Assembly: GCF_020171365.1 (NCBI RefSeq)
Contig: NZ_JAIUZO010000002.1
Span: forward strand, 2,016,001 to 2,080,000
DNA: 64,000 nucleotides
Direction of reading: 5' to 3'
DNA from: Qipengyuania gaetbuli
GTDB lineage: Bacteria > Pseudomonadota > Alphaproteobacteria > Sphingomonadales > Sphingomonadaceae
The position numbers and the translations under genes are program-made. The notes below the pieces were generated by a model that had not been told where the DNA came from, searched no databases, and worked only from the letters and a program-made list of their open reading frames with translations. This document shows positions 1 to 64,000 of this stretch, piece after piece. Position 1 is the stretch's first letter. Each line of letters begins with the position of its first letter.

Positions 1-607
1 CCATGGCCCGCTCCACACCGACATGTGGAAGACGCAAGGGCTGAAGCAGGCACTCGACAAATACGGTTTCGATGCCGCTTTCGGCGGCGCGCGCCGCGAC
101 GAGGAAAAGAGCCGCGCGAAAGAGCGTATCTTCTCCTTCCGCACTGCCAGCCACGGCTGGGACCCGAAGAACCAGCGGCCCGAACTCTGGAACCTCTACA
201 ATGCCAGGAAGGCCAAGGGCGAGAGCATCCGCGTCTTCCCCTTGTCGAACTGGACCGAGCTCGACATCTGGCAATACATCCATCTGGAAAACATCGAGAT
301 CGTGCCGCTCTATTTCTCTGCCCGCCGGCCGACCTTCGAATACGAGGGCGGGCTGTTCATGGCGGACGATATCGAACGGCTGGAAAAGGTCATGGGCCGC
401 CGGCCCGAGATCACCGAACGCTCGATCCGCTTCCGCACGCTCGGCTGTTTCCCGCTGACCGGCGCGGTCGAGAGCGAGGCGGCGACGCTGCCCGAAATCA
501 TCCAGGAAATGCTGCTGACCACTACGTCGGAACGGCAGGGCCGCGTCATCGACAAGGATGGCGGCGATGCCTCGATGGAGAAGAAGAAGCAGGAGGGCTA
601 TTTCTGA
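1..607 (+). CDS. cysD: Sulfate adenylyltransferase subunit 2 (5' truncated)
   Basis: Only the last 201 codons lie in the window; the frame is open from base 2. CysD is the ATP pyrophosphatase half of the cytoplasmic sulfate adenylyltransferase that makes adenosine 5'-phosphosulfate from sulfate and ATP in assimilatory sulfate reduction. The segment [15 protein letters not shown], the run [12 protein letters not shown] and the C-terminal [14 protein letters not shown] tail follow E. coli CysD closely (about 302 residues, so about 100 residues are missing upstream). The TGA stop shares one base with the ATG of the next gene, so the two subunits are translationally coupled. Identification is secure; only the start lies outside the window. 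Confidence 0.97.
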
Positions 608-2514
608 TGTCACCGCCCACCTACCAGACCGACGCGCTGATCGCGGAGGACATCGACGCCTATCTCGACAAGCACCAGCACAAATCGATGCTGCGCTTTA
701 TCACTTGCGGCAGCGTCGATGACGGCAAGTCCACGCTGATCGGTCGCCTGCTCTACGACAGCCGCATGATTTTCGAAGACCAACTCGCTGCGCTGGAAAG
801 CGACAGCAAGCGGGTGGGAACGCAGGGGCAGGAGATCGACTTCGCCCTTCTGGTCGACGGTCTCGCCGCCGAACGCGAGCAGGGCATCACCATCGACGTC
901 GCCTACCGCTTCTTCACGACCGAGAGCCGCAAGTTCATCGTCGCGGACTGCCCGGGCCACGAACAATATACGCGCAACATGGTGACCGGCGCCTCGACTG
1001 CCGACCTCGCCGTCATCCTGATCGACGCGCGCAAGGGCGTGCTGACGCAGACGCGACGGCACAGCTTCCTGTGCCACCAGCTCGGCATCCGCCATCTCGT
1101 GCTGGCGGTGAACAAGATGGACCTGATCGGTTACGATCGTGCCGCCTATGACGCGATCGTGGCCGACTATGCGGATTTCGCGCAGAGCATCGGTATCGAA
1201 GGTTTTTCGGCGATCCCGATCTCGGGCCTTGCGGGCGACAATATCACCGCGCGCTCGGGCAATACCGGCTGGTACGATGGCCCCACGCTGATCGAGCACC
1301 TGGAAGCGGTCGAGGTGCGCAGCGACGCCAACCTCGCGCGCCCGTTCCGCATGCCGGTGCAATTGGTGAACCGCCCGAACCTCGATTTCCGCGGCTTCTC
1401 CGGCCTGATTGCCTCGGGCAGCGTGAAGCCGGGCGACGAAGTGCGCTCGCTCCCCTCTGGCAAGACCAGCCGCGTGAAGGCGGTCGTGACGATGGACGGA
1501 GATCTTCCCGAAGCAGGCGCGGGCCAGTCGGTCACGCTCACGCTGGAGGACGAGATCGATTGTTCGCGCGGCGATGTGCTGGCAGCAGCCGACAATCCGC
1601 CGCAGGTTGCCGACCAGTTCGAAAGCACCATCGTGTGGATGGACGAGGAACCGCTGGTCGTCGGGCGCGGCTACTGGCTCAAGCTCGGCACCCAGACTGT
1701 CAGCGTGACGGTGGCCGAGCCCAAGTTCGAGATCGACGTCAATTCAATGGACCGCCTCGCGGCCAAGACGCTCCACCTCAACCAGATCGGCGTCGCGGAA
1801 ATCACCACCGACCGCCGCGTCGTGTTCGAGCCTTACGAGCAGAACCGCACGCTGGGCGGCTATATCCTCGTCGACAAGCTGACCAACCGCACGGTCGGGG
1901 CGGGGATGATGCACTTCGCCCTGCGCCGCGCGCAGAACGTGCACTGGCAGGCGACCGATATCACGCGTGACGATCACGCCGCGATGAAGAACCAGAAGCC
2001 CCGCGTGCTGTGGTTCACCGGCCTGTCCGGCTCCGGCAAGTCGACCATCGCCAACGAGGTCGAAAAGAAGCTGGCTATGATGAACCGCCACACCTTCCTG
2101 CTGGACGGCGATAATATCCGGCACGGTCTCAACAAGGATCTCGGCTTTACCGAGAGCGACCGCATCGAGAACATCCGCCGCATCGGCGAAGTCGCCAAGC
2201 TGATGACCGATGCAGGACTTATCGTGCTGACCGCCTTCATCAGCCCGTTCCGCGCCGACCGCCAGCTGGTCCGCGACATGATGGGCGAGGGCGAGTTTAT
2301 AGAGATCCACGTCGATACCCCGCTCGAAGTGGCGGAGGCACGCGACGTGAAGGGCCTCTACAAGAAGGCGCGCGAAGGCAAGCTGAAGAACTTCACCGGC
2401 ATCGACAGCCCCTACGAAGTCCCGGAAAACCCGGAAATCCGCGTGAACACGGTGGAAATGACCCCGGAAGAGGCTGCCGACTACGTGATCTCTAAGATCC
2501 TGCCTCTCAAATAG
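607..2514 (+). CDS. cysNC: Bifunctional sulfate adenylyltransferase subunit 1 / adenylylsulfate kinase
   Basis: A 635-residue fusion. The N-terminal GTPase (CysN) drives adenylyl transfer to sulfate; the C-terminal kinase (CysC) phosphorylates APS to PAPS. Visible motifs are the P-loop GSVDDGKST at residues 35-43, DCPGHEQY near 114, NKMD near 169, then EF-Tu-like barrels, and from about residue 460 an APS kinase domain with its own Walker [10 protein letters not shown] near 470 and the ISPFRADR segment that carries the active-site serine. The ATG overlaps the cysD stop by one base (TGATG). CysN-CysC fusions (NodQ type) are known in proteobacteria. The gene ends 12 bases before the convergent thiolase gene, with no obvious terminator between them. 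Confidence 0.96.
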
Positions 2515-2526
2515 TGGCGGGCCGGA

Positions 2527-3795
2527 TCAGTCGACGAAATCGTCGACTCGCTCGATGATGATTGCCGGGGCCATGCCGCCTGCCGCGCACATGGTGACAA
2601 GGCCGTAGCGCTTGTCTTGGCGCTCAAGCTCGTCGACCATGGTGCCGATCAGGATGGAACCGGTCGCCCCGATCGGGTGGCCGAGAGCGATCGAGCCGCC
2701 GTTGACGTTGACCTTGTCCCAATCGAGATCAAGGTCGCGCACGAACTTGGCCGCAACCACGGCAAAGGCCTCGTTGATTTCGTAGAGGTCGATGTCGTCC
2801 TTGGTCAGGCCGGCCTTCTCCAGCACTTTCTTGGCGGCCGGGACCGGAGCGTTCAGCATCAGCGTGGGGTCATCGCCCATATTGGCAGTCGCCACGATGC
2901 GGGCACGCGGCTTGAGGCCGTGCTTCTGCGCATAATCCTTGCTGGTCACCAGCACGGCGGCGGCACCATCGACCACGCCCGAGCTGTTGCCCGCGTGGTG
3001 GAAGTGCTTGATCTCGAGGTCGGGATACTTGGCGTTGACCAGCCCGGCGAAGGTCGTGCCGTTCTTGTCGAGCGGGACATTGGCGATCTTGGCGAAAGCC
3101 GGCTCCAGCTGGCCGAGGCCTTCCATGGTGGTTTCGGGGCGCGGATATTCCTCCCGGTCGAGCACGACGTTGCCGTCGTCGTCGACCACGGGCACGACCG
3201 ACTTTGCAAACCGGTTCTCCGCGATCGCCTGCGCAGCGCGCTGCTGGCTGCGATAGCCGACCTCGTCCAGTTCCTCGCGGGTGAAGCCTTCCATCGTGGC
3301 GATGGCATCGCCGCACACGCCCTGGTGGCTCTGCGGGTGGGTGCGCATCAGGCGCTCGTTATAGCTGCCCATCATCGGCGGACGCAGGCCGGCGGCCATC
3401 TTTTCCTTCGACATCTGGGCGGTAAGGCTCATCATTTCCGTGCCGCCTGCGACGACGCAGTCTTCCATGCCGCTCATCACCTGTGCCGCAGCGAGGGCAA
3501 CCGAAGTGATACCGCCGCCGCAGAAGCGGTCGAGCGTGGTGCCGGAGGAGGTGATGTCGTAGCCTGCGTCGAGCGCGGCCATGCGGCCCATGTCGCCCGC
3601 CTGCATGCCGTCCTGCGTGCTGACCGACCAGATCACGTCGTCGACGGTCTTGGTGTCGAGGTGGTTGCGGTCCTTGATCGCCTTCAGGCAGGTCGCGGCG
3701 AGGTGCTGCGGATGCATTGCGGCCAGCGCGCCCTTGCCCTGCTTGCCGATCCCGCGCGGGGTGCGGACGGCGTCGATGATATAGGCTTCGGACAT
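2527..3795 (-). CDS. Acetyl-CoA C-acyltransferase (thiolase)
   Basis: A 422-residue type-II thiolase that cleaves 3-ketoacyl-CoA with CoA, the last step of beta-oxidation, or acts as acetyl-CoA acetyltransferase. The nucleophile Cys92 sits in [10 protein letters not shown], the catalytic His373 in [14 protein letters not shown] and the second Cys403 in [10 protein letters not shown], so all three residues are present. It is transcribed away from an enoyl-CoA hydratase and an acyl-CoA dehydrogenase across a 114-base gap that contains a LiuR-like palindrome, which supports a fatty-acid or branched-chain acyl-CoA degradation role. Chain-length preference cannot be read from the sequence, so I give no gene symbol. 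Confidence 0.93.
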
Positions 3796-3840
3796 GGCTT
3801 GATCCTCTCTCGTCTTGTCGAATCTTGCGGCTTTTGCCGG

Positions 3841-3856
3841 TTGACGTTTGCGTAAA
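3841..3856. promoter_or_regulatory. LiuR-like palindromic operator
   Basis: The 16-mer TTGACGTTTGCGTAAA fits TTnACG-n4-CGTnAA with all ten specified positions symmetrical. From memory this is the form of site recognised by MerR-family LiuR regulators of branched-chain amino-acid and fatty-acid degradation in proteobacteria. It lies in the divergent gap between the thiolase and enoyl-CoA hydratase genes, where one site could control both sides. No regulator gene is in the window. Confidence 0.5.
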
Positions 3857-3909
3857 CCTCAAGCAGCAAGGGCGCAAGAACAGTTTCAGTTTGCAATGGA
3901 GAGAGCGAG

Positions 3910-4671
3910 ATGTCCGAGGAAGTGCTGACCGAGGTCGACAACGGCGTCCTGATTGTCACGATCAACCGTCCCGAAGCCAAGAACGCCATGAACAAGGCCG
4001 CTGCCGAGGGCATCGCGGCGGCAATGGACCGTCTCGATGCGGACGACGACCTGCGCGTCGGCATCCTGACCGGCGCTGGCGGCACCTTCTGTTCGGGCAT
4101 GGACCTCAAGGGATTCCTGCGCGGCGAATCGCCCAGCATCGAAGGTCGCGGATTCGGCGGCGTGGTGCAGGCCCCGCCGAAGAAGCCGCTGATTGCGGCC
4201 GTCGAAGGCTATGCGCTGGCCGGCGGGCTCGAACTGATGATCGCCTGCGATCTCGTGGTGGCGAACAAGGATGCCAAGTTCGGTATCCCCGAAGCGAAGC
4301 GCGGACTTGTTGCTGCGGCCGGCGGCGTGATGATGCTGCCCGACCAGATCCCCGAACGCGTTGCCATGGAACTGGCGCTGACCGGCGATTTCATCGGTGC
4401 GGACCGCGCCTATGAACTCGGCCTCATCAACCGCGTGGTCGATGGCTCGGCGCTGATCGGTGCGCGCGAACTGGCCGACCGGATCGTTGCCAATGGCCCG
4501 CTTGCGGTGCGCGTCTCCAAGCAGATCATCAAGGAATCGCGCGGCTGGCCGATGGACGAACGCTACAATCGCCAGGCCCAACTGATCGCGCCGGTCTTCG
4601 TTTCCGAAGACGCCCGCGAAGGCGCAGCTGCCTTCGCCGAGAAGCGCAAGCCGAACTGGAAGGGCAAGTAA
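3910..4671 (+). CDS. Enoyl-CoA hydratase (crotonase family)
   Basis: A 253-residue crotonase-fold enzyme. The two acid/base glutamates of true 2-enoyl-CoA hydratases are present with the correct 20-residue spacing: Glu108 in AGGLELMIACD and Glu128 in FGIPEAKRG. The oxyanion-hole segment FCSGMDLKGF is near residue 60. The predicted reaction is hydration of a trans-2-enoyl-CoA during beta-oxidation. A GGAGAG run lies about 10 bases before the ATG. The gene is 44 bases upstream of an acyl-CoA dehydrogenase on the same strand, probably one transcript, and divergent from the thiolase. Other crotonase activities (isomerase, hydrolase) are less likely given both glutamates. Confidence 0.9.
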   Translation: MSEEVLTEVDNGVLIVTINRPEAKNAMNKAAAEGIAAAMDRLDADDDLRVGILTGAGGTFCSGMDLKGFLRGESPSIEGRGFGGVVQAPPKKPLIAAVEGYALAGGLELMIACDLVVANKDAKFGIPEAKRGLVAAAGGVMMLPDQIPERVAMELALTGDFIGADRAYELGLINRVVDGSALIGARELADRIVANGPLAVRVSKQIIKESRGWPMDERYNRQAQLIAPVFVSEDAREGAAAFAEKRKPNWKGK

Positions 4672-4715
4672 GACCCTAAGAAGCGATAGAAAGTCACGAG
4701 AGAGGAACCCCCGGA

Positions 4716-5879
4716 ATGCCCGTCATCGACGTACCCCAGCCCGCTTTCATGGACGACGAGGAAATCTCGATCTTCGCCGATGCCGTGGGCAAGTTCTACC
4801 AGCAGCATGCCCCTGAAAAGCGCGTGCTCAAATGGCGCGAGGAAGGCCAGGTCGAACGCGATTTCTGGCGCGAGGCGGGCGAGGCGGGCCTACTCGGCGT
4901 GTCGGTGCCGGAGGAATATGGCGGCCATGGCGGCGACTTCCGTCATGACATGGTGGTGATCGACCAGCAGGCCAAGCACGGCGTCGAAGGCTTTGCCGCC
5001 AGCCTGCACAACACTGTGATCCTGCCGTATCTCGTGCGCCACGGCACCGAAGAGCAGAAGAAGAAGTACCTGCCCAAGCTGGTCACTGGCGAACTCGTCA
5101 GCGCCATCGCCATGACCGAGCCGGGCGTGGGGTCCGACCTCCAGAGCGTCACCACGACAGCGCTGAAGGACGGCAATGGCTACCGCATCAACGGGGCCAA
5201 GACCTATATTTCCAACGGGCAGACGGCCGATTTCATCATCGTCGTCGCCAAGACCGACCCGAACGAGCGCGCCAAGGGCATTTCGCTCATGCTGCTCGAG
5301 ACGGAAGGGGCCGAAGGCTTCCAGCGCGGCAAGAAGCTCGACAAGATCGGGCTGGACGCGGCCGATACCTCCGAACTGTTCTTCGACGATGTCTTCGTCC
5401 CGGCGGAAAACGTTCTCGGCGGTGTGGAAGGCAAGGGCTTCTATCAGCTGATGGGCGAACTGCCGCAGGAACGCCTGATCATCGCCATGGGCGCGATGAC
5501 CGGCATCGAAAAGGCGCTCGAGACCACGATGGAATTCGTCAAGTCGCGCAAGGCTTTCGGCCAGACCATCTGGGATTTCCAGAACACGCAGTTCGTGATG
5601 GCCGACCTGAAGGCGCGCGCGACTGCGGCACGGATTTTCGTCAACGATTGCATCGAAAAGCACCTCAAGCGCGAACTCAGTGTCGATACGGCCTGCATGG
5701 CCAAGTACTGGGTCACCGAATTGCAGGGTGAAGTGGTCGACAAGTGCCTCCAGTTCCATGGCGGTGCAGGCTTCATCAACGACTACCCGATCGCGCGCAT
5801 GTATCGTGACAGCCGCATCACCCGCATCTTCGGCGGGTCCAACGAAGTCATGAAAATGGTGATTGCGCGCTCGATGTAG
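4716..5879 (+). CDS. Acyl-CoA dehydrogenase (long-chain / LCAD-like type)
   Basis: A 387-residue FAD flavoprotein that makes the first alpha,beta-dehydrogenation in acyl-CoA degradation and passes electrons to ETF. The signature MTEPGVGSDL is at residues 133-142. At the place where medium-chain enzymes carry the catalytic base there is IFGGSNEVMK with no base, whereas Glu252 in LPQERL matches the alternative catalytic Glu position of long-chain and isovaleryl-CoA dehydrogenases. The C-terminal part (GFINDYPIARMYRDSRI) also resembles mammalian LCAD. It follows the enoyl-CoA hydratase and precedes a convergent fumarylacetoacetase gene. The true acyl substrate is not determined. Confidence 0.92.
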   Translation: MPVIDVPQPAFMDDEEISIFADAVGKFYQQHAPEKRVLKWREEGQVERDFWREAGEAGLLGVSVPEEYGGHGGDFRHDMVVIDQQAKHGVEGFAASLHNTVILPYLVRHGTEEQKKKYLPKLVTGELVSAIAMTEPGVGSDLQSVTTTALKDGNGYRINGAKTYISNGQTADFIIVVAKTDPNERAKGISLMLLETEGAEGFQRGKKLDKIGLDAADTSELFFDDVFVPAENVLGGVEGKGFYQLMGELPQERLIIAMGAMTGIEKALETTMEFVKSRKAFGQTIWDFQNTQFVMADLKARATAARIFVNDCIEKHLKRELSVDTACMAKYWVTELQGEVVDKCLQFHGGAGFINDYPIARMYRDSRITRIFGGSNEVMKMVIARSM

Positions 5880-5939
5880 TGTTCTGACTCGATCCTCGGG
5901 GCTAGTGATCTGGTCCCAGGGAATTCGGGGAGGGGCTAC

Positions 5940-6950
5940 TCAGGCCTCCACCACCTTCTGTTCGATCGCGCCGAAGATGGAGTGACCTTCGCCGTCGCGC
6001 ATTTCGACGCGCACCGTGTCGCCCGGCTTCATGAAAGGGGTCTTCGGCTCGCCGTCCGCGATGGTCTCGATCATGCGGATTTCCGCGATGCAGCTGTAGC
6101 CGAGACCGCCTTCGGCGACCGGCTTGCCCGGATCGCCATCGGGGCCCTGGTTCGAGACGGTGCCCGAACCGATGATGCTGCCTGCACAAAGGTTCCGGGT
6201 CTTGGCGGCATGGGCCACCAGGTCGGCGAGGCTGAAGGTCGCATCGACGCCCGCATTGGCACGGCCGAAAGGCTGGCCGTTGTAATCGACCATCAGCGGC
6301 AGGTGGATGACATTGCCCTGCCACGCATCGCCCAGCTCGTCGGGCGTGACGGCGACCGGCGAGAAGGCGCTGGCAGGCTTGGACTGGAAGAAGCCGAAGC
6401 CCTTGGCCAGTTCGCCCGGGATCAGGCCGCGCAGGGACACGTCGTTGACCAGCATGACCAGCTTGATGTGCCCTGCTGCCTGTTCGGAAGTGACGCCCAT
6501 CGGCACGTCGTCGGTGATGACGGCGACTTCGCCCTCCATGTCGCAGCCCCACTTGGTGTCGCCCAGCGGGATGTCGTCGCGCGGGGCGAGGAAGCTGTCG
6601 CTGCCGCCCTGGTACATCAGCGGGTCGTGGTAGAAGCTCTCCGGCACTTCCGCGCCGCGTGCCTTGCGGACCAGTTCGACGTGGTTGATGTAGGCCGAGC
6701 CGTCGGCCCACTGGTAGGCACGCGGCAGCGGCGAATGCGCCTCGCGCTCGTGGAAGCGTGCGCACGGCACGACCTGGTGTTCGACATCGATGTAGAGCGC
6801 TTCTAGCCTGGGCGCGATCTCGTCCCAATTGTCGAGCGCGGCCTGCAGCGTCGGAGCGATGTTGTCGGCGGCGCAGTAGCGGGTGAGGTCCTTGGAGACG
6901 ACCACCAGCTTGCCGTCGCGGGTTCCGTCCTTGATTGTGGCGAGCTTCAT
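5940..6950 (-). CDS. Fumarylacetoacetate hydrolase family protein
   Basis: A 336-residue FAH-fold metalloenzyme. The acidic metal ligands are visible in DMEGEVAV (Glu139, Glu141) and the C-terminal half has the family signature GSIIGSGTVSNQG. The likely reaction is cleavage of fumarylacetoacetate to fumarate and acetoacetate, the last step of homogentisate (Tyr/Phe) degradation. The assignment is supported by the adjacent maleylacetoacetate isomerase gene, four bases upstream in the same direction. Homogentisate dioxygenase is not in the window, so the pathway is only partly encoded here. Members of this fold also include other diketone hydrolases, which is the main alternative. Confidence 0.9.
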   Translation of the reverse strand: MKLATIKDGTRDGKLVVVSKDLTRYCAADNIAPTLQAALDNWDEIAPRLEALYIDVEHQVVPCARFHEREAHSPLPRAYQWADGSAYINHVELVRKARGAEVPESFYHDPLMYQGGSDSFLAPRDDIPLGDTKWGCDMEGEVAVITDDVPMGVTSEQAAGHIKLVMLVNDVSLRGLIPGELAKGFGFFQSKPASAFSPVAVTPDELGDAWQGNVIHLPLMVDYNGQPFGRANAGVDATFSLADLVAHAAKTRNLCAGSIIGSGTVSNQGPDGDPGKPVAEGGLGYSCIAEIRMIETIADGEPKTPFMKPGDTVRVEMRDGEGHSIFGAIEQKVVEA

Positions 6951-6954
6951 GGGG

Positions 6955-7596
6955 CTATTTCCTCTCAGGATTGTCTATCTGGTTGTCCGGATGGGCCCGC
7001 TGGAAGGCGGGCAGGGCAAGGCAGGCCTGCTCGACCCGGGTGATGTGGGGCATGGCGCCGAAGTCGAAGGCGAAGCGCTGCGCATTGTAGACCTGCGGCA
7101 GCAGGCAGACCTCGAAGAAGCCGGGTTTGTCGAACAGGAAGTCGCCCGTTCCCAGCTGCGCAAGCCGCGCTTCGAGCGGTTCGAGCGTGCGGGCAAGCCA
7201 GTGGCGGTACCACACGCCGATCTCGTCCTGCGACTTGCCGTATTCATTGGCGAGGTACTTGAGCACCGGCAGGTTCAGCGGCGCGTGCAGTTCGGTGGCG
7301 ATGGCGTAGGCCAGTTCGCGCGCGGTGTAGCGGTCTTCGACATCCGCCGGCAGCAGTGGGTTTTCGGGATAGGCTTCGTCCAGCCATTCGAGCTGCGCCA
7401 TCGACTGCGCACGGTCGCGCCCGTCGGCTTCGAGCAACGGCACCGAGCCGAACGGGTTGCGGCTGGTGAAGGCTTGGCCCTTCTGTTCCGAAGTCAGCAG
7501 GTTCACCGGCACGTATTCGTAATCCAGCCCCTTCAGTTCCAGCGCGATGCGCAGGCGGTAGCTGGTCGACGAGCGGTAGTAGCCATGCAGCTTCAT
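6955..7596 (-). CDS. maiA: Maleylacetoacetate isomerase (zeta-class GST)
   Basis: A 213-residue glutathione transferase of the zeta class. The N-terminal active-site signature SSTSYRLRIAL (residues 9-19) is the GSTZ motif, and the length fits the family (about 212). The enzyme isomerises maleylacetoacetate to fumarylacetoacetate using glutathione in the cytoplasm. Two ATG codons are adjacent (7599 and 7596); the second is chosen because AGGAGAGG lies 7 bases before it and because family members begin MKL. The frame stays open upstream but that extension has no family similarity. It is co-directional with and 4 bases from the fumarylacetoacetase gene, so the two act in sequence. Confidence 0.92.
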   Translation of the reverse strand: MKLHGYYRSSTSYRLRIALELKGLDYEYVPVNLLTSEQKGQAFTSRNPFGSVPLLEADGRDRAQSMAQLEWLDEAYPENPLLPADVEDRYTARELAYAIATELHAPLNLPVLKYLANEYGKSQDEIGVWYRHWLARTLEPLEARLAQLGTGDFLFDKPGFFEVCLLPQVYNAQRFAFDFGAMPHITRVEQACLALPAFQRAHPDNQIDNPERK

Positions 7597-7749
7597 CATG
7601 CGGCCTCTCCTACAGCTTGGAACAGATGGAACACGGTCCAGGCGGAAAAAGCGCCGGGCGTACCAGAGCCTGCTTTTGCGCGGGTTGCTGCGGTTCTCGG
7701 CTCTCTCATGAGACCCTGATGCCACCACGCGCAAAAGTAGGAAAGGGCA

Positions 7750-8946
7750 TCAGAACGCGGCAATCCCGGTGATGGCCCGGCCGAGGATCAGCGCATGGAC
7801 GTCATGCGTGCCCTCGTAGGTGTTGACCGTTTCCAGGTTCACCATGTGACGGATCACCTGGTATTCCTCGGAAATGCCGTTGCCGCCGTGCATGTCGCGG
7901 GCCTTGCGCGCGATATCGAGCGCCTTGCCGACATTGTTGCGCTTCACGATCGAGATCATGTCGGGCGAGAACCTGCCTTCGTCCATCAGGCGCCCGACGC
8001 GCAAGGATCCCTGCAGGCCGAGCGAGATTTCGGTCATCATGTCGGCAAGCTTCAGCTGGTAGAGCTGCTTCGATGCCAGCGGCACGCCGAACTGGTGACG
8101 GTCGAGGCCGTACTGGCGCGCGGCGTGCATGCAGAATTCGGCTGCACCCAGCGCGCCCCAGCTGATGCCGTAGCGTGCGCGGTTGAGGCACCCGAAAGGA
8201 CCCTTGAGGCCCTGCACTTCGGGCAGCAGCGCATCCGCACCCACCTTGACCTCGTCCATGACGATCATGCCGGTGGTCGAGGCGCGCAGCGACAGCTTGC
8301 CCTTGATCTTGGGAGCGGAAAGCCCCTCCATTCCCTTTTCGAGGATAAAGCCGCGGATGCCGCCGCCATGCGCCTCGCTCTTCGCCCAGACGACGAAGAC
8401 GTCGGCGAAGGGGGCGTTGGAAATCCAGGTCTTGGAGCCGGAGATCTTGTAGCCGTCGCCATCCTTCTTCGCGACGGTCTTCATGCCTGCCGGGTCGGAG
8501 CCCGCGTCGGGTTCGGTCAGGCCGAAGCAGCCGATCAGTTCGCCGCTGGCGAGGCCGGGGAGGTATTTGCGCTTCTGTTCTTCCGAACCATAGGCGTGGA
8601 TCGGGTACATCACGAGGCTGGACTGGACCGAGGCCATCGAGCGGTAGCCGCTGTCCACGCGCTCGATCTCGCGCGCGATGAGGCCGTAGGCGACGTAGCT
8701 GGCGCCTGCGCCGCCGTATTCCTCGGGCACGGTCGCACCCAAGAGGCCGGCCTGGCCCATCAGCGGGAAGAGTTCGGGCGCGTCCATTTCCTCGCGATAG
8801 GCGTCGGTCACGCGCGGCTGCAGCTCGCCCTGTGCAAAGGCATTGGCTGCATCGCGGATCATCCGCTCTTCCTCGGTCAGCTGGTCGTCGAGGTTGAACG
8901 GGTCTTCCCAGTCGAAGGGCACCATCCCGCTGTTAGGGCCGGCCAT
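7750..8946 (-). CDS. gcdH: Glutaryl-CoA dehydrogenase
   Basis: A 398-residue acyl-CoA dehydrogenase that oxidises and decarboxylates glutaryl-CoA to crotonyl-CoA in lysine/tryptophan/benzoate catabolism. Features include the start segment [17 protein letters not shown], typical of GcdH, the signature [10 protein letters not shown], and catalytic Glu378 in [10 protein letters not shown] near the C terminus. AAAGGAGA lies 4 bases before the chosen ATG; an open frame continues far upstream but overlaps the next gene and is not family-like. Other catabolic acyl-CoA genes are nearby but not in the same operon. A lasso-B2-like gene ends 71 bases upstream in the same direction. Confidence 0.93.
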
Positions 8947-9017
8947 ATAGTCTCCTTTGTTACGGGTCGGGCACTGGCACCAAGCGCGGCGCGGTGCAAG
9001 GCCGGACAAGCGCCCTT

Positions 9018-9467
9018 TCAGGCCACTTCCGCATCGCCTGTAGAAAAGAGGGCATATTCGCCCTCGTCGCATAGTCCCGTGACCCATTCCTCGCCCACTT
9101 TCAGCCAGGCGTGGAACCGGGGGTGGTCGCCCGGTGCGCGCTGGGTGCCGATGTAGAGGTCGGAGGCGATCCCGCGCCGCTCCAGCATCCAGCGGGCTGC
9201 CAGCGCCTGCGGCAGGCAATTGGGAGCGCCGGGCACGTTGCGCAGCGCGCGCATCACGGCAAGGCGCATGCGCCTGACCGTGCCGAGATCGACGGCCCCG
9301 CTTCCGCCTTGCGGCGCAGCGCAGCCGATCGAGCCGAAGCGCGATCGCCAGCGGCGCGGCGGCACCATCGCGACCAGCAGCCTTGCGTAGAGCAGCAATC
9401 CCATCGCCTCGAAAGTGGCGATCCGGTCGGCGCCGTCTAGGGCCAGGAAGGACTGGAGCTTCGACAT
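9018..9467 (-). CDS. Lasso peptide biosynthesis B2-like (transglutaminase-fold) protein
   Basis: A 149-residue protein resembling the B2 leader-peptidase family of lasso and related RiPP pathways (transglutaminase-like cysteine protease fold). The candidate nucleophile Cys84 lies in [19 protein letters not shown] and the His in FHAWLKVG is residue 119; the third, acidic residue is not clear. The N-terminal part is hydrophobic and basic, as in other members. No precursor peptide, B1/RRE protein, asparagine-synthetase-like cyclase or isopeptidase is seen beside it, so this is an orphan copy. No clear ribosome site precedes the ATG. Its substrate is unknown. Confidence 0.65.
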
Positions 9468-9504
9468 GAAGCGCCCAGCATATCACGTGCCGGCGCGCTT
9501 TGCC

Positions 9505-9615
9505 TCACTTAACGAGCGGCAGGGCCTTGCGGCAATCCTCGGCGCATTCGCGGCACATGGTGGCGCATAGCTGGCGGTGCGGATTGTTCTGCTGGCTGCA
9601 TAGCGCAGCAAACAT
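9505..9615 (-). pseudogene. Remnant or micro-form of a four-helix-bundle copper-binding protein
   Basis: A 36-codon frame from ATG to TGA with five cysteines. The segment LCATMCRECAEDCRK (residues 16-30) has the C-x3-C-x2-C-x3-C spacing of the C-terminal helix of DUF326-type four-helix-bundle copper-binding proteins, which are normally about 110 residues. The in-frame upstream sequence is closed 15 bases before the ATG by the TGA that also ends the response-regulator gene, so the first three helices are absent. Either it is the tail of a decayed gene or a genuine small metal-binding peptide. No ribosome site is obvious. Confidence 0.45.
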
Positions 9616-9630
9616 TCCGGCAAGCGAGAA

Positions 9631-10002
9631 TCAGTGGGTCAGGGCAGCTTCCTGCACCGAATGGATGACTTCGGCTGGCGGGCAGGGCTTTGCCAAGGCG
9701 CGAGCGCCGGGGAAGCGTTCGTGCACTTGGTCGGGCGTCAGCTGGCCGGAATGGAAGATGACCTTCACGTCTTCCGCCATCATCTGTTCGGCGAGCGGAT
9801 AGACGATGCCATCGCCAAGCTGGACGTCGAGGATCGCGATGTCGGGCTTGTTCTTCTGGTAGGCGAGCATGGCCGACGACAGGTCGTCGAACGGGCCTTC
9901 CACGACGTAACCGGCTTCCGCCACGGTATCGCACAGGTCGTAGCCGATAATCAGTTCATCCTCGGCCACGAGAATGCGCAAAGGTTGCTGCAAATGTCCC
10001 AT
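9631..10002 (-). CDS. Single-domain response regulator
   Basis: A 123-residue protein consisting only of a receiver (CheY-like) domain. The acidic pair Glu14-Asp15, the phosphoacceptor Asp59 in AILDVQLGD and Lys105 in LAKPCPP are all in place, so it should be phosphorylatable. Stand-alone receivers of this sequence type in alphaproteobacteria are usually partners of HWE/HisKA_2 histidine kinases, but no kinase is encoded nearby. GAGGAGA lies 6 bases before the ATG. The stop abuts the remnant copper-binding frame downstream. Output and signal are unknown. Confidence 0.88.
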   Translation of the reverse strand: MGHLQQPLRILVAEDELIIGYDLCDTVAEAGYVVEGPFDDLSSAMLAYQKNKPDIAILDVQLGDGIVYPLAEQMMAEDVKVIFHSGQLTPDQVHERFPGARALAKPCPPAEVIHSVQEAALTH

Positions 10003-10065
10003 CCGTGTCTCCTCACGCGCTCTCGACCCATAGGATTAACGCGTGGGGAGGGGATGGTTCCCGGA

Positions 10066-10542
10066 TCAGGCAGTGGCGCCGTATTTCTGCGTAAAGCCCG
10101 CCGTGTCCCCCTTGGCGAGGAAGGCGGCCTGGCCGACCCAGTCGTCGCGGCGGATGCGGCCTTCGAAACGGCCGAGCTGCGCGTCGATCCGGTCGATTTC
10201 GGCATCGTCCCAGGCGGCGATCTGCTCGAACCGGGTGACGCCGAGCGAGGTCAGCGTTGCGGCCAGTTTCGGACCGACGCCCTTGATGCGGGTGAGGTCG
10301 TCGCCTCCGGACGCAGCGGTTGCGGGTGCAGCGGCCTGCGTCGCATCGCGGGTAGCGGCGGGCGCACTGTCGATCAGCGCGGCATTGCGCTGCGCTTTTT
10401 CCGCGCCTTCGTCCAGCACGTCGCTTTTCGCGCCGGTGACGCGGGTGCGCTTGCCTGCGTGGAAGAGGTAGAATGCGACGACCAGCCCGATGACGAGGGC
10501 GACGACGACCAGCAGCCACTGTTCGGCGATGAGTTCGCTCAT
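10066..10542 (-). CDS. Membrane-anchored helix-hairpin-helix protein
   Basis: A 158-residue protein with one N-terminal transmembrane helix (about residues 8-28), a basic patch KRTRVTGAK, an Ala-rich linker (about 55-80) and a C-terminal helix-hairpin-helix-type domain starting DDLTRIKGVGPKLAATLTSLGV (82-103) and ending with the segment RRDDWVGQA. Such domains bind DNA in repair proteins but also occur as protein-interaction modules. With an N-out or N-in single helix it would sit at the inner membrane. The ATG overlaps the stop of the upstream 43-residue gene (ATGA), and AGGAGAAGGA precedes it. It is the last gene of a three-gene operon with an OmpA-domain protein. Confidence 0.75.
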   Translation of the reverse strand: MSELIAEQWLLVVVALVIGLVVAFYLFHAGKRTRVTGAKSDVLDEGAEKAQRNAALIDSAPAATRDATQAAAPATAASGGDDLTRIKGVGPKLAATLTSLGVTRFEQIAAWDDAEIDRIDAQLGRFEGRIRRDDWVGQAAFLAKGDTAGFTQKYGATA

Positions 10543-10670
10543 AGCGTATCCTTCTCCTGCATATCTTCCGTATCCGGCGCCGGTGCGCGGCCCCAGACGG
10601 TCCAGCCGATGGCGAGGCCGATCCCGTAGGCGGCCAGCATGAGGGCGGTGGTTTCGAGCCAGATGGGCAT
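10539..10670 (-). CDS. 43-residue single-pass membrane protein
   Basis: A small gene, 43 codons, starting MPIWLETTALMLAAYG and ending with an acidic hydrophilic tail (EDMQEKDTL). One hydrophobic helix spans about residues 7-27. Its ATG shares a base with the TGA of the OmpA-domain gene upstream (TGATG), and its own TGA overlaps the ATG of the helix-hairpin-helix gene (ATGA). Both couplings and the coding-like base composition support a real gene. I do not recognise a family; its position suggests it works with its two neighbours at the inner membrane. Confidence 0.75.
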   Translation of the reverse strand: MPIWLETTALMLAAYGIGLAIGWTVWGRAPAPDTEDMQEKDTL

Positions 10671-11410
10671 CAGCGCGGTCCCGGCGTATCGACTGGCGTG
10701 GGTTTGAGCGGCTCGATCCGGACGACCGAGAATTCGATGCGGCGATTGGCCGGATCATTGGGGGCTAGGCCCTCGACCGGCTCGGCCGAGCCGACGCCCT
10801 GCGCGCGCAGACCGTCGCGCGGGATGCCGCGCTGGACCAGCGCCTCGCGCACGGCGCGCGCACGGTCCATGCTGAGCGCGATATTGCCCGGCTCGGTGCC
10901 CGTGTCGTCGGTATGGCCGGTAATCGCGATGATCGAGCCGAGGCAGGGGCGCAGCGCGTCCGCCACCTCGTCGATCAGGATCATGCTGACCGGCAGCAAT
11001 TCCGCGCTTGCTTCCTCGAAACGGATCGAGCGGGTGCGCAGCAGGCCTTCGACGTCTTCCTGGCAGTGCAGCGGCTCGTATTCGATCGCGCCCGCTGCGG
11101 CATTGGCGAAACCGTCTTCCCAGCTCGTCCCGCCCACGCCGGGGAGCGAGGCGACCAGCCGCGCGGCTTCGGCGCGGCGGCCTTCGTCAAGCTTCTCGCC
11201 GCCAGAGAGCATGGGATGGCGCGTGGGCGCACCGAAGCGGTCGGTGAACTTGGCGCTGACCATGCCGAGGCCGGCTTCCTTCAGTGCCGCATCGGCCTGT
11301 TCGGCCAGGCGAGTGCCCATGGCGTCGGCGCCCGGTCCGCTCGCCACATAGCCGAGCGCCGCCACAAAGGCGGCACCGAGCGCGATGGTAAGGGCGGGGC
11401 GCGACGTCAT
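10670..11410 (-). CDS. OmpA-domain envelope protein
   Basis: A 246-residue protein with an N-terminal hydrophobic segment (signal anchor or signal peptide, about residues 5-25), a central region with BON-like stretches, and a C-terminal OmpA/MotB peptidoglycan-binding domain. The OmpA domain shows ITGHTDDTG, RARAVREALVQRGI and the closing NRRIEFSVV, which holds the conserved Arg that binds diaminopimelate. The ATG at 11410 is chosen because upstream in-frame residues are Ser/Arg-rich shadow sequence and the hydrophobic segment starts just after it. It is the first gene of a coupled operon followed by the 43-residue protein and the membrane-anchored helix-hairpin-helix protein. Confidence 0.82.
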   Translation of the reverse strand: MTSRPALTIALGAAFVAALGYVASGPGADAMGTRLAEQADAALKEAGLGMVSAKFTDRFGAPTRHPMLSGGEKLDEGRRAEAARLVASLPGVGGTSWEDGFANAAAGAIEYEPLHCQEDVEGLLRTRSIRFEEASAELLPVSMILIDEVADALRPCLGSIIAITGHTDDTGTEPGNIALSMDRARAVREALVQRGIPRDGLRAQGVGSAEPVEGLAPNDPANRRIEFSVVRIEPLKPTPVDTPGPR

Positions 11411-11471
11411 CGCCCCGCCTTCTAGCCGCGCGCCGCGTGGGTGCAAGACCTGCGGCGCGCGGGGCGGGGTA

Positions 11472-13097
11472 TTACATCTGCGCTTCGGCCGTGCGGGCGA
11501 GCTCGACGAACTCCTGCCGCCAGAAATCCCGCTGGTTTCCGGCGAGCCGGACGACCTGGTCCCAGCCGAAATCGGCCAGCAGCGCATCGCCGCGCAGCTT
11601 CTGGCCATAGGCTGCAACGGCAGTGGCAAAGGCGAAGTCGCCCTGCGGCAGGCGCCGCGTTTCGAGGGCAGTTGCAGGCAGGCGGTACTGCAGCAGCTTC
11701 GACTGCGATGCGCCGGGCAGCTTGTAACGCAGCTGGACGAAGGCGGCCTCGTCGGCGGGGCCGGAAGCGGCCTTGCCCTTGTTCGCGTCGTAGCGGCGCT
11801 CGCCGACCCAGCCCTTCGCGCCTGCGGGGATCACCTCGTAGAGCGCGGTGACCTGGTGACCTGCCCCGATATCGCCGGCATCGACGCGGTCATTGGCGAA
11901 ATCCTCTTCGCGCAGCACGCGGTTCTCGTAGCCGATCAGGCGGTACTGGCTGACTGCGGCGGGATTGAATTCGACCTGGATCTTCACGTCCTTGGCGATG
12001 GTGAAGAGCGTGGAGCTCATCTCGTCGCGCAGCACCTTCTTCGCTTCCAGCGCGGTGTCGATATAGGCGTAATTGCCGTTACCGTGGTCGGCGATCTGCT
12101 CCATCATCGCCTCGTTGTAATTGTCTGTACCGAAGCCGAGCGTGGTCAGCGTGATGCCGCTGTCGCGCTTCCGCTCGATCATGTCGACCAGCGTGTCGGT
12201 GTTGGAAATGCCGACGTTGAAATCGCCGTCCGTGGCCAGGATCACGCGGTTCACGCCGCCCTTGATGAAGCCTTGCTCGGCCATGGCATAGGCGAGTTCG
12301 AGCCCCGCCGCGCCGGCAGTCGATCCGCCTGCGCCGAGCCGGGCGAGGGCGGCGCGTACCTTGGCCGGGCTGCTGGTGGGTTCGAGCACGACGCCCGTGC
12401 TGCCCGCGTAGACGACGATCGACACCTTGTCCTTGCCGGTCATTTCCCCGGCAAGGCCGGAAAGCGCCTGCTTGACCAGTGGCAGCTTGTCGTGGCTGTC
12501 CATCGATCCGGACACATCGACGAGGAAGACGAGATTGGCCGCCGGACGATCCTCGCGCGGGAGGTCGTATCCGCGCAGGCCCACCCGCACCAGCTTCGCT
12601 TGCGCGTTCCACGGGCTGGCCGCCGTGTCGAGTGTGACCGAGAACGGCTTGGTGCGGTCCTGCGGCGCGGCATAGTCATAGCGGAAGTAGTTGATCATCT
12701 CTTCCGTCCGCACCGCGTCCTGAGGGGGCAGCTGCCCCATGGTCAGGAAGCGGCGGGCATTGGCATAGGCGCCCGTATCGACGTCGACCGAGAAGGTGGA
12801 CACCGGCTCCACCGCGGCGATCCGGATGGGCGACACCGCCTCGCCCGCATAGCGTTCGCGGTCTTCCGGCGGGATCAGCGCAGGATCGCCGGTCCAGTGC
12901 GCCATCACGGGCGGGGGAGCGGCGACGGCCTCGGCACTTTCGTACATCGGCGCATAGGCCGGTTCGGCAATATCCACCGTGGTGACGTGTTCGACCTGCT
13001 CGTTCCGGTTTGTCGCTTCGCATCCGGCAAGCAGCAGCAAGGCCATGGTGGATGCCAGCGCCATCGAGCCGCCGGCAAGACGTGTCCGATTGTCCAT
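11472..13097 (-). CDS. VWA-domain lipoprotein (YfbK family)
   Basis: A 541-residue exported lipoprotein. The lipobox LLAGC puts the acylated Cys at residue 26. An N-terminal VWF-A-associated region (about 80-180, STFSVDVDTGAYANARR) is followed by the VWA domain with an intact MIDAS motif DVSGSM (Asp194, Ser196, Ser198) and by the C-terminal DUF3520 region typical of YfbK. VWA domains bind protein partners through a divalent metal. The role of this family is unknown, probably envelope-associated. GGAGAGGAAG precedes the ATG. The 190 bases upstream are unusually AT-rich (for example around 13135-13175) and probably hold its promoter. Confidence 0.9.
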   Translation of the reverse strand: MDNRTRLAGGSMALASTMALLLLAGCEATNRNEQVEHVTTVDIAEPAYAPMYESAEAVAAPPPVMAHWTGDPALIPPEDRERYAGEAVSPIRIAAVEPVSTFSVDVDTGAYANARRFLTMGQLPPQDAVRTEEMINYFRYDYAAPQDRTKPFSVTLDTAASPWNAQAKLVRVGLRGYDLPREDRPAANLVFLVDVSGSMDSHDKLPLVKQALSGLAGEMTGKDKVSIVVYAGSTGVVLEPTSSPAKVRAALARLGAGGSTAGAAGLELAYAMAEQGFIKGGVNRVILATDGDFNVGISNTDTLVDMIERKRDSGITLTTLGFGTDNYNEAMMEQIADHGNGNYAYIDTALEAKKVLRDEMSSTLFTIAKDVKIQVEFNPAAVSQYRLIGYENRVLREEDFANDRVDAGDIGAGHQVTALYEVIPAGAKGWVGERRYDANKGKAASGPADEAAFVQLRYKLPGASQSKLLQYRLPATALETRRLPQGDFAFATAVAAYGQKLRGDALLADFGWDQVVRLAGNQRDFWRQEFVELARTAEAQM

Positions 13098-13289
13098 TTT
13101 CTTCCTCTCCACGATTCGTTCTCCCGGATGTGATGTTATTACATAAATAATGGCATCAACAAGGCCAAATTGTGGCACAAATAAGGCGAGAGTCAATCGG
13201 ACGTGCGTTTGTGCGCGCCGAAACCGGCTGCGAGACGCAAGCAAAATGTTGAATATATTGTGTTTTGGGAAAAAGAGGCAGGGCGCGCC

Positions 13290-14783
13290 CTAATCGGGCG
13301 CTTCTGCCTTATTTCGCTGGAAAAGCACCCGGTCTTCGGGGCCGAAGCCCCGTTTCCAGATGATGAAGCCGTATGTCAGCAGGATCGCCGGTATGCCGAA
13401 TGCTAGTTCGGCCCATTCGGGAAGCTGTGTGGCAAGCCAGCCGACCAGCACAGCGGGGGCAACTGCATAGACCAGCGCCCAGCGCCAGTTGTTGATCGGA
13501 TAGCCGAGGATCCGGGTCAGCAGCAGGGCCTTGACGAGGCTTGCCACGCCCAGCGCGACCATCAGGGCGATGGCGGCTGCAGCGGCCTTGAACGGCTCTC
13601 CGTAACCCAGCCGCTCGACCAGCAGGATCAGCGTGATCGTCAGCGCCGCCTGGAAAGCGATGGTGCCGACCGAGATGGCAAGGTTGCGCCCCCGCGCGAC
13701 GTAGATCAGCACCGCTTCGGACACGACCGCAGTCGCGGCGACCACTTCAGCCGCCAGCAGGAAGGCCAGCGCGCCCGTACCGCCGACGAATTCGGGCCCG
13801 ACGAGGCCCATGACCGCTTCGCCCGGAACGCCCAGCGCCAGCGCGATGCCGGCCTGTGCGGCGATGATCCAGAAGCCCACCTGGCAGACCTGCTTGGCGA
13901 TCGCCTCGTAGTTCTTCGTCTTCAGGTTCTTGGTGATGACGGGCCCGAGGATCGGCTCGAAACTGGTTTTCAGCTTCTGCGGCAGGCTCGCGACCTGCTG
14001 CGCGATGTAATAGACGCCGACTGCGGCGGGTGCGGCGAAGAGGCCGAGGATGAAGATGTCGAGGCGGCGCGTACCCCATTCGATCGCATCGGCCGTTGCC
14101 AGCGGCAGGGCGCGCGCGGTGACCTTGCGCATATAGCCGAACTCGGGCCGCCAGCGGCGCGGCGGGCCATAGCTGCGGAAGAAGGACCACAGGCCGACCG
14201 CGAGGCCCGCATAGATCGAGGCGAGATAGGCCAGCGCAAGCCCGCTGTCGGCAAGCGCGGGAATGAAGACGAAGACGCCCGCCATGATCGAGATCGTCCA
14301 CGGCTCCACCACCGCGCGGGCGCGCACCGTGGTGGCAATGTCATAGCGATAGGCCTGCGCTGCCAGCACGATTTCGGTCAGGGCATAGCCGGGAATGGCC
14401 AGCACTATCAGCCGGTCGAGCTGGGTGAACTCGCCGCTCGGGAAGAGCGGGGCGGGCACGAACCAGAAGAAGACCGCTGCAATTGCGGAAAACACGATCG
14501 CCAGGAGCATCCCGTCGTAAACGAGGTTTGCGGGATGCGCCTCCTCCCCTTCGGCGAGGCGCTGCGCAAGGCCGCGCTTCTCGCCCATGGAACACAGCAG
14601 CGCGACCAGCTCGACGACCACCAGCGCGGAAGCGAAGCGGCCCAGAGCATCGGGTCCGTAAAGGCGGCCCGCGATGAACAGGAAAGGCAGGCGCGCCAGC
14701 AGACGCAGCAGGAAGCCGAAGAAATTCTGCCGCCCGCCCTTGGCGAGGGCGGTCAGGTCTTCATCCTGCGCGGCGGCACTCAT
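13290..14783 (-). CDS. Polysaccharide/oligosaccharide flippase family protein
   Basis: A 497-residue polytopic membrane protein with about 12-14 hydrophobic helices and the MATE/MVF/Wzx-like layout of lipid-linked oligosaccharide flippases. The start [27 protein letters not shown] and a central RALPLATADAIEWGTRRLDIFILG fit the family. It would move undecaprenyl- or other lipid-linked sugars across the inner membrane. The ATG overlaps the gpsA stop (ATGA), so it is the third gene of a tsaD-gpsA-flippase operon. No glycosyltransferases are nearby, so the substrate cannot be inferred. Confidence 0.85.
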   Translation of the reverse strand: MSAAAQDEDLTALAKGGRQNFFGFLLRLLARLPFLFIAGRLYGPDALGRFASALVVVELVALLCSMGEKRGLAQRLAEGEEAHPANLVYDGMLLAIVFSAIAAVFFWFVPAPLFPSGEFTQLDRLIVLAIPGYALTEIVLAAQAYRYDIATTVRARAVVEPWTISIMAGVFVFIPALADSGLALAYLASIYAGLAVGLWSFFRSYGPPRRWRPEFGYMRKVTARALPLATADAIEWGTRRLDIFILGLFAAPAAVGVYYIAQQVASLPQKLKTSFEPILGPVITKNLKTKNYEAIAKQVCQVGFWIIAAQAGIALALGVPGEAVMGLVGPEFVGGTGALAFLLAAEVVAATAVVSEAVLIYVARGRNLAISVGTIAFQAALTITLILLVERLGYGEPFKAAAAAIALMVALGVASLVKALLLTRILGYPINNWRWALVYAVAPAVLVGWLATQLPEWAELAFGIPAILLTYGFIIWKRGFGPEDRVLFQRNKAEAPD

Positions 14784-15772
14784 CCGGCATCGCCCAGTTC
14801 GGCCTTGAGCGGGCGGGCGAGGATGCCTTCGACCACAGCCTTGGGATTGTCGCCCTGCAGCAGCGCATAGACCGCTGCGACGATGGGCATGGCGACAGCG
14901 TGGCGCGCGGCCAGTTCGACCAGCACGGGTGCGGTATGCGCGCCTTCGGCCACGGTGCGCCGGTCGGCCATCAGCGCCTCGGCGCTCTGGCCTTCGCCCA
15001 GCGCCTTGCCGAGCGAGAAATTGCGGCTGGAGGTGGAAGAGCAGGTGAGCACGAGGTCGCCGAGGCCGCACAGGCCCGCCAGCGTTTCCGCCCTTGCGCC
15101 CAGCGCCTCGCCGAAGCGCAGCATCTCGGCATATCCGCGCGCGATCAGCGCCGCGCGAGCATTCTGGCCAAGGCCAAGCCCGTCGACCACGCCGCAGGCG
15201 ATGGCGAGGACGTTCTTCACCGCGCCGCCGATTTCCGCCCCGGTCACGTCGTCGGAATAATAGGGGCGGAAGGCAGGGCGGGCGACGACCGGCGAGAGCC
15301 TGTCCCATTGCGCCTCGCCGCCGGCGCAGGCGAGCGTCACTGCGGTCGGCAATCCTGCGGCCACTTCATGGGCGAAGGTGGGGCCTGACAGCACTGCGAT
15401 GGCGCTGCCGGGCGCGGCTTCCTTGGCCACGTGGTTCATCAGGCGCCCCGAACCCGCCTCGATGCCCTTGGAACACAGCACGAGGTCGCGCGGGTGGGCC
15501 GGCATGGCAGCCAGCACGCTGCCCATGTGCTGGGCGGGCGTGACCACCAGCAGCACGTCGAGTGCGGCCATGTCGGCAAGGTCCGAGGTGGCGGTAATGC
15601 TCTCGGCCAGGCGCGCGCTTGGCAGGAACAGCGAATTGGTGTGCGCGGCGTTGATCTCGGCGACCAGCTCTTCCTCGCGCGCCCAGATGCGCACGTCGCG
15701 CCCGTCGCTCGCCAGCATTTGTGCCAGCGCGGTGCCCCAGGCACCGGCTCCGAGAACCCCGACGCTCGTCAT
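14780..15772 (-). CDS. gpsA: Glycerol-3-phosphate dehydrogenase [NAD(P)+]
   Basis: A 330-residue cytoplasmic enzyme that reduces dihydroxyacetone phosphate to sn-glycerol 3-phosphate for phospholipid synthesis. The Rossmann motif [10 protein letters not shown] is at residues 8-17, the catalytic Lys in [13 protein letters not shown] and the substrate-binding region [12 protein letters not shown] are present. Length fits the family. Its ATG overlaps the tsaD stop and its stop overlaps the flippase start, both as ATGA, which indicates one transcript with strong translational coupling. Confidence 0.97.
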
Positions 15773-16809
15773 GCCTTCACTCCTGCACCGCGCACGGGTT
15801 CTGCCTCGGGATCGAGCGGCCAGCGCGGGCGGGCCGAAATATCGAGCGGATCAGGCGCGAAGCCGTCCATCTGCAGGCGCTCGACACCGGCCCAGGCGAT
15901 CATCGCCGCATTGTCGGTGCAGAGGCGGGGCGGCGGAGCGGTGAAGCGCATCGAATGCTCGCCTGCGAGGGTTTCGAGCGCGGCGCGCACGGTCGCATTG
16001 GCGGCCACGCCGCCTGCCACCACCAGAGTTTCAACGGGTCCCATCGCTGCCAGCGCTATCCGCAGCCGGTCGATGACGCAATCGACAGCGGCCTGCTGGA
16101 AGCTCGCCGCAATGTCCTCGGGCGCATATTTCCCACTCTCGTGAGCTCGCATGACGGCGCTTTTGAGGCCGGCGAAGGAGAAATGCGGCTCGCCGCTGCC
16201 AACCATGGGGCGGGGCAGCGGGACGGCCTTCGCATCGCCCGTCGCCGCCAACCGTTCAACCGCAGGACCGCCGGGGAAGCCGAGGCCGAGGATCTTGGCG
16301 GTCTTGTCGAACGCCTCGCCCAGCGCATCGTCGATGGTGGTTGCCAGCCGGCGATAGCGGCCCACGCCGTCGACGCGCAGGATCTGGCAATGCCCACCAG
16401 ATACCAGCAGCAGCGCATAGGGAAATGCGAGGTCCGCATCGGCAAGGCGCGGGCTCAGCGCATGGCCTTCGAGGTGGTTGATCGCGATGAGCGGTGTATC
16501 GCTCGCCATCGCCAGCGCTTTCGCGCTGACCAGCCCGACCATGACCCCGCCGATGAGGCCCGGGCCGGCCGTAGCCGCAATGGCATCGCAATCTTCCAGC
16601 GTGACGCCGGCATCCTCCAGCACGCCCGCGATCATCGGGGCGAGCCGTTCGGCATGGGCACGCGCGGCGATTTCGGGCACGACCCCGCCAAAGGGAGCGT
16701 GCTCCTCGTCCTGCGAGGCGATCCTTTGCGCAACGATCCGCCGGTTGCCGTCGACCAGCGCGGCGGCGGTTTCGTCGCAGGAACTTTCGATACCGAGAAC
16801 AAGCGTCAT
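15769..16809 (-). CDS. tsaD: tRNA N6-adenosine threonylcarbamoyltransferase
   Basis: A 346-residue ASKHA-fold enzyme that transfers the threonylcarbamoyl group to A37 of ANN-decoding tRNAs. Visible motifs are [14 protein letters not shown] at residues 5-18, the metal-binding pair of His in [10 protein letters not shown], and SGGHCQI. It begins 48 bases from and divergent to hemC, an arrangement common in alphaproteobacteria, so the short gap must hold both promoters. It is the first gene of the tsaD-gpsA-flippase operon. Confidence 0.97.
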
Positions 16810-16857
16810 AACTTCGCTTTCCCTTAGCGGTCTCGCTCGCTAGGGCAAGCGACCGCA

Positions 16858-17787
16858 ATGTCCGACACACCGATCATGCGCCTTGGAACCCGCCGTTCGC
16901 CGCTCGCCATGGCGCAGGCCGAAGAGACGCGCGCACGCCTGTGCGCTGCCCACGGCTGGGACGTCGGGGCGGTCGAACTCGTCCCTGTTATCGCTAGCGG
17001 CGACCGGATTCAGGATCGCCCGCTCGCCGAAATCGGCGGCAAGGCGCTGTGGACCCGCGAACTCGACATCTGGCTGAACGAGGGGCGCATCGACGCTGCG
17101 GTCCATTCGATGAAGGACGTGGAGACGATCCGCCCCGATGCGCTGGCCATCGGCGCGATCCTGCCGCGCGCGGACAAGGCCGACGTGCTGCTGGGCGCAG
17201 CCTCCATCGCGGCCATACCGGCAGGCGCACGGGTCGGCACCAGTGCCCCGCGCCGCGCCGCGCAATTGCTCCATGCCCGCCCCGATCTCGAAGTGGTCGG
17301 CATTCGCGGGAATGTCGCCACCCGCATGGCGAAGCTGGAAGCGGGCGAGGCCGACGCAACCTTCCTTGCCGCTGCGGGCCTGATGCGGCTGGGCGAGGAC
17401 AATACCGGCACACGGCTCGATCCGCAGGAATGGCTCCCCGCGCCTGCGCAGGCCGCCATCGGTGTCGAATGCCGCACCAGCGACGAACGCACGCGCGAAC
17501 TCCTGTCCGCCATCGATCACGAACAGAGCCGGCAGGAAGTGCTGGCCGAACGCGCGCTGCTCGAAGGGCTGGGCGGGACCTGCCACAGCCCCATCGCCGT
17601 GCTCACCACGCACGAGGGCGAGCGCCTGCACATGCGCGCCGCCATCTACAGCCCCGACGGATCAATCCGCGTCGATAGCGAAGCGCGCTTCGAGCCCGGC
17701 GACACGGATGAAGCCATCGCCCTTGCGCGCGACATGCTGCGCGAGGCGCCGAGGGAAGTGTCGGTCAACTTCGGGCAGATGGGGTGA
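16858..17787 (+). CDS. hemC: Hydroxymethylbilane synthase (porphobilinogen deaminase)
   Basis: A 309-residue cytoplasmic enzyme that polymerises four porphobilinogen units to hydroxymethylbilane in heme synthesis. The dipyrromethane cofactor attaches to Cys242 (GGTCHSPIAVL), the same number as in E. coli. Other conserved segments are LGTRRSPLAMAQ, AVHSMKDVE and GTSAPRRAAQLL. Its TGA overlaps the GTG start of hemD by four bases. It diverges from tsaD. Confidence 0.97.
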   Translation: MSDTPIMRLGTRRSPLAMAQAEETRARLCAAHGWDVGAVELVPVIASGDRIQDRPLAEIGGKALWTRELDIWLNEGRIDAAVHSMKDVETIRPDALAIGAILPRADKADVLLGAASIAAIPAGARVGTSAPRRAAQLLHARPDLEVVGIRGNVATRMAKLEAGEADATFLAAAGLMRLGEDNTGTRLDPQEWLPAPAQAAIGVECRTSDERTRELLSAIDHEQSRQEVLAERALLEGLGGTCHSPIAVLTTHEGERLHMRAAIYSPDGSIRVDSEARFEPGDTDEAIALARDMLREAPREVSVNFGQMG

Positions 17788-18476
17788 GCCGCCCGGTCTT
17801 CGTCTTCCGGCCCGAACCGGGCCTGTCCGTAACGCTGGAAACCGCCCGTGCACTGGGGCTGGACGCGCATGGATGCCCGCTTTTCGAGGTCGAACCCGCC
17901 GAATGGGACGCGCCGCAGGTCGATGATTTCGACGGCCTGCTGGTCGGCAGCTCCAACGTCTTCCGGCACGGCGGCACCAATCTCGACCGGCTGGTCAGGC
18001 TGCCCGTCTATGCCGTGGGCGAAGCGACCGCGGAAGGCGCGCGCGAGAAGGGCTTCATCGTATCGCGCACGGGTCGCGGCGGCCTGCAGGCGCTGCTCGA
18101 CGAGGCGAAGCTGGGCGGACGCCGCCTGCTGAGGCTGGCCGGCGAGGCGCATGTCGAACTGGACCCGCCCGATGGCACCGATATCGATACCCGCGTGGTC
18201 TATCGCACCGTGCCGCTCGATATCCCCGGGGACATGGCGGCAATGCTGGGCAAGGGCGGTATCGTCCTCCTCCATTCGGGCGAGGCGGCAGTGCGCCTGC
18301 GCGAGGAATGCGAGCGGCTGGGCGTCGACCGGTCGGCTATTACCGTCGCGGCGCTTGGACCGCGGATTGCCGGCATGGCCGGCGATGGCTGGCAATCCGT
18401 CCACACCTCGAGCCACCCTCGCGATGCCGAGCTACTGGCCTTGGTGGAACAGTTGTGCCAGACAGGCGCGGGGTAA
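17784..18476 (+). CDS. hemD: Uroporphyrinogen-III synthase
   Basis: A 230-residue HemD-family protein that closes hydroxymethylbilane to uroporphyrinogen III with inversion of ring D. The family is poorly conserved in sequence; the call rests on RPEPG near the start, the central VYAVGEATAE segment, VVYRT at the domain junction and the C-terminal IAALGPRIA-like run, and above all on its overlap with hemC. The start is GTG inside GTGA, overlapping the hemC stop by four bases, and no alternative ATG fits. The next gene starts 44 bases downstream. Confidence 0.92.
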   Translation: MSRPVFVFRPEPGLSVTLETARALGLDAHGCPLFEVEPAEWDAPQVDDFDGLLVGSSNVFRHGGTNLDRLVRLPVYAVGEATAEGAREKGFIVSRTGRGGLQALLDEAKLGGRRLLRLAGEAHVELDPPDGTDIDTRVVYRTVPLDIPGDMAAMLGKGGIVLLHSGEAAVRLREECERLGVDRSAITVAALGPRIAGMAGDGWQSVHTSSHPRDAELLALVEQLCQTGAG

Positions 18477-18520
18477 TCAGGCGTCCGCAAAGTGGCGTCG
18501 GGGTCGTGGATTGGAGTATG

Positions 18521-19396
18521 ATGGACGAGTATTCGAGCACTCGGCGGGCCGGGGGCAGCACGCGCTCCATGTTGCTTGCCGTGACCGGCGCATTCGCGCT
18601 GGGGGCTGCCCTGGTGGGCTACGTCGCCTGGCGGATGAACGCCTCGGAAGAGGTTGCGGAAGAACCGGCACAGATCGCCGAACCCGCCGCCACCGAAACT
18701 GCCGCACCAAGCCCCACGCCCAGCGCCAGCGAAAGCGCTGCCGCACAGGCAGTGGAACGCGTGGCCGAACAGCAGGGCGGCATCGACCAGCGCCTTGCCG
18801 CTGCCGAACAGCGACTTGCCCGGCTGGATCTCCAGGCCGAGGCATCGGCAGGCAATGTCGCCCGCGCCGAAGGGCTTCTGATCGCCTTCGCTACGCGCCG
18901 CGCGATCGATAAGGGGGCCGAACTCGGCTACCTCGCCGACCAGCTGCGGCTACGCTTCGGCGACGCGCTGCCCAATGCGGTGAACACTATTCTCACTTTC
19001 TCGCGCGAGCCGGTGACGCTCGACCAGCTGATCGCCCGTCTGGACGGGCTCGCCCCGCAATTGCAGACGGGCGAAGGCAAGCCGAGCCTTGAACGCTTTG
19101 CCGACGAACTGGGCGCGCTGTTCACCATCCGCCGCGAAAGCGCGCCGTCGCCGCAGCCCGAAAAGCGGCTCGAGCGTGCCCGCCTGTTCCTGCAGTCCGG
19201 CCGCGCCGATGCCGCAGTGGCGGAGGTTCGCAACCTGCCGGGCGCGGTCAATGCCGAAGGCTGGCTGCGCGATGCGGAACGCTATGCCTCGGCGCAGCGT
19301 GCGCTGGACCTCATCGAAACCGCAGCCGTGCTCGAACCACGCCGCCTGCGCGACGGGGCCGGCAACCGCATCGAACAGCCGAGCCCGGTGGAGTAG
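18521..19396 (+). CDS. Mitofilin (Mic60)-like inner-membrane protein
   Basis: A 291-residue protein with a short cytoplasmic N terminus, one transmembrane helix (about residues 14-34), a Pro/Ala/Glu-rich linker, a coiled-coil-prone stretch (about 70-110) and a C-terminal helical domain (about 200-275) rich in ARLFLQSGRADAAVAEV and WLRDAERYASAQRALD. The order TM, coiled coil, C-terminal mitofilin domain and its place directly behind hemC-hemD match alphaproteobacterial Mic60/mitofilin (COG4223) known to sit among heme genes. Two ATGs are adjacent; the second has the better spacing to GGAG. A HemX-like role is the alternative. Confidence 0.72.
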   Translation: MDEYSSTRRAGGSTRSMLLAVTGAFALGAALVGYVAWRMNASEEVAEEPAQIAEPAATETAAPSPTPSASESAAAQAVERVAEQQGGIDQRLAAAEQRLARLDLQAEASAGNVARAEGLLIAFATRRAIDKGAELGYLADQLRLRFGDALPNAVNTILTFSREPVTLDQLIARLDGLAPQLQTGEGKPSLERFADELGALFTIRRESAPSPQPEKRLERARLFLQSGRADAAVAEVRNLPGAVNAEGWLRDAERYASAQRALDLIETAAVLEPRRLRDGAGNRIEQPSPVE

Positions 19397-19400
19397 GCGC

Positions 19401-20621
19401 TCAGGCCTTCATCAGTTCGGGCACGTCGCCCGAAACGCCGCGGGCCTCGTCCATGAAGAATTTCTTGAGCCAGCCGGACCGCTGAACGCCCGCCATGCCG
19501 AGCCTGCGCACGGCGCTGGCCGCCTTGCCGGGCACGCCGAAGAGGCGAGTCAGGCTGTCGGTTGCGCCCATCACCATGATGGAATCGAGCGCGCGCCATT
19601 TCTCGTAGCGGTCCAGCACCTGCGCATCGCCGATATCGAGGCCGAGCCTGCGGGCATCGCCGAGCACTTCGACCAATGCACCGACATCGCGCAGGCCTAG
19701 GTTGAGGCCCTGTCCCGCGATCGGATGCATCCCGTGCGCGCTGTCGCCGACCAGCGCCATGCGCTCGCCCACGATGCGCGCGGTGTGCTGGAAGGTGAGC
19801 GGGTAGGAGGTGCGCGGGCTGTTCAGCGTGAGGTCGCCGAGCAGGTCGCCCATGCGCTTCTGCACTTCGGCGAGGAAAGCACGCTCGCCCATTTTCAGCA
19901 CGCCGGCCGCGTCCTTCTCGTCCACCGTCCAGACCAGCGCGCTGCGGTGTTGGCCGTCCGGCCCGTCGAGCAGCGGAAGGAGCGCGAAAGGTCCTGCGGG
20001 ATAGAAGATTTCCCAGGCGACCCCGCCATGCGGTTTCGTGTGGTCGAGCCCGGTGATGATAGCGCGGTGCGAATAGTCCCAGCTCGCCATCTTGAGCGCC
20101 GCATCCTCGCGCGTGGGGGAGCGGCGGCCTTCGGCGCCGATCAGCAGGTCGGCCTTGAGCACCTTACCGTCCGCCAGCGTGGCGGAAACGCCATAGGCAT
20201 CGCGGTGGCGTTCGGTCACTTCGACCGGCGCGTGGAGCGTTATGAGCGGTTCCTGCTTTACTGCGTCGAACAGCGCGGTGCGCAGCACGCGGTTGGCGAA
20301 CATCCGGCCCAGCGAACCTTCGTGTTCCTCCGGCGTGAAGTCGAGGCGGCCCGGCTTCATCTGGTCGAGCACGGCAATGCTCTCGATCGGGCAGCCATGC
20401 GGCTCCAGCGTGTCGGCAAGGCCGATGTTGCGGAACAGGCGCCAGCTGGCAGTCGAGATGGCCGATGCCCGTCCGTCGAAGCCTTCCGCAGTCAGGTCCG
20501 CCGGATCTGCCCGGTCGACCAGGTGGCTGGTAAAGCCCTGTTTCGCGGCTGCCAGCGCCAGTGTGGAGCCGACGAGTCCGCCGCCGAGAATGAGCAGGTC
20601 GCGCTTGTCTGTCATGGGCAC
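19401..20621 (-). CDS. UbiH/UbiF/COQ6-family FAD-dependent hydroxylase
   Basis: A 406-residue flavoprotein monooxygenase of the ubiquinone-biosynthesis group. It has the dinucleotide-binding motif LILGGGLVGSTLALAAA (residues 10-26), an ADLLIGAEGRRSPTR (DG-type) motif in the middle and the FAD ribityl-binding ALVGDSAHGMHPIAGQGLNLGLRD motif. It probably hydroxylates the quinone ring; which position cannot be told by eye. It converges with the mitofilin gene, leaving only four bases between stops, and diverges from the DsbD gene across about 37 bases. Confidence 0.9.
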   Translation of the reverse strand: MPMTDKRDLLILGGGLVGSTLALAAAKQGFTSHLVDRADPADLTAEGFDGRASAISTASWRLFRNIGLADTLEPHGCPIESIAVLDQMKPGRLDFTPEEHEGSLGRMFANRVLRTALFDAVKQEPLITLHAPVEVTERHRDAYGVSATLADGKVLKADLLIGAEGRRSPTREDAALKMASWDYSHRAIITGLDHTKPHGGVAWEIFYPAGPFALLPLLDGPDGQHRSALVWTVDEKDAAGVLKMGERAFLAEVQKRMGDLLGDLTLNSPRTSYPLTFQHTARIVGERMALVGDSAHGMHPIAGQGLNLGLRDVGALVEVLGDARRLGLDIGDAQVLDRYEKWRALDSIMVMGATDSLTRLFGVPGKAASAVRRLGMAGVQRSGWLKKFFMDEARGVSGDVPELMKA

Positions 20622-20658
20622 CGTCCCTAGAGCGGGCGGCGTGACACTGGCAAGGATT

Positions 20659-22734
20659 ATGGACGTCTGGCGGGTCAGGATGGCAGCGATCCTGATCGCT
20701 GTCCTGTGCCTGCTGCCGGCGGTGTCCCACGCGCAGGACCGCGCGCCCCGCTATGGCGACGAAAATATAGCGGTCCAGCTGTACGCCAATGGTGCGCCGA
20801 AGGCGGGCGAGGAATGGTTGCTGGCCCTTCGGTTCACGCCGAGCGCGCCTGAATGGCACGGCTATTGGGCGAACCCGGGCGATGCGGGGCAGGGCATGGA
20901 TCTGCAACTCGACCTGCCCGAGGGCTGGGTGGTGGGAAAGCCGCTCTACCCCGTGCCGCAGACCCTGTTGATCGGCGGGCTGATGAACCACATTTTCGAG
21001 GGCGAGTACGTCGTTCTCGTGCCGGTCACGCCGCCCGAGGGTGCCGACGTCGCCGCTCTTGCGTCGGTAACGGGCTATGTCGAATACCTTGCCTGCACCG
21101 ACCGCGTCTGTGTGCCGCAGGATGCGGAGCTGCGGGCAATTAGTGGCGGCGACTTCGCCACCTGGCGTGCGGCAGTCGCGCCGCTGCTCGACAGCACGGC
21201 AGGCTTCGAGATTGCAGGCGAACGCCTGCGCATCGGTATCCCGCTGCCTGCCTCGATGGAACTGGGCGATCTCCACCTCTTCCTCGAGAATTCCGACCTC
21301 GGGAACGGCCTCAGGCCGCAATACGCCGCGATCCAGACATGGGTTCGCGAGGGCAATCTCCTCGTCGCCGAACTGCCGCTGACCCGTATCGATAGGGCGG
21401 GCGGAGATAAGCCAGCACAGGTAGAGGGCATCCTCTCGCTGGGCGATGGGCGCGGCGTGCGTTTCGTCGCCGAACCTGCCGACGTACCGCTCGAAGGGGT
21501 GAAGCCGCTGCGCGGCCCGGATGCGATGCCCGAATTGTGGGTGCTGCTCCTTGCATCGCTGCTCGGCGGGCTGCTGCTCAACGTCATGCCCTGCGTGTTT
21601 CCGATCCTCAGCCTCAAGGCGCTGGCGCTGGCGAAGGCGGGCGGCGACCAGGCGGCGGCGCGGCGCGATGCGCTGGCCTATACAGCCGGCGTCGTGCTGG
21701 CCTGTGCGGGGCTCGGCGCGCTGATCCTGCTGCTGCGGTCGGCAGGGCAACAGGTGGGCTGGGCATTCCAGTTGCAGGAGCCTGCGATCATCGCCTCGCT
21801 CTTCGTTCTGTCTGCGGCAATCACGGCCAATTTCCTCGGCCTGTTTTCCATTCCGGGGATCGCGATTTCTGGTGGAAAGCCGAGTTCTTCAGGGTCCTTC
21901 GCCACCGGTCTGCTCGCCGCATTTGTTGCCACGCCGTGCACCGGTCCTTTCATGGCGCTGGCGCTTGGCGCAGCGCTGGTGCTGCGCCCGGTGGAAGGGC
22001 TGGCCATCTTCACCGCGCTCGGCGTGGGTCTTGCACTGCCTTTCCTGCTGGTCGGTTTCGTGCCCGCGATCCGCAAGCGCCTGCCTGCACCGGGACCGTG
22101 GATGGAGCGTTTCCGCCGCTGGATGGCGCTGCCGATGGGCCTCACCGCGCTCGCTCTCGCCTGGCTCCTCTGGCGTGTGGGCGGGCCGCTTTTCCTCCTC
22201 GCCGGAACGGGCGTCGCGGCAGGCATATTGCTGGCGCTCGGCGCTTTCCTGCCCTCGCGCGCCGGAGAGAAGCGCGACGCGCGGCTGGCCGCGGTCGGCC
22301 TCGCCATGGCAGCGATATCGGGTCTTGCGGTGGCCGAAACGTTCGACCCGCCTGTCGCGGAAGAGGCCGAGAGCCTGCTCGCTCCGCGTCCCTTCTCGCA
22401 AGACGCGCTGGCCGAAGCGCGGGCGAGCGGGAAGCCGGTCTTCGTGTGGTTCACCGCCGACTGGTGCGTCACCTGCAAGGTCAATGAAAGCGTTGCCATC
22501 GAACGCGAGGAAACCCGCGCAGCCTTCGAGCAGGCAGGGGTGATATCGCTACGCGGCGACTGGACGCGCAAGGACGAGGAAATCGCCAGCTTCCTCGCCA
22601 GCCAGGGGGCGGCAGGCGTGCCGCTCTACCTGTGGTATCCAGCCGGCGGCGACGCGCAGCAATTGCCGCAGGTGCTTACGCCGGATCTGCTTCCTCAGCT
22701 TGCTCAGCCGGGGGCGGAGCGCACTCGCCGATAA
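20659..22734 (+). CDS. Protein-disulfide reductase DsbD/ScsB family
   Basis: A 691-residue inner-membrane reductant conduit. After a signal peptide (cleavage near SHAQ, about residue 27) comes a periplasmic domain with Cys146 and Cys151 (CTDRVC), then an eight-helix CcdA-like membrane domain with Cys312 (NVMPCVFP) and Cys427 (ATPCTGPF), then a C-terminal periplasmic thioredoxin domain with WCVTC (Cys603, Cys606). Three cysteine pairs in this order define the DsbD cascade from cytoplasmic thioredoxin to periplasm; the N-terminal domain is of the ScsB-like type common in alphaproteobacteria. Starts at 20641 (GTG) or 20680 are possible. Its 3' end overlaps the convergent lipoprotein gene by 59 bases. 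Confidence 0.92.
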   Translation: MDVWRVRMAAILIAVLCLLPAVSHAQDRAPRYGDENIAVQLYANGAPKAGEEWLLALRFTPSAPEWHGYWANPGDAGQGMDLQLDLPEGWVVGKPLYPVPQTLLIGGLMNHIFEGEYVVLVPVTPPEGADVAALASVTGYVEYLACTDRVCVPQDAELRAISGGDFATWRAAVAPLLDSTAGFEIAGERLRIGIPLPASMELGDLHLFLENSDLGNGLRPQYAAIQTWVREGNLLVAELPLTRIDRAGGDKPAQVEGILSLGDGRGVRFVAEPADVPLEGVKPLRGPDAMPELWVLLLASLLGGLLLNVMPCVFPILSLKALALAKAGGDQAAARRDALAYTAGVVLACAGLGALILLLRSAGQQVGWAFQLQEPAIIASLFVLSAAITANFLGLFSIPGIAISGGKPSSSGSFATGLLAAFVATPCTGPFMALALGAALVLRPVEGLAIFTALGVGLALPFLLVGFVPAIRKRLPAPGPWMERFRRWMALPMGLTALALAWLLWRVGGPLFLLAGTGVAAGILLALGAFLPSRAGEKRDARLAAVGLAMAAISGLAVAETFDPPVAEEAESLLAPRPFSQDALAEARASGKPVFVWFTADWCVTCKVNESVAIEREETRAAFEQAGVISLRGDWTRKDEEIASFLASQGAAGVPLYLWYPAGGDAQQLPQVLTPDLLPQLAQPGAERTRR

Positions 22735-23215
22735 ATTCGCCCGGCAGGCGGCTGGGGTTGAGCTTGAGCGATCCTGCACCCGGGACGGTCGCTTCCACGC
22801 TCCGCGGGCCGGTCAGCACTTCGAGGCGCGGATCGTCGGCGGCAATCCGGCCGCGCCAGACCCATGCTTCCTCCGCTTCTTCCGCATCGATCCACAGCCG
22901 TTCGACATGGCCGTTGCCGATGAGCGCGAGGACCGCTTTCGCATCGGGATCGGCTTCGACGAAGCGTGTGTAGCGGATGCGCCCTTCCTCGCAGGCGAGC
23001 GCGAAATAGGGAGCGGCGCCGGGCTTGCCGTAGAGCAGCCGTTCGCCATCGGTGCTGCGCGCCCAGACCGCCCCGTCGGTCTCGGGCGAGGCGACCGGCG
23101 TGCGCGGCGCGGTGCGTTCACCTGCGATCCGCTCGCGCGTGACATATTCGTCCGAGGCGGGCGGCTTGCAGGCGGACAGCAAGAGAAGGGCGCAGAGCGC
23201 GGGCAGGCGGACCAT
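22676..23215 (-). CDS. Hypothetical lipoprotein
   Basis: A 179-residue protein with a lipoprotein signal (LLLLSAC, Cys16). The mature part is acidic, predicted beta-rich and ends in a low-complexity Pro/Glu/Ala tail; I recognise no named domain. Two cysteines remain in the mature protein (ALACEEG and IGECAPP). The last 59 bases overlap the 3' end of the dsbD-like gene on the other strand. It lies 32 bases downstream of the S10 peptidase gene on the same strand and may share its transcript. Confidence 0.75.
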   Translation of the reverse strand: MVRLPALCALLLLSACKPPASDEYVTRERIAGERTAPRTPVASPETDGAVWARSTDGERLLYGKPGAAPYFALACEEGRIRYTRFVEADPDAKAVLALIGNGHVERLWIDAEEAEEAWVWRGRIAADDPRLEVLTGPRSVEATVPGAGSLKLNPSRLPGEFIGECAPPPAEQAEEADPA

Positions 23216-23247
23216 GGAAGCCAGCTACTCCGTGCGCGCCACGGGCG

Positions 23248-24744
23248 TCAACGCGCCCGGATGAATGCCCTGAGATCGGCGCTGAGTTTTGCCCGGTCTT
23301 CGTCGCGCACATACATCATGTGCCCCGCGTCATAGTAACGGAAGGTCAACCGGTCCTGCGGGATTCCCACCCGATTGAGCGAATATTCCGCGCCAAAGAA
23401 GGGCGTCGCGAAATCGTACCAGCCTTGCGCGTTGAACAGGCGCAGGCCCGAGTTTTCGCGCATGGCCTTGCCGACGAATGGCGCGACGTTGAGATAGGCA
23501 TTGCGCCCCCAGCCGCTGCCCAGCGACCAGTCCCAATGCTGGCCCGGATCGCGTCCGATGGACTGGTATTCGCGGTCGGTCGCAAAGCCCAGACTGTCCC
23601 GCAGCCAGCTGTTGATCGCGGCCGTGTAGCCTGCATCGATGCCGTAGAAGCTGGGGTCGTTGTCCGGCGTCTCGCCTGCATTGTCGTAGTCGCGGCCGGT
23701 GTAGCGCGCATCGAGGCGGCCGATGGTGAGACCTCGGTCGCGCAGCAGTTCCTTGTAGAACCGCTCCGACGTCACGCGCAGTTCCGCCTGGTCGAGATAG
23801 GCTTCGGAAAGGCCCGTCAGGCGCGACAGTTCCGCCCGCACGGCCGCGCGTTCTGCCGCGGGGAGGTCCTGTCCCTTCAGCAGCGCGGTCGCATAGGGAC
23901 CGATGGCGAATTGGCGTGCTTCTTCCGCGATCGATTCGACCGAGGGTGCTTCCACCTTGCCGTGATAGAACGCGGCTGCGGCCATGTTCGGCAGGGTGAC
24001 GATATAGGCCATCTCGTTGCCCGGCGTCGGTTCGCGCCCCGCGAAGTCGAGGATCGTCGAAACGAGGATCAACCCGTTAAGGCCGACATCGTTGAAGGTG
24101 CCGCCTTCAAGCTCGTCCACCACCATCGCGGTGCGCGTGGTGCCGTAGCTTTCCCCGCCGAGGTACTTGGGGCTGTTCCAGCGGCCATTGTCGTTGATCC
24201 AGCGCCGGATGACCTGCGCCACGGCCTTCGCGTCCTGCCTGAGGCCGTAGTATTTCTTCGGGTCGGTTCCGTCGGTCAGGTAGCTGAAGCCCGTGCCCGG
24301 CGGATCGATGAAGACGAGGTCGGCGACGTCGATCAGGCTGTCGGGATTGTCGAGCAGCGGGTAGGGCGGCGCCCCGTCGTCGCGCGCATCGGAAGGGATG
24401 GCGACCCGTTTCGGCCCCCATGCACCCATCTGCAGCCACACCGAGCCCGAACCGGGGCCACCATTGTAGATGAAGAACACCGGGCGCGATGTGTCGCGCG
24501 GGCTCTTAACATAGCTGGTGGTGACGATGACCGCTTCCTGCTTGCCGTCGTCGCCGGTCAGGATCGTCTCGCCCACGGTCGCCTTGTAGGCGATGCGCTG
24601 CCCGCCGAAGGTGCCGGACAGGTCGCGGCTCTTCACCTGCGGCGTGATCATTTCGGCCTGCGCCGACGCCTCCGGCTTTTCCTGTGCAGCAAGGGGCGTG
24701 GCGAGGGCGAGTGCCGCTGCAGCGGCCAACAGCTGTCTGGTCAT
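23248..24744 (-). CDS. S10-family serine carboxypeptidase-like protein
   Basis: A 498-residue exported alpha/beta-hydrolase. A signal peptide ends at ATPLAA-Q (residue 20/21). The substrate-binding motif NGGPGSGS (94-101), nucleophile Ser199 in GGESYGTT, Asp444 in GWYDFATPF and His475 in DAGHMMY give a complete S10 triad. Bacterial members are periplasmic peptidases of poorly known substrate, common in sphingomonads. The gene follows an exported methyltransferase-like lipoprotein gene by 42 bases and precedes a hypothetical lipoprotein, a run of three exported proteins on one strand. Confidence 0.92.
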   Translation of the reverse strand: MTRQLLAAAAALALATPLAAQEKPEASAQAEMITPQVKSRDLSGTFGGQRIAYKATVGETILTGDDGKQEAVIVTTSYVKSPRDTSRPVFFIYNGGPGSGSVWLQMGAWGPKRVAIPSDARDDGAPPYPLLDNPDSLIDVADLVFIDPPGTGFSYLTDGTDPKKYYGLRQDAKAVAQVIRRWINDNGRWNSPKYLGGESYGTTRTAMVVDELEGGTFNDVGLNGLILVSTILDFAGREPTPGNEMAYIVTLPNMAAAAFYHGKVEAPSVESIAEEARQFAIGPYATALLKGQDLPAAERAAVRAELSRLTGLSEAYLDQAELRVTSERFYKELLRDRGLTIGRLDARYTGRDYDNAGETPDNDPSFYGIDAGYTAAINSWLRDSLGFATDREYQSIGRDPGQHWDWSLGSGWGRNAYLNVAPFVGKAMRENSGLRLFNAQGWYDFATPFFGAEYSLNRVGIPQDRLTFRYYDAGHMMYVRDEDRAKLSADLRAFIRAR

Positions 24745-24786
24745 GGGATGGCTATGGCAAAGCCCGGAGCCTGCGTAAATTCCCCT

Positions 24787-25575
24787 CTATCCGGCCGGTT
24801 TGACGAATTTCATGACGAAGCGATCGGTCTTGCCGCGGATCGCGGGGTCGAACACGCCTACGTCGAGCGGGTCGTCCGGATTGGCCAGCATGTCGCTTTC
24901 CGCTTCCAGCACGAAGCCCGCCTTCTCGAAATCGGCACGCACCACGGCAGGGTCGATGCGGTGGAAATCGTCCACCGTCTTGCGGGTGTCGCCCGGCTTG
25001 CCGGTGTGATCGATCACCCCGACCACGCCGCCCGGTTTCATCGTCGCATAAAGCGCTGCGAGAAACTGCTCGGGATCGGTGCGCGGCAGCTTGTACTCTT
25101 CCGATTCCCAATACACGTCATGGTAGTTGAGGTTCATGATCGCGAAATCGAAGCGGTCGGCACCGGGAGCGAACTTCTCGAAGGGATAGCGTTCCACGGC
25201 AATCCCGGGTTCGCGCTCGGACAGCGCGCTCCAGGCTTCCTCGTCATAGAATTGCTCGGGTTCGAAGGCGGTGACGCTGCCGTTCTCACCCACCGCGCGG
25301 GCAAGGATTTCCGCCCAATAGCCGCCGCCCGAGATGACATCGACCGCCGCATCGCCCTGTTCGAGCCCGAGGAAGGCGAGGATTTCGGCCGGCTTGCGCC
25401 CGGCATCGCGTTCACGTGCGGCTTCGGGCCGCGCCTCGTTTGCGACCGCCGCAGCCAGCGCGTCGGCCGATACGGCCTGTGTTTCTGCAGGCGGGGCGGC
25501 GTCCTCGGATGCTGGCTGCGAACAGGCGGCAAGCGACAGGGCCAGCGCGCTGGTCAGGATCAAATATGGCTTCAC
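24787..25575 (-). CDS. Exported methyltransferase-like lipoprotein (COG4798 type)
   Basis: A 262-residue protein with a lipobox (SLAAC, Cys18) followed by a class I SAM-methyltransferase-like domain: motif I AAVDVISGGGYWAEILA (about 77-93), an acidic strand end VTAFEPEQFYDE, and FDFAIMNLNYHDVYW. It matches the predicted-methyltransferase group COG4798, members of which often carry signal peptides. A lipoprotein location would place the domain outside the cytoplasm, where SAM is not expected, so binding or catalysis may differ. Motif I is present but the Gly pattern (GGGYW) is unusual. It is in line with the S10 peptidase gene downstream. Confidence 0.82.
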   Translation of the reverse strand: MKPYLILTSALALSLAACSQPASEDAAPPAETQAVSADALAAAVANEARPEAARERDAGRKPAEILAFLGLEQGDAAVDVISGGGYWAEILARAVGENGSVTAFEPEQFYDEEAWSALSEREPGIAVERYPFEKFAPGADRFDFAIMNLNYHDVYWESEEYKLPRTDPEQFLAALYATMKPGGVVGVIDHTGKPGDTRKTVDDFHRIDPAVVRADFEKAGFVLEAESDMLANPDDPLDVGVFDPAIRGKTDRFVMKFVKPAG

Positions 25576-25689
25576 GGTTCTCTCCCCTTGCGATGAAGGC
25601 GCCAGCTTGCGCCCTCGCTGGTGAGGAGGGAAGCCCGCGAACCAACGCCGGTCGAACCGCGCGCTCCGCTGGTCGATGATTGCCGCAGG

Positions 25690-27885
<2,196 letters not shown>

Positions 27886-27982
27886 GCGCGCACATATGGG
27901 GAACGTTATGGCGCGGTGCAACGCCGCTTGCGTCGCGCCCAGCGGCTGCTAGCGTCGCGGGCAAATCACTACGGAGCTTTCC

Positions 27983-28519
27983 ATGCGCCTTCCCATTACG
28001 CTTGCCATCGCCAGTCTCGCCCTCGCATCGTGCGGGAGCTCCGACGATGCGGATACCGACGGGGACGGAAGCGTCTCGGCCGACGAGATCAAGGCCGCCA
28101 CCGCCAAGGTAAAGCCGCTGGAAGCAGGCCAGTACAAGATGAACATGGAACTGGTCGAACTGGTCGATCCGACCATGAGCGAGCAGGAAATCGCGCAGGC
28201 GAAGGAATTCATGGGCGCCATGGGCGGCATGGCTCCGCCGCGCTGCCTCAATGAAGAGGACGCCAAGAAGGGCATGGTCGGCGTGGCCGAGCAGCTTCAG
28301 AACGGCGACTGCAACGTCGACAGCCTGACATCCAATGCCGACGGCATGCAGGCGGCCATGACCTGCAAGGCGGCAGGCGGCGATGCCAAGGTCTCGCTCG
28401 CCAGCACCTCGACCGGTACGGCGTCCGAAATGACCATGACCGCCATCGAACCGTCCGAACAGGGCGAGAAGAAGGTCACGATGAAGGTTTCCATGACGCG
28501 GACCGGCGACTGCACCTGA
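27983..28519 (+). CDS. EF-hand plus DUF3617 lipoprotein
   Basis: A 178-residue lipoprotein (LASC, Cys17). Directly after the acylated Cys, residues 24-35 form a complete EF-hand calcium-loop pattern DTDGDGSVSADE, with Asp at 1, 3, 5, Gly at 6, a hydrophobic at 8 and Glu at 12. The rest fits DUF3617, a family of sphingomonad envelope proteins with a conserved Cys pair (PPRCLNEEDA and GDCNVDS, plus TCKA). Function is unknown; calcium binding at the lipid-proximal end is inferred. It is divergent from uvrB. Confidence 0.82.
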   Translation: MRLPITLAIASLALASCGSSDDADTDGDGSVSADEIKAATAKVKPLEAGQYKMNMELVELVDPTMSEQEIAQAKEFMGAMGGMAPPRCLNEEDAKKGMVGVAEQLQNGDCNVDSLTSNADGMQAAMTCKAAGGDAKVSLASTSTGTASEMTMTAIEPSEQGEKKVTMKVSMTRTGDCT

Positions 28520-28605
28520 CCTGCACCATGCAGCACTTGCGTCCGTGATGTGACGCGGGGCGGTTCAAGGAACCGAAATCCGGCGTAGTGGATTATTACG
28601 GAACG

Positions 28606-29358
28606 ATGGCAACGTTACCGTTCTACGAATCACGCCAGGAAATGAGCCGCCGGCTGGCGCTGGCGGCCGAGCCGTGCCCCGACGACGCGCGCGGGCCGCG
28701 GGCCCTGCTGCTGGCCAAGGAATTCCTCTGGCCGGTCGAGCCGATCAGGCGCCGGTTCGAGGATTTCACTGTCGAGAAAGCGCGCAATCCGCGCCACGTG
28801 ATGCTGTTGCCCGGTTTCGGGGCCCATCCGATCCGCATGCGCTGGATGGCGCGCAAGCTGGAAGAGGCGGGTCATACTGCCAAGCGCTGGGGCCTCGGCT
28901 ACAACCTCGGTGCGACCGCTGACCGTTTCGCCAAGGTGGAACGCCGCCTGCTCGACCTCCATTCGCGCTATGGCGAGCCGATCGTGCTGGTCGGCTGGAG
29001 CCTTGGCGGCGTAATGGCGCGCGAACTGGCCAAGAAGCATCCGGCGAAGGTCGCCAAGGTCGTGACCATGGGATCGCCCTTTTCCGGCTCGCCCCGCGCG
29101 AACAATGGCTGGCGCGCCTACCAGGCGATTGCCGGACACCGCGTGGACGAACCCGAGATCGACACCGTGGTAAGCGAAAAGCCGCCGGTCGAAACGGTCG
29201 CCTTCTGGTCGCCGCGCGACGGCATCGTGCACCCGCGCTCCGCCTGCGGACGGCCGGGCGAACGCGACCGTGCCGTTGCCCTGCGCTGCTCGCACATGGG
29301 TTTCGTCCTTACGCACGAGGCCATGGGCGCGCTTCTTTCGGAACTTGATCGCGCTTGA
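28606..29358 (+). CDS. Alpha/beta hydrolase
   Basis: A 250-residue alpha/beta-hydrolase-fold protein with the nucleophile elbow GWSLGG (Ser132), an oxyanion-side segment MLLPGFGAHPIRMRWM (66-81), Asp in WSPRDGIVHP and His in CSHMGFVL, so a full Ser-Asp-His triad is plausible. There is no signal peptide. The frame can also begin at GTG 28588, six codons earlier; neither start has a strong ribosome site. Triacylglycerol-lipase or esterase activity would be a guess. It stands 77 bases before the ATP-grasp/Anbu operon on the same strand. Confidence 0.82.
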   Translation: MATLPFYESRQEMSRRLALAAEPCPDDARGPRALLLAKEFLWPVEPIRRRFEDFTVEKARNPRHVMLLPGFGAHPIRMRWMARKLEEAGHTAKRWGLGYNLGATADRFAKVERRLLDLHSRYGEPIVLVGWSLGGVMARELAKKHPAKVAKVVTMGSPFSGSPRANNGWRAYQAIAGHRVDEPEIDTVVSEKPPVETVAFWSPRDGIVHPRSACGRPGERDRAVALRCSHMGFVLTHEAMGALLSELDRA

Positions 29359-29435
29359 GCCTTTAGTCTGTTAAGCAGGACGCCGGGTCCTGCAGCCCCG
29401 CGCGTCCTGCGTGGCGGTCAGACAATCGGGGGTTC

Positions 29436-30863
29436 ATGAGCGGCGAGGCCGAATTCTTCAACGAGATGCGCGAACCCGACGGATCGGTTCGCGATGCCTA
29501 CGCCGACTATTGCGGCTGGTTCAACGACCAGGACAGCAAGCTGCTGAAGCGCAAGCACGCGGAGGCCGAAACCAACTTCCGCAAGACCGGCATTACCTTC
29601 AACGTCTACGGCGAGGACGAGGCGGAAGAGCGCCTCATCCCCTTCGACATGGTCCCGCGCATCATCACGGCGGGCGAATGGCGTCGCCTCACGCGCGGCA
29701 TCGAACAGCGCGTGTCCGCGCTCAATGCCTTCATGCACGACCTCTACCACCGGCAGGAAATCGTGCGCGCCGGACGCCTGCCGCAGCGCCTGCTGCGCGA
29801 CAACGAGGCATGGCTGCCCAATATGGTCGGCTTCACGCCGCCGGGCGGGGTTTACACCCATATCGTCGGCATCGACCTCGTGCGTACGGGGCCGGACGAG
29901 TTCTTCGTGCTGGAAGACAATGCTCGCACGCCTTCTGGCGTCAGCTACATGCTGGAAAATCGCGAAACCATGATGGCGATGTTTCCCGAACTCTTCCTGC
30001 GCTGCCCAGTCGAGAGCGTTTCGGATTATCCGCGCCGCCTTGCCAAGAGCCTTGCCGCCTGCGCGCCCGATTGCGCGGGCGACAAGCCGGTGGTCGCGGT
30101 GCTGACGCCGGGCATCTACAATTCCGCCTATTTCGAACACGCCTTCCTCGCCGACCAGATGGGCGCGGAGCTGGTGGAGGGCAGCGACCTGCGCGTCGTC
30201 GATGGCCGCGTCGCGATGCGCACAACCAGCGGCTACAAGGCGGTCGACGTCATCTATCGCCGCGTGGACGATGAATTTCTCGATCCGCTCACCTTCAATC
30301 CCGACAGCATGCTCGGCGTGCCAGGGATCATGGATGTGTACCGCGCGGGCGGGGTAACCATTGCCAACGCGCCAGGCACGGGTGTCTGCGACGACAAGGC
30401 GATCTATTCCTTCATGCCGGAAATCGTCGAATTCTACACCGGCGAGAAGCCCCTGCTTCCGAACGTGGAAACATGGCGTTGCGCCGACGAGGACAGCCTC
30501 AAATATGTCCTCGACAACCTCGGCGAGCTGGTCGTGAAGGAAGTGCACGGGTCGGGCGGTTACGGCATGCTGGTCGGCCCTGCCTCGACCAAAAAGGAAA
30601 TCGAGGAATTCCGCGCCAAGCTGGTCGACAACCCCTCGAACTACATCGCCCAGCCGACGCTTTCGCTCTCGACCTGCCCGATCTTCACCAAGAAGGGCCT
30701 CGCGCCGCGCCATGTGGACCTGCGCCCCTTTGTGCTGGTCTCGCCCGACAAGATCGACATCACGCCCGGCGGCCTGACCCGCGTGGCGCTGAAGGAAGGT
30801 TCGCTGGTCGTGAATTCGAGCCAGGGTGGCGGCACGAAAGATACCTGGGTGCTCAAGGATTGA
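29436..30863 (+). CDS. Circularly permuted ATP-grasp protein
   Basis: A 475-residue member of the CP_ATPgrasp (DUF404/DUF407) family. Motifs seen include GIDLVRTGPDEFFVLEDNARTPSG in the middle, VVDGRVAMRTTSGYKAVDVIYRR, and the ATP-binding VVKEVHGSGGYGMLVGP near the C-terminal third. ATP-grasp enzymes join a carboxylate to an amine or thiol through an acyl phosphate; amide or peptide ligation has been proposed for this group. It opens a tightly packed operon: its stop overlaps the alpha-E gene start as TGATG, and transglutaminase and Anbu genes follow. A GGGGG run sits 5 bases before the ATG. The substrate is not known. Confidence 0.92.
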   Translation: MSGEAEFFNEMREPDGSVRDAYADYCGWFNDQDSKLLKRKHAEAETNFRKTGITFNVYGEDEAEERLIPFDMVPRIITAGEWRRLTRGIEQRVSALNAFMHDLYHRQEIVRAGRLPQRLLRDNEAWLPNMVGFTPPGGVYTHIVGIDLVRTGPDEFFVLEDNARTPSGVSYMLENRETMMAMFPELFLRCPVESVSDYPRRLAKSLAACAPDCAGDKPVVAVLTPGIYNSAYFEHAFLADQMGAELVEGSDLRVVDGRVAMRTTSGYKAVDVIYRRVDDEFLDPLTFNPDSMLGVPGIMDVYRAGGVTIANAPGTGVCDDKAIYSFMPEIVEFYTGEKPLLPNVETWRCADEDSLKYVLDNLGELVVKEVHGSGGYGMLVGPASTKKEIEEFRAKLVDNPSNYIAQPTLSLSTCPIFTKKGLAPRHVDLRPFVLVSPDKIDITPGGLTRVALKEGSLVVNSSQGGGTKDTWVLKD

Positions 30864-31807
30864 TGCTGGGAAGAACCGCCAACGGACTGTTCTGGATGTT
30901 CCGCTATCTCGAGCGGGCGGAGAACACCGCGCGCCTGCTCGATGCAGGACTGCGCATGGCGCTGACCCGCGACCTCGTCACGGCCGAAGAGGAATGGCGC
31001 TCCGTCATTGCCACCGCGGGGCAACGCGCGGGATACGAGGCGAAGCACGGCACCTACACCGGCAACCAGACCTGGAATTACATGCTGCGCGACAAGGGCA
31101 ACCCGTCATCGGTGCTGTCGATGTTCAGCCTCGTGCGACAGAACGCACGGCTGGCACGCAACGCCATCAGCGGCGAGTTGTGGGAAGCGATCAACGAGAA
31201 CTGGCTGGTGATCGAGGACCAGCTATCTAAGCCCGTGGGCGAGAACCGCGTGCTCGATACGGTGGCGACCATCCGCCGAGCAGGCACGCTGGCGCATGGC
31301 GCGCTGGCCGGGTCCATGCTGCGCGACGAAGGCTATCACTTCGCCCGCGCCGGCACATTTATCGAGCGGGCCGACAGCATCGCGCGGATTCTCGACATCA
31401 AGTACTACCTGCTGCTGCCCTCGCTCTCCTACGTCGGGTCCAGCCTCGATACGGGGCAATGGGACCAGGTGCTCCGGTCTGTTTCCGGCGACCGCGCCTA
31501 TCGCTGGCTCAATGCAGGCCAGATCGATGCACGCGGGATCTGCGAATTCCTGATCCTCGACGAGAGTTTCCCGCGCAGCCTCGCCTTCTGTTATTGTGCG
31601 CTGCGAGACGACCTCGCTGCCCTTGCGCGCCTGCATGGCAGCGAAGGGCACAGCAACATGCTGATGCGCGATGCCGACACGCGGCTGACCGAACTGACCA
31701 TCGATGACATCTTCGATCAGGGCCTGCACGAATTCCTCGTCGAATTCACCGCGAACAATGCTTCTATCGCCGATGCCATTGCCAACGACTACAGGTTCCT
31801 TGCCTGA
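30863..31807 (+). CDS. Alpha-E domain protein (DUF403)
   Basis: A 314-residue, all-helical alpha-E protein with typical segments MLGRTANGLFWMFRYLERAENTARLLDAGL at the N terminus, RRAGTLAHGALAGSMLRDEGYHFARAGTFIERADSIARILDIKY in the middle and LDESFPRSLAFC near residue 235. Members are encoded almost always beside circularly permuted ATP-grasp and transglutaminase genes and are thought to act as partner or structural subunit. Both its start and its stop overlap neighbouring genes as TGATG. No catalytic motif is recognisable. Confidence 0.92.
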   Translation: MLGRTANGLFWMFRYLERAENTARLLDAGLRMALTRDLVTAEEEWRSVIATAGQRAGYEAKHGTYTGNQTWNYMLRDKGNPSSVLSMFSLVRQNARLARNAISGELWEAINENWLVIEDQLSKPVGENRVLDTVATIRRAGTLAHGALAGSMLRDEGYHFARAGTFIERADSIARILDIKYYLLLPSLSYVGSSLDTGQWDQVLRSVSGDRAYRWLNAGQIDARGICEFLILDESFPRSLAFCYCALRDDLAALARLHGSEGHSNMLMRDADTRLTELTIDDIFDQGLHEFLVEFTANNASIADAIANDYRFLA

Positions 31808-32622
31808 TGCGCCTCTCGATCCGCCATACGACCCGCTACCGTTTCGACCAGCCCGTAGTGCACGCATTGCAGCGGCTGCGGCTGGTGCCCAAGCAGACGC
31901 AGGGGCAGGAAATCCTCGACTGGTCGATGGAATACGAGAACGCCCGCGAGGAACTGCAGTTCGAGGATCAGCACCATAACACGACCACGCTGGTGTCGGT
32001 CGAACAGGGCACGCGCGAGGTCACGATTACCTGCCGGGGCCGGGTGGACACGCACGACCATGCCGGTGTTATCGGACAGCACGCGGGGCATCTGCCCCTG
32101 TGGAGTTTCCTCACGCAAAGCAAGCTTACCCGCCCGGGGCCGGGCATGCGCAAGTTCATCGGCGAAATGCGCAAGTCCGGCGCAGACCGGCTGGAAATGC
32201 TGCACGAGCTTTCGCGCGCGATCCTGGGCCGGGTGGAATATACGATCGGAGCCACTCATCCCGGCACTTCGGCAGAGGAAAGCTTCGCCGCGCGCGCAGG
32301 GGTCTGCCAGGACCATGCGCACATCTTCATAGGCAGTGCGCGGGCCATGGACATCCCGGCGCGCTATGTCTCCGGCTACCTGATGATGAATGATCGCGTC
32401 GAACAGGACGCGACCCACGCCTGGGCAGAAGCCTATGTCGAAGGGCTGGGCTGGGTGGGCTTCGACGTGTCGAACGGGATCTCCCCCGATACGCGCTATG
32501 TCAGGGTTGCCACGGGGCGGGATTATCGCGATGCCGCGCCGGTGACGGGCATCAGCTTCGGCAATACGACGCAGGTGCTCGAAGTCGACGTGGCGGTCGA
32601 ACAGCAGCAAGTGCAGCAGTAA
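31807..32622 (+). CDS. Transglutaminase-like cysteine peptidase
   Basis: A 271-residue cytoplasmic protein with an N-terminal beta domain (RLSIRHTTRYRFDQPV) and a transglutaminase-like catalytic core. The triad is Cys167 in RAGVCQDHAH, His204 in DATHAWAEAYV and Asp220 in VGFDVSNG. It may cleave or form amide bonds. There is no signal peptide, so it shares the compartment of the ATP-grasp, alpha-E and Anbu proteins. Its ATG overlaps the alpha-E stop (TGATG), and Anbu follows after 19 bases. Confidence 0.92.
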   Translation: MRLSIRHTTRYRFDQPVVHALQRLRLVPKQTQGQEILDWSMEYENAREELQFEDQHHNTTTLVSVEQGTREVTITCRGRVDTHDHAGVIGQHAGHLPLWSFLTQSKLTRPGPGMRKFIGEMRKSGADRLEMLHELSRAILGRVEYTIGATHPGTSAEESFAARAGVCQDHAHIFIGSARAMDIPARYVSGYLMMNDRVEQDATHAWAEAYVEGLGWVGFDVSNGISPDTRYVRVATGRDYRDAAPVTGISFGNTTQVLEVDVAVEQQQVQQ

Positions 32623-32641
32623 TCGCGAGAGTGGACCGGGA

Positions 32642-33388
32642 ATGACCTATTGCGTGGGAATGGTGCTCGAAAAGGGCCTCGTCCTGATGAGCGACACCCG
32701 CACCAATTCAGGCGTCGACAACATTTCGGTCTTCCGCAAGATGTTCACCTGGCAGGTCCCGGGCGAACGGATCATCACGCTGATGACGGCCGGCAATCTC
32801 GCCACGACGCAGGCAGTCATCAGCCAGCTCGAAGAACGCGCGAAGGAACCGGACGAGCGCGACAACGCGATCCTCAAGTCGCCGACCATGTTCCAGGTGG
32901 CGACCGAAATCGGGCGACTGCTGCGCGACATCATTTCCGAACGGCAGGGCGTGAACGGCGACCGCGGACATGGCCGCTTCACGGCCTCCATCATCGTGGC
33001 AGGCCAGATCAAGGGCATGGAGCCGCGCCTGTTCATGGTCTATCCCGAAGGCAATTTCATCGAGGCCAGCCTCGACACGCCCTTCTTCCAGATCGGCGAG
33101 ACCAAGTATGGTCGTCCCATCATCATTCGCGGCTACGACCGCCAGATGAGCCTTGAAGACGGGGTGAAGCTGCTCATGGTCAGTTTCGATTCCACGCTGA
33201 AGGCCAATCTATCGGTCGGCCTGCCGCTCGACCTGCAGGTCATCGAACGCGACAGCTACGAGGCCAGCCACCAGCACCGCGTGACCCATGACGACCCCTA
33301 TTTCCAGGCAATTTCGTCGAGCTGGGGCGACGCGCTGAAGAACGCGTTCCACTCGCTTCCCGATTACAGTTTCTACTTCGAAGAGTAG
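32642..33388 (+). CDS. Anbu proteasome-type protease
   Basis: A 248-residue Ntn-hydrolase of the Anbu (ancestral beta-subunit, COG3484) family. After removal of Met1 the N-terminal Thr would be the nucleophile (MTYCVGMVL); with Met as 1, Asp18 (LMSDTRTNSG) and Lys33 (FRKMF) correspond to the proteasome Asp17/Lys33 pair. Later conserved parts are RFTASIIVAGQ and IGETKYGRPI. Anbu proteins form ring- or lock-washer-like oligomers; their substrates are unsettled. The gene ends the ATP-grasp, alpha-E, transglutaminase operon, the known association for Anbu. A GGACCGGGA stretch, a weak ribosome site, precedes the ATG. Confidence 0.93.
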   Translation: MTYCVGMVLEKGLVLMSDTRTNSGVDNISVFRKMFTWQVPGERIITLMTAGNLATTQAVISQLEERAKEPDERDNAILKSPTMFQVATEIGRLLRDIISERQGVNGDRGHGRFTASIIVAGQIKGMEPRLFMVYPEGNFIEASLDTPFFQIGETKYGRPIIIRGYDRQMSLEDGVKLLMVSFDSTLKANLSVGLPLDLQVIERDSYEASHQHRVTHDDPYFQAISSSWGDALKNAFHSLPDYSFYFEE

Positions 33389-33437
33389 TCGCCGGTAACT
33401 TCATCCGAAGCGGACGCATTTTTCGGTGAGGATTTCA

Positions 33438-33455
33438 GCCGGAGTTCCCGGCTTT
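33438..33455 (+). terminator. Weak hairpin after the Anbu gene
   Basis: GCCGG and CCGGC form a perfect 5-bp stem around the loop AGTTC, followed by TTT. It lies 50 bases after the Anbu stop and 73 bases before the next gene. The stem and T-run are short, so termination would be partial at best. Confidence 0.3.
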
Positions 33456-33527
33456 AAGCCAGCATTTGGTCCGCATCCGTAGTCTTACGGAATGCGCATT
33501 CTTCCCTAGGGTGGCAAAGTTCTCCTT

Positions 33528-34154
33528 ATGGAACAGCGGCATACCCTTCACATCGTCGACGGCTCCAGCAGGGCGCGGGCAGAGCAGGCGCATCTCGGCT
33601 TCGACATCGGACACCATTGCGAAGTCTATGCGGATGTCGATGAACTCATCGCCGCCGCGCCGGACAGGGGCGTGGTCATCGCCTGCGACGAAGAGGGGCG
33701 CGGTTCGGTCGCCCAGGTGCTGCGGCGGCTGGCGTATGCAGGGCTGTGGCTGCCTGTGGTCGCCACGTCGTCGGATCCGCGCCCCGGCCGGGTGGTGGCA
33801 GCGATCAAGGCGGGCGCACTCGATTACCTGCGCCTCCCGCTGCAGGTCGAACGCCTCGCCGAAACGGTGGTGCGCATTGCAGAGGAAGCGGAAGCCTATG
33901 GCATTGCGCGCCGCAAGATGATCGACGCCCGCAATCGCCTGGCCACCCTGTCACCGCGCGAGCGGGAGGTGCTCGACTGGCTCGCGGAAGGGCGGAGCAA
34001 CAAGATGATCGCTCGCGAGCTGGAAATCAGTCCGCGCACTGTCGAAATCCACCGTGCCAACATGATGAGCAAGCTTGGCGCGCATCACGCGGCCGAGGCG
34101 GTCAGGCTGCGGATCGAGGCGCATCTCGATGGCGCGCAAGCGAGCTCCGCCTAG
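33528..34154 (+). CDS. FixJ/LuxR-type regulator with a degenerate receiver
   Basis: A 208-residue protein with FixJ-like architecture: receiver-like domain (about 5-120) and a C-terminal LuxR helix-turn-helix (about 138-198: LSPREREVLDWLAEGRSNKMIARELEISPRTVEIHRANMMSKL). The receiver is altered. The acidic pair is reduced to Asp11 (IVDGSS in place of IVDDE), the conserved Lys is Leu103 (LRLPL in place of EKPF), and the phosphoacceptor region reads VVIACDEEG, where Asp54 may or may not align with the usual site. Phosphorylation-independent control is therefore likely. It follows the Anbu operon on the same strand after 139 bases and may regulate it. Confidence 0.85.
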   Translation: MEQRHTLHIVDGSSRARAEQAHLGFDIGHHCEVYADVDELIAAAPDRGVVIACDEEGRGSVAQVLRRLAYAGLWLPVVATSSDPRPGRVVAAIKAGALDYLRLPLQVERLAETVVRIAEEAEAYGIARRKMIDARNRLATLSPREREVLDWLAEGRSNKMIARELEISPRTVEIHRANMMSKLGAHHAAEAVRLRIEAHLDGAQASSA

Positions 34155-34192
34155 CGTTCGCCCACGAGCCCGCGGGTCGCACCCTGGGCTGC

Positions 34193-34861
34193 TCAGCGGC
34201 AGAAACTGCCGCTACCGAATTCGAGGTGCAGGTGATCGCGGTGCGCCGCGTTGTAATCCGGGCCGAGCACGGTCCCGAAGCGCTTGCAGGCGCTGGCATG
34301 GACGGTGCGCAGGAATTCACGCTCCTCGCGCGATGCGCTCCACCCTTCCTTCACCGTGATCCGCCGCCCGTCGGCAAGGACGAAGCCGGACACGTCGACG
34401 GCGTGCGCGCGCGAGTGAGCGGACAGGCGGTTCGTTCCCGCAACATTGCGGCAGGCATAGCTGCCGAAGGTCTCGATCCGGGCAAGCCCACTGCCGAGGA
34501 TCTGGCGCGCTGCGCGGTCGACGCCGAAACGCGCCCATGCAGCAAAATCGTTCGCAACCGGACAGGCGATGGAGGGCAAATTGGTCACGCCGAAGCTTCC
34601 CCCGTCGCCTGCCAATTGGTCCAGACTGACTGTGTTCGAAGTGGAACAGCCGCCCGCCCGCAACTTGTCGGGCAAGGGCGAGAAACGCGCACCCGATTTG
34701 CCCAGATCGGCGAGACATTGGCGCCCTTCCGCGGACTGCAGGATCGGGGCGGTCAAAACAGGACCAGCCTTGACCGGCGCCTCGCTGCGGCGATCGGGCA
34801 CCATGCCGCATGACGCGGCAAGCAGCGACACGGCGATTGCGGCAAGAGACCCGATCCTCAT
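34193..34861 (-). CDS. Extensin-like LAS-type lipoprotein
   Basis: A 222-residue lipoprotein (LAASC, Cys18) with an extensin-like C-terminal domain. The pattern H149-x6-D156 in SAHSRAHAVDVSGF plus H210-x-H212 in DHLHLEFG resembles the zinc site of LAS-type D-Ala-D-Ala metallopeptidases, so peptidoglycan cleavage in the periplasm is a reasonable inference. Conserved cysteines are at 49, 72, 100 and 137. No signal for its regulation is visible; it converges with the LuxR-type gene (39 bases between stops). Confidence 0.82.
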   Translation of the reverse strand: MRIGSLAAIAVSLLAASCGMVPDRRSEAPVKAGPVLTAPILQSAEGRQCLADLGKSGARFSPLPDKLRAGGCSTSNTVSLDQLAGDGGSFGVTNLPSIACPVANDFAAWARFGVDRAARQILGSGLARIETFGSYACRNVAGTNRLSAHSRAHAVDVSGFVLADGRRITVKEGWSASREEREFLRTVHASACKRFGTVLGPDYNAAHRDHLHLEFGSGSFCR

Positions 34862-34906
34862 CGCACCAGAGGATACATCGTGCCCGAATCGCGGGCAAGC
34901 GACTGA

Positions 34907-35278
34907 TTATTCGGGTGCGGCGAGCTGTTGCCAGAGTTCGATCTTCACCCCGTTCGGGTCGAGCAGCCAGGCGAACTTGCCGTAGCCTTCGTCCACCTCG
35001 TCGAGCACGTCGACACCCTTGGCGCGAAGCTGGGCCACGAAGCCGTCGAGATCGTCCACGCGAAGGTTGATCATGAAGCTGGCCGTACCCGGCTTAAGGT
35101 AACTGTCGTCCTTGAAGTGGCTGATGAGCGAATAGGGCTTCTCACCGGTTTCCTCGCTCCAGCGGAGCATGGGGCCATAGTCGCCATCGATACCCAGCGT
35201 GTCGCGGTACCAGGCGCGTGTCGCCTCGGGGTCATCGACCACGTAGAACACGCCGCCAAGGCCGGTAATCTTCGCCAT
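34907..35278 (-). CDS. VOC-family (glyoxalase-like) protein
   Basis: A 123-residue single vicinal-oxygen-chelate module pair: GVFYVVDDPEATRAWYRDTLG at the N terminus and FAWLLDPNGVKIELWQ at the C terminus, where Glu is a likely metal ligand. Members include glyoxalase I, dioxygenases and resistance proteins; nothing here selects one. AAGGAGG lies 6 bases before the ATG at 35278, which fixes the start; an open upstream extension overlaps putP and is rejected. It is 14 bases downstream of putP on the same strand. Confidence 0.82.
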   Translation of the reverse strand: MAKITGLGGVFYVVDDPEATRAWYRDTLGIDGDYGPMLRWSEETGEKPYSLISHFKDDSYLKPGTASFMINLRVDDLDGFVAQLRAKGVDVLDEVDEGYGKFAWLLDPNGVKIELWQQLAAPE

Positions 35279-35292
35279 ATCCGCCTCCTTCG

Positions 35293-36771
35293 TCAGGCTG
35301 CTGCCTGCTTGCCGTCCGGCGCCGTCGCCTTGCTGACCAGCCAGATGGCGAGCCATGCGGCGATGAAGCCGGGGACGATTTCATACAGGCCGCCGTCGAA
35401 ACCGGGAAGCTGCGCATTCCAGCCCAGCGCAATCCACGCCGCGACCACCGCCGCGCCGGTGACGAGACCCGCCACGGCGCCTGCGCCCGTCATGCGGTCC
35501 CAGGTCAGCGATAGGATGATGAGCGGACCGAAGGCCGCGCCGAAGCCAGCCCAGGCATTCGACACGAGGCCCAGCACCTGGCTTTCGGGATCGCGCGCGA
35601 TCCAGATTGCCGCCAGCGCCACCAGCGCCACGCAGATGCGGCCCACGTTGACACTCTCGCGCTCGCCAGCTTCCTTGCGGAAGAACAGCTTGTAGAAATC
35701 CTCGGTCAGTGACGAGGAAGCGACCAGCAATTGCGAACTGATCGTCGACATGATCGCGGCCAGCAGCGCTGCCAGCAGGAAGCCGGTGACCAGCGGGTGG
35801 AACAGCAGGTTCGCAAGGACGATGAAGATCGTCTCCGGATCGTCGATCACGAGCCCGTTGCGCTCGACATAGGCGCGGCCCGCGATGCCGATGCCGATCG
35901 CCCCGATCAGCGCGACACCCATCCAGGTCATGCCGATATTGCGCGCGGTCTTGACCTCTTCCACCGAGCGGACGGCCATGAAGCGCACGATGATGTGCGG
36001 CTGGCCGAAATAGCCGAGGCCCCAGGTCACGGCGCTGATGAAGCCAAGGGCGGTCAGGCCCTGCGTCAGGCTGAGGAAGCCGTCGACCGGCACCTGCGTC
36101 AGCGACCCGCCCGCGCTGCCGCCGGGGCCGAACATGATCACGAGCGGCATGATGACGAGCGCGGTCACCATGATGAGACCCTGTACGAAATCGGTCAGGC
36201 TGACGGCAAGGAAACCGCCGATCATGGTATAGGCCAGCACGACCAGGCAGGTGATCCAGATGCCGAGCATGTAATCGCTCATCCCCACATCGGGCAACAG
36301 GCCAGCAAAGCTCGTCTCGAACAGCTTGCCGCCGCCGACGAGGCCGGCGGCCGTGTAGACGGAGAAGAAGACCACCACGATCAGCGCGGAAATCACGCGC
36401 AGCGCGACTGCCTTGTCGGGGAAGCGATTGGCGAGGAATTCGGGGATAGTGAGGGCATTGCCCAGGTCCTGCGTCTGCTTGCGCAGGCGCGGGGCTACGA
36501 TCAGCCAGTTGAAATAGGCGCCCACGAACAGGCCGATCCCGATCCACGCTTCGACCAGGCCAGCAGCATAAAGCGCACCCGGCAGGCCGAGCAGCAGCCA
36601 GCCGCTCATGTCGGAGGCACCGGCGGACAGCGCCGCCACGGATGGCGAAAGGTTGCGTCCGGCGAGGAGATATCCTTCGCTGGTGTCGGTCGAACGCCGC
36701 CAGGCCCACAGGCCGATGGCAAGCATGAGGATGAAATAAAGGGCGAGAGAAATCAGTGTTCCGGTCTGCAT
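35293..36771 (-). CDS. putP: Sodium/proline symporter
   Basis: A 492-residue sodium:solute symporter with about 13 transmembrane helices. Segments AGRNLSPSVAALSAGASDMSGWLLLGLPGALY and the later GYFGQPHIIVRFMA closely follow E. coli PutP (502 residues), including the Ser/Asp-rich first-helix Na+ site. It would import L-proline with sodium. The ATG at 36771 gives MQTGTLISLALYFILMLAIG, matching the family start; longer in-frame sequence upstream is not. No proline dehydrogenase gene is nearby. Confidence 0.92.
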   Translation of the reverse strand: MQTGTLISLALYFILMLAIGLWAWRRSTDTSEGYLLAGRNLSPSVAALSAGASDMSGWLLLGLPGALYAAGLVEAWIGIGLFVGAYFNWLIVAPRLRKQTQDLGNALTIPEFLANRFPDKAVALRVISALIVVVFFSVYTAAGLVGGGKLFETSFAGLLPDVGMSDYMLGIWITCLVVLAYTMIGGFLAVSLTDFVQGLIMVTALVIMPLVIMFGPGGSAGGSLTQVPVDGFLSLTQGLTALGFISAVTWGLGYFGQPHIIVRFMAVRSVEEVKTARNIGMTWMGVALIGAIGIGIAGRAYVERNGLVIDDPETIFIVLANLLFHPLVTGFLLAALLAAIMSTISSQLLVASSSLTEDFYKLFFRKEAGERESVNVGRICVALVALAAIWIARDPESQVLGLVSNAWAGFGAAFGPLIILSLTWDRMTGAGAVAGLVTGAAVVAAWIALGWNAQLPGFDGGLYEIVPGFIAAWLAIWLVSKATAPDGKQAAA

Positions 36772-36905
36772 GGCGAGGCAGGTAACAAATGCAACCGGTG
36801 CTGGCCAGCGAACCGTGCCGGCAGCCTTGAGCACCGCTTGAGGCTTGGCGTGATGCCGCTTCGCCTCTAGCACCCTAGGCAATCAGGCAGAGAGGAGCCC
36901 CATCC

Positions 36906-37682
36906 ATGACCCAGCCCGCACGCTTTACCGGCAAGACTGTCATCGTCACCGGGTCGTCGATGGGGATAGGCGAAGCTATCGCACGGCGCTTCCATGCAGA
37001 GGGCGCCAATGTCGTGCTCAATTCGCGCAAGGCCGAGGATTGCGACAAGGTCGCCGCATCGCTGGGCGGTGAACGTGTGCTCGTAGCTGCGGGTGACGTG
37101 TCTTCCTCCGCCTTCGCCAGGGAGATGGTCGAGAAGACCGTCGCGGCCTTTGGCGGCATCGACGTGCTGGTGAACAATGCGGGCGTCGGACGTGCCGGGC
37201 GCCTGAGCGATGCATCGGACGAGTTCATCGACATGATCATCGACATCAACCTGAAGGGCATCCTCTATCTGACGCGCGAGGCTTTTCCGCATCTGCTGGC
37301 GGCCAAGGGCAATGTGATCAATATCTCGAGCGTGTCGGGCCTCGGCGGCGACTGGGGGCTGGGCGTCTACAACGCTTCCAAGGGCGGAGTGTGCAACCTC
37401 ACCCGCGCCATGGCGCTGGAATTCGGCAGCCAGGGCGTGCGCGCCAACGCCGTGTGCCCGTCCATGACGCGGTCGGACATGACCACGGGCGTGACCGAGA
37501 ACGAGGGTGCGATGAAGATGCTGCGCAACCGCATGCCGCTCGGCCGCGCTGCCGAGCCCGACGAGATCGCTGGGCCCGTGCTGTTTCTCGCGAGCGAGGA
37601 TGCCGTGTTCGTCAACGGCGTGAATCTGCCGGTCGACGGCGGGATCACGGCGTCGAACGGCCAGCCGAATTTCTTCGGCTGA
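36906..37682 (+). CDS. SDR-family NAD(P)-dependent oxidoreductase
   Basis: A 258-residue classical short-chain dehydrogenase. TGSSMGIGEAIA (residues 15-26) is the nucleotide-binding motif, NNAG follows near 95, and the catalytic Ser and YNASK are around residues 140-160. The C-terminal PVDGGITASN is typical of the FabG-like branch. The substrate is unknown. GAGGAG-type sequence precedes the ATG. It is divergent from putP and converges with typA. Confidence 0.88.
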   Translation: MTQPARFTGKTVIVTGSSMGIGEAIARRFHAEGANVVLNSRKAEDCDKVAASLGGERVLVAAGDVSSSAFAREMVEKTVAAFGGIDVLVNNAGVGRAGRLSDASDEFIDMIIDINLKGILYLTREAFPHLLAAKGNVINISSVSGLGGDWGLGVYNASKGGVCNLTRAMALEFGSQGVRANAVCPSMTRSDMTTGVTENEGAMKMLRNRMPLGRAAEPDEIAGPVLFLASEDAVFVNGVNLPVDGGITASNGQPNFFG

Positions 37683-37694
37683 CCTTCGCCAGAC

Positions 37695-39515
<1,821 letters not shown>

Positions 39516-39773
39516 AATCTGATGCTTTCGTAAGGATGCCGTAGCGGCGGACGATTCTGGCCCGCTCAATTCGTGCGCGCCCCTAGCCCAAATGGTGCAA
39601 TGCGGCAAGCACGAGCCTGTGTCACATCGGGAACACACTTAAAATTATGTTGCTGAAGCGCAACGCATAAGGCTTGAGCGCGGCGTCTTGTGCTTCTATT
39701 CGCGCATACGTCTGCGTGATTTTGGGATCAGAAGACAGACCCGAAACGCTATCGTTGGAGAGGACGCGTTTAT
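39516..39773. promoter_or_regulatory. Divergent intergenic region typA / TonB receptor
   Basis: This 258-base gap must hold promoters for both flanking genes. It is clearly richer in A+T than the genes (for example 39635-39650) and contains GTTGC-TGAAGC-GCAAC (39649-39664), an inverted repeat that could be an operator. GGAGAGGA at 39756-39763 is the ribosome site for the receptor. I see no confident -35/-10 pair or Fur box. Confidence 0.4.
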
Positions 39774-42377
39774 ATGAAATTTACAGCACTTGGTCGTACC
39801 GCGGCCGTCCGTTCTGCCCTTTTGATTGGCACCGCTGCTCTGGCATTGCCCGGCGTTGCCCTGGCGCAGGATGATGTCGATGCTGCTGAAGAACCTGATG
39901 AGAACATCATCGTGGTTACGGCAACCAAGCGCGAACAGACGCTGCAGGAAACCCCGATTTCGGTCTCGGTAACCACCGGTGAAACACTTGAAGCCGCGCA
40001 GATCCGAGACGTACTCGACCTGCAGACCGTCACCCCCTCACTCCGCGTCAGCCAGTTGCAGAACGCCTCGGCATCGACTTTCATCATTCGTGGCTTCGGC
40101 AATGGCGACAACAACTTCGGCATTGAGCCTTCTGTCGGTGTATTCATCGACGGCGTGTTCCGTTCGCGTTCGGCCGCGGCCCTGTCTGACCTTCCGAACG
40201 TACAGCGGATCGAAGTTCTCAACGGCCCGCAATCAACGCTGTTCGGCAAGAATGCTTCTGCAGGCGTGATCTCGGTCGTGACCCGCCCGCCGCAATTCGA
40301 ATTCGGAGGGTCGCTCGAAGCCAGCTACGGCAATTACAATGCTCTGGTGCTCAAGGGTGATATCACCGGACCGATCAGCGATACGATCGCGTTCTCGGTA
40401 GACGGTAGCTACAACACTCGCGATGGCTATGCGACCATCGTCAACCTGGGCGAGGAAATTTCGAACCGCAATCGCTGGGCCGCTCGTGGGCAGTTGCTGT
40501 TCGAACCGACCCCTGATCTCAGTGTCCGACTGATCGGCGATTATTCGAAAATCGACGAAGTTTGCTGCCAGGTCTCCACGCTCGTTGCCGGACCGACTGC
40601 GGCTGCAGTTGTTGGCGTAGGCGGTAACCTCACTACCGACTTCTTCGGTTATACGACCTACCTCAACCAGCAGCCGGTGAACAAGGTGGATAACTACGGC
40701 GTGTCGGGTCAGATCGACTGGGAGACCGGCCCGATCTCGGTGACCTCGATCACATCGTATCGCAAGCTCGCCAACTTCCTGGATCAGGACGTCGATTTCA
40801 CCAGCGCGGATATCCTTTACGAAACACGTGATCAGGGCGTCGACACATTCACGCAGGAACTGCGGGTTGCTTCCGACTTCGATGGCCCGATCAACTTCTT
40901 GCTGGGCGGCTATTATTTCGACGAAAGCATCACGCAGGACAGCTTCCTGACGACCGGAACGCAGGCCCGCAGCTTCTTCACCCTGCTGGCGCGGGCGGCG
41001 ACAATGGATCCTACCTTCACTTTCAACGCGATTGAAAGCGGGGTGGGTTTCCCGCAGAACAGCATCTTCTCGGCTGGTCCGCTGACTTCTGAAACCTACT
41101 CGATGGACAACCAGTCCTACTCGATTTTCGGAACGGTCGATTTCGAGCCCGTTGATGGCCTCGTTTTCACCGGCGGTTTCAACTACACCGACGACAAGAA
41201 GGACTTTGCGCTCGCGGGTCAGGCGTTTGATGAGCTGGCAAATTTCAATGCGATCGATGCCTTCATCACCTTGGCGACCAGCGGAACGGTGACAAACGCA
41301 GCGCAGTTCAATGCCTTGCCTGTCGCCAACCGCACGGCCCTGAGTACCTTGGCCTTTACGCAATGTTCAGCCAGCGCTCCGCCGCCGAACTGCAACCCGC
41401 TTCTTCCGCTTGTGGGCCTGGCACCGTTCCAGTTCCAGCCACCGTTCCTGACCATCCCGAACGCGGTTGAAGACGGCAAGACGGCCGATGACAAGTTCAC
41501 CTACCTGCTGCGTGCAGCGTATCAGGTTTCGAACGAGGTCAACGTCTACGCCAGCTATGCGACCGGCTTTAAGGCAAGCTCGGTCAACCTATCGCGTGAT
41601 TCGCGTCCAGCTTTCGGTGACTACATCCCGGGTCCGGCGCGCTCGCGTATCCTCGCGCCGGCTTCGCCCATCACGAACGGTGGCCTTGCCGTCACCAACC
41701 TTGGCACCGGTTCGCGCTTCGCGGGTCCCGAAGAGGCTGAGGTTATGGAACTTGGCGTCAAGGGTCAGTGGGACGGTTTTGGGTTCAACCTCGCTGTGTT
41801 CGACCAGACGATCAAGGGTTTCCAGTCCTTCCTGTTCACCGGTACGGGCTTCCAGCTGAACAATGCCGGTCAGCAGTCGGTGACGGGCTTTGAATTCGAC
41901 ACGACGCTCCGGCCTACCGATGGCCTGGTCTTCACCTTCGCGGTCACGCACCTTGATCCGATCTTCGACAGCTTCACCGAAAGCCCTGTGGGCGATCTTA
42001 CCGGTGAGCGTCCGGGCGGCATCCCAGCTTGGAGCCTTGCAACCTCGGCGACCTACACGCACGAGTGGAGCAGCGGCACTCGCCTGATTTCGCGTATCGA
42101 TTACAGCCATGAATCGAACACGGACATCAACAACGGCCTGCCGACCTACAATGCTTCGCTCGGTAACACGCAGATCTTCCGCCGCGAGGTGAACCTCGTG
42201 AACGGCTCGATCACACTGGCGCTCGACAACGGCATCGAAGTTGGGGCTTGGGCGCGTAATTTGCTGAACGATCAGTACATCATCACGGTGTTCGACGGCG
42301 TAGCGCAGTCGGGTACGGTTTCGGGCTATCCGAGCCAGCCGCGCACTTACGGTGGCGTCGTACGCTTCAAATTCTGA
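39774..42377 (+). CDS. TonB-dependent outer-membrane receptor
   Basis: An 867-residue beta-barrel receptor. A signal peptide ends near ALAQ (residue 31/32), a TonB-box-like IIVVTATK lies at residues 45-52, followed by a plug domain (QETPISVSV to about 170, with RIEVLNGPQSTLFGKNASAGVISVVT) and a 22-strand barrel ending in Phe (GGVVRFKF). It would import an unidentified ligand with TonB energy. Codon use differs from its neighbours (more GGT, GCT and GTT), which fits high expression. No transporter partner is beside it, and it is closed by a strong terminator. Substrates of this sphingomonad type are mostly unknown. Confidence 0.94.
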   Translation: MKFTALGRTAAVRSALLIGTAALALPGVALAQDDVDAAEEPDENIIVVTATKREQTLQETPISVSVTTGETLEAAQIRDVLDLQTVTPSLRVSQLQNASASTFIIRGFGNGDNNFGIEPSVGVFIDGVFRSRSAAALSDLPNVQRIEVLNGPQSTLFGKNASAGVISVVTRPPQFEFGGSLEASYGNYNALVLKGDITGPISDTIAFSVDGSYNTRDGYATIVNLGEEISNRNRWAARGQLLFEPTPDLSVRLIGDYSKIDEVCCQVSTLVAGPTAAAVVGVGGNLTTDFFGYTTYLNQQPVNKVDNYGVSGQIDWETGPISVTSITSYRKLANFLDQDVDFTSADILYETRDQGVDTFTQELRVASDFDGPINFLLGGYYFDESITQDSFLTTGTQARSFFTLLARAATMDPTFTFNAIESGVGFPQNSIFSAGPLTSETYSMDNQSYSIFGTVDFEPVDGLVFTGGFNYTDDKKDFALAGQAFDELANFNAIDAFITLATSGTVTNAAQFNALPVANRTALSTLAFTQCSASAPPPNCNPLLPLVGLAPFQFQPPFLTIPNAVEDGKTADDKFTYLLRAAYQVSNEVNVYASYATGFKASSVNLSRDSRPAFGDYIPGPARSRILAPASPITNGGLAVTNLGTGSRFAGPEEAEVMELGVKGQWDGFGFNLAVFDQTIKGFQSFLFTGTGFQLNNAGQQSVTGFEFDTTLRPTDGLVFTFAVTHLDPIFDSFTESPVGDLTGERPGGIPAWSLATSATYTHEWSSGTRLISRIDYSHESNTDINNGLPTYNASLGNTQIFRREVNLVNGSITLALDNGIEVGAWARNLLNDQYIITVFDGVAQSGTVSGYPSQPRTYGGVVRFKF

Positions 42378-42402
42378 TCGCTTTCCATCATGAACAAAGG
42401 GG

Positions 42403-42428
42403 AAGGGGGCTCTCGCGGCCCCCTTTTT
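42403..42428 (+). terminator. Rho-independent terminator of the TonB receptor gene
   Basis: AAGGGGGC pairs with GGCCCCCTT around a short CTCGC-type loop and is followed by TTTC. The stem is about 8 bp with G:C core and the T tract is in the right place, 25 bases after the receptor stop. This is the clearest intrinsic terminator in the window. Confidence 0.85.
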
Positions 42429-42474
42429 CTTTGCTTCAATGTGGCTATCGTGATTGGCGGAAAGGATCGGCGCG

Positions 42475-42981
42475 ATGCTGCACTGGGCGCTACTGCCGCT
42501 TCGACGGATCACGGATTACCGGGGCCGCTCGCGCAGGCGCGAATTCTGGTTGTTTACGCTCGCAATGGTCCTTGCATGGGCTGCGCTTTACACGCTTGCC
42601 GAGGTCCTGTTTCCCCTTGCCGAGGGGCAGGTGCCCGACCCATCGAATGCTGCCGGACCGCAAGACCCCGTGACACTCAGTCCGGACGGGCACCGGTTCT
42701 TCAACATGCTGTCCCGGCCCCTGCTGCTGTTCTTCGCAGCCGTCCACCTGCCGCTATCGATCCGGCGTTTGCACGATACCGGGCGGACCTGGTGGGCCTA
42801 TCTGGTCGTGTTTCTGCCATACGTTGGCGTGCTGATCCTCTTGTGGCTCTTCATCAAGGATAGCGAGCCTTATGGAAACAAGTGGGGGCCCGATCCCAAG
42901 GGACGGGACCAGTTGCCTCGCTTTGCGGACGACCAGTTGGACACCATGCCGCTTCCGGCGGCACGCATTCGCGAAGGTTAG
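42475..42981 (+). CDS. DUF805 membrane protein
   Basis: A 168-residue membrane protein of the DUF805 family with about four helices. It starts with the family-typical LLPLRRITDYRGRSRRREFWLF (an amphipathic, basic entry into helix 1) and has the conserved LPLSIRRLHDTGRTWWAYL. The ATG at 42475 has AAAGGA about 9 bases upstream; a TTG seven codons earlier is less likely. Function is unknown. Its TAG overlaps the convergent ABC permease stop by three bases. Confidence 0.88.
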   Translation: MLHWALLPLRRITDYRGRSRRREFWLFTLAMVLAWAALYTLAEVLFPLAEGQVPDPSNAAGPQDPVTLSPDGHRFFNMLSRPLLLFFAAVHLPLSIRRLHDTGRTWWAYLVVFLPYVGVLILLWLFIKDSEPYGNKWGPDPKGRDQLPRFADDQLDTMPLPAARIREG

Positions 42982-45485
42982 AGCGCGCGCAGGGCCTGGG
43001 CGGGCTTGGCTCGCAACAGCGGTAGCGAGCCCCCCAAGGCAAAGCCCAGCACAACAGCGAGGCCAAGGCCGAGCACTCCGAATACTTCGCCCCAATCAGG
43101 CAGCCAGTCGAATTCGAACAGCTGCGTGACTACCAGCCAGGCGGTGAGTGTCCCGAGGCCGAGCGCAACGATCGCCAGCGCACCTGCAAGAAAAGCGTAT
43201 TCGGCCAGCTGCATCGTCAGGATCTGCCGCCGGTCGGCCCCCAGCACGCGTAGTACGACCGTATCGTAAGTGCGCGCGGCACGGGCGGCGGCAATTGCAC
43301 CGAGAAGCACTGCGAGCCCCGCCAGCACGGCCACGCTGGCAGCGGCAAGGGTCGCAAGGCCGACTTGTTCGAGGATCGTGCGCGCCTGTTGCAATACGCC
43401 GCCGACCTCGATCACCGAACTCGAAGGAAAGGTGCGCACGAGTGACTGGAGCAGCGGGCCGGTCGCCTTACTCTTGGTCAGTTCCACCGTTGCGGCAAGA
43501 TTGTGCGGCGTGTCGCGCAGCGCATTGGGACTGAGCACGAAAACATAGTTGAAGCCCATGCTTTCCCAGTCGATCCGGCGCGTGCTGGCGATGCGGGTCT
43601 GGATCTCGGCTCCGAGGACGCCGAAGGTGATCCGGTCGCCGATCTTCAGCCCGGCAGCTTCGGCGAATTCCTCGTCGATGGATACCAGCGGCTCGCCGTC
43701 GTACATCTGGCCCCACCATTCGCCGTCCGTCACCGAATTGCCGTCCGGCACCGTGTCCGAATAGGTCAGGCCGCGTTCTCCGCGCAGCGCCCAGGCACCG
43801 TCGGGAATTTCCTCAAGTGTGGCCGTGCGGGTCATCTTGTCCTTCGCCCCGAAGGCGAGGACGGCTCCGCGCAGGGCAGGAACGGTGCGGATCTTCGCAT
43901 CCGGGTCCGTCTCGTGGACCAGAGCGTGGAACAGCGCCTCGCTCTCGCGCGGGATGTCGAGCACGAAATAGTCGGGCGCCTGCGCCGGAACGCGCTTCTC
44001 GATATTGCCATCGATCGCGCTCTGTACCGCCGCCAAGAGGACAAAGGCTGCCAGTCCGAAGCCGAGGGCGGTGACCAGCGCGCCGGTGCTTGAGCCCGGG
44101 CGATGGATATTGGCCAGCGCCGCGCGTGCCACGGGGCTCGCCGGGCGGGGCAGGGCGGCGGCGACGGCCCGGATCGTCCAGCCGAGTGCGGCAAGCAGGC
44201 CGAGGACAACGGCAGCACCGGCAAGGAAGCCGCCCGATAACATCGGCTGCTGCGCCGTGATGAGCGCAAGGCCGACGATTGCCGCAAGTCCTGCCAGCAC
44301 GACCAGCAGTGCGGACTTGTCACGGGCCAAGGGAGCCACGCGGGCGCGCATGAGCTCCATGGCGGGAAAATGCCGCGCCCGCATCAGCGGCGGCGCTGCA
44401 AATACCAAGGCCACCAGCAGGCCGTAGCTGGCCGCGAGAAGCAGCGCGCCAGCATCGAATACAAACCCCGTGTCGACTGGAAGCAGACCTTCCAGCGCGG
44501 TCGCCAGCAGCGGCACGGCAGCAACCCCGACCGCGAGGCCCGCAAGGCTTCCCACCGCGGCGGCGGCCAGAATCTGCAAGGCATAGATGCGCGCGATGTC
44601 GCTGCTGGTCGCGCCGAGGATCTTGAGCGTGGCGACCGATTGGCGGCGCGCATCGAGATAGGATGAAACGCCCCCGCCGATGCCGATCCCGGCGATCACC
44701 AGCGCGGCCAGCCCGACGAGCGTGAGGAATTCGCTCATGCGGCTGACGAACCGGTCGGTTCCTGGCGCTGCGCGATCGGCCGTGTCGATGTCGAAACCGG
44801 CCTCTGGGAAACGCGCCTTCAGTGCTTCCTCGGTGGCCTCGAGGTCGCGCTGGCCGCCGAAGGCGACGCGCGTCTTGCTCTGGTACATGGAGCCGGGCGC
44901 AAGCAGACCTGCGCGCTCCGGCAGGTCTTCGGCAACGATGATTGTCGGGCCGAGCTGGAAGCCTTCGCCAAGGCGGTCGGGCTCGTCCTCGATGATGCCC
45001 GCGACCTGCAAGGTCTCGGTACCGATCAGGATGGTATCGCCTGCCGCGACGCCGAGCCGGTCGGCGGCGCCGGGGGCAAGGTAGGCTTCGTTCCCCTCGG
45101 GCGCGCCTACAGTCCTGCCCCCGTCCAGCACCAGCGAGCCGTAGAGCGGATAGCGCGCATCGACCGCCTTCAGCTCGATTGGCGCGGCAATGTCGTCCTT
45201 GCGGGCCATGGCCTGCAGGCGGGTGCCGGCGGATACCGTGCCCAGTTCCTCCAGCGCGGCGCGTTCCTCGTCATTGAGCGAGCGTTGCCACAACTCGATC
45301 TGCAGGTCGCCGCCAAGGAATTGCTGGCCGTTTGCAGCCAGTTCGCGTTCGATCGCGGCGGTCAGCGTGCCGATGGCGGCAAGCGCCGCCGTGCCGAGGA
45401 AGATGCACACCAGCAGCAGGCGCAGGCCCTTGAAGCGCGCGTTGAGGTCACGCCGGGCAATCCGCCATGCCGTGCCCCAGCTCAT
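42978..45485 (-). CDS. ABC transporter permease (YbbP/FtsX family)
   Basis: An 835-residue permease of the COG3127 type with about 10 helices: an N-terminal helix, two large periplasmic domains and two FtsX domains (ALVIAGIGIGGGVSSYLDARRQSVATLKILGATSSDIARIYALQ and AAARAARTYDTVVLRVLGADRRQI). It corresponds to E. coli YbbP, partner of YbbA. Its start overlaps the ATPase stop (ATGA). Proposed roles are lipid or lipoprotein handling in the envelope; transport is not shown by the sequence. Confidence 0.92.
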   Translation of the reverse strand: MSWGTAWRIARRDLNARFKGLRLLLVCIFLGTAALAAIGTLTAAIERELAANGQQFLGGDLQIELWQRSLNDEERAALEELGTVSAGTRLQAMARKDDIAAPIELKAVDARYPLYGSLVLDGGRTVGAPEGNEAYLAPGAADRLGVAAGDTILIGTETLQVAGIIEDEPDRLGEGFQLGPTIIVAEDLPERAGLLAPGSMYQSKTRVAFGGQRDLEATEEALKARFPEAGFDIDTADRAAPGTDRFVSRMSEFLTLVGLAALVIAGIGIGGGVSSYLDARRQSVATLKILGATSSDIARIYALQILAAAAVGSLAGLAVGVAAVPLLATALEGLLPVDTGFVFDAGALLLAASYGLLVALVFAAPPLMRARHFPAMELMRARVAPLARDKSALLVVLAGLAAIVGLALITAQQPMLSGGFLAGAAVVLGLLAALGWTIRAVAAALPRPASPVARAALANIHRPGSSTGALVTALGFGLAAFVLLAAVQSAIDGNIEKRVPAQAPDYFVLDIPRESEALFHALVHETDPDAKIRTVPALRGAVLAFGAKDKMTRTATLEEIPDGAWALRGERGLTYSDTVPDGNSVTDGEWWGQMYDGEPLVSIDEEFAEAAGLKIGDRITFGVLGAEIQTRIASTRRIDWESMGFNYVFVLSPNALRDTPHNLAATVELTKSKATGPLLQSLVRTFPSSSVIEVGGVLQQARTILEQVGLATLAAASVAVLAGLAVLLGAIAAARAARTYDTVVLRVLGADRRQILTMQLAEYAFLAGALAIVALGLGTLTAWLVVTQLFEFDWLPDWGEVFGVLGLGLAVVLGFALGGSLPLLRAKPAQALRAL

Positions 45486-46186
45486 GCGCGCGCGGTCTTC
45501 CCGGCGGTGTCGCTGGCGATGCGCCCGTCACCGAGCGTCAGGACGCGGTCGCAGTGGTCGGCCAGTTCCGGATCGTGCGTGATGACGAGCAGTGTCGCGC
45601 CCGTTTCGGCGCGCCGGGCGAACAGCAGCTCCACGATCTCGTGGCCGGTTGCGGCATCGAGGTTGCCGGTCGGTTCGTCGGCGAAAATCAGGTCGGGGCG
45701 CGGCGCGATGGCGCGGGCGATGGCCACGCGCTGCTGTTCGCCGCCCGAAAGCTGCTGCGGGTAATGGTCGAGCCGGTGGCCGAGGCCCACTGCCTCCAAT
45801 TCCGCACGGGCGCGGGCCTGCACATCGGTGTCTCCGGCAAGCTCCATCGGCGTCGCCACGTTTTCGAGGGCGGTCATGGTGGGCAGCAGGTGGAAGGCCT
45901 GGAGCACGATGCCGATGCGGCCGCGCCGGGCGCGGGCCAGCGCGTCCTCGTCCAGGGCGGCGAAATCCTGCCCCGCAACGCTCAGCGTTCCGCTGGTCGC
46001 GCGTTCCAGGCCGGAGAGTACCGCCATGAGCGAACTCTTGCCCGAACCGGACGGGCCGAGCAGGGCCACCGTCTCGCCGCGGGCGATGGTGAGGTCGAGC
46101 CCCTTGAGGATTTCCACCGGCGCTTCGGCAGAGCCGAGAGTGAGGCGCAGGTCACGGGCGCAAATCGCGTCTTGAGAAGTCGTCAC
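45482..46186 (-). CDS. ABC transporter ATP-binding protein (YbbA-like)
   Basis: A 234-residue ABC ATPase of the LolD/YbbA branch. Walker A GPSGSGKSS, the signature LSGGEQQRVAIARA, Walker B LIFADEPTGNLD and the switch His in VITHDPEL are all present. The GTG at 46186 (VTTSQDAICARDLRL) is preferred because it matches the YbbA N-terminal length; a GTG at 46219 would add 11 residues. It is coupled to the YbbP-like permease downstream and divergent from a TesA-like lipoprotein, reproducing the E. coli tesA/ybbA/ybbP arrangement. Confidence 0.9.
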   Translation of the reverse strand: MTTSQDAICARDLRLTLGSAEAPVEILKGLDLTIARGETVALLGPSGSGKSSLMAVLSGLERATSGTLSVAGQDFAALDEDALARARRGRIGIVLQAFHLLPTMTALENVATPMELAGDTDVQARARAELEAVGLGHRLDHYPQQLSGGEQQRVAIARAIAPRPDLIFADEPTGNLDAATGHEIVELLFARRAETGATLLVITHDPELADHCDRVLTLGDGRIASDTAGKTARA

Positions 46187-46233
46187 GCGGCTGCGATGGC
46201 AGAAGGCACCACAAGTCACAAGGAAGTCCGCCG

Positions 46234-46935
46234 ATGGTCCTGCGTAGTTCGTCGATGCTCGCCGTCGCTCTTGCCCTCGCTGCCTGCGGGAGCGATGCCG
46301 ATACGGCCGAGCGCGCGCCCGAAGCCGCAGCGAGCGCGGAAGCTGCAGCCCCTATCGAGGTCGCCGGGCCTGAACGGCACATCTTCGCGTTCGGCGACAG
46401 TCTTTTCGCAGGCTACGGCATCGGCCTCGAAAACAGCTATCCGGCCGATCTCGAGAGGGCTTTGCGCGAGCGGGGCATCAATGCCCGCGTGACCAATGCG
46501 GCCGTATCGGGAGAGACCAGCGCTGCGGGTGCCAAACGCCTCGCCTTCGCGCTCGACAACCAGCCGGTGAAACCCGACCTCGTCCTGCTGGAACTGGGCG
46601 GCAACGATATGCTGCGCGGCCTTTCGCCTGCCGAAACGCGCGCCAATTTCGAAAGCATGCTGGCCGAACTGAAGCAGCGGAACATTCCGGTCGTGCTGAT
46701 GGGCATGCGTTCGCCGCCGAACTACGGCCCGGAATACCAGCAGGCGTTCGATGCGCTCTATCCCGAACTCGCCAGGCAGTATGGCGCGACGCTGATCCCC
46801 TTCTGGCTGGAAACGATCTACCAGGACCCCTCGCTGTTCCAGGACGATCGGATCCACCCGACGAACGAAGGGATCGACAAGCTGGTTGCGGCGACGGTCG
46901 AGCAGGTCGAGGCGGCCATTCCGCCCGCGGGCTAG
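46234..46935 (+). CDS. TesA-like SGNH esterase lipoprotein
   Basis: A 233-residue SGNH hydrolase with a lipobox (LAACG, Cys18). Block I is FAFGDSLFAGYGI (nucleophile Ser56), block III ELGGNDMLRG, and the Asp205/His208 pair lies in DDRIHPTNEG. It is the arylesterase/acyl-CoA thioesterase I/lysophospholipase L1 type and would act in the periplasm or at a membrane face. It diverges from the YbbA-like ATPase gene (47 bases apart), and its stop overlaps recF by three bases. Confidence 0.9.
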   Translation: MVLRSSSMLAVALALAACGSDADTAERAPEAAASAEAAAPIEVAGPERHIFAFGDSLFAGYGIGLENSYPADLERALRERGINARVTNAAVSGETSAAGAKRLAFALDNQPVKPDLVLLELGGNDMLRGLSPAETRANFESMLAELKQRNIPVVLMGMRSPPNYGPEYQQAFDALYPELARQYGATLIPFWLETIYQDPSLFQDDRIHPTNEGIDKLVAATVEQVEAAIPPAG

Positions 46936-48008
46936 GCGCGGCGAATTACGCCGGCGTCGACACGCCAGATAGCGGCTTCATCCGCGATGGTGTCGAAGGG
47001 GGCAAGTTCGGTACCCGTCATCCAGACCTGCGCGCCGCTGGCGGACAATTGGTCGAACAGCGCGGCGCGGCGCACCGGGTCGAGATGCGCGGCAACCTCG
47101 TCCAGCAGCAGCACACCTGCGCGCCCCTGCGCTGCAATGGCGGCATGGGCGAGGGTGATGGCGACCAGCATGGCCTTCTGCTCGCCGGTCGAGCTTTGCG
47201 CTGCGGGCACGCGCTTGGCTGCATGGACGACTTCCAGTTCGTCACGGTGCGGGCCCGACAGGGTGCGCTGCGCCGCACGGTCGCGGGCGCGGTTCTCGAA
47301 CAGGGCTTGCGACAGGCTTTCGCTGCTGTCGGCACCGCCCGGCGCATAGGTCAGGGCAGGGCGCGCAAAGGGTTCGGCGGGCATATGCGCGATGCGGGCC
47401 ATGAGTGTATCGACCAGCAGGCGGCGCCCCTGGACAAGCCGCCCGCCGTGCTCGACCATCTGCGCCTCGATCGCATCGAGCCACGCGCCATCGGGCGTGC
47501 GATCGTCCGACAGCAGACGGTTCCGCTCGCGCAAAGCCGCCTCGTAGCGTGCCGCGTGGCTCGCATGGGCGGGATCGAGCGCGAGGGCCATGCGGTCCAT
47601 GAAGCGCCGGCGATCCGCAGCAGGGCCGGTGAACAGGCCGTCCATCGCCGGTGTCAGCCAGGTAAGCGCCAGCCATTCGCCGAGCGCGGTCGCCGTGCTC
47701 TCGGAGCCGTTGATACGCACCTTGCGCCTGCCGGGCGCATCGTTTTCGGTATAGGTGCCGAGCCGGACTGCCTCGCCGTCCTGCATCAGGTCCGCCCCGA
47801 CGCCGAAGCCGGTCATGGCGGAATGCTCCACCATCTCCGCCAGCGCGGCGCGGCGCAGGCCGCGACCCGGGGCGAGGAGCGACAGGGCTTCGAGCACGTT
47901 CGTCTTGCCCGCGCCGTTTTCCCCCATGAGCAGGTTGAAACGCGCGGTATCGCGCAGATCAGAGGCCGTGTGATTGCGGAAATGGGTGAGGGAAATGCGC
48001 TCGAGCAT
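46932..48008 (-). CDS. recF: DNA replication/repair protein RecF
   Basis: A 358-residue SMC-like ATPase of the RecFOR recombination pathway that loads RecA at gaps. Walker A GENGAGKTNVLEAL is near residue 30, the signature STGEQKAMLVAITLAHA and Walker B GVLLLDEVAAHLD are near residues 280-320. The ATG at 48008 starts MLERISLTHFRNH, the family start; the frame stays open 26 codons further but that part has no similarity. It stands alone here, not in a dnaA-dnaN cluster. It diverges from the sigma-54-type operon across about 227 bases. Confidence 0.96.
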   Translation of the reverse strand: MLERISLTHFRNHTASDLRDTARFNLLMGENGAGKTNVLEALSLLAPGRGLRRAALAEMVEHSAMTGFGVGADLMQDGEAVRLGTYTENDAPGRRKVRINGSESTATALGEWLALTWLTPAMDGLFTGPAADRRRFMDRMALALDPAHASHAARYEAALRERNRLLSDDRTPDGAWLDAIEAQMVEHGGRLVQGRRLLVDTLMARIAHMPAEPFARPALTYAPGGADSSESLSQALFENRARDRAAQRTLSGPHRDELEVVHAAKRVPAAQSSTGEQKAMLVAITLAHAAIAAQGRAGVLLLDEVAAHLDPVRRAALFDQLSASGAQVWMTGTELAPFDTIADEAAIWRVDAGVIRRA

Positions 48009-48062
48009 GGGCTGTTCGAGGGTTAGCGTGCGCGCTCCTTCACCGCCAGAAAAATGCCATTT

Positions 48063-48087
48063 CCAACAGTTGGTGAAATTTCCCAAC
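48063..48087. promoter_or_regulatory. Candidate upstream activator site for the sigma-54 promoter
   Basis: CCAAC-A-GTTGG is immediately followed by TGAAATTTC-CCAAC, so GTTGG sits in two inverted repeats. The centre of the GTTGG-n9-CCAAC element is about 109 bases upstream of the predicted start site, where enhancer-binding proteins such as PspF usually bind. The activator gene is not in the window. Confidence 0.4.
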
Positions 48088-48131
48088 CTTTCGGATTGAT
48101 GAACAGCCAGTCAGCTCGCTGTTAAGACGAG

Positions 48132-48151
48132 AATGGCGGATTTCTGCCATT
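48132..48151. repeat. Inverted repeat AATGGC-n8-GCCATT
   Basis: A perfect 6-bp inverted repeat with an 8-base spacer, 9 bases upstream of the sigma-54 -24 element. It could be an operator or an IHF-assisted bend site; as a terminator for anything upstream it has no plus-strand gene to serve. Confidence 0.35.
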
Positions 48152-48160
48152 TTTCGAGTT

Positions 48161-48176
48161 TGGCACGCCCGTTGCA
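48161..48176 (+). promoter_or_regulatory. Sigma-54 (RpoN) promoter, -24/-12 elements
   Basis: TGGCAC-GCCCG-TTGCA matches the sigma-54 consensus TGGCAC-n5-TTGCW exactly, with the invariant GG (48162-48163) and GC (48174-48175) separated by the required 10 bases. The start of transcription is expected near 48187, about 49 bases before the first microprotein gene. The location directly in front of a pspC-containing operon is consistent with the sigma-54 dependence of psp operons in enterobacteria. Confidence 0.8.
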
Positions 48177-48191
48177 ATGCTTGTCATGTCC

Positions 48192-48206
48192 CCCGGATGG
48201 TCCGGG
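48192..48206 (+). promoter_or_regulatory. Hairpin at the predicted mRNA 5' end
   Basis: CCCGGA-TGG-TCCGGG is a perfect 6-bp stem with a 3-base loop, about 5 bases after the predicted sigma-54 start site. A 5'-terminal stem often protects mRNA from decay. It is 15 bases or more away from the ribosome site AAAGGGA at 48221-48227. Confidence 0.4.
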
Positions 48207-48235
48207 AAACGACAGGAATAAAAGGGAATTACACA

Positions 48236-48355
48236 ATGTCCGTCTTCGATTTCGACAGCAGCAAGGCCTTCGCAGCAGTCTTCGCCCTCGGCCTTTCGGC
48301 TCTGAGCATGGCCTTCGCCATCATCCCGGCAACGCCCGCTGGCCTCGTCGCCTGA
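48236..48355 (+). CDS. 39-residue hydrophobic microprotein A
   Basis: A small gene of 39 codons with AAAGGGA about 8 bases before the ATG. The product has a short acidic N terminus (SVFDFDSSK), one long hydrophobic helix (about residues 11-31) and a C terminus PATPAGLVA. It aligns without gaps to the next gene's product with 15 of 39 identical residues, including FAA at 12-14, SA at 21-22 and ATP at 32-34. It could be a membrane microprotein, or the start of the helix plus an AxA-like end could be read as a signal sequence. I recognise no named family. Confidence 0.75.
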   Translation: MSVFDFDSSKAFAAVFALGLSALSMAFAIIPATPAGLVA

Positions 48356-48387
48356 TCAACCCACTTTCAATGCAAGGATCGATAGAA

Positions 48388-48507
48388 ATGTTCGACAGTG
48401 AAAACTTTGGTGGCCGACTTTTCGCCGCTGCCGCATCGCTGATGATTTCGGCGGCATTCTTCGCCACCGCCATCGTCAATGCAACGCCGACCGGAGCCCT
48501 GGCATGA
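48388..48507 (+). CDS. 39-residue hydrophobic microprotein B
   Basis: The second 39-codon gene, 32 bases after microprotein A. It has the same layout (acidic N terminus FDSENFGGR, hydrophobic helix 11-30, C terminus NATPTGALA) and the same length. Its TGA overlaps the ATG of pspC (ATGA), which makes it part of the same transcript and supports translation. An open frame extends upstream of the ATG but covers gene A in another frame and is rejected. The tandem pair looks like an ancient duplication. Confidence 0.78.
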   Translation: MFDSENFGGRLFAAAASLMISAAFFATAIVNATPTGALA

Positions 48508-48722
48508 ACGACCTCAAGTTCCGCGAAGACCAGCCCATCCGCGAAAGCCGTAGCTTCCGCCTGGATCGCCAGAACGGCAAGCTGATGGGTGTGTGCGCCG
48601 GCATCGGCCGCTACTTCGGGATCGACACCACGCTGGTTCGCGTCGGCTTCGTCCTGGGTACGCTGCTCGGCTTCGGCAGCTTCATCCTCGTCTACCTCGG
48701 CATCGCGCTGATTGCAGACTGA
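48504..48722 (+). CDS. pspC: PspC-domain membrane protein
   Basis: A 72-residue PspC-domain protein. After a charged N terminus (FREDQPIRESRSFRLDRQNGK) it has the canonical LMGVCAGIGRYFGIDTTLVRVGFVL and a second hydrophobic stretch GFGSFILVYLGIALIAD. PspC proteins sit in the inner membrane and sense or relay envelope stress with PspA/PspB in enterobacteria. No PspA, PspB or PspF is nearby. It is the third gene of the sigma-54-driven microprotein operon, with its start overlapping the upstream stop. Confidence 0.92.
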   Translation: MNDLKFREDQPIRESRSFRLDRQNGKLMGVCAGIGRYFGIDTTLVRVGFVLGTLLGFGSFILVYLGIALIAD

Positions 48723-48724
48723 CA

Positions 48725-48752
48725 GAGGACGCGGGGGCAATTCCGCGTCCTC
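48725..48752. terminator. Hairpin after pspC
   Basis: GAGGACGCGG and CCGCGTCCTC form a perfect 10-bp stem around an 8-base loop, starting 3 bases after the pspC stop. There is no T tract on the plus strand. It lies between two convergent genes and could serve both. Confidence 0.6.
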
Positions 48753-48774
48753 AACCACCCGCCCGCCGTGCGGG

Positions 48775-49557
48775 TCACATGGCCGAAATGCCGCCGTCCA
48801 GCTTGAGTTCGGCCCCGGTCATGAAACGGCTCTCGTCACTGGCGAGGTAAACGACCGCGTTGGCGATATCGTTCGGCTCGCCAACGAATTTGAGCGGGAT
48901 CTGCCGGGCGAGTTTTTCCAGCAGCACATCCTTGTCCAGCCCCGAATGCCGCGCCGTCCCGTCGAGGATCGGCGTGTCGACGAATGTGGGGTGGATCGAA
49001 TTGCAGCGGATTTGCATCTGCTTCTTGGCGCAGTGGAGCGCGATCGATTTCGACAGCATCCACACCGCGGCCTTGGACGCATTGTAGGCCGGCATGGTGT
49101 CGCTGGCGATCAGGCCCGCAATCGACGAGATGTTGATGATCGACCCCGGCGCGTGTTCGCGCATCAGGGGCAGGGCCTTCTGGCAGCCGTGGAAAATCGA
49201 ATCCACATTGACCGAAAAGCAGCGCTTCCAGTCCTCGAAATCGCAAGTCTCGATATTGCCCGCCACGCCGATCCCGGCATTGTTGACCAGCACATTGAGC
49301 CCGCCGAGTTCGGCATCGGCCGTTTCGACAGCACGTTCCCAATGCTCGGGATTGGTCACGTCGTGCTGGATGCCATAGGCATGGCCGGCACCCATTTCCT
49401 CGACGATTTCGGCAGCGGTGGCTTGCGCCCCGTTGCCGTTGATATCGGTGCACAAGACCCGCGCGCCTTCTTCCGCCAGCCGCTTGGCATGGGCCCGTCC
49501 AAGACCCTGCGCCGCCCCCGTCACCAGGGCCAGCTTGCCCGCACACCGTCCTGCCAT
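48775..49557 (-). CDS. SDR-family oxidoreductase
   Basis: A 260-residue classical short-chain dehydrogenase with TGAAQGLGRAHAKRLAEEG (13-31), LVNNAGIGVAG near 90, the Ser of ISSIAG and YNASKAAV (catalytic Tyr/Lys) and a C-terminal KLDGGISAM. It resembles 3-oxoacyl-ACP/cyclohexanol-type SDRs; the substrate is unknown. A NUDIX hydrolase gene ends 4 bases upstream on the same strand, so they may be co-transcribed. Confidence 0.88.
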   Translation of the reverse strand: MAGRCAGKLALVTGAAQGLGRAHAKRLAEEGARVLCTDINGNGAQATAAEIVEEMGAGHAYGIQHDVTNPEHWERAVETADAELGGLNVLVNNAGIGVAGNIETCDFEDWKRCFSVNVDSIFHGCQKALPLMREHAPGSIINISSIAGLIASDTMPAYNASKAAVWMLSKSIALHCAKKQMQIRCNSIHPTFVDTPILDGTARHSGLDKDVLLEKLARQIPLKFVGEPNDIANAVVYLASDESRFMTGAELKLDGGISAM

Positions 49558-49561
49558 TTTC

Positions 49562-50134
49562 CTATTCTCCCGTGAGTAATCCGGCGGATGCCATCAGCAT
49601 GGCGATCCTTACGTCGACACCGTGACCCATCGCGCGCCAGCGGGCAACGAATTCCGCAAGTCCCGTACGCGGAACGCGGTGCACGACGATATCCTCGCTG
49701 TCGGTCCCGCCGCCATCGCCGACTTTCTCGAGGCCGTGCGCGCGCAGCAGGGTGAAGCTTTCGCTGACCATGCCGGGCGAGGAATAGAATTCGCCCAAAT
49801 TCTCCATCCGCGCGGCGCGGTAGCCGGTTTCCTCTTCCAGTTCGCGCCCAGCGGCAGCCTCCGCGCTTTCGCCGCTCTTGCCTTCGTCGTCACCGATAAG
49901 GCCGGCGGGAATTTCAAGGCAGATGCGTCCCAGCGGCACGCGGTATTGCGAGACGAGAATGACGTGATCCTCGTCGTCGATGGCGATGATCGCGGCAGCA
50001 CGGATGCCGCGGGACCGGCTGGCATATTCCCAGCGTCCGCGGCGCTTCGTGGTGACGAACCGCCCCTGCCACATGATTTCTTCAGGCTTGTCGGCGTCCG
50101 CGTCCCGGCCCGGCACTTCAATGTTTTCGGCCAT
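49562..50134 (-). CDS. NUDIX hydrolase (ADP-ribose pyrophosphatase-like)
   Basis: A 190-residue NUDIX enzyme. The Nudix box is the run ending [15 protein letters not shown] with Glu residues for metal binding. The context [25 protein letters not shown] before the box is typical of ADP-ribose/nucleoside-diphosphate-sugar pyrophosphatases. Acts in the cytoplasm on NDP-linked compounds. It sits between the SDR gene and the TPM genes on the same strand, with 9 bases to the TPM gene. Confidence 0.88.
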
Positions 50135-50143
50135 GGGCCGTCC

Positions 50144-50818
50144 CTATACCTCGATGAGGCGATCGGGCAATTCGTTCAGGTCTTCATCGCCGCGAGGGAA
50201 ATGTTCGGCCAGCACGACGCCGACATCGCGCACGCCTGCCGCAAGGCCTTCGGCGATGCGGCCTTGCTTAATTTCGTTGAGCATGTCGGCCATGGCCTCG
50301 CCCCATACCTCGGCCGGGACGATAGCGGCGATCGCTTCGTCGGCGACGATCTCCGCGCGGTGTTCGCTCATGGAGAGGTAGAGGAGGACGCCCGTGCGCC
50401 CGTGCGTCCGCCGTTCCGCACCGACCTTGAAATGCCTGATCGCGGCGTCGCGCACGCGCTGGCGTTTGACGGGCGAGGGGATAAGGGTGAACTTGACCGG
50501 CTGGATCAGCTGCAGGGCGAGTACCGCGAAGAATATGACCAGACCGAAGCCGGTTATGAGGGCGAAGGATTCGCCAAGCGTCGGTTCAGCTGCCCAGGCG
50601 CCGGCAATGGCGCTGCGCAGGTCGAGGAAAACATCGGGAAACAGCGCGAAAACACTCATCGCGGTGAAAGCAAACGCCGCGGCCCACCACAGCGCGACAT
50701 CGGTATAGCCATCCGACCTTTCGGCCAGCACGGGGACGATTTCCCCGCTGGTGGACAATTCGGCGCCCGCTACCGCCTCGCTGACGATACGGTGCTGTGC
50801 TTCGTCGAGATATCGCAT
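50144..50818 (-). CDS. TPM-domain membrane protein
   Basis: A 224-residue protein with two transmembrane helices in the middle (about 43-63 and 85-110) and TPM-domain-like regions before and after (IVSEAVAGAELSTSGEIVPVL, and RTHGRTGVLLYLSMSEHRAEIVADEAI). The ATG overlaps the stop of the upstream TPM gene as TGATG. TPM proteins have been linked to phosphatase activity and to photosystem repair in plants; the bacterial role is unclear. It is the end of a LemA-TPM-TPM operon. Confidence 0.82.
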   Translation of the reverse strand: MRYLDEAQHRIVSEAVAGAELSTSGEIVPVLAERSDGYTDVALWWAAAFAFTAMSVFALFPDVFLDLRSAIAGAWAAEPTLGESFALITGFGLVIFFAVLALQLIQPVKFTLIPSPVKRQRVRDAAIRHFKVGAERRTHGRTGVLLYLSMSEHRAEIVADEAIAAIVPAEVWGEAMADMLNEIKQGRIAEGLAAGVRDVGVVLAEHFPRGDEDLNELPDRLIEV

Positions 50819-51663
50819 CACCAGCCCCCCGAGGCGCCGCCGCCATTGAAACCGCCGCCTCCGCCGCCGAAACCACCGAAGCCACCACCGCCGCCTCCGC
50901 CGAAGCCGCCTCCGCCGCCCCAGCCACCGCCGCGTCCGCCGTCTTCCAGCCCGCGCACGACGGCCTTGCCAACTTCCCAGAGGACAATGTCGCGGGCGGT
51001 ATCTCCCCACGGACCCCGGCTATAGCGACGCGCCTTGCGTCCGCCGCGCAGCATGGGAAGGAGGAAGAAGAAGAATATGAAGGCCAGCCAGATGAACCCG
51101 CCCAGCGGGAAGCTGCCTTCGGTTTCGCGCTGGGCTTCGGATGCGGCTTCCGCTTCGGCTATCGCGGCTGCGTCGACCGGGTCCATGGCGAGCCGTTCGA
51201 TGATCTGGTCTACCGCACCGTTGATCCCGCCGGGAAAATCGCCTTCGCGGAAGGCCGGGCGCATGGTGTCGCGGATGATCCTGCCTGCCGAAATGTCGGT
51301 CAGCACGCCCTGAACGCCGCGAGCTGTCTTGATTGCCATCTGGCGGTCGTCACGTGCGATGTAGACGAGGACGCCTCTCTCTGTCTCCGCACCGCCGATG
51401 TCCCAGTATTCGGCTAGATCGCGCGAATAGAGGTCGATATCGCGGCCGCCGGTCGTCGGCTCGGTCGCGACGACCACTGCATTGCCCGTGACACTGGTGT
51501 ATTCGGTCAGCCGTGCCGCCAGCGCCTCTTCTTCGGCGGCAGGCAGGAGATCGGCCGCATCGTAAACGGGACCGTCGGGCCGCGCAGGGAAGTCCTGCGC
51601 CAGTGCCGGCGACGCGAGCGCCGCCAGCACCAGTGCAAGGAAGAGGATCAGGCGTTGCATCAC
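50818..51663 (-). CDS. YgcG-family TPM-domain protein with Gly-rich tail
   Basis: A 281-residue protein with a signal peptide (cleavage near ALAQ, residue 22/23), a periplasmic TPM domain (about 30-160: PVYDAADLLPAAEEEALAARL and YIARDDRQMAIKTARGVQG), a transmembrane helix (about 188-206, FIWLAFIFFFFLLP) and a C-terminal tail rich in Gly, Trp and Phe. It is the middle gene of LemA-TPM-TPM; LemA and YgcG-type genes are commonly adjacent. The Gly-rich tail is encoded by low-complexity GC-rich DNA. Confidence 0.88.
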   Translation of the reverse strand: MMQRLILFLALVLAALASPALAQDFPARPDGPVYDAADLLPAAEEEALAARLTEYTSVTGNAVVVATEPTTGGRDIDLYSRDLAEYWDIGGAETERGVLVYIARDDRQMAIKTARGVQGVLTDISAGRIIRDTMRPAFREGDFPGGINGAVDQIIERLAMDPVDAAAIAEAEAASEAQRETEGSFPLGGFIWLAFIFFFFLLPMLRGGRKARRYSRGPWGDTARDIVLWEVGKAVVRGLEDGGRGGGWGGGGGFGGGGGGGFGGFGGGGGGFNGGGASGGW

Positions 51664-51680
51664 GCTTGGCTACGCAGCGA

Positions 51681-52301
51681 TCAGTTTTCGCTGTTCGCCG
51701 GGTCCATGTCGCCGAAGTCGACCGTGGGAGCGCTCTGCGCCGCAGCATCGGCCTGGAAGGTTTCCATCGGCTCTGCACCGTGGATGATCTTCGCGCCGAT
51801 GATATCGGGGAAGGTGCGGATCGTTGTGTTATAGCCTTGCACCGCTTCGTTGTAGCGGGTGCGGGCGTTGTCGATCCGGTTTTCCGTGCCTTCCAGCGCG
51901 ACCATCAGGTCGGCAAAGCGCTGCTGGCTCTGCAGTTCGGGATAGCGTTCGACGACGACCATCAGGCGCGACAGCGCGCTGCCGAGATTGCCCTGCGCCT
52001 GTTCGAAAGCGCGGAACTTCTCCGCATCGCCGAGCTCGTTGGCATTGATCGTTGTCGAAGTCGCCTGCGCGCGGGCCTCGATCACCTGGGTGAGGATTTC
52101 CTCTTCCGAGTTGGCCGCGGCGCGAACGGTCGATACCAGGTTCGGGACGAGGTCGGCGCGGCGCTGGTAAGCGCTCTGCACGTCGGCCCAGCGCGCCTTG
52201 GCGTTTTCTTCCGCCGTGGGCACCGAATTGATCCCGCAAGCGGACACGGCCATCGCGAAGGCCGCCACCAGGGCGACACGGAAAGCGGCAAGACGTTTCA
52301 T
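51681..52301 (-). CDS. LemA-family lipoprotein
   Basis: A 206-residue LemA-family protein, here with a lipobox (VSACG, Cys22). The helical core holds NAKARWADVQSAYQRRADLVPNLVSTV and later RYNEAVQGYNTTIRTFP, the family hallmarks. It probably forms an envelope-associated helical bundle; the function is unknown. It starts a three-gene operon with the two TPM genes (17 bases to the next). It is divergent from mscL. Confidence 0.92.
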   Translation of the reverse strand: MKRLAAFRVALVAAFAMAVSACGINSVPTAEENAKARWADVQSAYQRRADLVPNLVSTVRAAANSEEEILTQVIEARAQATSTTINANELGDAEKFRAFEQAQGNLGSALSRLMVVVERYPELQSQQRFADLMVALEGTENRIDNARTRYNEAVQGYNTTIRTFPDIIGAKIIHGAEPMETFQADAAAQSAPTVDFGDMDPANSEN

Positions 52302-52444
52302 CGAAGAATCCCCTTCTGAAGACTGTTTTACATAGATAGCACGCTATGCTGTGCATTCAAGGATTGCAGGGACTTGTGACAAAGCCGCCCAACTGGCAGA
52401 AAACTGCGGTTTTCAGCGGTTCAGCGCGGGAGGGACTGTAAATC

Positions 52445-52879
52445 ATGCTCAAGGACTTCAAGGACTTCATTGCCAAGGGCAATGTGATCGACCTGGCCGT
52501 CGCGGTCATTATCGCAGGGGCATTCGGCACGATCGTCGCCTCGCTGACCGATGACATCATCATGCCGTTCGTGGGCGCGCTTTTCGGCGGTGCGGACTTC
52601 TCGAACTACTTCATCCTGCTGAGCACGCCGGAAGGATACGAAGGCTCGATGACCGACTATGCCGCCCTCAAGGAAGCGGGTGCAGCCATGATCGGTTACG
52701 GCAGCTTCATTACCGCGATCATCAACTTCCTGATCCTCTCCTTCATCATCTTCCTGCTGGTGCGCTACGCCAAGAAGGTGATGGCGGAATTCGAAGAAAA
52801 GCAGGACGAAGCGCCTGCCGGTCCGACCGAGATCGAATTGCTCACCGAAATCCGGGACGAGCTGAAGAAGCGCAGCTGA
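52445..52879 (+). CDS. mscL: Large-conductance mechanosensitive channel
   Basis: A 144-residue MscL. The N-terminal helix [44 protein letters not shown] is nearly canonical, TM2 is [24 protein letters not shown], and the C-terminal bundle [16 protein letters not shown] is typical. It opens under hypo-osmotic membrane tension. GGGAGG lies about 10 bases before the ATG. The tmRNA gene follows after a hairpin. Confidence 0.97.
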
Positions 52880-52884
52880 CGCAT

Positions 52885-52917
52885 AGCGGCGGGGCGAAGC
52901 GATTTCGTCCCGCCGCT
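52885..52917 (+). terminator. Strong hairpin after mscL
   Basis: AGCGGCGGG-G-CGAA pairs with TTCG-T-CCCGCCGCT around a 5-base loop: a 14-bp stem with one G-U pair. No T tract follows, so it may need help to terminate, but it separates mscL from the tmRNA promoter. Confidence 0.6.
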
Positions 52918-52920
52918 CAC

Positions 52921-52948
52921 TTCACATTAAGCCTCGCGTCGCTATATA
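52921..52948 (+). promoter_or_regulatory. Predicted sigma-70 promoter of the tmRNA gene
   Basis: TTCACA (52921-52926) and TATATA (52943-52948) are spaced 16 bases apart and sit just upstream of the acceptor piece of the tmRNA. The start of transcription would be near 52955. The elements fit the consensus moderately. Confidence 0.5.
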
Positions 52949-52950
52949 GG

Positions 52951-53298
52951 GCCTGCCGGTTTCGGCCGGCTATGGCGATAAACTGCGCCGTGCAATAGGT
53001 ACAACGGACCCGGGGGCAGTACCCGGCGGCTCCACCACAACCCGCGGAAAACACGCGGTTTCTGACGGGGCCGAACCAGGATCGACGTGTGCTGAAAGAC
53101 GGTGTTTTTGCCCGGGCTGAGTAACCCGTAAAACTGTTCACAACACATAAGTGCCAACGACAACGAAGCACTCGCTCTCGCAGCGTAACCTGACGGCCTA
53201 ACGGCCTGATCTTACAAAGCTAAAGCGCGGTTGGACCCACCGGGCAACAGAAGCGGATTCCGGGGCTCCGGGGGTAGCTAGCAACAGAAACCCCCACC
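52951..53298 (+). ncRNA. ssrA: Transfer-messenger RNA, two-piece (circularly permuted)
   Basis: Alphaproteobacterial permuted tmRNA. The acceptor piece comes first and ends with CGGCTCC-A-CCA at 53027-53037; a spacer of 29 bases (53038-53066) follows; the coding piece starts GGGGCCG at 53067, pairing with CGGCTCC into the 7-bp acceptor stem that includes the G3-U70 alanine identity pair. Next comes the standard ggatcgacg region, then the tag frame and pseudoknot-like pairs. GGGGGT/ACCCCC near 53270-53295 closes the 3' part. The exact 5' and 3' ends of the precursor are estimated. It rescues stalled ribosomes with SmpB. Confidence 0.95.
53153..53188 (+). other. tmRNA proteolysis tag frame
   Basis: The resume codon GCC begins the frame A-N-D-N-E-A-L-A-L-A-A followed by TAA. 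With the charged Ala added first, stalled proteins receive AANDNEALALAA. The ALAA end is the ClpXP-type degron form, and this tag is characteristic of sphingomonads. Confidence 0.93.
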
Positions 53299-53302
53299 TT
53301 CC

Positions 53303-53521
53303 TCAGCTATGCTTTTTCGCGAACACCATGAGCGCGACGAAGGTCACAATTCCAATCGCGATGGCGGCGATCCGCACCGGGATGCTTTCGGTGGTGCTCG
53401 CGAGCATTCCGGCAGGAGCGATCACCAGAATTGCTAGCAAGAGGCAGCCCCATCCTGCCACAGTGTCAGGGATAAATCCTGAACCGAGACGGTGGAATAG
53501 CTTCCTGTCTGTCCGTTTCAT
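53303..53521 (-). CDS. 72-residue two-helix membrane protein
   Basis: A small membrane protein with two hydrophobic helices (about 19-40 and 49-67: AGWGCLLLAILVIAPAG and PVRIAAIAIGIVTFVALMVF) between a basic N terminus and KKHS. No family is recognised. Its ATG overlaps the stop of the upstream 85-residue gene (ATGA). It converges with the tmRNA gene, with stop and tmRNA 3' end nearly touching. Confidence 0.7.
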   Translation of the reverse strand: MKRTDRKLFHRLGSGFIPDTVAGWGCLLLAILVIAPAGMLASTTESIPVRIAAIAIGIVTFVALMVFAKKHS

Positions 53522-53775
53522 TCGTTGGTGGTGGAAGCATCAGCTTCCGCGGCCTCGCGCGCTTCCGTTTCGTAGCGGATGGCGTCGAGGATCTTCGCGC
53601 CCCCAAGGAAGACGGCACCGGCGGTTGCTGCGAACAGGAGATAGCCGCCAACGCCAGGATACTCCTGCGTGTAGTGCGCACCGCGCGTCATGGCACCAAG
53701 CGCAAGGCCATAGATGATCAGATACGCTTCGAAGCGCGTCTTGATCACGAACAGCCGTTTGAACTTGGTCCACAT
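53518..53775 (-). CDS. 85-residue membrane protein
   Basis: A small protein that begins MWTKFKRLFVIKTRFEAYLIIYGLALGAMTRG and has a second hydrophobic stretch GGYLLFAATAGAVFLGGAKIL (about 43-63), then an acidic tail REAAEADASTTNE. Such short membrane proteins are common in sphingomonads but I recognise no named family. It is translationally coupled to the 72-residue gene downstream. Two inverted TTAACCAT sequences lie upstream. Confidence 0.72.
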   Translation of the reverse strand: MWTKFKRLFVIKTRFEAYLIIYGLALGAMTRGAHYTQEYPGVGGYLLFAATAGAVFLGGAKILDAIRYETEAREAAEADASTTNE

Positions 53776-53797
53776 GGGGCCGGTCTACTCCTCTTGC

Positions 53798-53858
53798 TTA
53801 ACCATTCGATCAGCAAAACCCGTGCCAGCAACGCAGGCCTGCGGGATGCAATGGTTAA
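53798..53858. repeat. Inverted TTAACCATT pair upstream of the small membrane protein genes
   Basis: TTAACCATT (53798-53806) and AATGGTTAA (53850-53858) form a perfect 9-base inverted repeat; a 12-base palindrome CGCAGGCCTGCG (53832-53843) lies between. TTAACCAT has been described as a CtrA-type site in Caulobacter, which makes cell-cycle control of the downstream 85- and 72-residue genes possible. Confidence 0.4.
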
Positions 53859-53922
53859 TGCATCGAGGAGTGTAAGCCCGCCCGACAAGGCGAGTCCAGC
53901 GCGTTAACCCTGCAGCGGCCGC

Positions 53923-55173
53923 TTATGCGAGAGTGTCCAAGGATAGGACAGTCAGCAGCGCCTCGCGCGCCTCGATAACAGTCTTCGCCAGCGCGTCGGT
54001 GCCGATGTCGGCGGGATCGATCTGTTCGGGCCACGTTTGGGCAATGACCGCCTCGATCCGGTCGGCTTTCATCTCGTCGAGCATGAAGCGCGGGTCGACC
54101 GTGGCCGGATCGGCCACGACGCGCAGGCGCAGGCAGGCCGGGCCGCCGCCGTTTGCCATCGACTGTTTCACATCGACCGGAATGACCTGGCGGATTGGAC
54201 CGTTGGAGGCGAGCATCTTCTCGCACCAGGCCCAGACGCTGGCGCTGTCACGGCACTCGGTCGGAATGACGAGCGCCATCTCGCCCGTGGGCAGCGTTAG
54301 AAGCTGGGCGTTGAAGAGGTAGCTGCGGATCGCCTCGTCGAGGCTGACCGCGCTTTCGGGCACTTCAACCACCTGCAGCGCAGGGAAAGCGGCTGCGATG
54401 GCGTCATAGGCGCCCTGGCGGTCGGTAAAGGCGCGCTCGTGCGTGAACAGCACGCGCTCGTTCGCCACCGAGACCACGTCATTGTGGAACGCGCCGGCTT
54501 CGATCGCTTCGGGGTTCTGCTCGATAAAGACGCATTTTGCGGGGTCGAGTCCGTGGAGGCGTGCGACCGCGCGGCTGGCCTGTTCGTGCTGCCTTGCCGG
54601 GAATTTGCCGCCCTGCCGGCCATAGACGAAGACTTCCACGCCGACACTGCCGTGCCCTTCGCAGAAGCGCATGTGGTTCGCCGCGCCTTCGTCGCCGAAA
54701 GTCGGCAGTACCGCGTCGTGGACCGTGAAATGGTCGCGGTTACCGAATGCGATGTCGAGCTGGGCCTTGGTGTCGCGCCATTCCTGCGCACGGTGCGCCA
54801 TGGTCACGAGATTGGCAGGCGTCAGGTGGCAGCGTCCGTCGGCCGTGTCGGGCGCGGGGCTGACGGTCGCCGCATTGGCCGTCCACATGCTCGATGCCGA
54901 CCATGCCGCAGCAAGCAACTGGCGCGGTGCCGATGCGTCGATCGCGAGATCGCGGATTAGGCCGAAATTGGGGCGGGGCAGGGGGAGGAGGAAACCCTGT
55001 GCAAGGCCGCGCTCCATGTTGCCGCGCATCTTGGCGACACCCTGCAGCGCCGCGGCGCGCGGATAGGACACGTCTCCGCCATGGCTGGCGCTGGCGATGT
55101 TGCCGAGGCTGAGGCCCGCGTAATTGTGCGAGGGGCCGACGATGCCGTCGAAATTGATCTCGACCAGGCTCAT
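53923..55173 (-). CDS. astB: N-succinylarginine dihydrolase
   Basis: A 416-residue amidinohydrolase that converts N2-succinylarginine to N2-succinylornithine, CO2 and ammonia in the arginine succinyltransferase pathway. NFDGIVGPSHNYAGLS at the N terminus, HNDVVSVANERVLFTHE in the middle and the catalytic Cys347 in NGGGPACLRLRV are family hallmarks. The ATG at 55173 is preferred (GGAG upstream, overlap ATGA with astA stop); one at 55188 would add five residues. It is the third gene of hydrolase-astA-astB. Confidence 0.95.
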   Translation of the reverse strand: MSLVEINFDGIVGPSHNYAGLSLGNIASASHGGDVSYPRAAALQGVAKMRGNMERGLAQGFLLPLPRPNFGLIRDLAIDASAPRQLLAAAWSASSMWTANAATVSPAPDTADGRCHLTPANLVTMAHRAQEWRDTKAQLDIAFGNRDHFTVHDAVLPTFGDEGAANHMRFCEGHGSVGVEVFVYGRQGGKFPARQHEQASRAVARLHGLDPAKCVFIEQNPEAIEAGAFHNDVVSVANERVLFTHERAFTDRQGAYDAIAAAFPALQVVEVPESAVSLDEAIRSYLFNAQLLTLPTGEMALVIPTECRDSASVWAWCEKMLASNGPIRQVIPVDVKQSMANGGGPACLRLRVVADPATVDPRFMLDEMKADRIEAVIAQTWPEQIDPADIGTDALAKTVIEAREALLTVLSLDTLA

Positions 55174-56186
55174 CGTGCCACGCTCCATACTTCGTCGCCG
55201 ATGCCGACGCCGAGCGTTTCGGCGGCTTTTGCATCGATCGAGATACTACCGTCCTCGCCGAATTCGCGCAGGCCGTAGCAGCAGCGGAAGCTGTCGAGAC
55301 GGCCGGTGGCGATCAGCGCCTTCTCGCCCTTTTCGAGCGTGGCTGCTGCGATCTTGGCCGCCTTGGCCTCGCGGATGCTTTTCACCTGGTCGGTGCGGGC
55401 AGTCATGGTCGGGCCGCCGTCGAAAATGTCGACGTAGCCTTCGGCAGCGAAGCCTTCGTTCTCCAGCATCCGCATGGCCGCGCGGCCGGTGGGATGCGGC
55501 ACGCCGATGACCTTGCGCGCCTCGCTGTTGAGCATAGCGACATAGACCGGGTGCTTCGGCATCAGGTCGGCGATGAACTGGTTGCCGTTGATCGCATTGA
55601 AATAGTCCGCTTCCTGGAAGTTCATCCCGAAGAACCGGCCTGCAACACCGTCCCAGAAGGGCGAGCCGCCGCGATCGTCGATCACGCCGCGCAGTTCGGC
55701 AAGGATGCGGTCGGCAAACCGTTTGCGGTGCATGGCGACGAAAAGGTAGCGGCTACGTGCCAGCAGCAGGCCGAGGCCGCCTGCGCGCGCTGCCGGGTGG
55801 AGGAACAAGCCGCCGACTTCGGAAGACCCTTCGAGATCGGTGACGAGGCTGAGGAGTTCGGCCCGCACCGTCCGGTCGAGTTCCTGGCTGTGCTGGGTCA
55901 GCGTGTTGAGGCGATAGGAATAGAACGGCCACTGCTGGCCGACCATGCTCATCAGTTGGCAGGTGCCGCGCACTTCGCCCGTCTCGGTGTTTTCGAGGAT
56001 CAGGACGAACTGGTCGTCGCCGATCGCGTCATCCTTGCGATCGAAGGCCTTTTGCGCCCGTTCCAGCTTGCGCGTCAGCGCCGCGCGGTCTGCGGGAAGG
56101 TTGGTAAACCCGCCACCGGTCAGCTTCGCCATCTCGTAGAGATGTTCCAGGTCGCCGGGTTTCGCGGCGCGCAGGCGATAGGTCAC
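55170..56186 (-). CDS. astA: Arginine N-succinyltransferase
   Basis: A 338-residue acyltransferase that transfers succinyl from succinyl-CoA to L-arginine, the first step of the AST pathway. It has the family-typical LRAAKPGDLEHLYEMAKLTGGGFTNLP start, GGLFLHPAARAGGLGLLLARSRYLF, and FWDGVAGRFFGMNFQEADY. The start is GTG at 56186 inside GTGA, overlapping the upstream stop, with GGAG 7 bases before it; longer in-frame extensions overlap the hydrolase gene. Its own stop overlaps astB (ATGA). Confidence 0.93.
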   Translation of the reverse strand: MTYRLRAAKPGDLEHLYEMAKLTGGGFTNLPADRAALTRKLERAQKAFDRKDDAIGDDQFVLILENTETGEVRGTCQLMSMVGQQWPFYSYRLNTLTQHSQELDRTVRAELLSLVTDLEGSSEVGGLFLHPAARAGGLGLLLARSRYLFVAMHRKRFADRILAELRGVIDDRGGSPFWDGVAGRFFGMNFQEADYFNAINGNQFIADLMPKHPVYVAMLNSEARKVIGVPHPTGRAAMRMLENEGFAAEGYVDIFDGGPTMTARTDQVKSIREAKAAKIAAATLEKGEKALIATGRLDSFRCCYGLREFGEDGSISIDAKAAETLGVGIGDEVWSVAR

Positions 56187-57391
56187 AAATGGTCTCCGGT
56201 GGAAAGCTTCGCCAGGACGAGGGCGGACAGTGCCGCGCGCTCCCTCAGCGAGGGGACGATCATGTATTCGTCCGGTGAATGGATGGCGCCGCCGCGCACG
56301 CCCATGGTGTCGACCACGGGCACGCCGGTGGCGGCGATATTGTTTCCGTCGCACACGCCGCCGCTCGGCTGCCAGCCGATCTGCTGGCCGAGCTGCGCCC
56401 CGCATTCCTTGACGAGATCGAACAGGGCTTGCGCTTTCGCGTCGACCGGTTTGGGCGGGCGGGTGACGCCACCGTGGCAATGCACGCCGACCTCGTGCTC
56501 GGCCTCAATCATGCGCAGGATGGCGCCAAGCTCGCCGTCGAAGCGGTTCATGGCATCGGTCGACTTGGGCCGGATATTGAAGCGCAGAACCGCAAGGTCG
56601 GGTACGACATTGTTCGCGCTGCCGCCTTCGATCTTGGCCGGATTGACAGTGATGTCCCGGGCCTCGAGCGCCTTGATCCGCAGCACGAGATCCGACGCGG
56701 CGACGATGGCATTGCGTCCTTCGTGCGGATTGCGCCCGGCATGGGCGGAGCGTCCGGTGATGGTGATCGAGTAATTGCCCGTTCCGCCGCGCGCATGGGC
56801 CAGCGTGCCGTCGGGCAGGGCGGAGGGTTCGTAGGTCAGCGCGGCATATTTGCCCCGCGCCAGCTCCTCGATCAGTCCGCGGCTGGCGAGGCTGCCGGTT
56901 TCCTCGTCCGAGTTGATCATGACGTCGTAGCCGACGCGTGCGGCCCCCTCGGTCGTCTCGAACAGCTTGAGCGCGTGGAGGATGACGTCGAGCCCGCCCT
57001 TCATGTCCGCCGTGCCGGGGCCGTTGATGGTATCGTCGTCTAGCCAGCGGACTTCCTGGAAAGGATGTTCGGCTGGAAAGACCGTGTCCATGTGGCCGGT
57101 CAGGACGAAACGGCGCTCCGCCTCGGGCCGGACGCGAAGCACCATGTGGCGGCCATGGGGTTTTTCGAATTCGCGCCCCTCGGCACTGATTGCCGTGACC
57201 GGGGCCGGATCGACCAACTCCACATCTCCGGGCAGCACGCTGAAGGCGTCGGCGAGCACGCCTGCCATCCGGTCGAGACCTGCGATATTGGCAGTGCCGG
57301 TATTGATCGCAGCCCAGTCCTGTACCTCGCGCAGCATGGTGTCGCGATCGACGGCGTCGAGCAGGGCTTGCGGGGCAAAATCCGGTTTCAT
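56183..57391 (-). CDS. M20-family metallohydrolase of the ast operon
   Basis: A 402-residue M20/M28-like zinc peptidase/deacylase: LTGHMDTVFP, GPGTADMKGG, the catalytic Glu-Glu of NSDEETGS and a C-terminal His in GAIHSPDEYM. It has the dimerisation/lid domain of the M20 family. It is coupled to astA and astB (GTGA overlap), so it probably removes the succinyl group or a related N-acyl group from pathway intermediates, in place of the M14-type AstE, or acts on arginine-containing peptides. AAGGA precedes the ATG. astC, astD and astE are not in the window. Confidence 0.88.
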   Translation of the reverse strand: MKPDFAPQALLDAVDRDTMLREVQDWAAINTGTANIAGLDRMAGVLADAFSVLPGDVELVDPAPVTAISAEGREFEKPHGRHMVLRVRPEAERRFVLTGHMDTVFPAEHPFQEVRWLDDDTINGPGTADMKGGLDVILHALKLFETTEGAARVGYDVMINSDEETGSLASRGLIEELARGKYAALTYEPSALPDGTLAHARGGTGNYSITITGRSAHAGRNPHEGRNAIVAASDLVLRIKALEARDITVNPAKIEGGSANNVVPDLAVLRFNIRPKSTDAMNRFDGELGAILRMIEAEHEVGVHCHGGVTRPPKPVDAKAQALFDLVKECGAQLGQQIGWQPSGGVCDGNNIAATGVPVVDTMGVRGGAIHSPDEYMIVPSLRERAALSALVLAKLSTGDHL

Positions 57392-57520
57392 CGGCAACGT
57401 CCTTAGTCGGGCTATTTCCAGTGTCCACCCCGTGGCTTGCATTCGTCAACCGCTGGCGGCATAGGTCACCTCGCTCCTCCCCGGGTCCACATTGCCGCTA
57501 TGCATACCCAAGGGAGTTCC

Positions 57521-59614
57521 ATGACAGAATACGTGACGCGCGCCGGTATCGAGATCGACCCGGCGCTGGCCACCTTCATCGAAACCGATGTCCTTGCCCC
57601 GCTCGGGCGGGATGCAGGCGCTTTCTGGCAGGGTTTTGCCGCGCTGCTCGGCGAATTCGCGCCCCGCAACCGGGCGCTGCTGGCAAAGCGCGACGATTTG
57701 CAGGCGAAGATCGATGCATGGCACAAGGACCGTGCCGGCCAGAAGGTCGACCAGGCCGAATATCAGGCCTTCCTGCGCGAGATCGGCTACCTTGTCGTCG
57801 AACCGGGCGAGTTCGCCATCGGGACGCAGAACGTCGATCCCGAAATCGCCACCATGGCAGGGCCGCAGCTGGTCGTACCGATCCTCAACGCCCGCTTCCT
57901 GCTCAACGCCGCGAATGCACGCTGGGGCAGCCTTTACGATGCCTTTTACGGTACCGATGTGCTCGATGCGCCGCCCGCCAGGCCTGGCAGCTATGACGAG
58001 GAACGCGGCGTAGCGGTGATCGCTGCCGGGCGCAGCTTCCTCGACGAGGCTCTGCCGCTGGTCGACCAGAGCTGGGTCGATCTGGCCAACGAGCACGACG
58101 GCAAGCTCAAGGACGAAAGCCAGTGGGTCGGGCATACCGAAAAGGGCCTGCTGTTCCGCAGCAACGGCCTCCACATCGAGGTCCAGTTCGACCGTGACCA
58201 CCCGGTCGGCAGGACCGACAAGGCAGGCATTTCCGACATCGTCCTGGAAGCCGCGCTGACCACCATCGCGGACTGCGAGGATTCGGTCGCGGCGGTCGAT
58301 GCAGAGGACAAGCTCGTCGCCTATACCAACTGGCTCGGCATCATTCGCGGCGACCTGTCGGAAAGCTTCGAAAAGGGCGGCCGGACGCTCACGCGCATGC
58401 TGTCGGGGGACAAGGTCTACACCGGACCGGATGGCGAGGAGCGCAAGCTGCCCGGTCGCAGCCTCATGTTCGTGCGCAACGTGGGCCATTTGATGACCAA
58501 TCCCGCCATGCGCTGGGACGGCATGGAAATCCCCGAGGGCATCATGGATGCTGTCGTCACCAGCGCCATCGGCGCGCACGATGTCGAAGGGCTGGGCAAG
58601 TACGGCAACAGCCGCTGCGGCTCGATCTACATCGTGAAGCCCAAGATGCACGGGCCGGAGGAATGCGGTTTCACCAACGACCTGTTCGACGCGGTTGAGG
58701 ACTTGCTCGGCCTGCCGCGCCACACGATCAAGGTCGGGGTGATGGACGAGGAACGCCGCACTTCGGCGAACCTCGCCGCCTGCATCCATGCGGTGAAAGA
58801 CCGCATCGTATTCATCAATACCGGCTTCCTCGATCGCACCGGCGACGAGATCCGCACCTCGATGCGTGCCGGAGCGATGATGCGCAAGGGCGAGATGAAG
58901 TCCTCCGCCTGGCTTAAGGCCTATGAAGCGCGCAATGTCGGTATCGGCCTGCGTCACGGGCTGTCGGGCCGCGCGCAGATCGGCAAGGGCATGTGGGCCG
59001 CGCCCGACCTCATGGGACAGATGATGATCGAGAAGATCGGCCATCTGCGCGCAGGTGCCAACACTGCCTGGGTGCCGAGCCCGACTGCAGCGACGCTCCA
59101 CGCGATCCACTATCACCGCGAGGACGTGTTCGCGATCCAGCAGGGGTTGGGCGACGTGCCCGCTCTCGACGATCTCCTCACCATTCCGCTGGCAGAGGGT
59201 ACCAACTGGTCCGAGGCGGAAATCCGCGAGGAACTGGACAACAATTGCCAGGGCCTGCTCGGCTACGTCGTGCGCTGGATCGACCAGGGCGTGGGCTGTT
59301 CCAAGGTGCCCGACATCAACGACGTCGGCCTGATGGAAGACCGCGCGACGCTGCGCATTTCCAGCCAGCACATCGCCAACTGGCTGCTTCACGGTGTCAT
59401 CTCCGAAGCGCAGGTGATGGACAGCCTGCGCCGCATGGCCGCCAAGGTCGACGGACAGAACGCGGGCGACCCGTTCTACGAACCGCTGCTGCAGAACGAG
59501 GACGGTCCGGCCTTCAGTGCGGCTAGGGACCTCATCTTCAAGGGCGTCGAACAGCCGAGCGGCTATACCGAGCCGCTCCTCCACGCTTGGCGACGGGAGA
59601 AAAAGGCGCGATAA
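57521..59614 (+). CDS. glcB: Malate synthase G
   Basis: A 697-residue malate synthase G that condenses glyoxylate with acetyl-CoA in the glyoxylate shunt. Length and motifs fit: [55 protein letters not shown] and [28 protein letters not shown] lies 4 bases before the chosen ATG; an in-frame upstream ATG and GTG extension has no similarity. The glyoxylate shunt partner isocitrate lyase is not in the window. It is divergent from the ast operon. Confidence 0.96.
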
Positions 59615-59638
59615 CAGGCGCCTGAGAGGAGGGGCGCC

Positions 59639-60163
59639 GTGGGGGACATGCTCGAAAGCATCTACATGACCGTGGTGAGCACGGTCAGCCTCGTGGGCAT
59701 GTTCTTCATCCTCTATCTCATCATGCGGGCGACCACCTCGCGCTGGCGGGAGTTCGAGGCGCTCTATCCTGCGCGCGATATCGGCAAGCCGGTCTTCACC
59801 GAGAAAGCGGGCGCGATCCGTATCGCGCAGCCGGGCTTCCGTTTCGGTCACCTGTCGGGCGATCTCAAGTCGCGCGTCTACCCGCCCGTGACCTTCGACC
59901 TCTATAACGAGGGCTTGGCGCTGTCGGTGATGCCGCCGTTCAAATACGGTTGCCGCGACCTGTTCCTGCCGTTTGCGGAGATGACGGTCGAACCAGCCCC
60001 GTGGACCATTGGCAAAGGCGACTACGGCCTGCGGATGGAAGGTGTCGAGGGCATCGAGATTCAGGCCTACAGCACCACTATCGCCGCGCTGGCCGAGCAT
60101 TCGGAAGTGCTCCGCCTGATGGTGAAAAGGGCGGACCTGCTGCGCGAACAGCGCGATACTTGA
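59639..60163 (+). CDS. Hypothetical membrane-anchored protein
   Basis: A 174-residue protein with one N-terminal transmembrane helix (about 8-30, YMTVVSTVSLVGMFFILYLIMRA) and a soluble C-terminal part of beta/alpha character that I cannot name (FDLYNEGLALSVMPPFKYGCRDLFLP). The start is GTG at 59639 because GAGGAGGGG lies about 6 bases before it; an ATG three codons later is 15 bases from that site. It is 24 bases after glcB on the same strand. Confidence 0.72.
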   Translation: MGDMLESIYMTVVSTVSLVGMFFILYLIMRATTSRWREFEALYPARDIGKPVFTEKAGAIRIAQPGFRFGHLSGDLKSRVYPPVTFDLYNEGLALSVMPPFKYGCRDLFLPFAEMTVEPAPWTIGKGDYGLRMEGVEGIEIQAYSTTIAALAEHSEVLRLMVKRADLLREQRDT

Positions 60164-60222
60164 TGCTGGCGAGAAGCTGTAGCAGACTACCTGCATAACG
60201 GGGTTTGCGGGGAGAGAGCTTC

Positions 60223-60999
60223 ATGGAAGCGACAACAGACGCGCCGATTGCACCGGTCAGGGTAGCCAGGAACCTGGGATTTTCCGATCTCGCGGCGGCC
60301 CTGAAAGCCGGCTTCGCGGACTTCATCGCCTGCCCACAATATGGCCTCTTCTTCGCCTCCATCTATGTAGGCGCGGGCCTGTTCCTCGCCGTGGCCCTGT
60401 TCCAGTGGGGCGAGCCTCTGTGGCTCATTCCCGCCTTTGCCGGATTTCCGCTGGTGGCGCCTTTTACCGCGGTCGGCCTCTACGAAGTCAGCCGCAGGCG
60501 CGAGGCGGGCGAGCCGGTGAAATGGGGCGCCGTCCTCGGCGCGATCCGGGGCAAGGGCGATGAACAGCTCATCATGATGGGCGGCATCGTCTTCGTGGCC
60601 TTCAGCTTCTGGATGATTATCGCCCACGGTATCTTCGCGATCTTCATGGCGGAATCGGGCGTCGGGGAATCGCTGGAGGCGTTCACGACTCCTGCCGGCA
60701 TGGCGATGCTGGCGGTCGGCACGCTTGTCGGCGCAATCCTCGCGCTGGCATTCTACGCGGTGACGGTCATGAGCCTGCCGATGCTGGTCGACCGGGAAGT
60801 CGATTTCCTGACGGCGATCATTACCAGTCTTGCCGCATTCCGGTCCAACCGGCCGATGCTGATTATCTGGGCGGCGATTATCGCCATTGCGCTGATGGCT
60901 GCGATGATCCCGGCATTTCTGGGCCTGTTGGTCCTGCTGCCGGTTTTTGGGCACGCGACCTGGCACCTTTACCGCCGCACCGTGCGCGACGCGGACTAG
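60223..60999 (+). CDS. DUF2189 membrane protein
   Basis: A 258-residue membrane protein with about six helices. It fits the DUF2189 family: [31 protein letters not shown] at the start, [32 protein letters not shown] in the middle, and [16 protein letters not shown]. Function is unknown. The ATG at 60223 has GGAGAG 6-8 bases upstream. The TAG overlaps the convergent rsmA stop by four bases. Confidence 0.88.
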
Positions 61000-61820
61000 T
61001 TCGTCAGCGCGCGCGTCAGTCCGACGAACTCCGCGACCGACAGCGTTTCTGCCCGTCGCTGGGGATCGATGCCGATCGCCTCGAGCGCCTCGACCGCGCC
61101 TGACACGCCCTTGAGGCTCTGGCGCAGCATCTTGCGGCGCTGGCCAAAGGCAGCTTCCGTCAACCGTTCGAGCACGCGGGCGGAGACGCCCTCGGGCATG
61201 GTGCCGGGCGTTACATGGACGATGGCGCTCATCACTTTTGGCGGCGGGGTGAAGGCGCTGCGGTGGACCTTCATCGCCATCTTCGCCTCCGCGCGCCACT
61301 GGGCGAGCACGGCAAGACGGCCGTAGGCCGAACCGCCTGCTGGTGCGACGATACGCTGGGCCACTTCCTGCTGGAACATCAGCGTCAGGCTGGTCCAGAG
61401 CGGCGGCCATTCCTCGCCAACGAGCCAGCGCACGAACAGCGCGGTGCCCACGTTATAGGGCAGGTTCGACAGGACCGCGAAGGGTTCGCCGCCCATCAAT
61501 TCGGCATGGTCGATCTTCAGCGCGTCGCCTTCGATGACGCGTAGCTGGCCCGGAAACGCCTCGCCCAGTTCGGCAAGCGCGGGAAGGCACCGGCGGTCCA
61601 TCTCGATGGCAGTGACGCGCGCTCCGGCTCTCAGGAGGGCGCGGGTCAGGCCGCCGGGGCCGGGACCGACTTCGAGAACCTGCTTGCCGGAAAGGTCGCC
61701 GGGGATGGCCGCGATCCGGTCGAGCAATTGCTCGTCGAACAGGAAGTTCTGGCCCAACGCCTTCGATGCGGAAAGGCCGTGGCGCGCAATGACTTCGCGC
61801 AAGGGGGGCAGGTCAGCCAT
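60996..61820 (-). CDS. rsmA: 16S rRNA (adenine1518-N6/adenine1519-N6)-dimethyltransferase
   Basis: A 274-residue KsgA/RsmA, which dimethylates two adjacent adenines in helix 45 of 16S rRNA. Motifs are [25 protein letters not shown] (motif I) and [13 protein letters not shown] (the NLPY catalytic motif). The ATG at 61820 lies inside the 3' end of pdxA (8-base overlap); no ribosome site is clear, so coupling to pdxA is likely. It is the end of the surA-pdxA-rsmA operon. Confidence 0.96.
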
Positions 61821-62826
61821 GCGCGGCGCGCCTGCGTGCCATTTCACCCGCCATCCGCAGCGCTGCGATCATCGCGCCGGGATCGGCCAGGCGCTTGCCC
61901 GCGATGTCGAAGGCGGTGCCATGGTCGGGGCTGGTGCGCACGATCGGCAGGCCGAGTGTCACATTGACGCCCTCGTCGAAATCGAGCGCCTTGAGCGGGA
62001 TAAGCGCTTGGTCGTGATACATGGCGAGCGCCGCGTCATAGGACTTGCGCGCGCGGGGCGTGAACAGTGCATCGCCGGGGTGCGGACCGGTCACTTCGAG
62101 CCCTTCGGCGCGCAGGCGGGCGACGGCCGGCGCGATGATTCGCTGTTCCTCGTCGCCGAACCGTCCGTCCTCGCCTGCGTGTGGGTTGAGGCCGCAGACC
62201 GCCAGCCTCGGGTTTTCGATGCCGAAATCGCGTTTGAGAGAAGCGTGGACGATGCGCGCGCGGTGGCAGATGAGGTCCTCGCTCAGCCGATCCGGCACTT
62301 CGGACAGTGCGCAATGGACGGTCAGCGGTACGGCGCGCAGGCTCGGGCCGGCCAGCATCATCACCGCATCGCGCTGGTCGAGCCCGCAGGCGGCGGCAAG
62401 ATACTCCGTCTGGCCCGGATGGTCGAAACCCACGCGGGCCAGTTCGCCCTTGGCTATCGGTGCGGTGACGACTGCGCCTGCCTCGCCGCGAAGGGCCAGC
62501 CCGGTCGCCTGCTCCAGCGACTGCAGGGCAAGGCGCGCGCCGCCTTCGTCAGGCTGGCCTGGGCGAAAAGGTGCGTCCTCAAGCCCGAGCACAGGCAGCG
62601 CCCGGTCGAAAACCTGCGCCGCATATTCCGGCCTCGCGATCCGCTCTACCGGCACCGAAAGGCCGCGTGAATGCGCTGCGGCACCAAGCACGCCTGCACC
62701 GCCCGTCACGAAGAAGGGCGCAAGTCCTTCTGCCCGGCGGTTAGACCAGGCTGCGGCGATGATTTCCGGCCCGATCCCCGCAGGGTCGCCCAAGGATACG
62801 GCGAGGGGGAGCGGGGCCGGCGTCAA
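61813..62826 (-). CDS. pdxA: 4-hydroxythreonine-4-phosphate dehydrogenase
   Basis: A 337-residue dehydrogenase of pyridoxal 5'-phosphate synthesis. [14 protein letters not shown] at the start, the metal His in LNPHAGEDG and in [13 protein letters not shown], and the C-terminal [14 protein letters not shown] define PdxA. The start is a TTG at 62826 that overlaps the surA stop (TTGA); no ATG or GTG lies between it and the conserved N-terminal motif. It links surA and rsmA, the conserved operon order. Confidence 0.93.
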
Positions 62827-64000
62827 TTATATTCGATATAGGCGTCGTTGCGCAGGTCGCGCAGGTAACGCTGCGCGGCGCGGTTGATACGCTCGTCCTC
62901 GATCTGCTGCATCAGCGTGTCGAAGTCCGGCCCTGCCTGCACTTCCGGATCGTCCCGGCCGCACAGCATGAGCACGCGCACACCGTCCTTCGCATCGCCG
63001 AAGGGCGGGGTCATCTCGCCGATGTTGAGGTTGAGGATCAGCTGCTGGAGTTGCTCGGGAAGCGCGCGGGCACGCAGCTGGTCGTTGTCGACCACGCTGG
63101 CACCGATCGAATCCGCGATCTCGTTCGCGCTGCCGCAACCGCGCATGGTTTCGAGGCCCTGCAGGAAACCCTGCAGCTTGGCTTCGTTCTGCGCCTGGGT
63201 GGCGTTCGGGTCGAACTGGATCTGGATCTGCTTCAGGCTCAGCATCGCGTCGCGCGGATCGGCGGTGAGCACTTGGCGCTTCTCGATCAGGTAGAGAATC
63301 GAATAGCCGCCGGGGATGGCAATCGGGCCGACCAGCTGGCCGGGCTGCATTTCCCGCGCAACCGCTTCGAGCTGTGCATTCTTGAGCTGCGGCAGGCGGA
63401 TCCAGCCAAGGTCGCCGCCAACGGCAGCGGTGGACGCTTCGGAGAACTGGCGCGCATAGGCGACGAAGCTGCCGCCCTGGCGCAGCTGCTCCACGATCTT
63501 CATCGCGTTGGCTTCGACCGCGGCCTGGTTTTCAGGCGTTGCCGAGAGATAGATTTCGCCAAGGCGGTATTCCTCGGTGCCCTTCGAGGCTTCGAGGCGC
63601 TGCATGAGCTCGTTCACTTCTTCGGCCGACACGTTCACGAAGAAAGCGACCTTCTGGCGCAGCAGGCGCTGCCAGGCGAGTTCGCCGTGGATCTGGCGCT
63701 TGAGCGAGGCCGGCGCGGAGCCGATGGAGCGCAGGTAGCTGTCCATTTCCGCGAGCGGGCGTTCGTTCTGCGCGGCGAGACGGGCGTAGGTCTGGTCGAT
63801 TTCCGCCTGCTCGATCTTGATGTCCTCGGCTTCGGCAGCCTGGATTTGCAGGGTCTCGTCGATGAGATTGCGCAGGACCTGTGCGCGCACGCGCTGCATT
63901 TCCTCGGGCGACATCTCGCCCCGGCTCGCATCGACGAGCAGCGCCACGCGCTGATCGAGATCGGTGCCGGTGATGACGTGGCCGTTCACCACCGCGGTCG
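62823..64000 (-). CDS. surA: Periplasmic peptidyl-prolyl isomerase SurA (5' truncated)
   Basis: About 392 codons are visible; the N terminus, signal peptide and start lie beyond the window end. The visible start TAVVNGHVITGTDLDQRVALLV is the SurA N-domain, followed by one clear parvulin domain around EYRLGEIYLSATP...GGDLGWIRLPQL and a second degenerate region. SurA is the main periplasmic chaperone for outer-membrane proteins. Its TGA overlaps the TTG start of pdxA. Upstream lptD would be expected outside the window. Confidence 0.93.
   Translation of the reverse strand, partial: TAVVNGHVITGTDLDQRVALLVDASRGEMSPEEMQRVRAQVLRNLIDETLQIQAAEAEDIKIEQAEIDQTYARLAAQNERPLAEMDSYLRSIGSAPASLKRQIHGELAWQRLLRQKVAFFVNVSAEEVNELMQRLEASKGTEEYRLGEIYLSATPENQAAVEANAMKIVEQLRQGGSFVAYARQFSEASTAAVGGDLGWIRLPQLKNAQLEAVAREMQPGQLVGPIAIPGGYSILYLIEKRQVLTADPRDAMLSLKQIQIQFDPNATQAQNEAKLQGFLQGLETMRGCGSANEIADSIGASVVDNDQLRARALPEQLQQLILNLNIGEMTPPFGDAKDGVRVLMLCGRDDPEVQAGPDFDTLMQQIEDERINRAAQRYLRDLRNDAYIEYN

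What the first reader, a model, noticed from the sequence alone, without database searches (positions are those of the whole stretch)
48063..48752. Sigma-54-driven operon of two sister 39-residue microproteins plus PspC
An exact sigma-54 -24/-12 promoter (TGGCAC-n5-TTGCA, GG to GC spacing 10) lies in front of two tandem 39-codon genes and pspC, closed by a 10-bp hairpin. The two products have equal length, align gaplessly with 15 identities of 39, and share a hydrophobic core and an ATP-x-G C-terminal pattern. The second is coupled to pspC by ATGA. I know PspC and the sigma-54 link of psp genes in enterobacteria, but no named family for the microproteins; a membrane-stress unit with small regulators or toxin-like peptides is the inference.
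Basis: partly seen in the sequence, partly recalled or inferred. Interest (0 to 1): 0.78.

Follow-up and report, generated by a model that had tools for sequence, protein, structure and literature searches.

The report
Second PspF operon of membrane microproteins
A marine bacterium appears to switch on, with the control protein that runs its known membrane-damage response, a second small operon that makes two tiny membrane proteins of an undescribed family plus a short sensor-like protein, and its close relatives keep the same arrangement.

Summary
Both 39-codon frames are conserved in 60 of 60 same-genus genomes; the second always overlaps pspC by ATGA, and the two products are homologous. 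A sigma-54 promoter is found in 59 of 60 loci; the 60th is cut off by its contig end. I found a candidate activator site: a TGG-N9-CYA dyad 89-91 bases upstream of the -24 element in 58 of 58 loci with enough sequence (full TTGG-N9-CYAA in 47). Its form matches dyads between pspF and pspA, and dyads before E. coli pspA and pspG. Dyad, spacer and promoter together occur twice in the genome: at the psp operon and here. So this is most likely a second PspF operon, in the position E. coli gives to pspG. The microproteins have no convincing match in Pfam, NCBIfam, PHROGs or PDB; convincing relatives were seen only in the window's own taxonomic family. Some relatives carry them without pspC, others before pspA. 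Their action is not shown; I favour accessory Psp membrane proteins over toxins.

The parts
48070..48086 (+). Predicted PspF binding dyad TTGGTGAAATTTCCCAA, starting 91 bases upstream of the T of TGGCAC
   Evidence: TGG-N9-CYA at -89 to -91 in 58 of 58 same-genus loci (3.4% in dinucleotide shuffles), full TTGG-N9-CYAA in 47 of 58; a weight matrix made only from pspF-pspA sites scores this region 21.6, highest of 400 random stretches of the window 12.9; same dyad form at E. coli pspA and pspG
48087..48104 (+). Conserved block CCTTTCGGATTGATGAAC next to the dyad, possibly a second weaker activator site
   Evidence: Footprint in the alignment of 58 upstream regions (the printed end of the alignment was cut); function is a guess
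48161..48176 (+). sigma-54 promoter TGGCAC-N5-TTGCA
   Evidence: conserved in 59 of 60 same-genus loci, the 60th cut off; rpoN present in the genome
48187..48187 (+). Predicted transcription start, 12 bases after the C of the -12 element
   Evidence: Spacing rule for sigma-54 promoters (recalled); not measured
48192..48206 (+). Stem-loop CCCGGA-TGG-TCCGGG near the predicted 5' end of the transcript
   Evidence: Best hairpin of this type in 52 of 59 loci by my reading; mean fold energy -12.1 against -6.6 for shuffled bases; one pair covaries; RNAalifold found no structure
48236..48355 (+). Microprotein gene 1, 39 aa, one predicted membrane helix
   Evidence: In 60 of 60 same-genus genomes; median pairwise dN/dS 0.45
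48388..48507 (+). Microprotein gene 2, 39 aa, homologous to gene 1
   Evidence: In 60 of 60; the gene-2 profile finds gene 1 at E=2.3e-10 and no other convincing copy in the genome; median dN/dS 0.37
48504..48722 (+). Short PspC-domain gene, 72 aa, overlapping gene 2 by ATGA
   Evidence: PF04024 E=6e-17; below the NCBIfam PspC equivalog cut-off, 55.5 of 104 bits; the other PspC-domain gene of the genome lies in the psp operon
48725..48752 (+). Hairpin after pspC, no T run
   Evidence: a hairpin of 6 bp or more follows pspC in 34 of 60 loci

Best explanation
This is a second operon of the PspF regulon. On membrane stress PspF (freed from PspA, by analogy with E. coli) binds the dyad at 48070-48086 and drives sigma-54 polymerase at 48161. 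The transcript makes two sister single-helix inner-membrane microproteins and a short PspC, with translation of the second microprotein coupled to pspC. The microproteins are most likely accessory or effector proteins of the Psp response that pack in the membrane, with each other or with PspC, through conserved small residues. Shown by computation: conservation of the genes, their family, the promoter, the dyad, the gene order, the lineage. Inferred: binding by PspF, induction by stress, membrane insertion, translational coupling, and the role.
For: Dyad plus spacer plus promoter occurs twice in the genome, at the psp operon and here, 0 in the reversed control; 35 matches against 0 control in 16 same-genus genomes, my sum of the rows. 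Dyad at -89 to -91 in 58 of 58 loci. A matrix from pspF-pspA sites puts its best hit at -91 in 56 of 58. E. coli pspA and pspG carry the same dyad form, and PspF is reported to bind the UASs of these two promoters (PMC3709507, passages). At 20 joined sites chosen by hand, the first gene is a 34-61 aa one-helix frame in 16, a PspC-like gene in 2, another gene in 2. In 11 of 40 fetched relatives a family member precedes pspA. K or R stands before the helix in 35 of 44 gene-1 and 49 of 49 gene-2 proteins, and after it in none of the 93. Conservation of gene 2 lies on one helix face (p=0.005).
Against: No expression, binding or phenotype data. PspF is far more widespread (183 of 196 order genomes) than the microprotein profile (82 of 196), so this is an add-on, not a core part. 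The 50-aa peptide heading the psp operon of this very genome is not detectably related. Gene 1 shows no significant conserved face (p=0.21), and small residues show none in either (p=0.54, 0.33). pspC is not always there. The 20 sites were chosen from a cut-off list and 10 of them are psp operons. The matrix was trained on sites picked by a dyad pattern, and its control stretches are mostly coding. Outside the own family the joined pattern also matches, 38 against 14 control in 83 genomes (my sum), partly one recurring stretch that looks like background. Of 40 fetched relatives, 7 showed no sigma-54 site and 14 no dyad at -89 to -92 (my count).
Confidence: 0.62

Rival explanations
1. The small frames act mainly as leader cistrons: their translation brings ribosomes and the mRNA to the membrane and couples translation of pspC, and the peptides themselves matter little.
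For: ATGA overlap of gene 2 with pspC in 60 of 60 same-genus genomes; a small one-helix frame comes first in 16 of 20 hand-chosen joined-promoter operons; fast sequence change between genera.
Against: dN/dS below 1 and invariant residues; 5 of 40 relatives have the microproteins with no pspC detected after them.
Confidence: 0.15
2. Toxin-like peptides: the microproteins lower the membrane potential or halt growth under stress, as small hydrophobic type I toxins do.
For: Size and single hydrophobic helix; one of 34 members has a weak holin match in NCBIfam (E=0.003) and one in PHROGs (E=0.0096). E. coli YohP, 27 aa, is reported to reduce membrane potential and to protect under stress (PMC12719787, abstract).
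Against: Weak matches to single members may be compositional; no Rfam match in 48000-48800, which does not exclude an undescribed antitoxin RNA; both copies kept in 60 of 60 genomes and apparently co-driven with a protective response.
Confidence: 0.12
3. Another sigma-54 activator, not PspF, drives the operon.
For: The genome has nine matches to the sigma-54 activator domain, five of them strong (E below 1e-40).
Against: Only the pspF-pspA region shares the dyad-promoter architecture in this genome.
Confidence: 0.08

Closest known systems
PspG operon of enterobacteria (second PspF target)
   Same: Separate sigma-54 promoter with a PspF-type dyad, away from the psp operon, making a small membrane protein (membrane nature of PspG recalled)
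   Different: Two 39-aa one-helix peptides plus a short PspC instead of PspG (80 codons in E. coli K-12)
pspF-pspA operon of the same genome
   Same: PspF-type dyads, sigma-54 promoter, small membrane-type peptide first, a PspC-domain protein
   Different: Two dyads, pspA and a pspB-like frame present (pspB by eye only), PspC 125 aa with a C-terminal part that the 72-aa protein lacks, and a 50-aa head peptide not detectably related
Stress-induced small membrane proteins such as YohP (PMC12719787, abstract)
   Same: Under 50 aa, one helix, presumed stress induction
   Different: No sequence comparison made; apparent PspF control; tandem sisters
PspA-free pspC gene neighbourhoods (PMC11237479, PMC9239133; passages)
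   Same: PspC outside the psp operon, near membrane-protein genes
   Different: The main text of neither paper holds a word beginning with Sphingomon; no such microproteins in the passages I saw

Membership tests
PspF regulon | sigma-54 promoter | tested here: met
   48161-48176, conserved in 59 of 60 loci, the 60th cut off
PspF regulon | PspF-type site upstream, shared with the pspA promoter | tested here: met
   By sequence only:
PspF regulon | pspF and rpoN in the genome | tested here: met
PspF regulon | Expression lost without PspF | not testable with these tools
   needs a deletion strain
PspC domain proteins (PF04024) | Score above the Pfam cut-off | tested here: met
   61.6 against 25 bits
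PspC equivalog (TIGR02978) | Score above the NCBIfam cut-off | tested here: not met
   55.5 against 104 bits; match ends at profile position 58 of 121
PspG | Sequence similarity to PspG | not tested
   No direct alignment made; 34 family members show no Pfam match and no PspG match in NCBIfam at E up to 0.01
Type I toxin peptides | Antisense or cis RNA antitoxin | tested here: inconclusive
   No Rfam match at E up to 1 in 48000-48800; undescribed RNAs not covered
Type I toxin peptides | Growth arrest on induction | not testable with these tools
   needs an experiment

The most novel reading that the evidence does not exclude
The microproteins, not PspC, are the main output of this arm of the Psp response: a lineage-wide class of PspF-driven single-helix effectors, encoded first in their operons in one to three tandem copies, that change membrane packing or proton leak directly. 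The Psp response would then have an effector class unknown from E. coli.
Probability: 0.35. Interest if true: 0.8.

Novelty: new variant of a known kind. Interest (0 to 1): 0.62.

Why it matters
The Psp response is the standard model of bacterial inner-membrane stress, and how its small membrane proteins act is still open. A conserved family of minimal one-helix proteins, apparently under PspF control in a group of environmental bacteria, gives a simple system to ask what a stress membrane microprotein does. It also extends the predicted PspF regulon outside enterobacteria with a testable binding site, and gives annotation pipelines a family for which I found no model.

Tried and rejected
Direct relation between the microproteins and the 50-aa peptide heading the psp operon of this genome: I first noted it as a likely paralogue (notebook); profile searches gave no significant match, so the claim is dropped. 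Nine peptides heading pspA operons in other genera do match the family (hhalign 96.5%), but they had been found with the family profile in the first place. The -24/-12 motif alone as proof: 4 genome hits against 2 control, rejected as sole evidence. RNAalifold on the 5' region found no structure; a sequence-anchored count on 39 of 59 loci (28 distinct) then showed covariation at one pair (p=0.002 against shuffles, relatedness not corrected), so the hairpin is kept as likely, not proven. Small-residue helical moment not significant (p=0.54 and 0.33). Pfam, NCBIfam, PHROGs, PDB and Rfam gave no family beyond two weak holin matches. Class search: 3 of 240 genomes match at E up to 0.001, two of the own family and one with stop codons inside. 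Order search: two of 82 matching genomes lie outside the own family, one match with stops inside, one weak (E=0.003). Structure prediction never ran. Literature: ten searches of an open-licence library listed no description of this operon or family; for most listed papers I saw only the listing. I saw passages of PMC11186258, PMC11237479, PMC9239133, PMC3844500, PMC3709507, PMC9241875 and PMC5443232 and the outline and abstract of PMC12719787. PMC9241875 says all Qipengyuania strains it studied carry PSP genes; a table of PMC5443232 lists PspC in Novosphingobium; neither passage mentions microproteins.

Full report
What is there. The window (C2:2016001-2080000 of a 2.69 Mb genome) belongs to Qipengyuania or a near relative: the nearest named record by the short PspC is Q. 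gaetbuli at 99% (which may leave out the window's own record). Divergent from a recF-like gene (PF02463), a gap of about 227 bases holds a TTGG-N9-CYAA dyad (48070-48086), a conserved second block (48087-48104), a sigma-54 promoter (48161-48176) and a short stem-loop (48192-48206). Then follow two 39-codon genes and a 72-codon PspC-domain gene.

Are the small genes real? In 60 of 60 same-genus genomes gene 2 is present and ends in the ATGA overlap with pspC. Gene 1 was found by pattern in 56 of 60 and by inspection in the other 4. Median pairwise dN/dS is 0.45, 0.37 and 0.29 for gene 1, gene 2 and pspC; third codon positions vary most. The pairs share ancestry and synonymous sites are partly saturated, so these values are rough. 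Gene 1 and gene 2 are homologous: the gene-2 profile finds gene 1 at E=2.3e-10, hhalign 99%.

Who switches it on? The promoter motif alone is weak (4 against 2 control). The TGG-N9-CYA dyad is in 58 of 58 loci with 140 upstream bases, at -89 to -91 from the T of TGGCA; dinucleotide shuffles give 3.4%. The full TTGG-N9-CYAA form is in 47 of 58, shuffles 0.7%. The dyad is also in 29 of 30 fetched pspF-pspA regions of the genus (either strand). In E. coli K-12 I found it at pspA (TTAGTGTAATTCGCTAA, one site) and pspG (TAGTCAAATTCACCA), the two promoters whose UASs PspF is reported to bind, two at pspA and one at pspG (PMC3709507, passages). A matrix made from the pspF-pspA sites puts its best hit at -91 in 56 of 58 loci of the microprotein operon, mean score 20.8, lowest 14.4; 400 random stretches of the window reach at most 12.9. 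Dyad, spacer and promoter together occur twice in this genome, at the two operons, control 0.

How far does it reach? The broad profile matches 82 of 196 genomes of the order at E up to 0.01. Two of these lie outside the own family and are poor. By my count of the rows that leaves 80 of 113 genomes of the own family, a few of them weak or doubtful. In a draw of 240 genomes of the class 3 match: two of the own family and one with stops inside. PspF itself, at E up to 1e-85, is in 183 of 196 order genomes, and the 13 without it lie outside the own family. So the microproteins look like a lineage-specific addition to a widespread regulon. Among 80 named loci found by pspC, a loose sigma-54 site is upstream in 57, two small frames by pattern in 33 and at least one in 39. 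Further frames, in Novosphingobium, Croceicoccus, Sphingorhabdus and Croceibacterium records, were seen on inspection of 29 of the others. Some of the rest look like canonical psp operons or distant bacteria by eye; this was not tested.

What travels with what? Of 40 further relatives fetched, 33 have a loose sigma-54 site before the microprotein and 26 a dyad at -89 to -92 (my count). Three contexts occur: one to three microproteins plus a short PspC; microproteins with no PspC detected in 3 kb (5 of 40); and a microprotein before pspA (11 of 40, 5 of them beside pspF). Two loci (L240, L242) gave no credible microprotein. Starting instead from the promoter, I chose 20 joined sites by hand from the cut-off list: ten of the 106-107 base kind, mostly where the profile had found nothing nearby, and ten of the 86-87 base kind. 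The first frame with a ribosome-site-like lead is a 34-61 aa one-helix peptide in 16, a PspC-like gene in 2 (one of them by eye) and another gene in 2. The ten of the second kind are psp operons, whose head peptides belong to a separate, not detectably related set. In the 16 same-genus genomes the joined pattern has 35 matches against 0 control; in the 83 genomes outside the own family it has 38 against 14, some of them one recurring stretch that looks like background (my sums).

What might the proteins do? Hydropathy gives one helix window of 19 residues starting near residue 12. K or R precedes it in 35 of 44 and 49 of 49 distinct proteins and follows it in none of the 93, so N-in by the positive-inside rule (established knowledge). 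Small residues recur four apart (positions 13, 17, 21 in gene 1). Gene 2 shows a conserved face (p=0.005), gene 1 does not (p=0.21), and the small residues alone show none. This is compatible with packing against another helix, perhaps PspC, but no interaction was tested. The short PspC lacks the C-terminal part of the 125-aa PspC of the psp operon.

Verdict. A conserved operon, very likely the second of the PspF regulon in this genome, with a small-protein family for which I found no model or description. The regulatory reading is strong (about 0.9 in my judgement), the functional reading moderate (about 0.5).

Noticed in passing
53812-53827 (-): One more strict sigma-54-like site (TGGCACGGGTTTTGCT) lies 36 bases before two tandem small membrane-type frames of 85 and 72 aa (53775-53303, minus strand); it is not among the two dyad-plus-promoter hits.
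   Followed up: partly
48133-48150: A palindrome-like stretch (ATGGCGGATTTCTGCCAT) upstream of the -24 element recurs in relatives, in some as GGCGGAATTCCGCC.
   Followed up: no
48192-48206: Stem-loop near the predicted 5' end of the transcript, kept in most relatives with a few changed pairs; it may protect the mRNA.
   Followed up: partly
L004:6983-7135: The psp operon of this genome starts with a 50-aa one-helix frame; such a frame stands there in 30 of 30 fetched genus loci.
   Followed up: partly
L297 and L303: In one relative (G179), two joined dyad-promoter sites precede 86- and 91-aa frames with a signal-like start instead of a microprotein.
   Followed up: no
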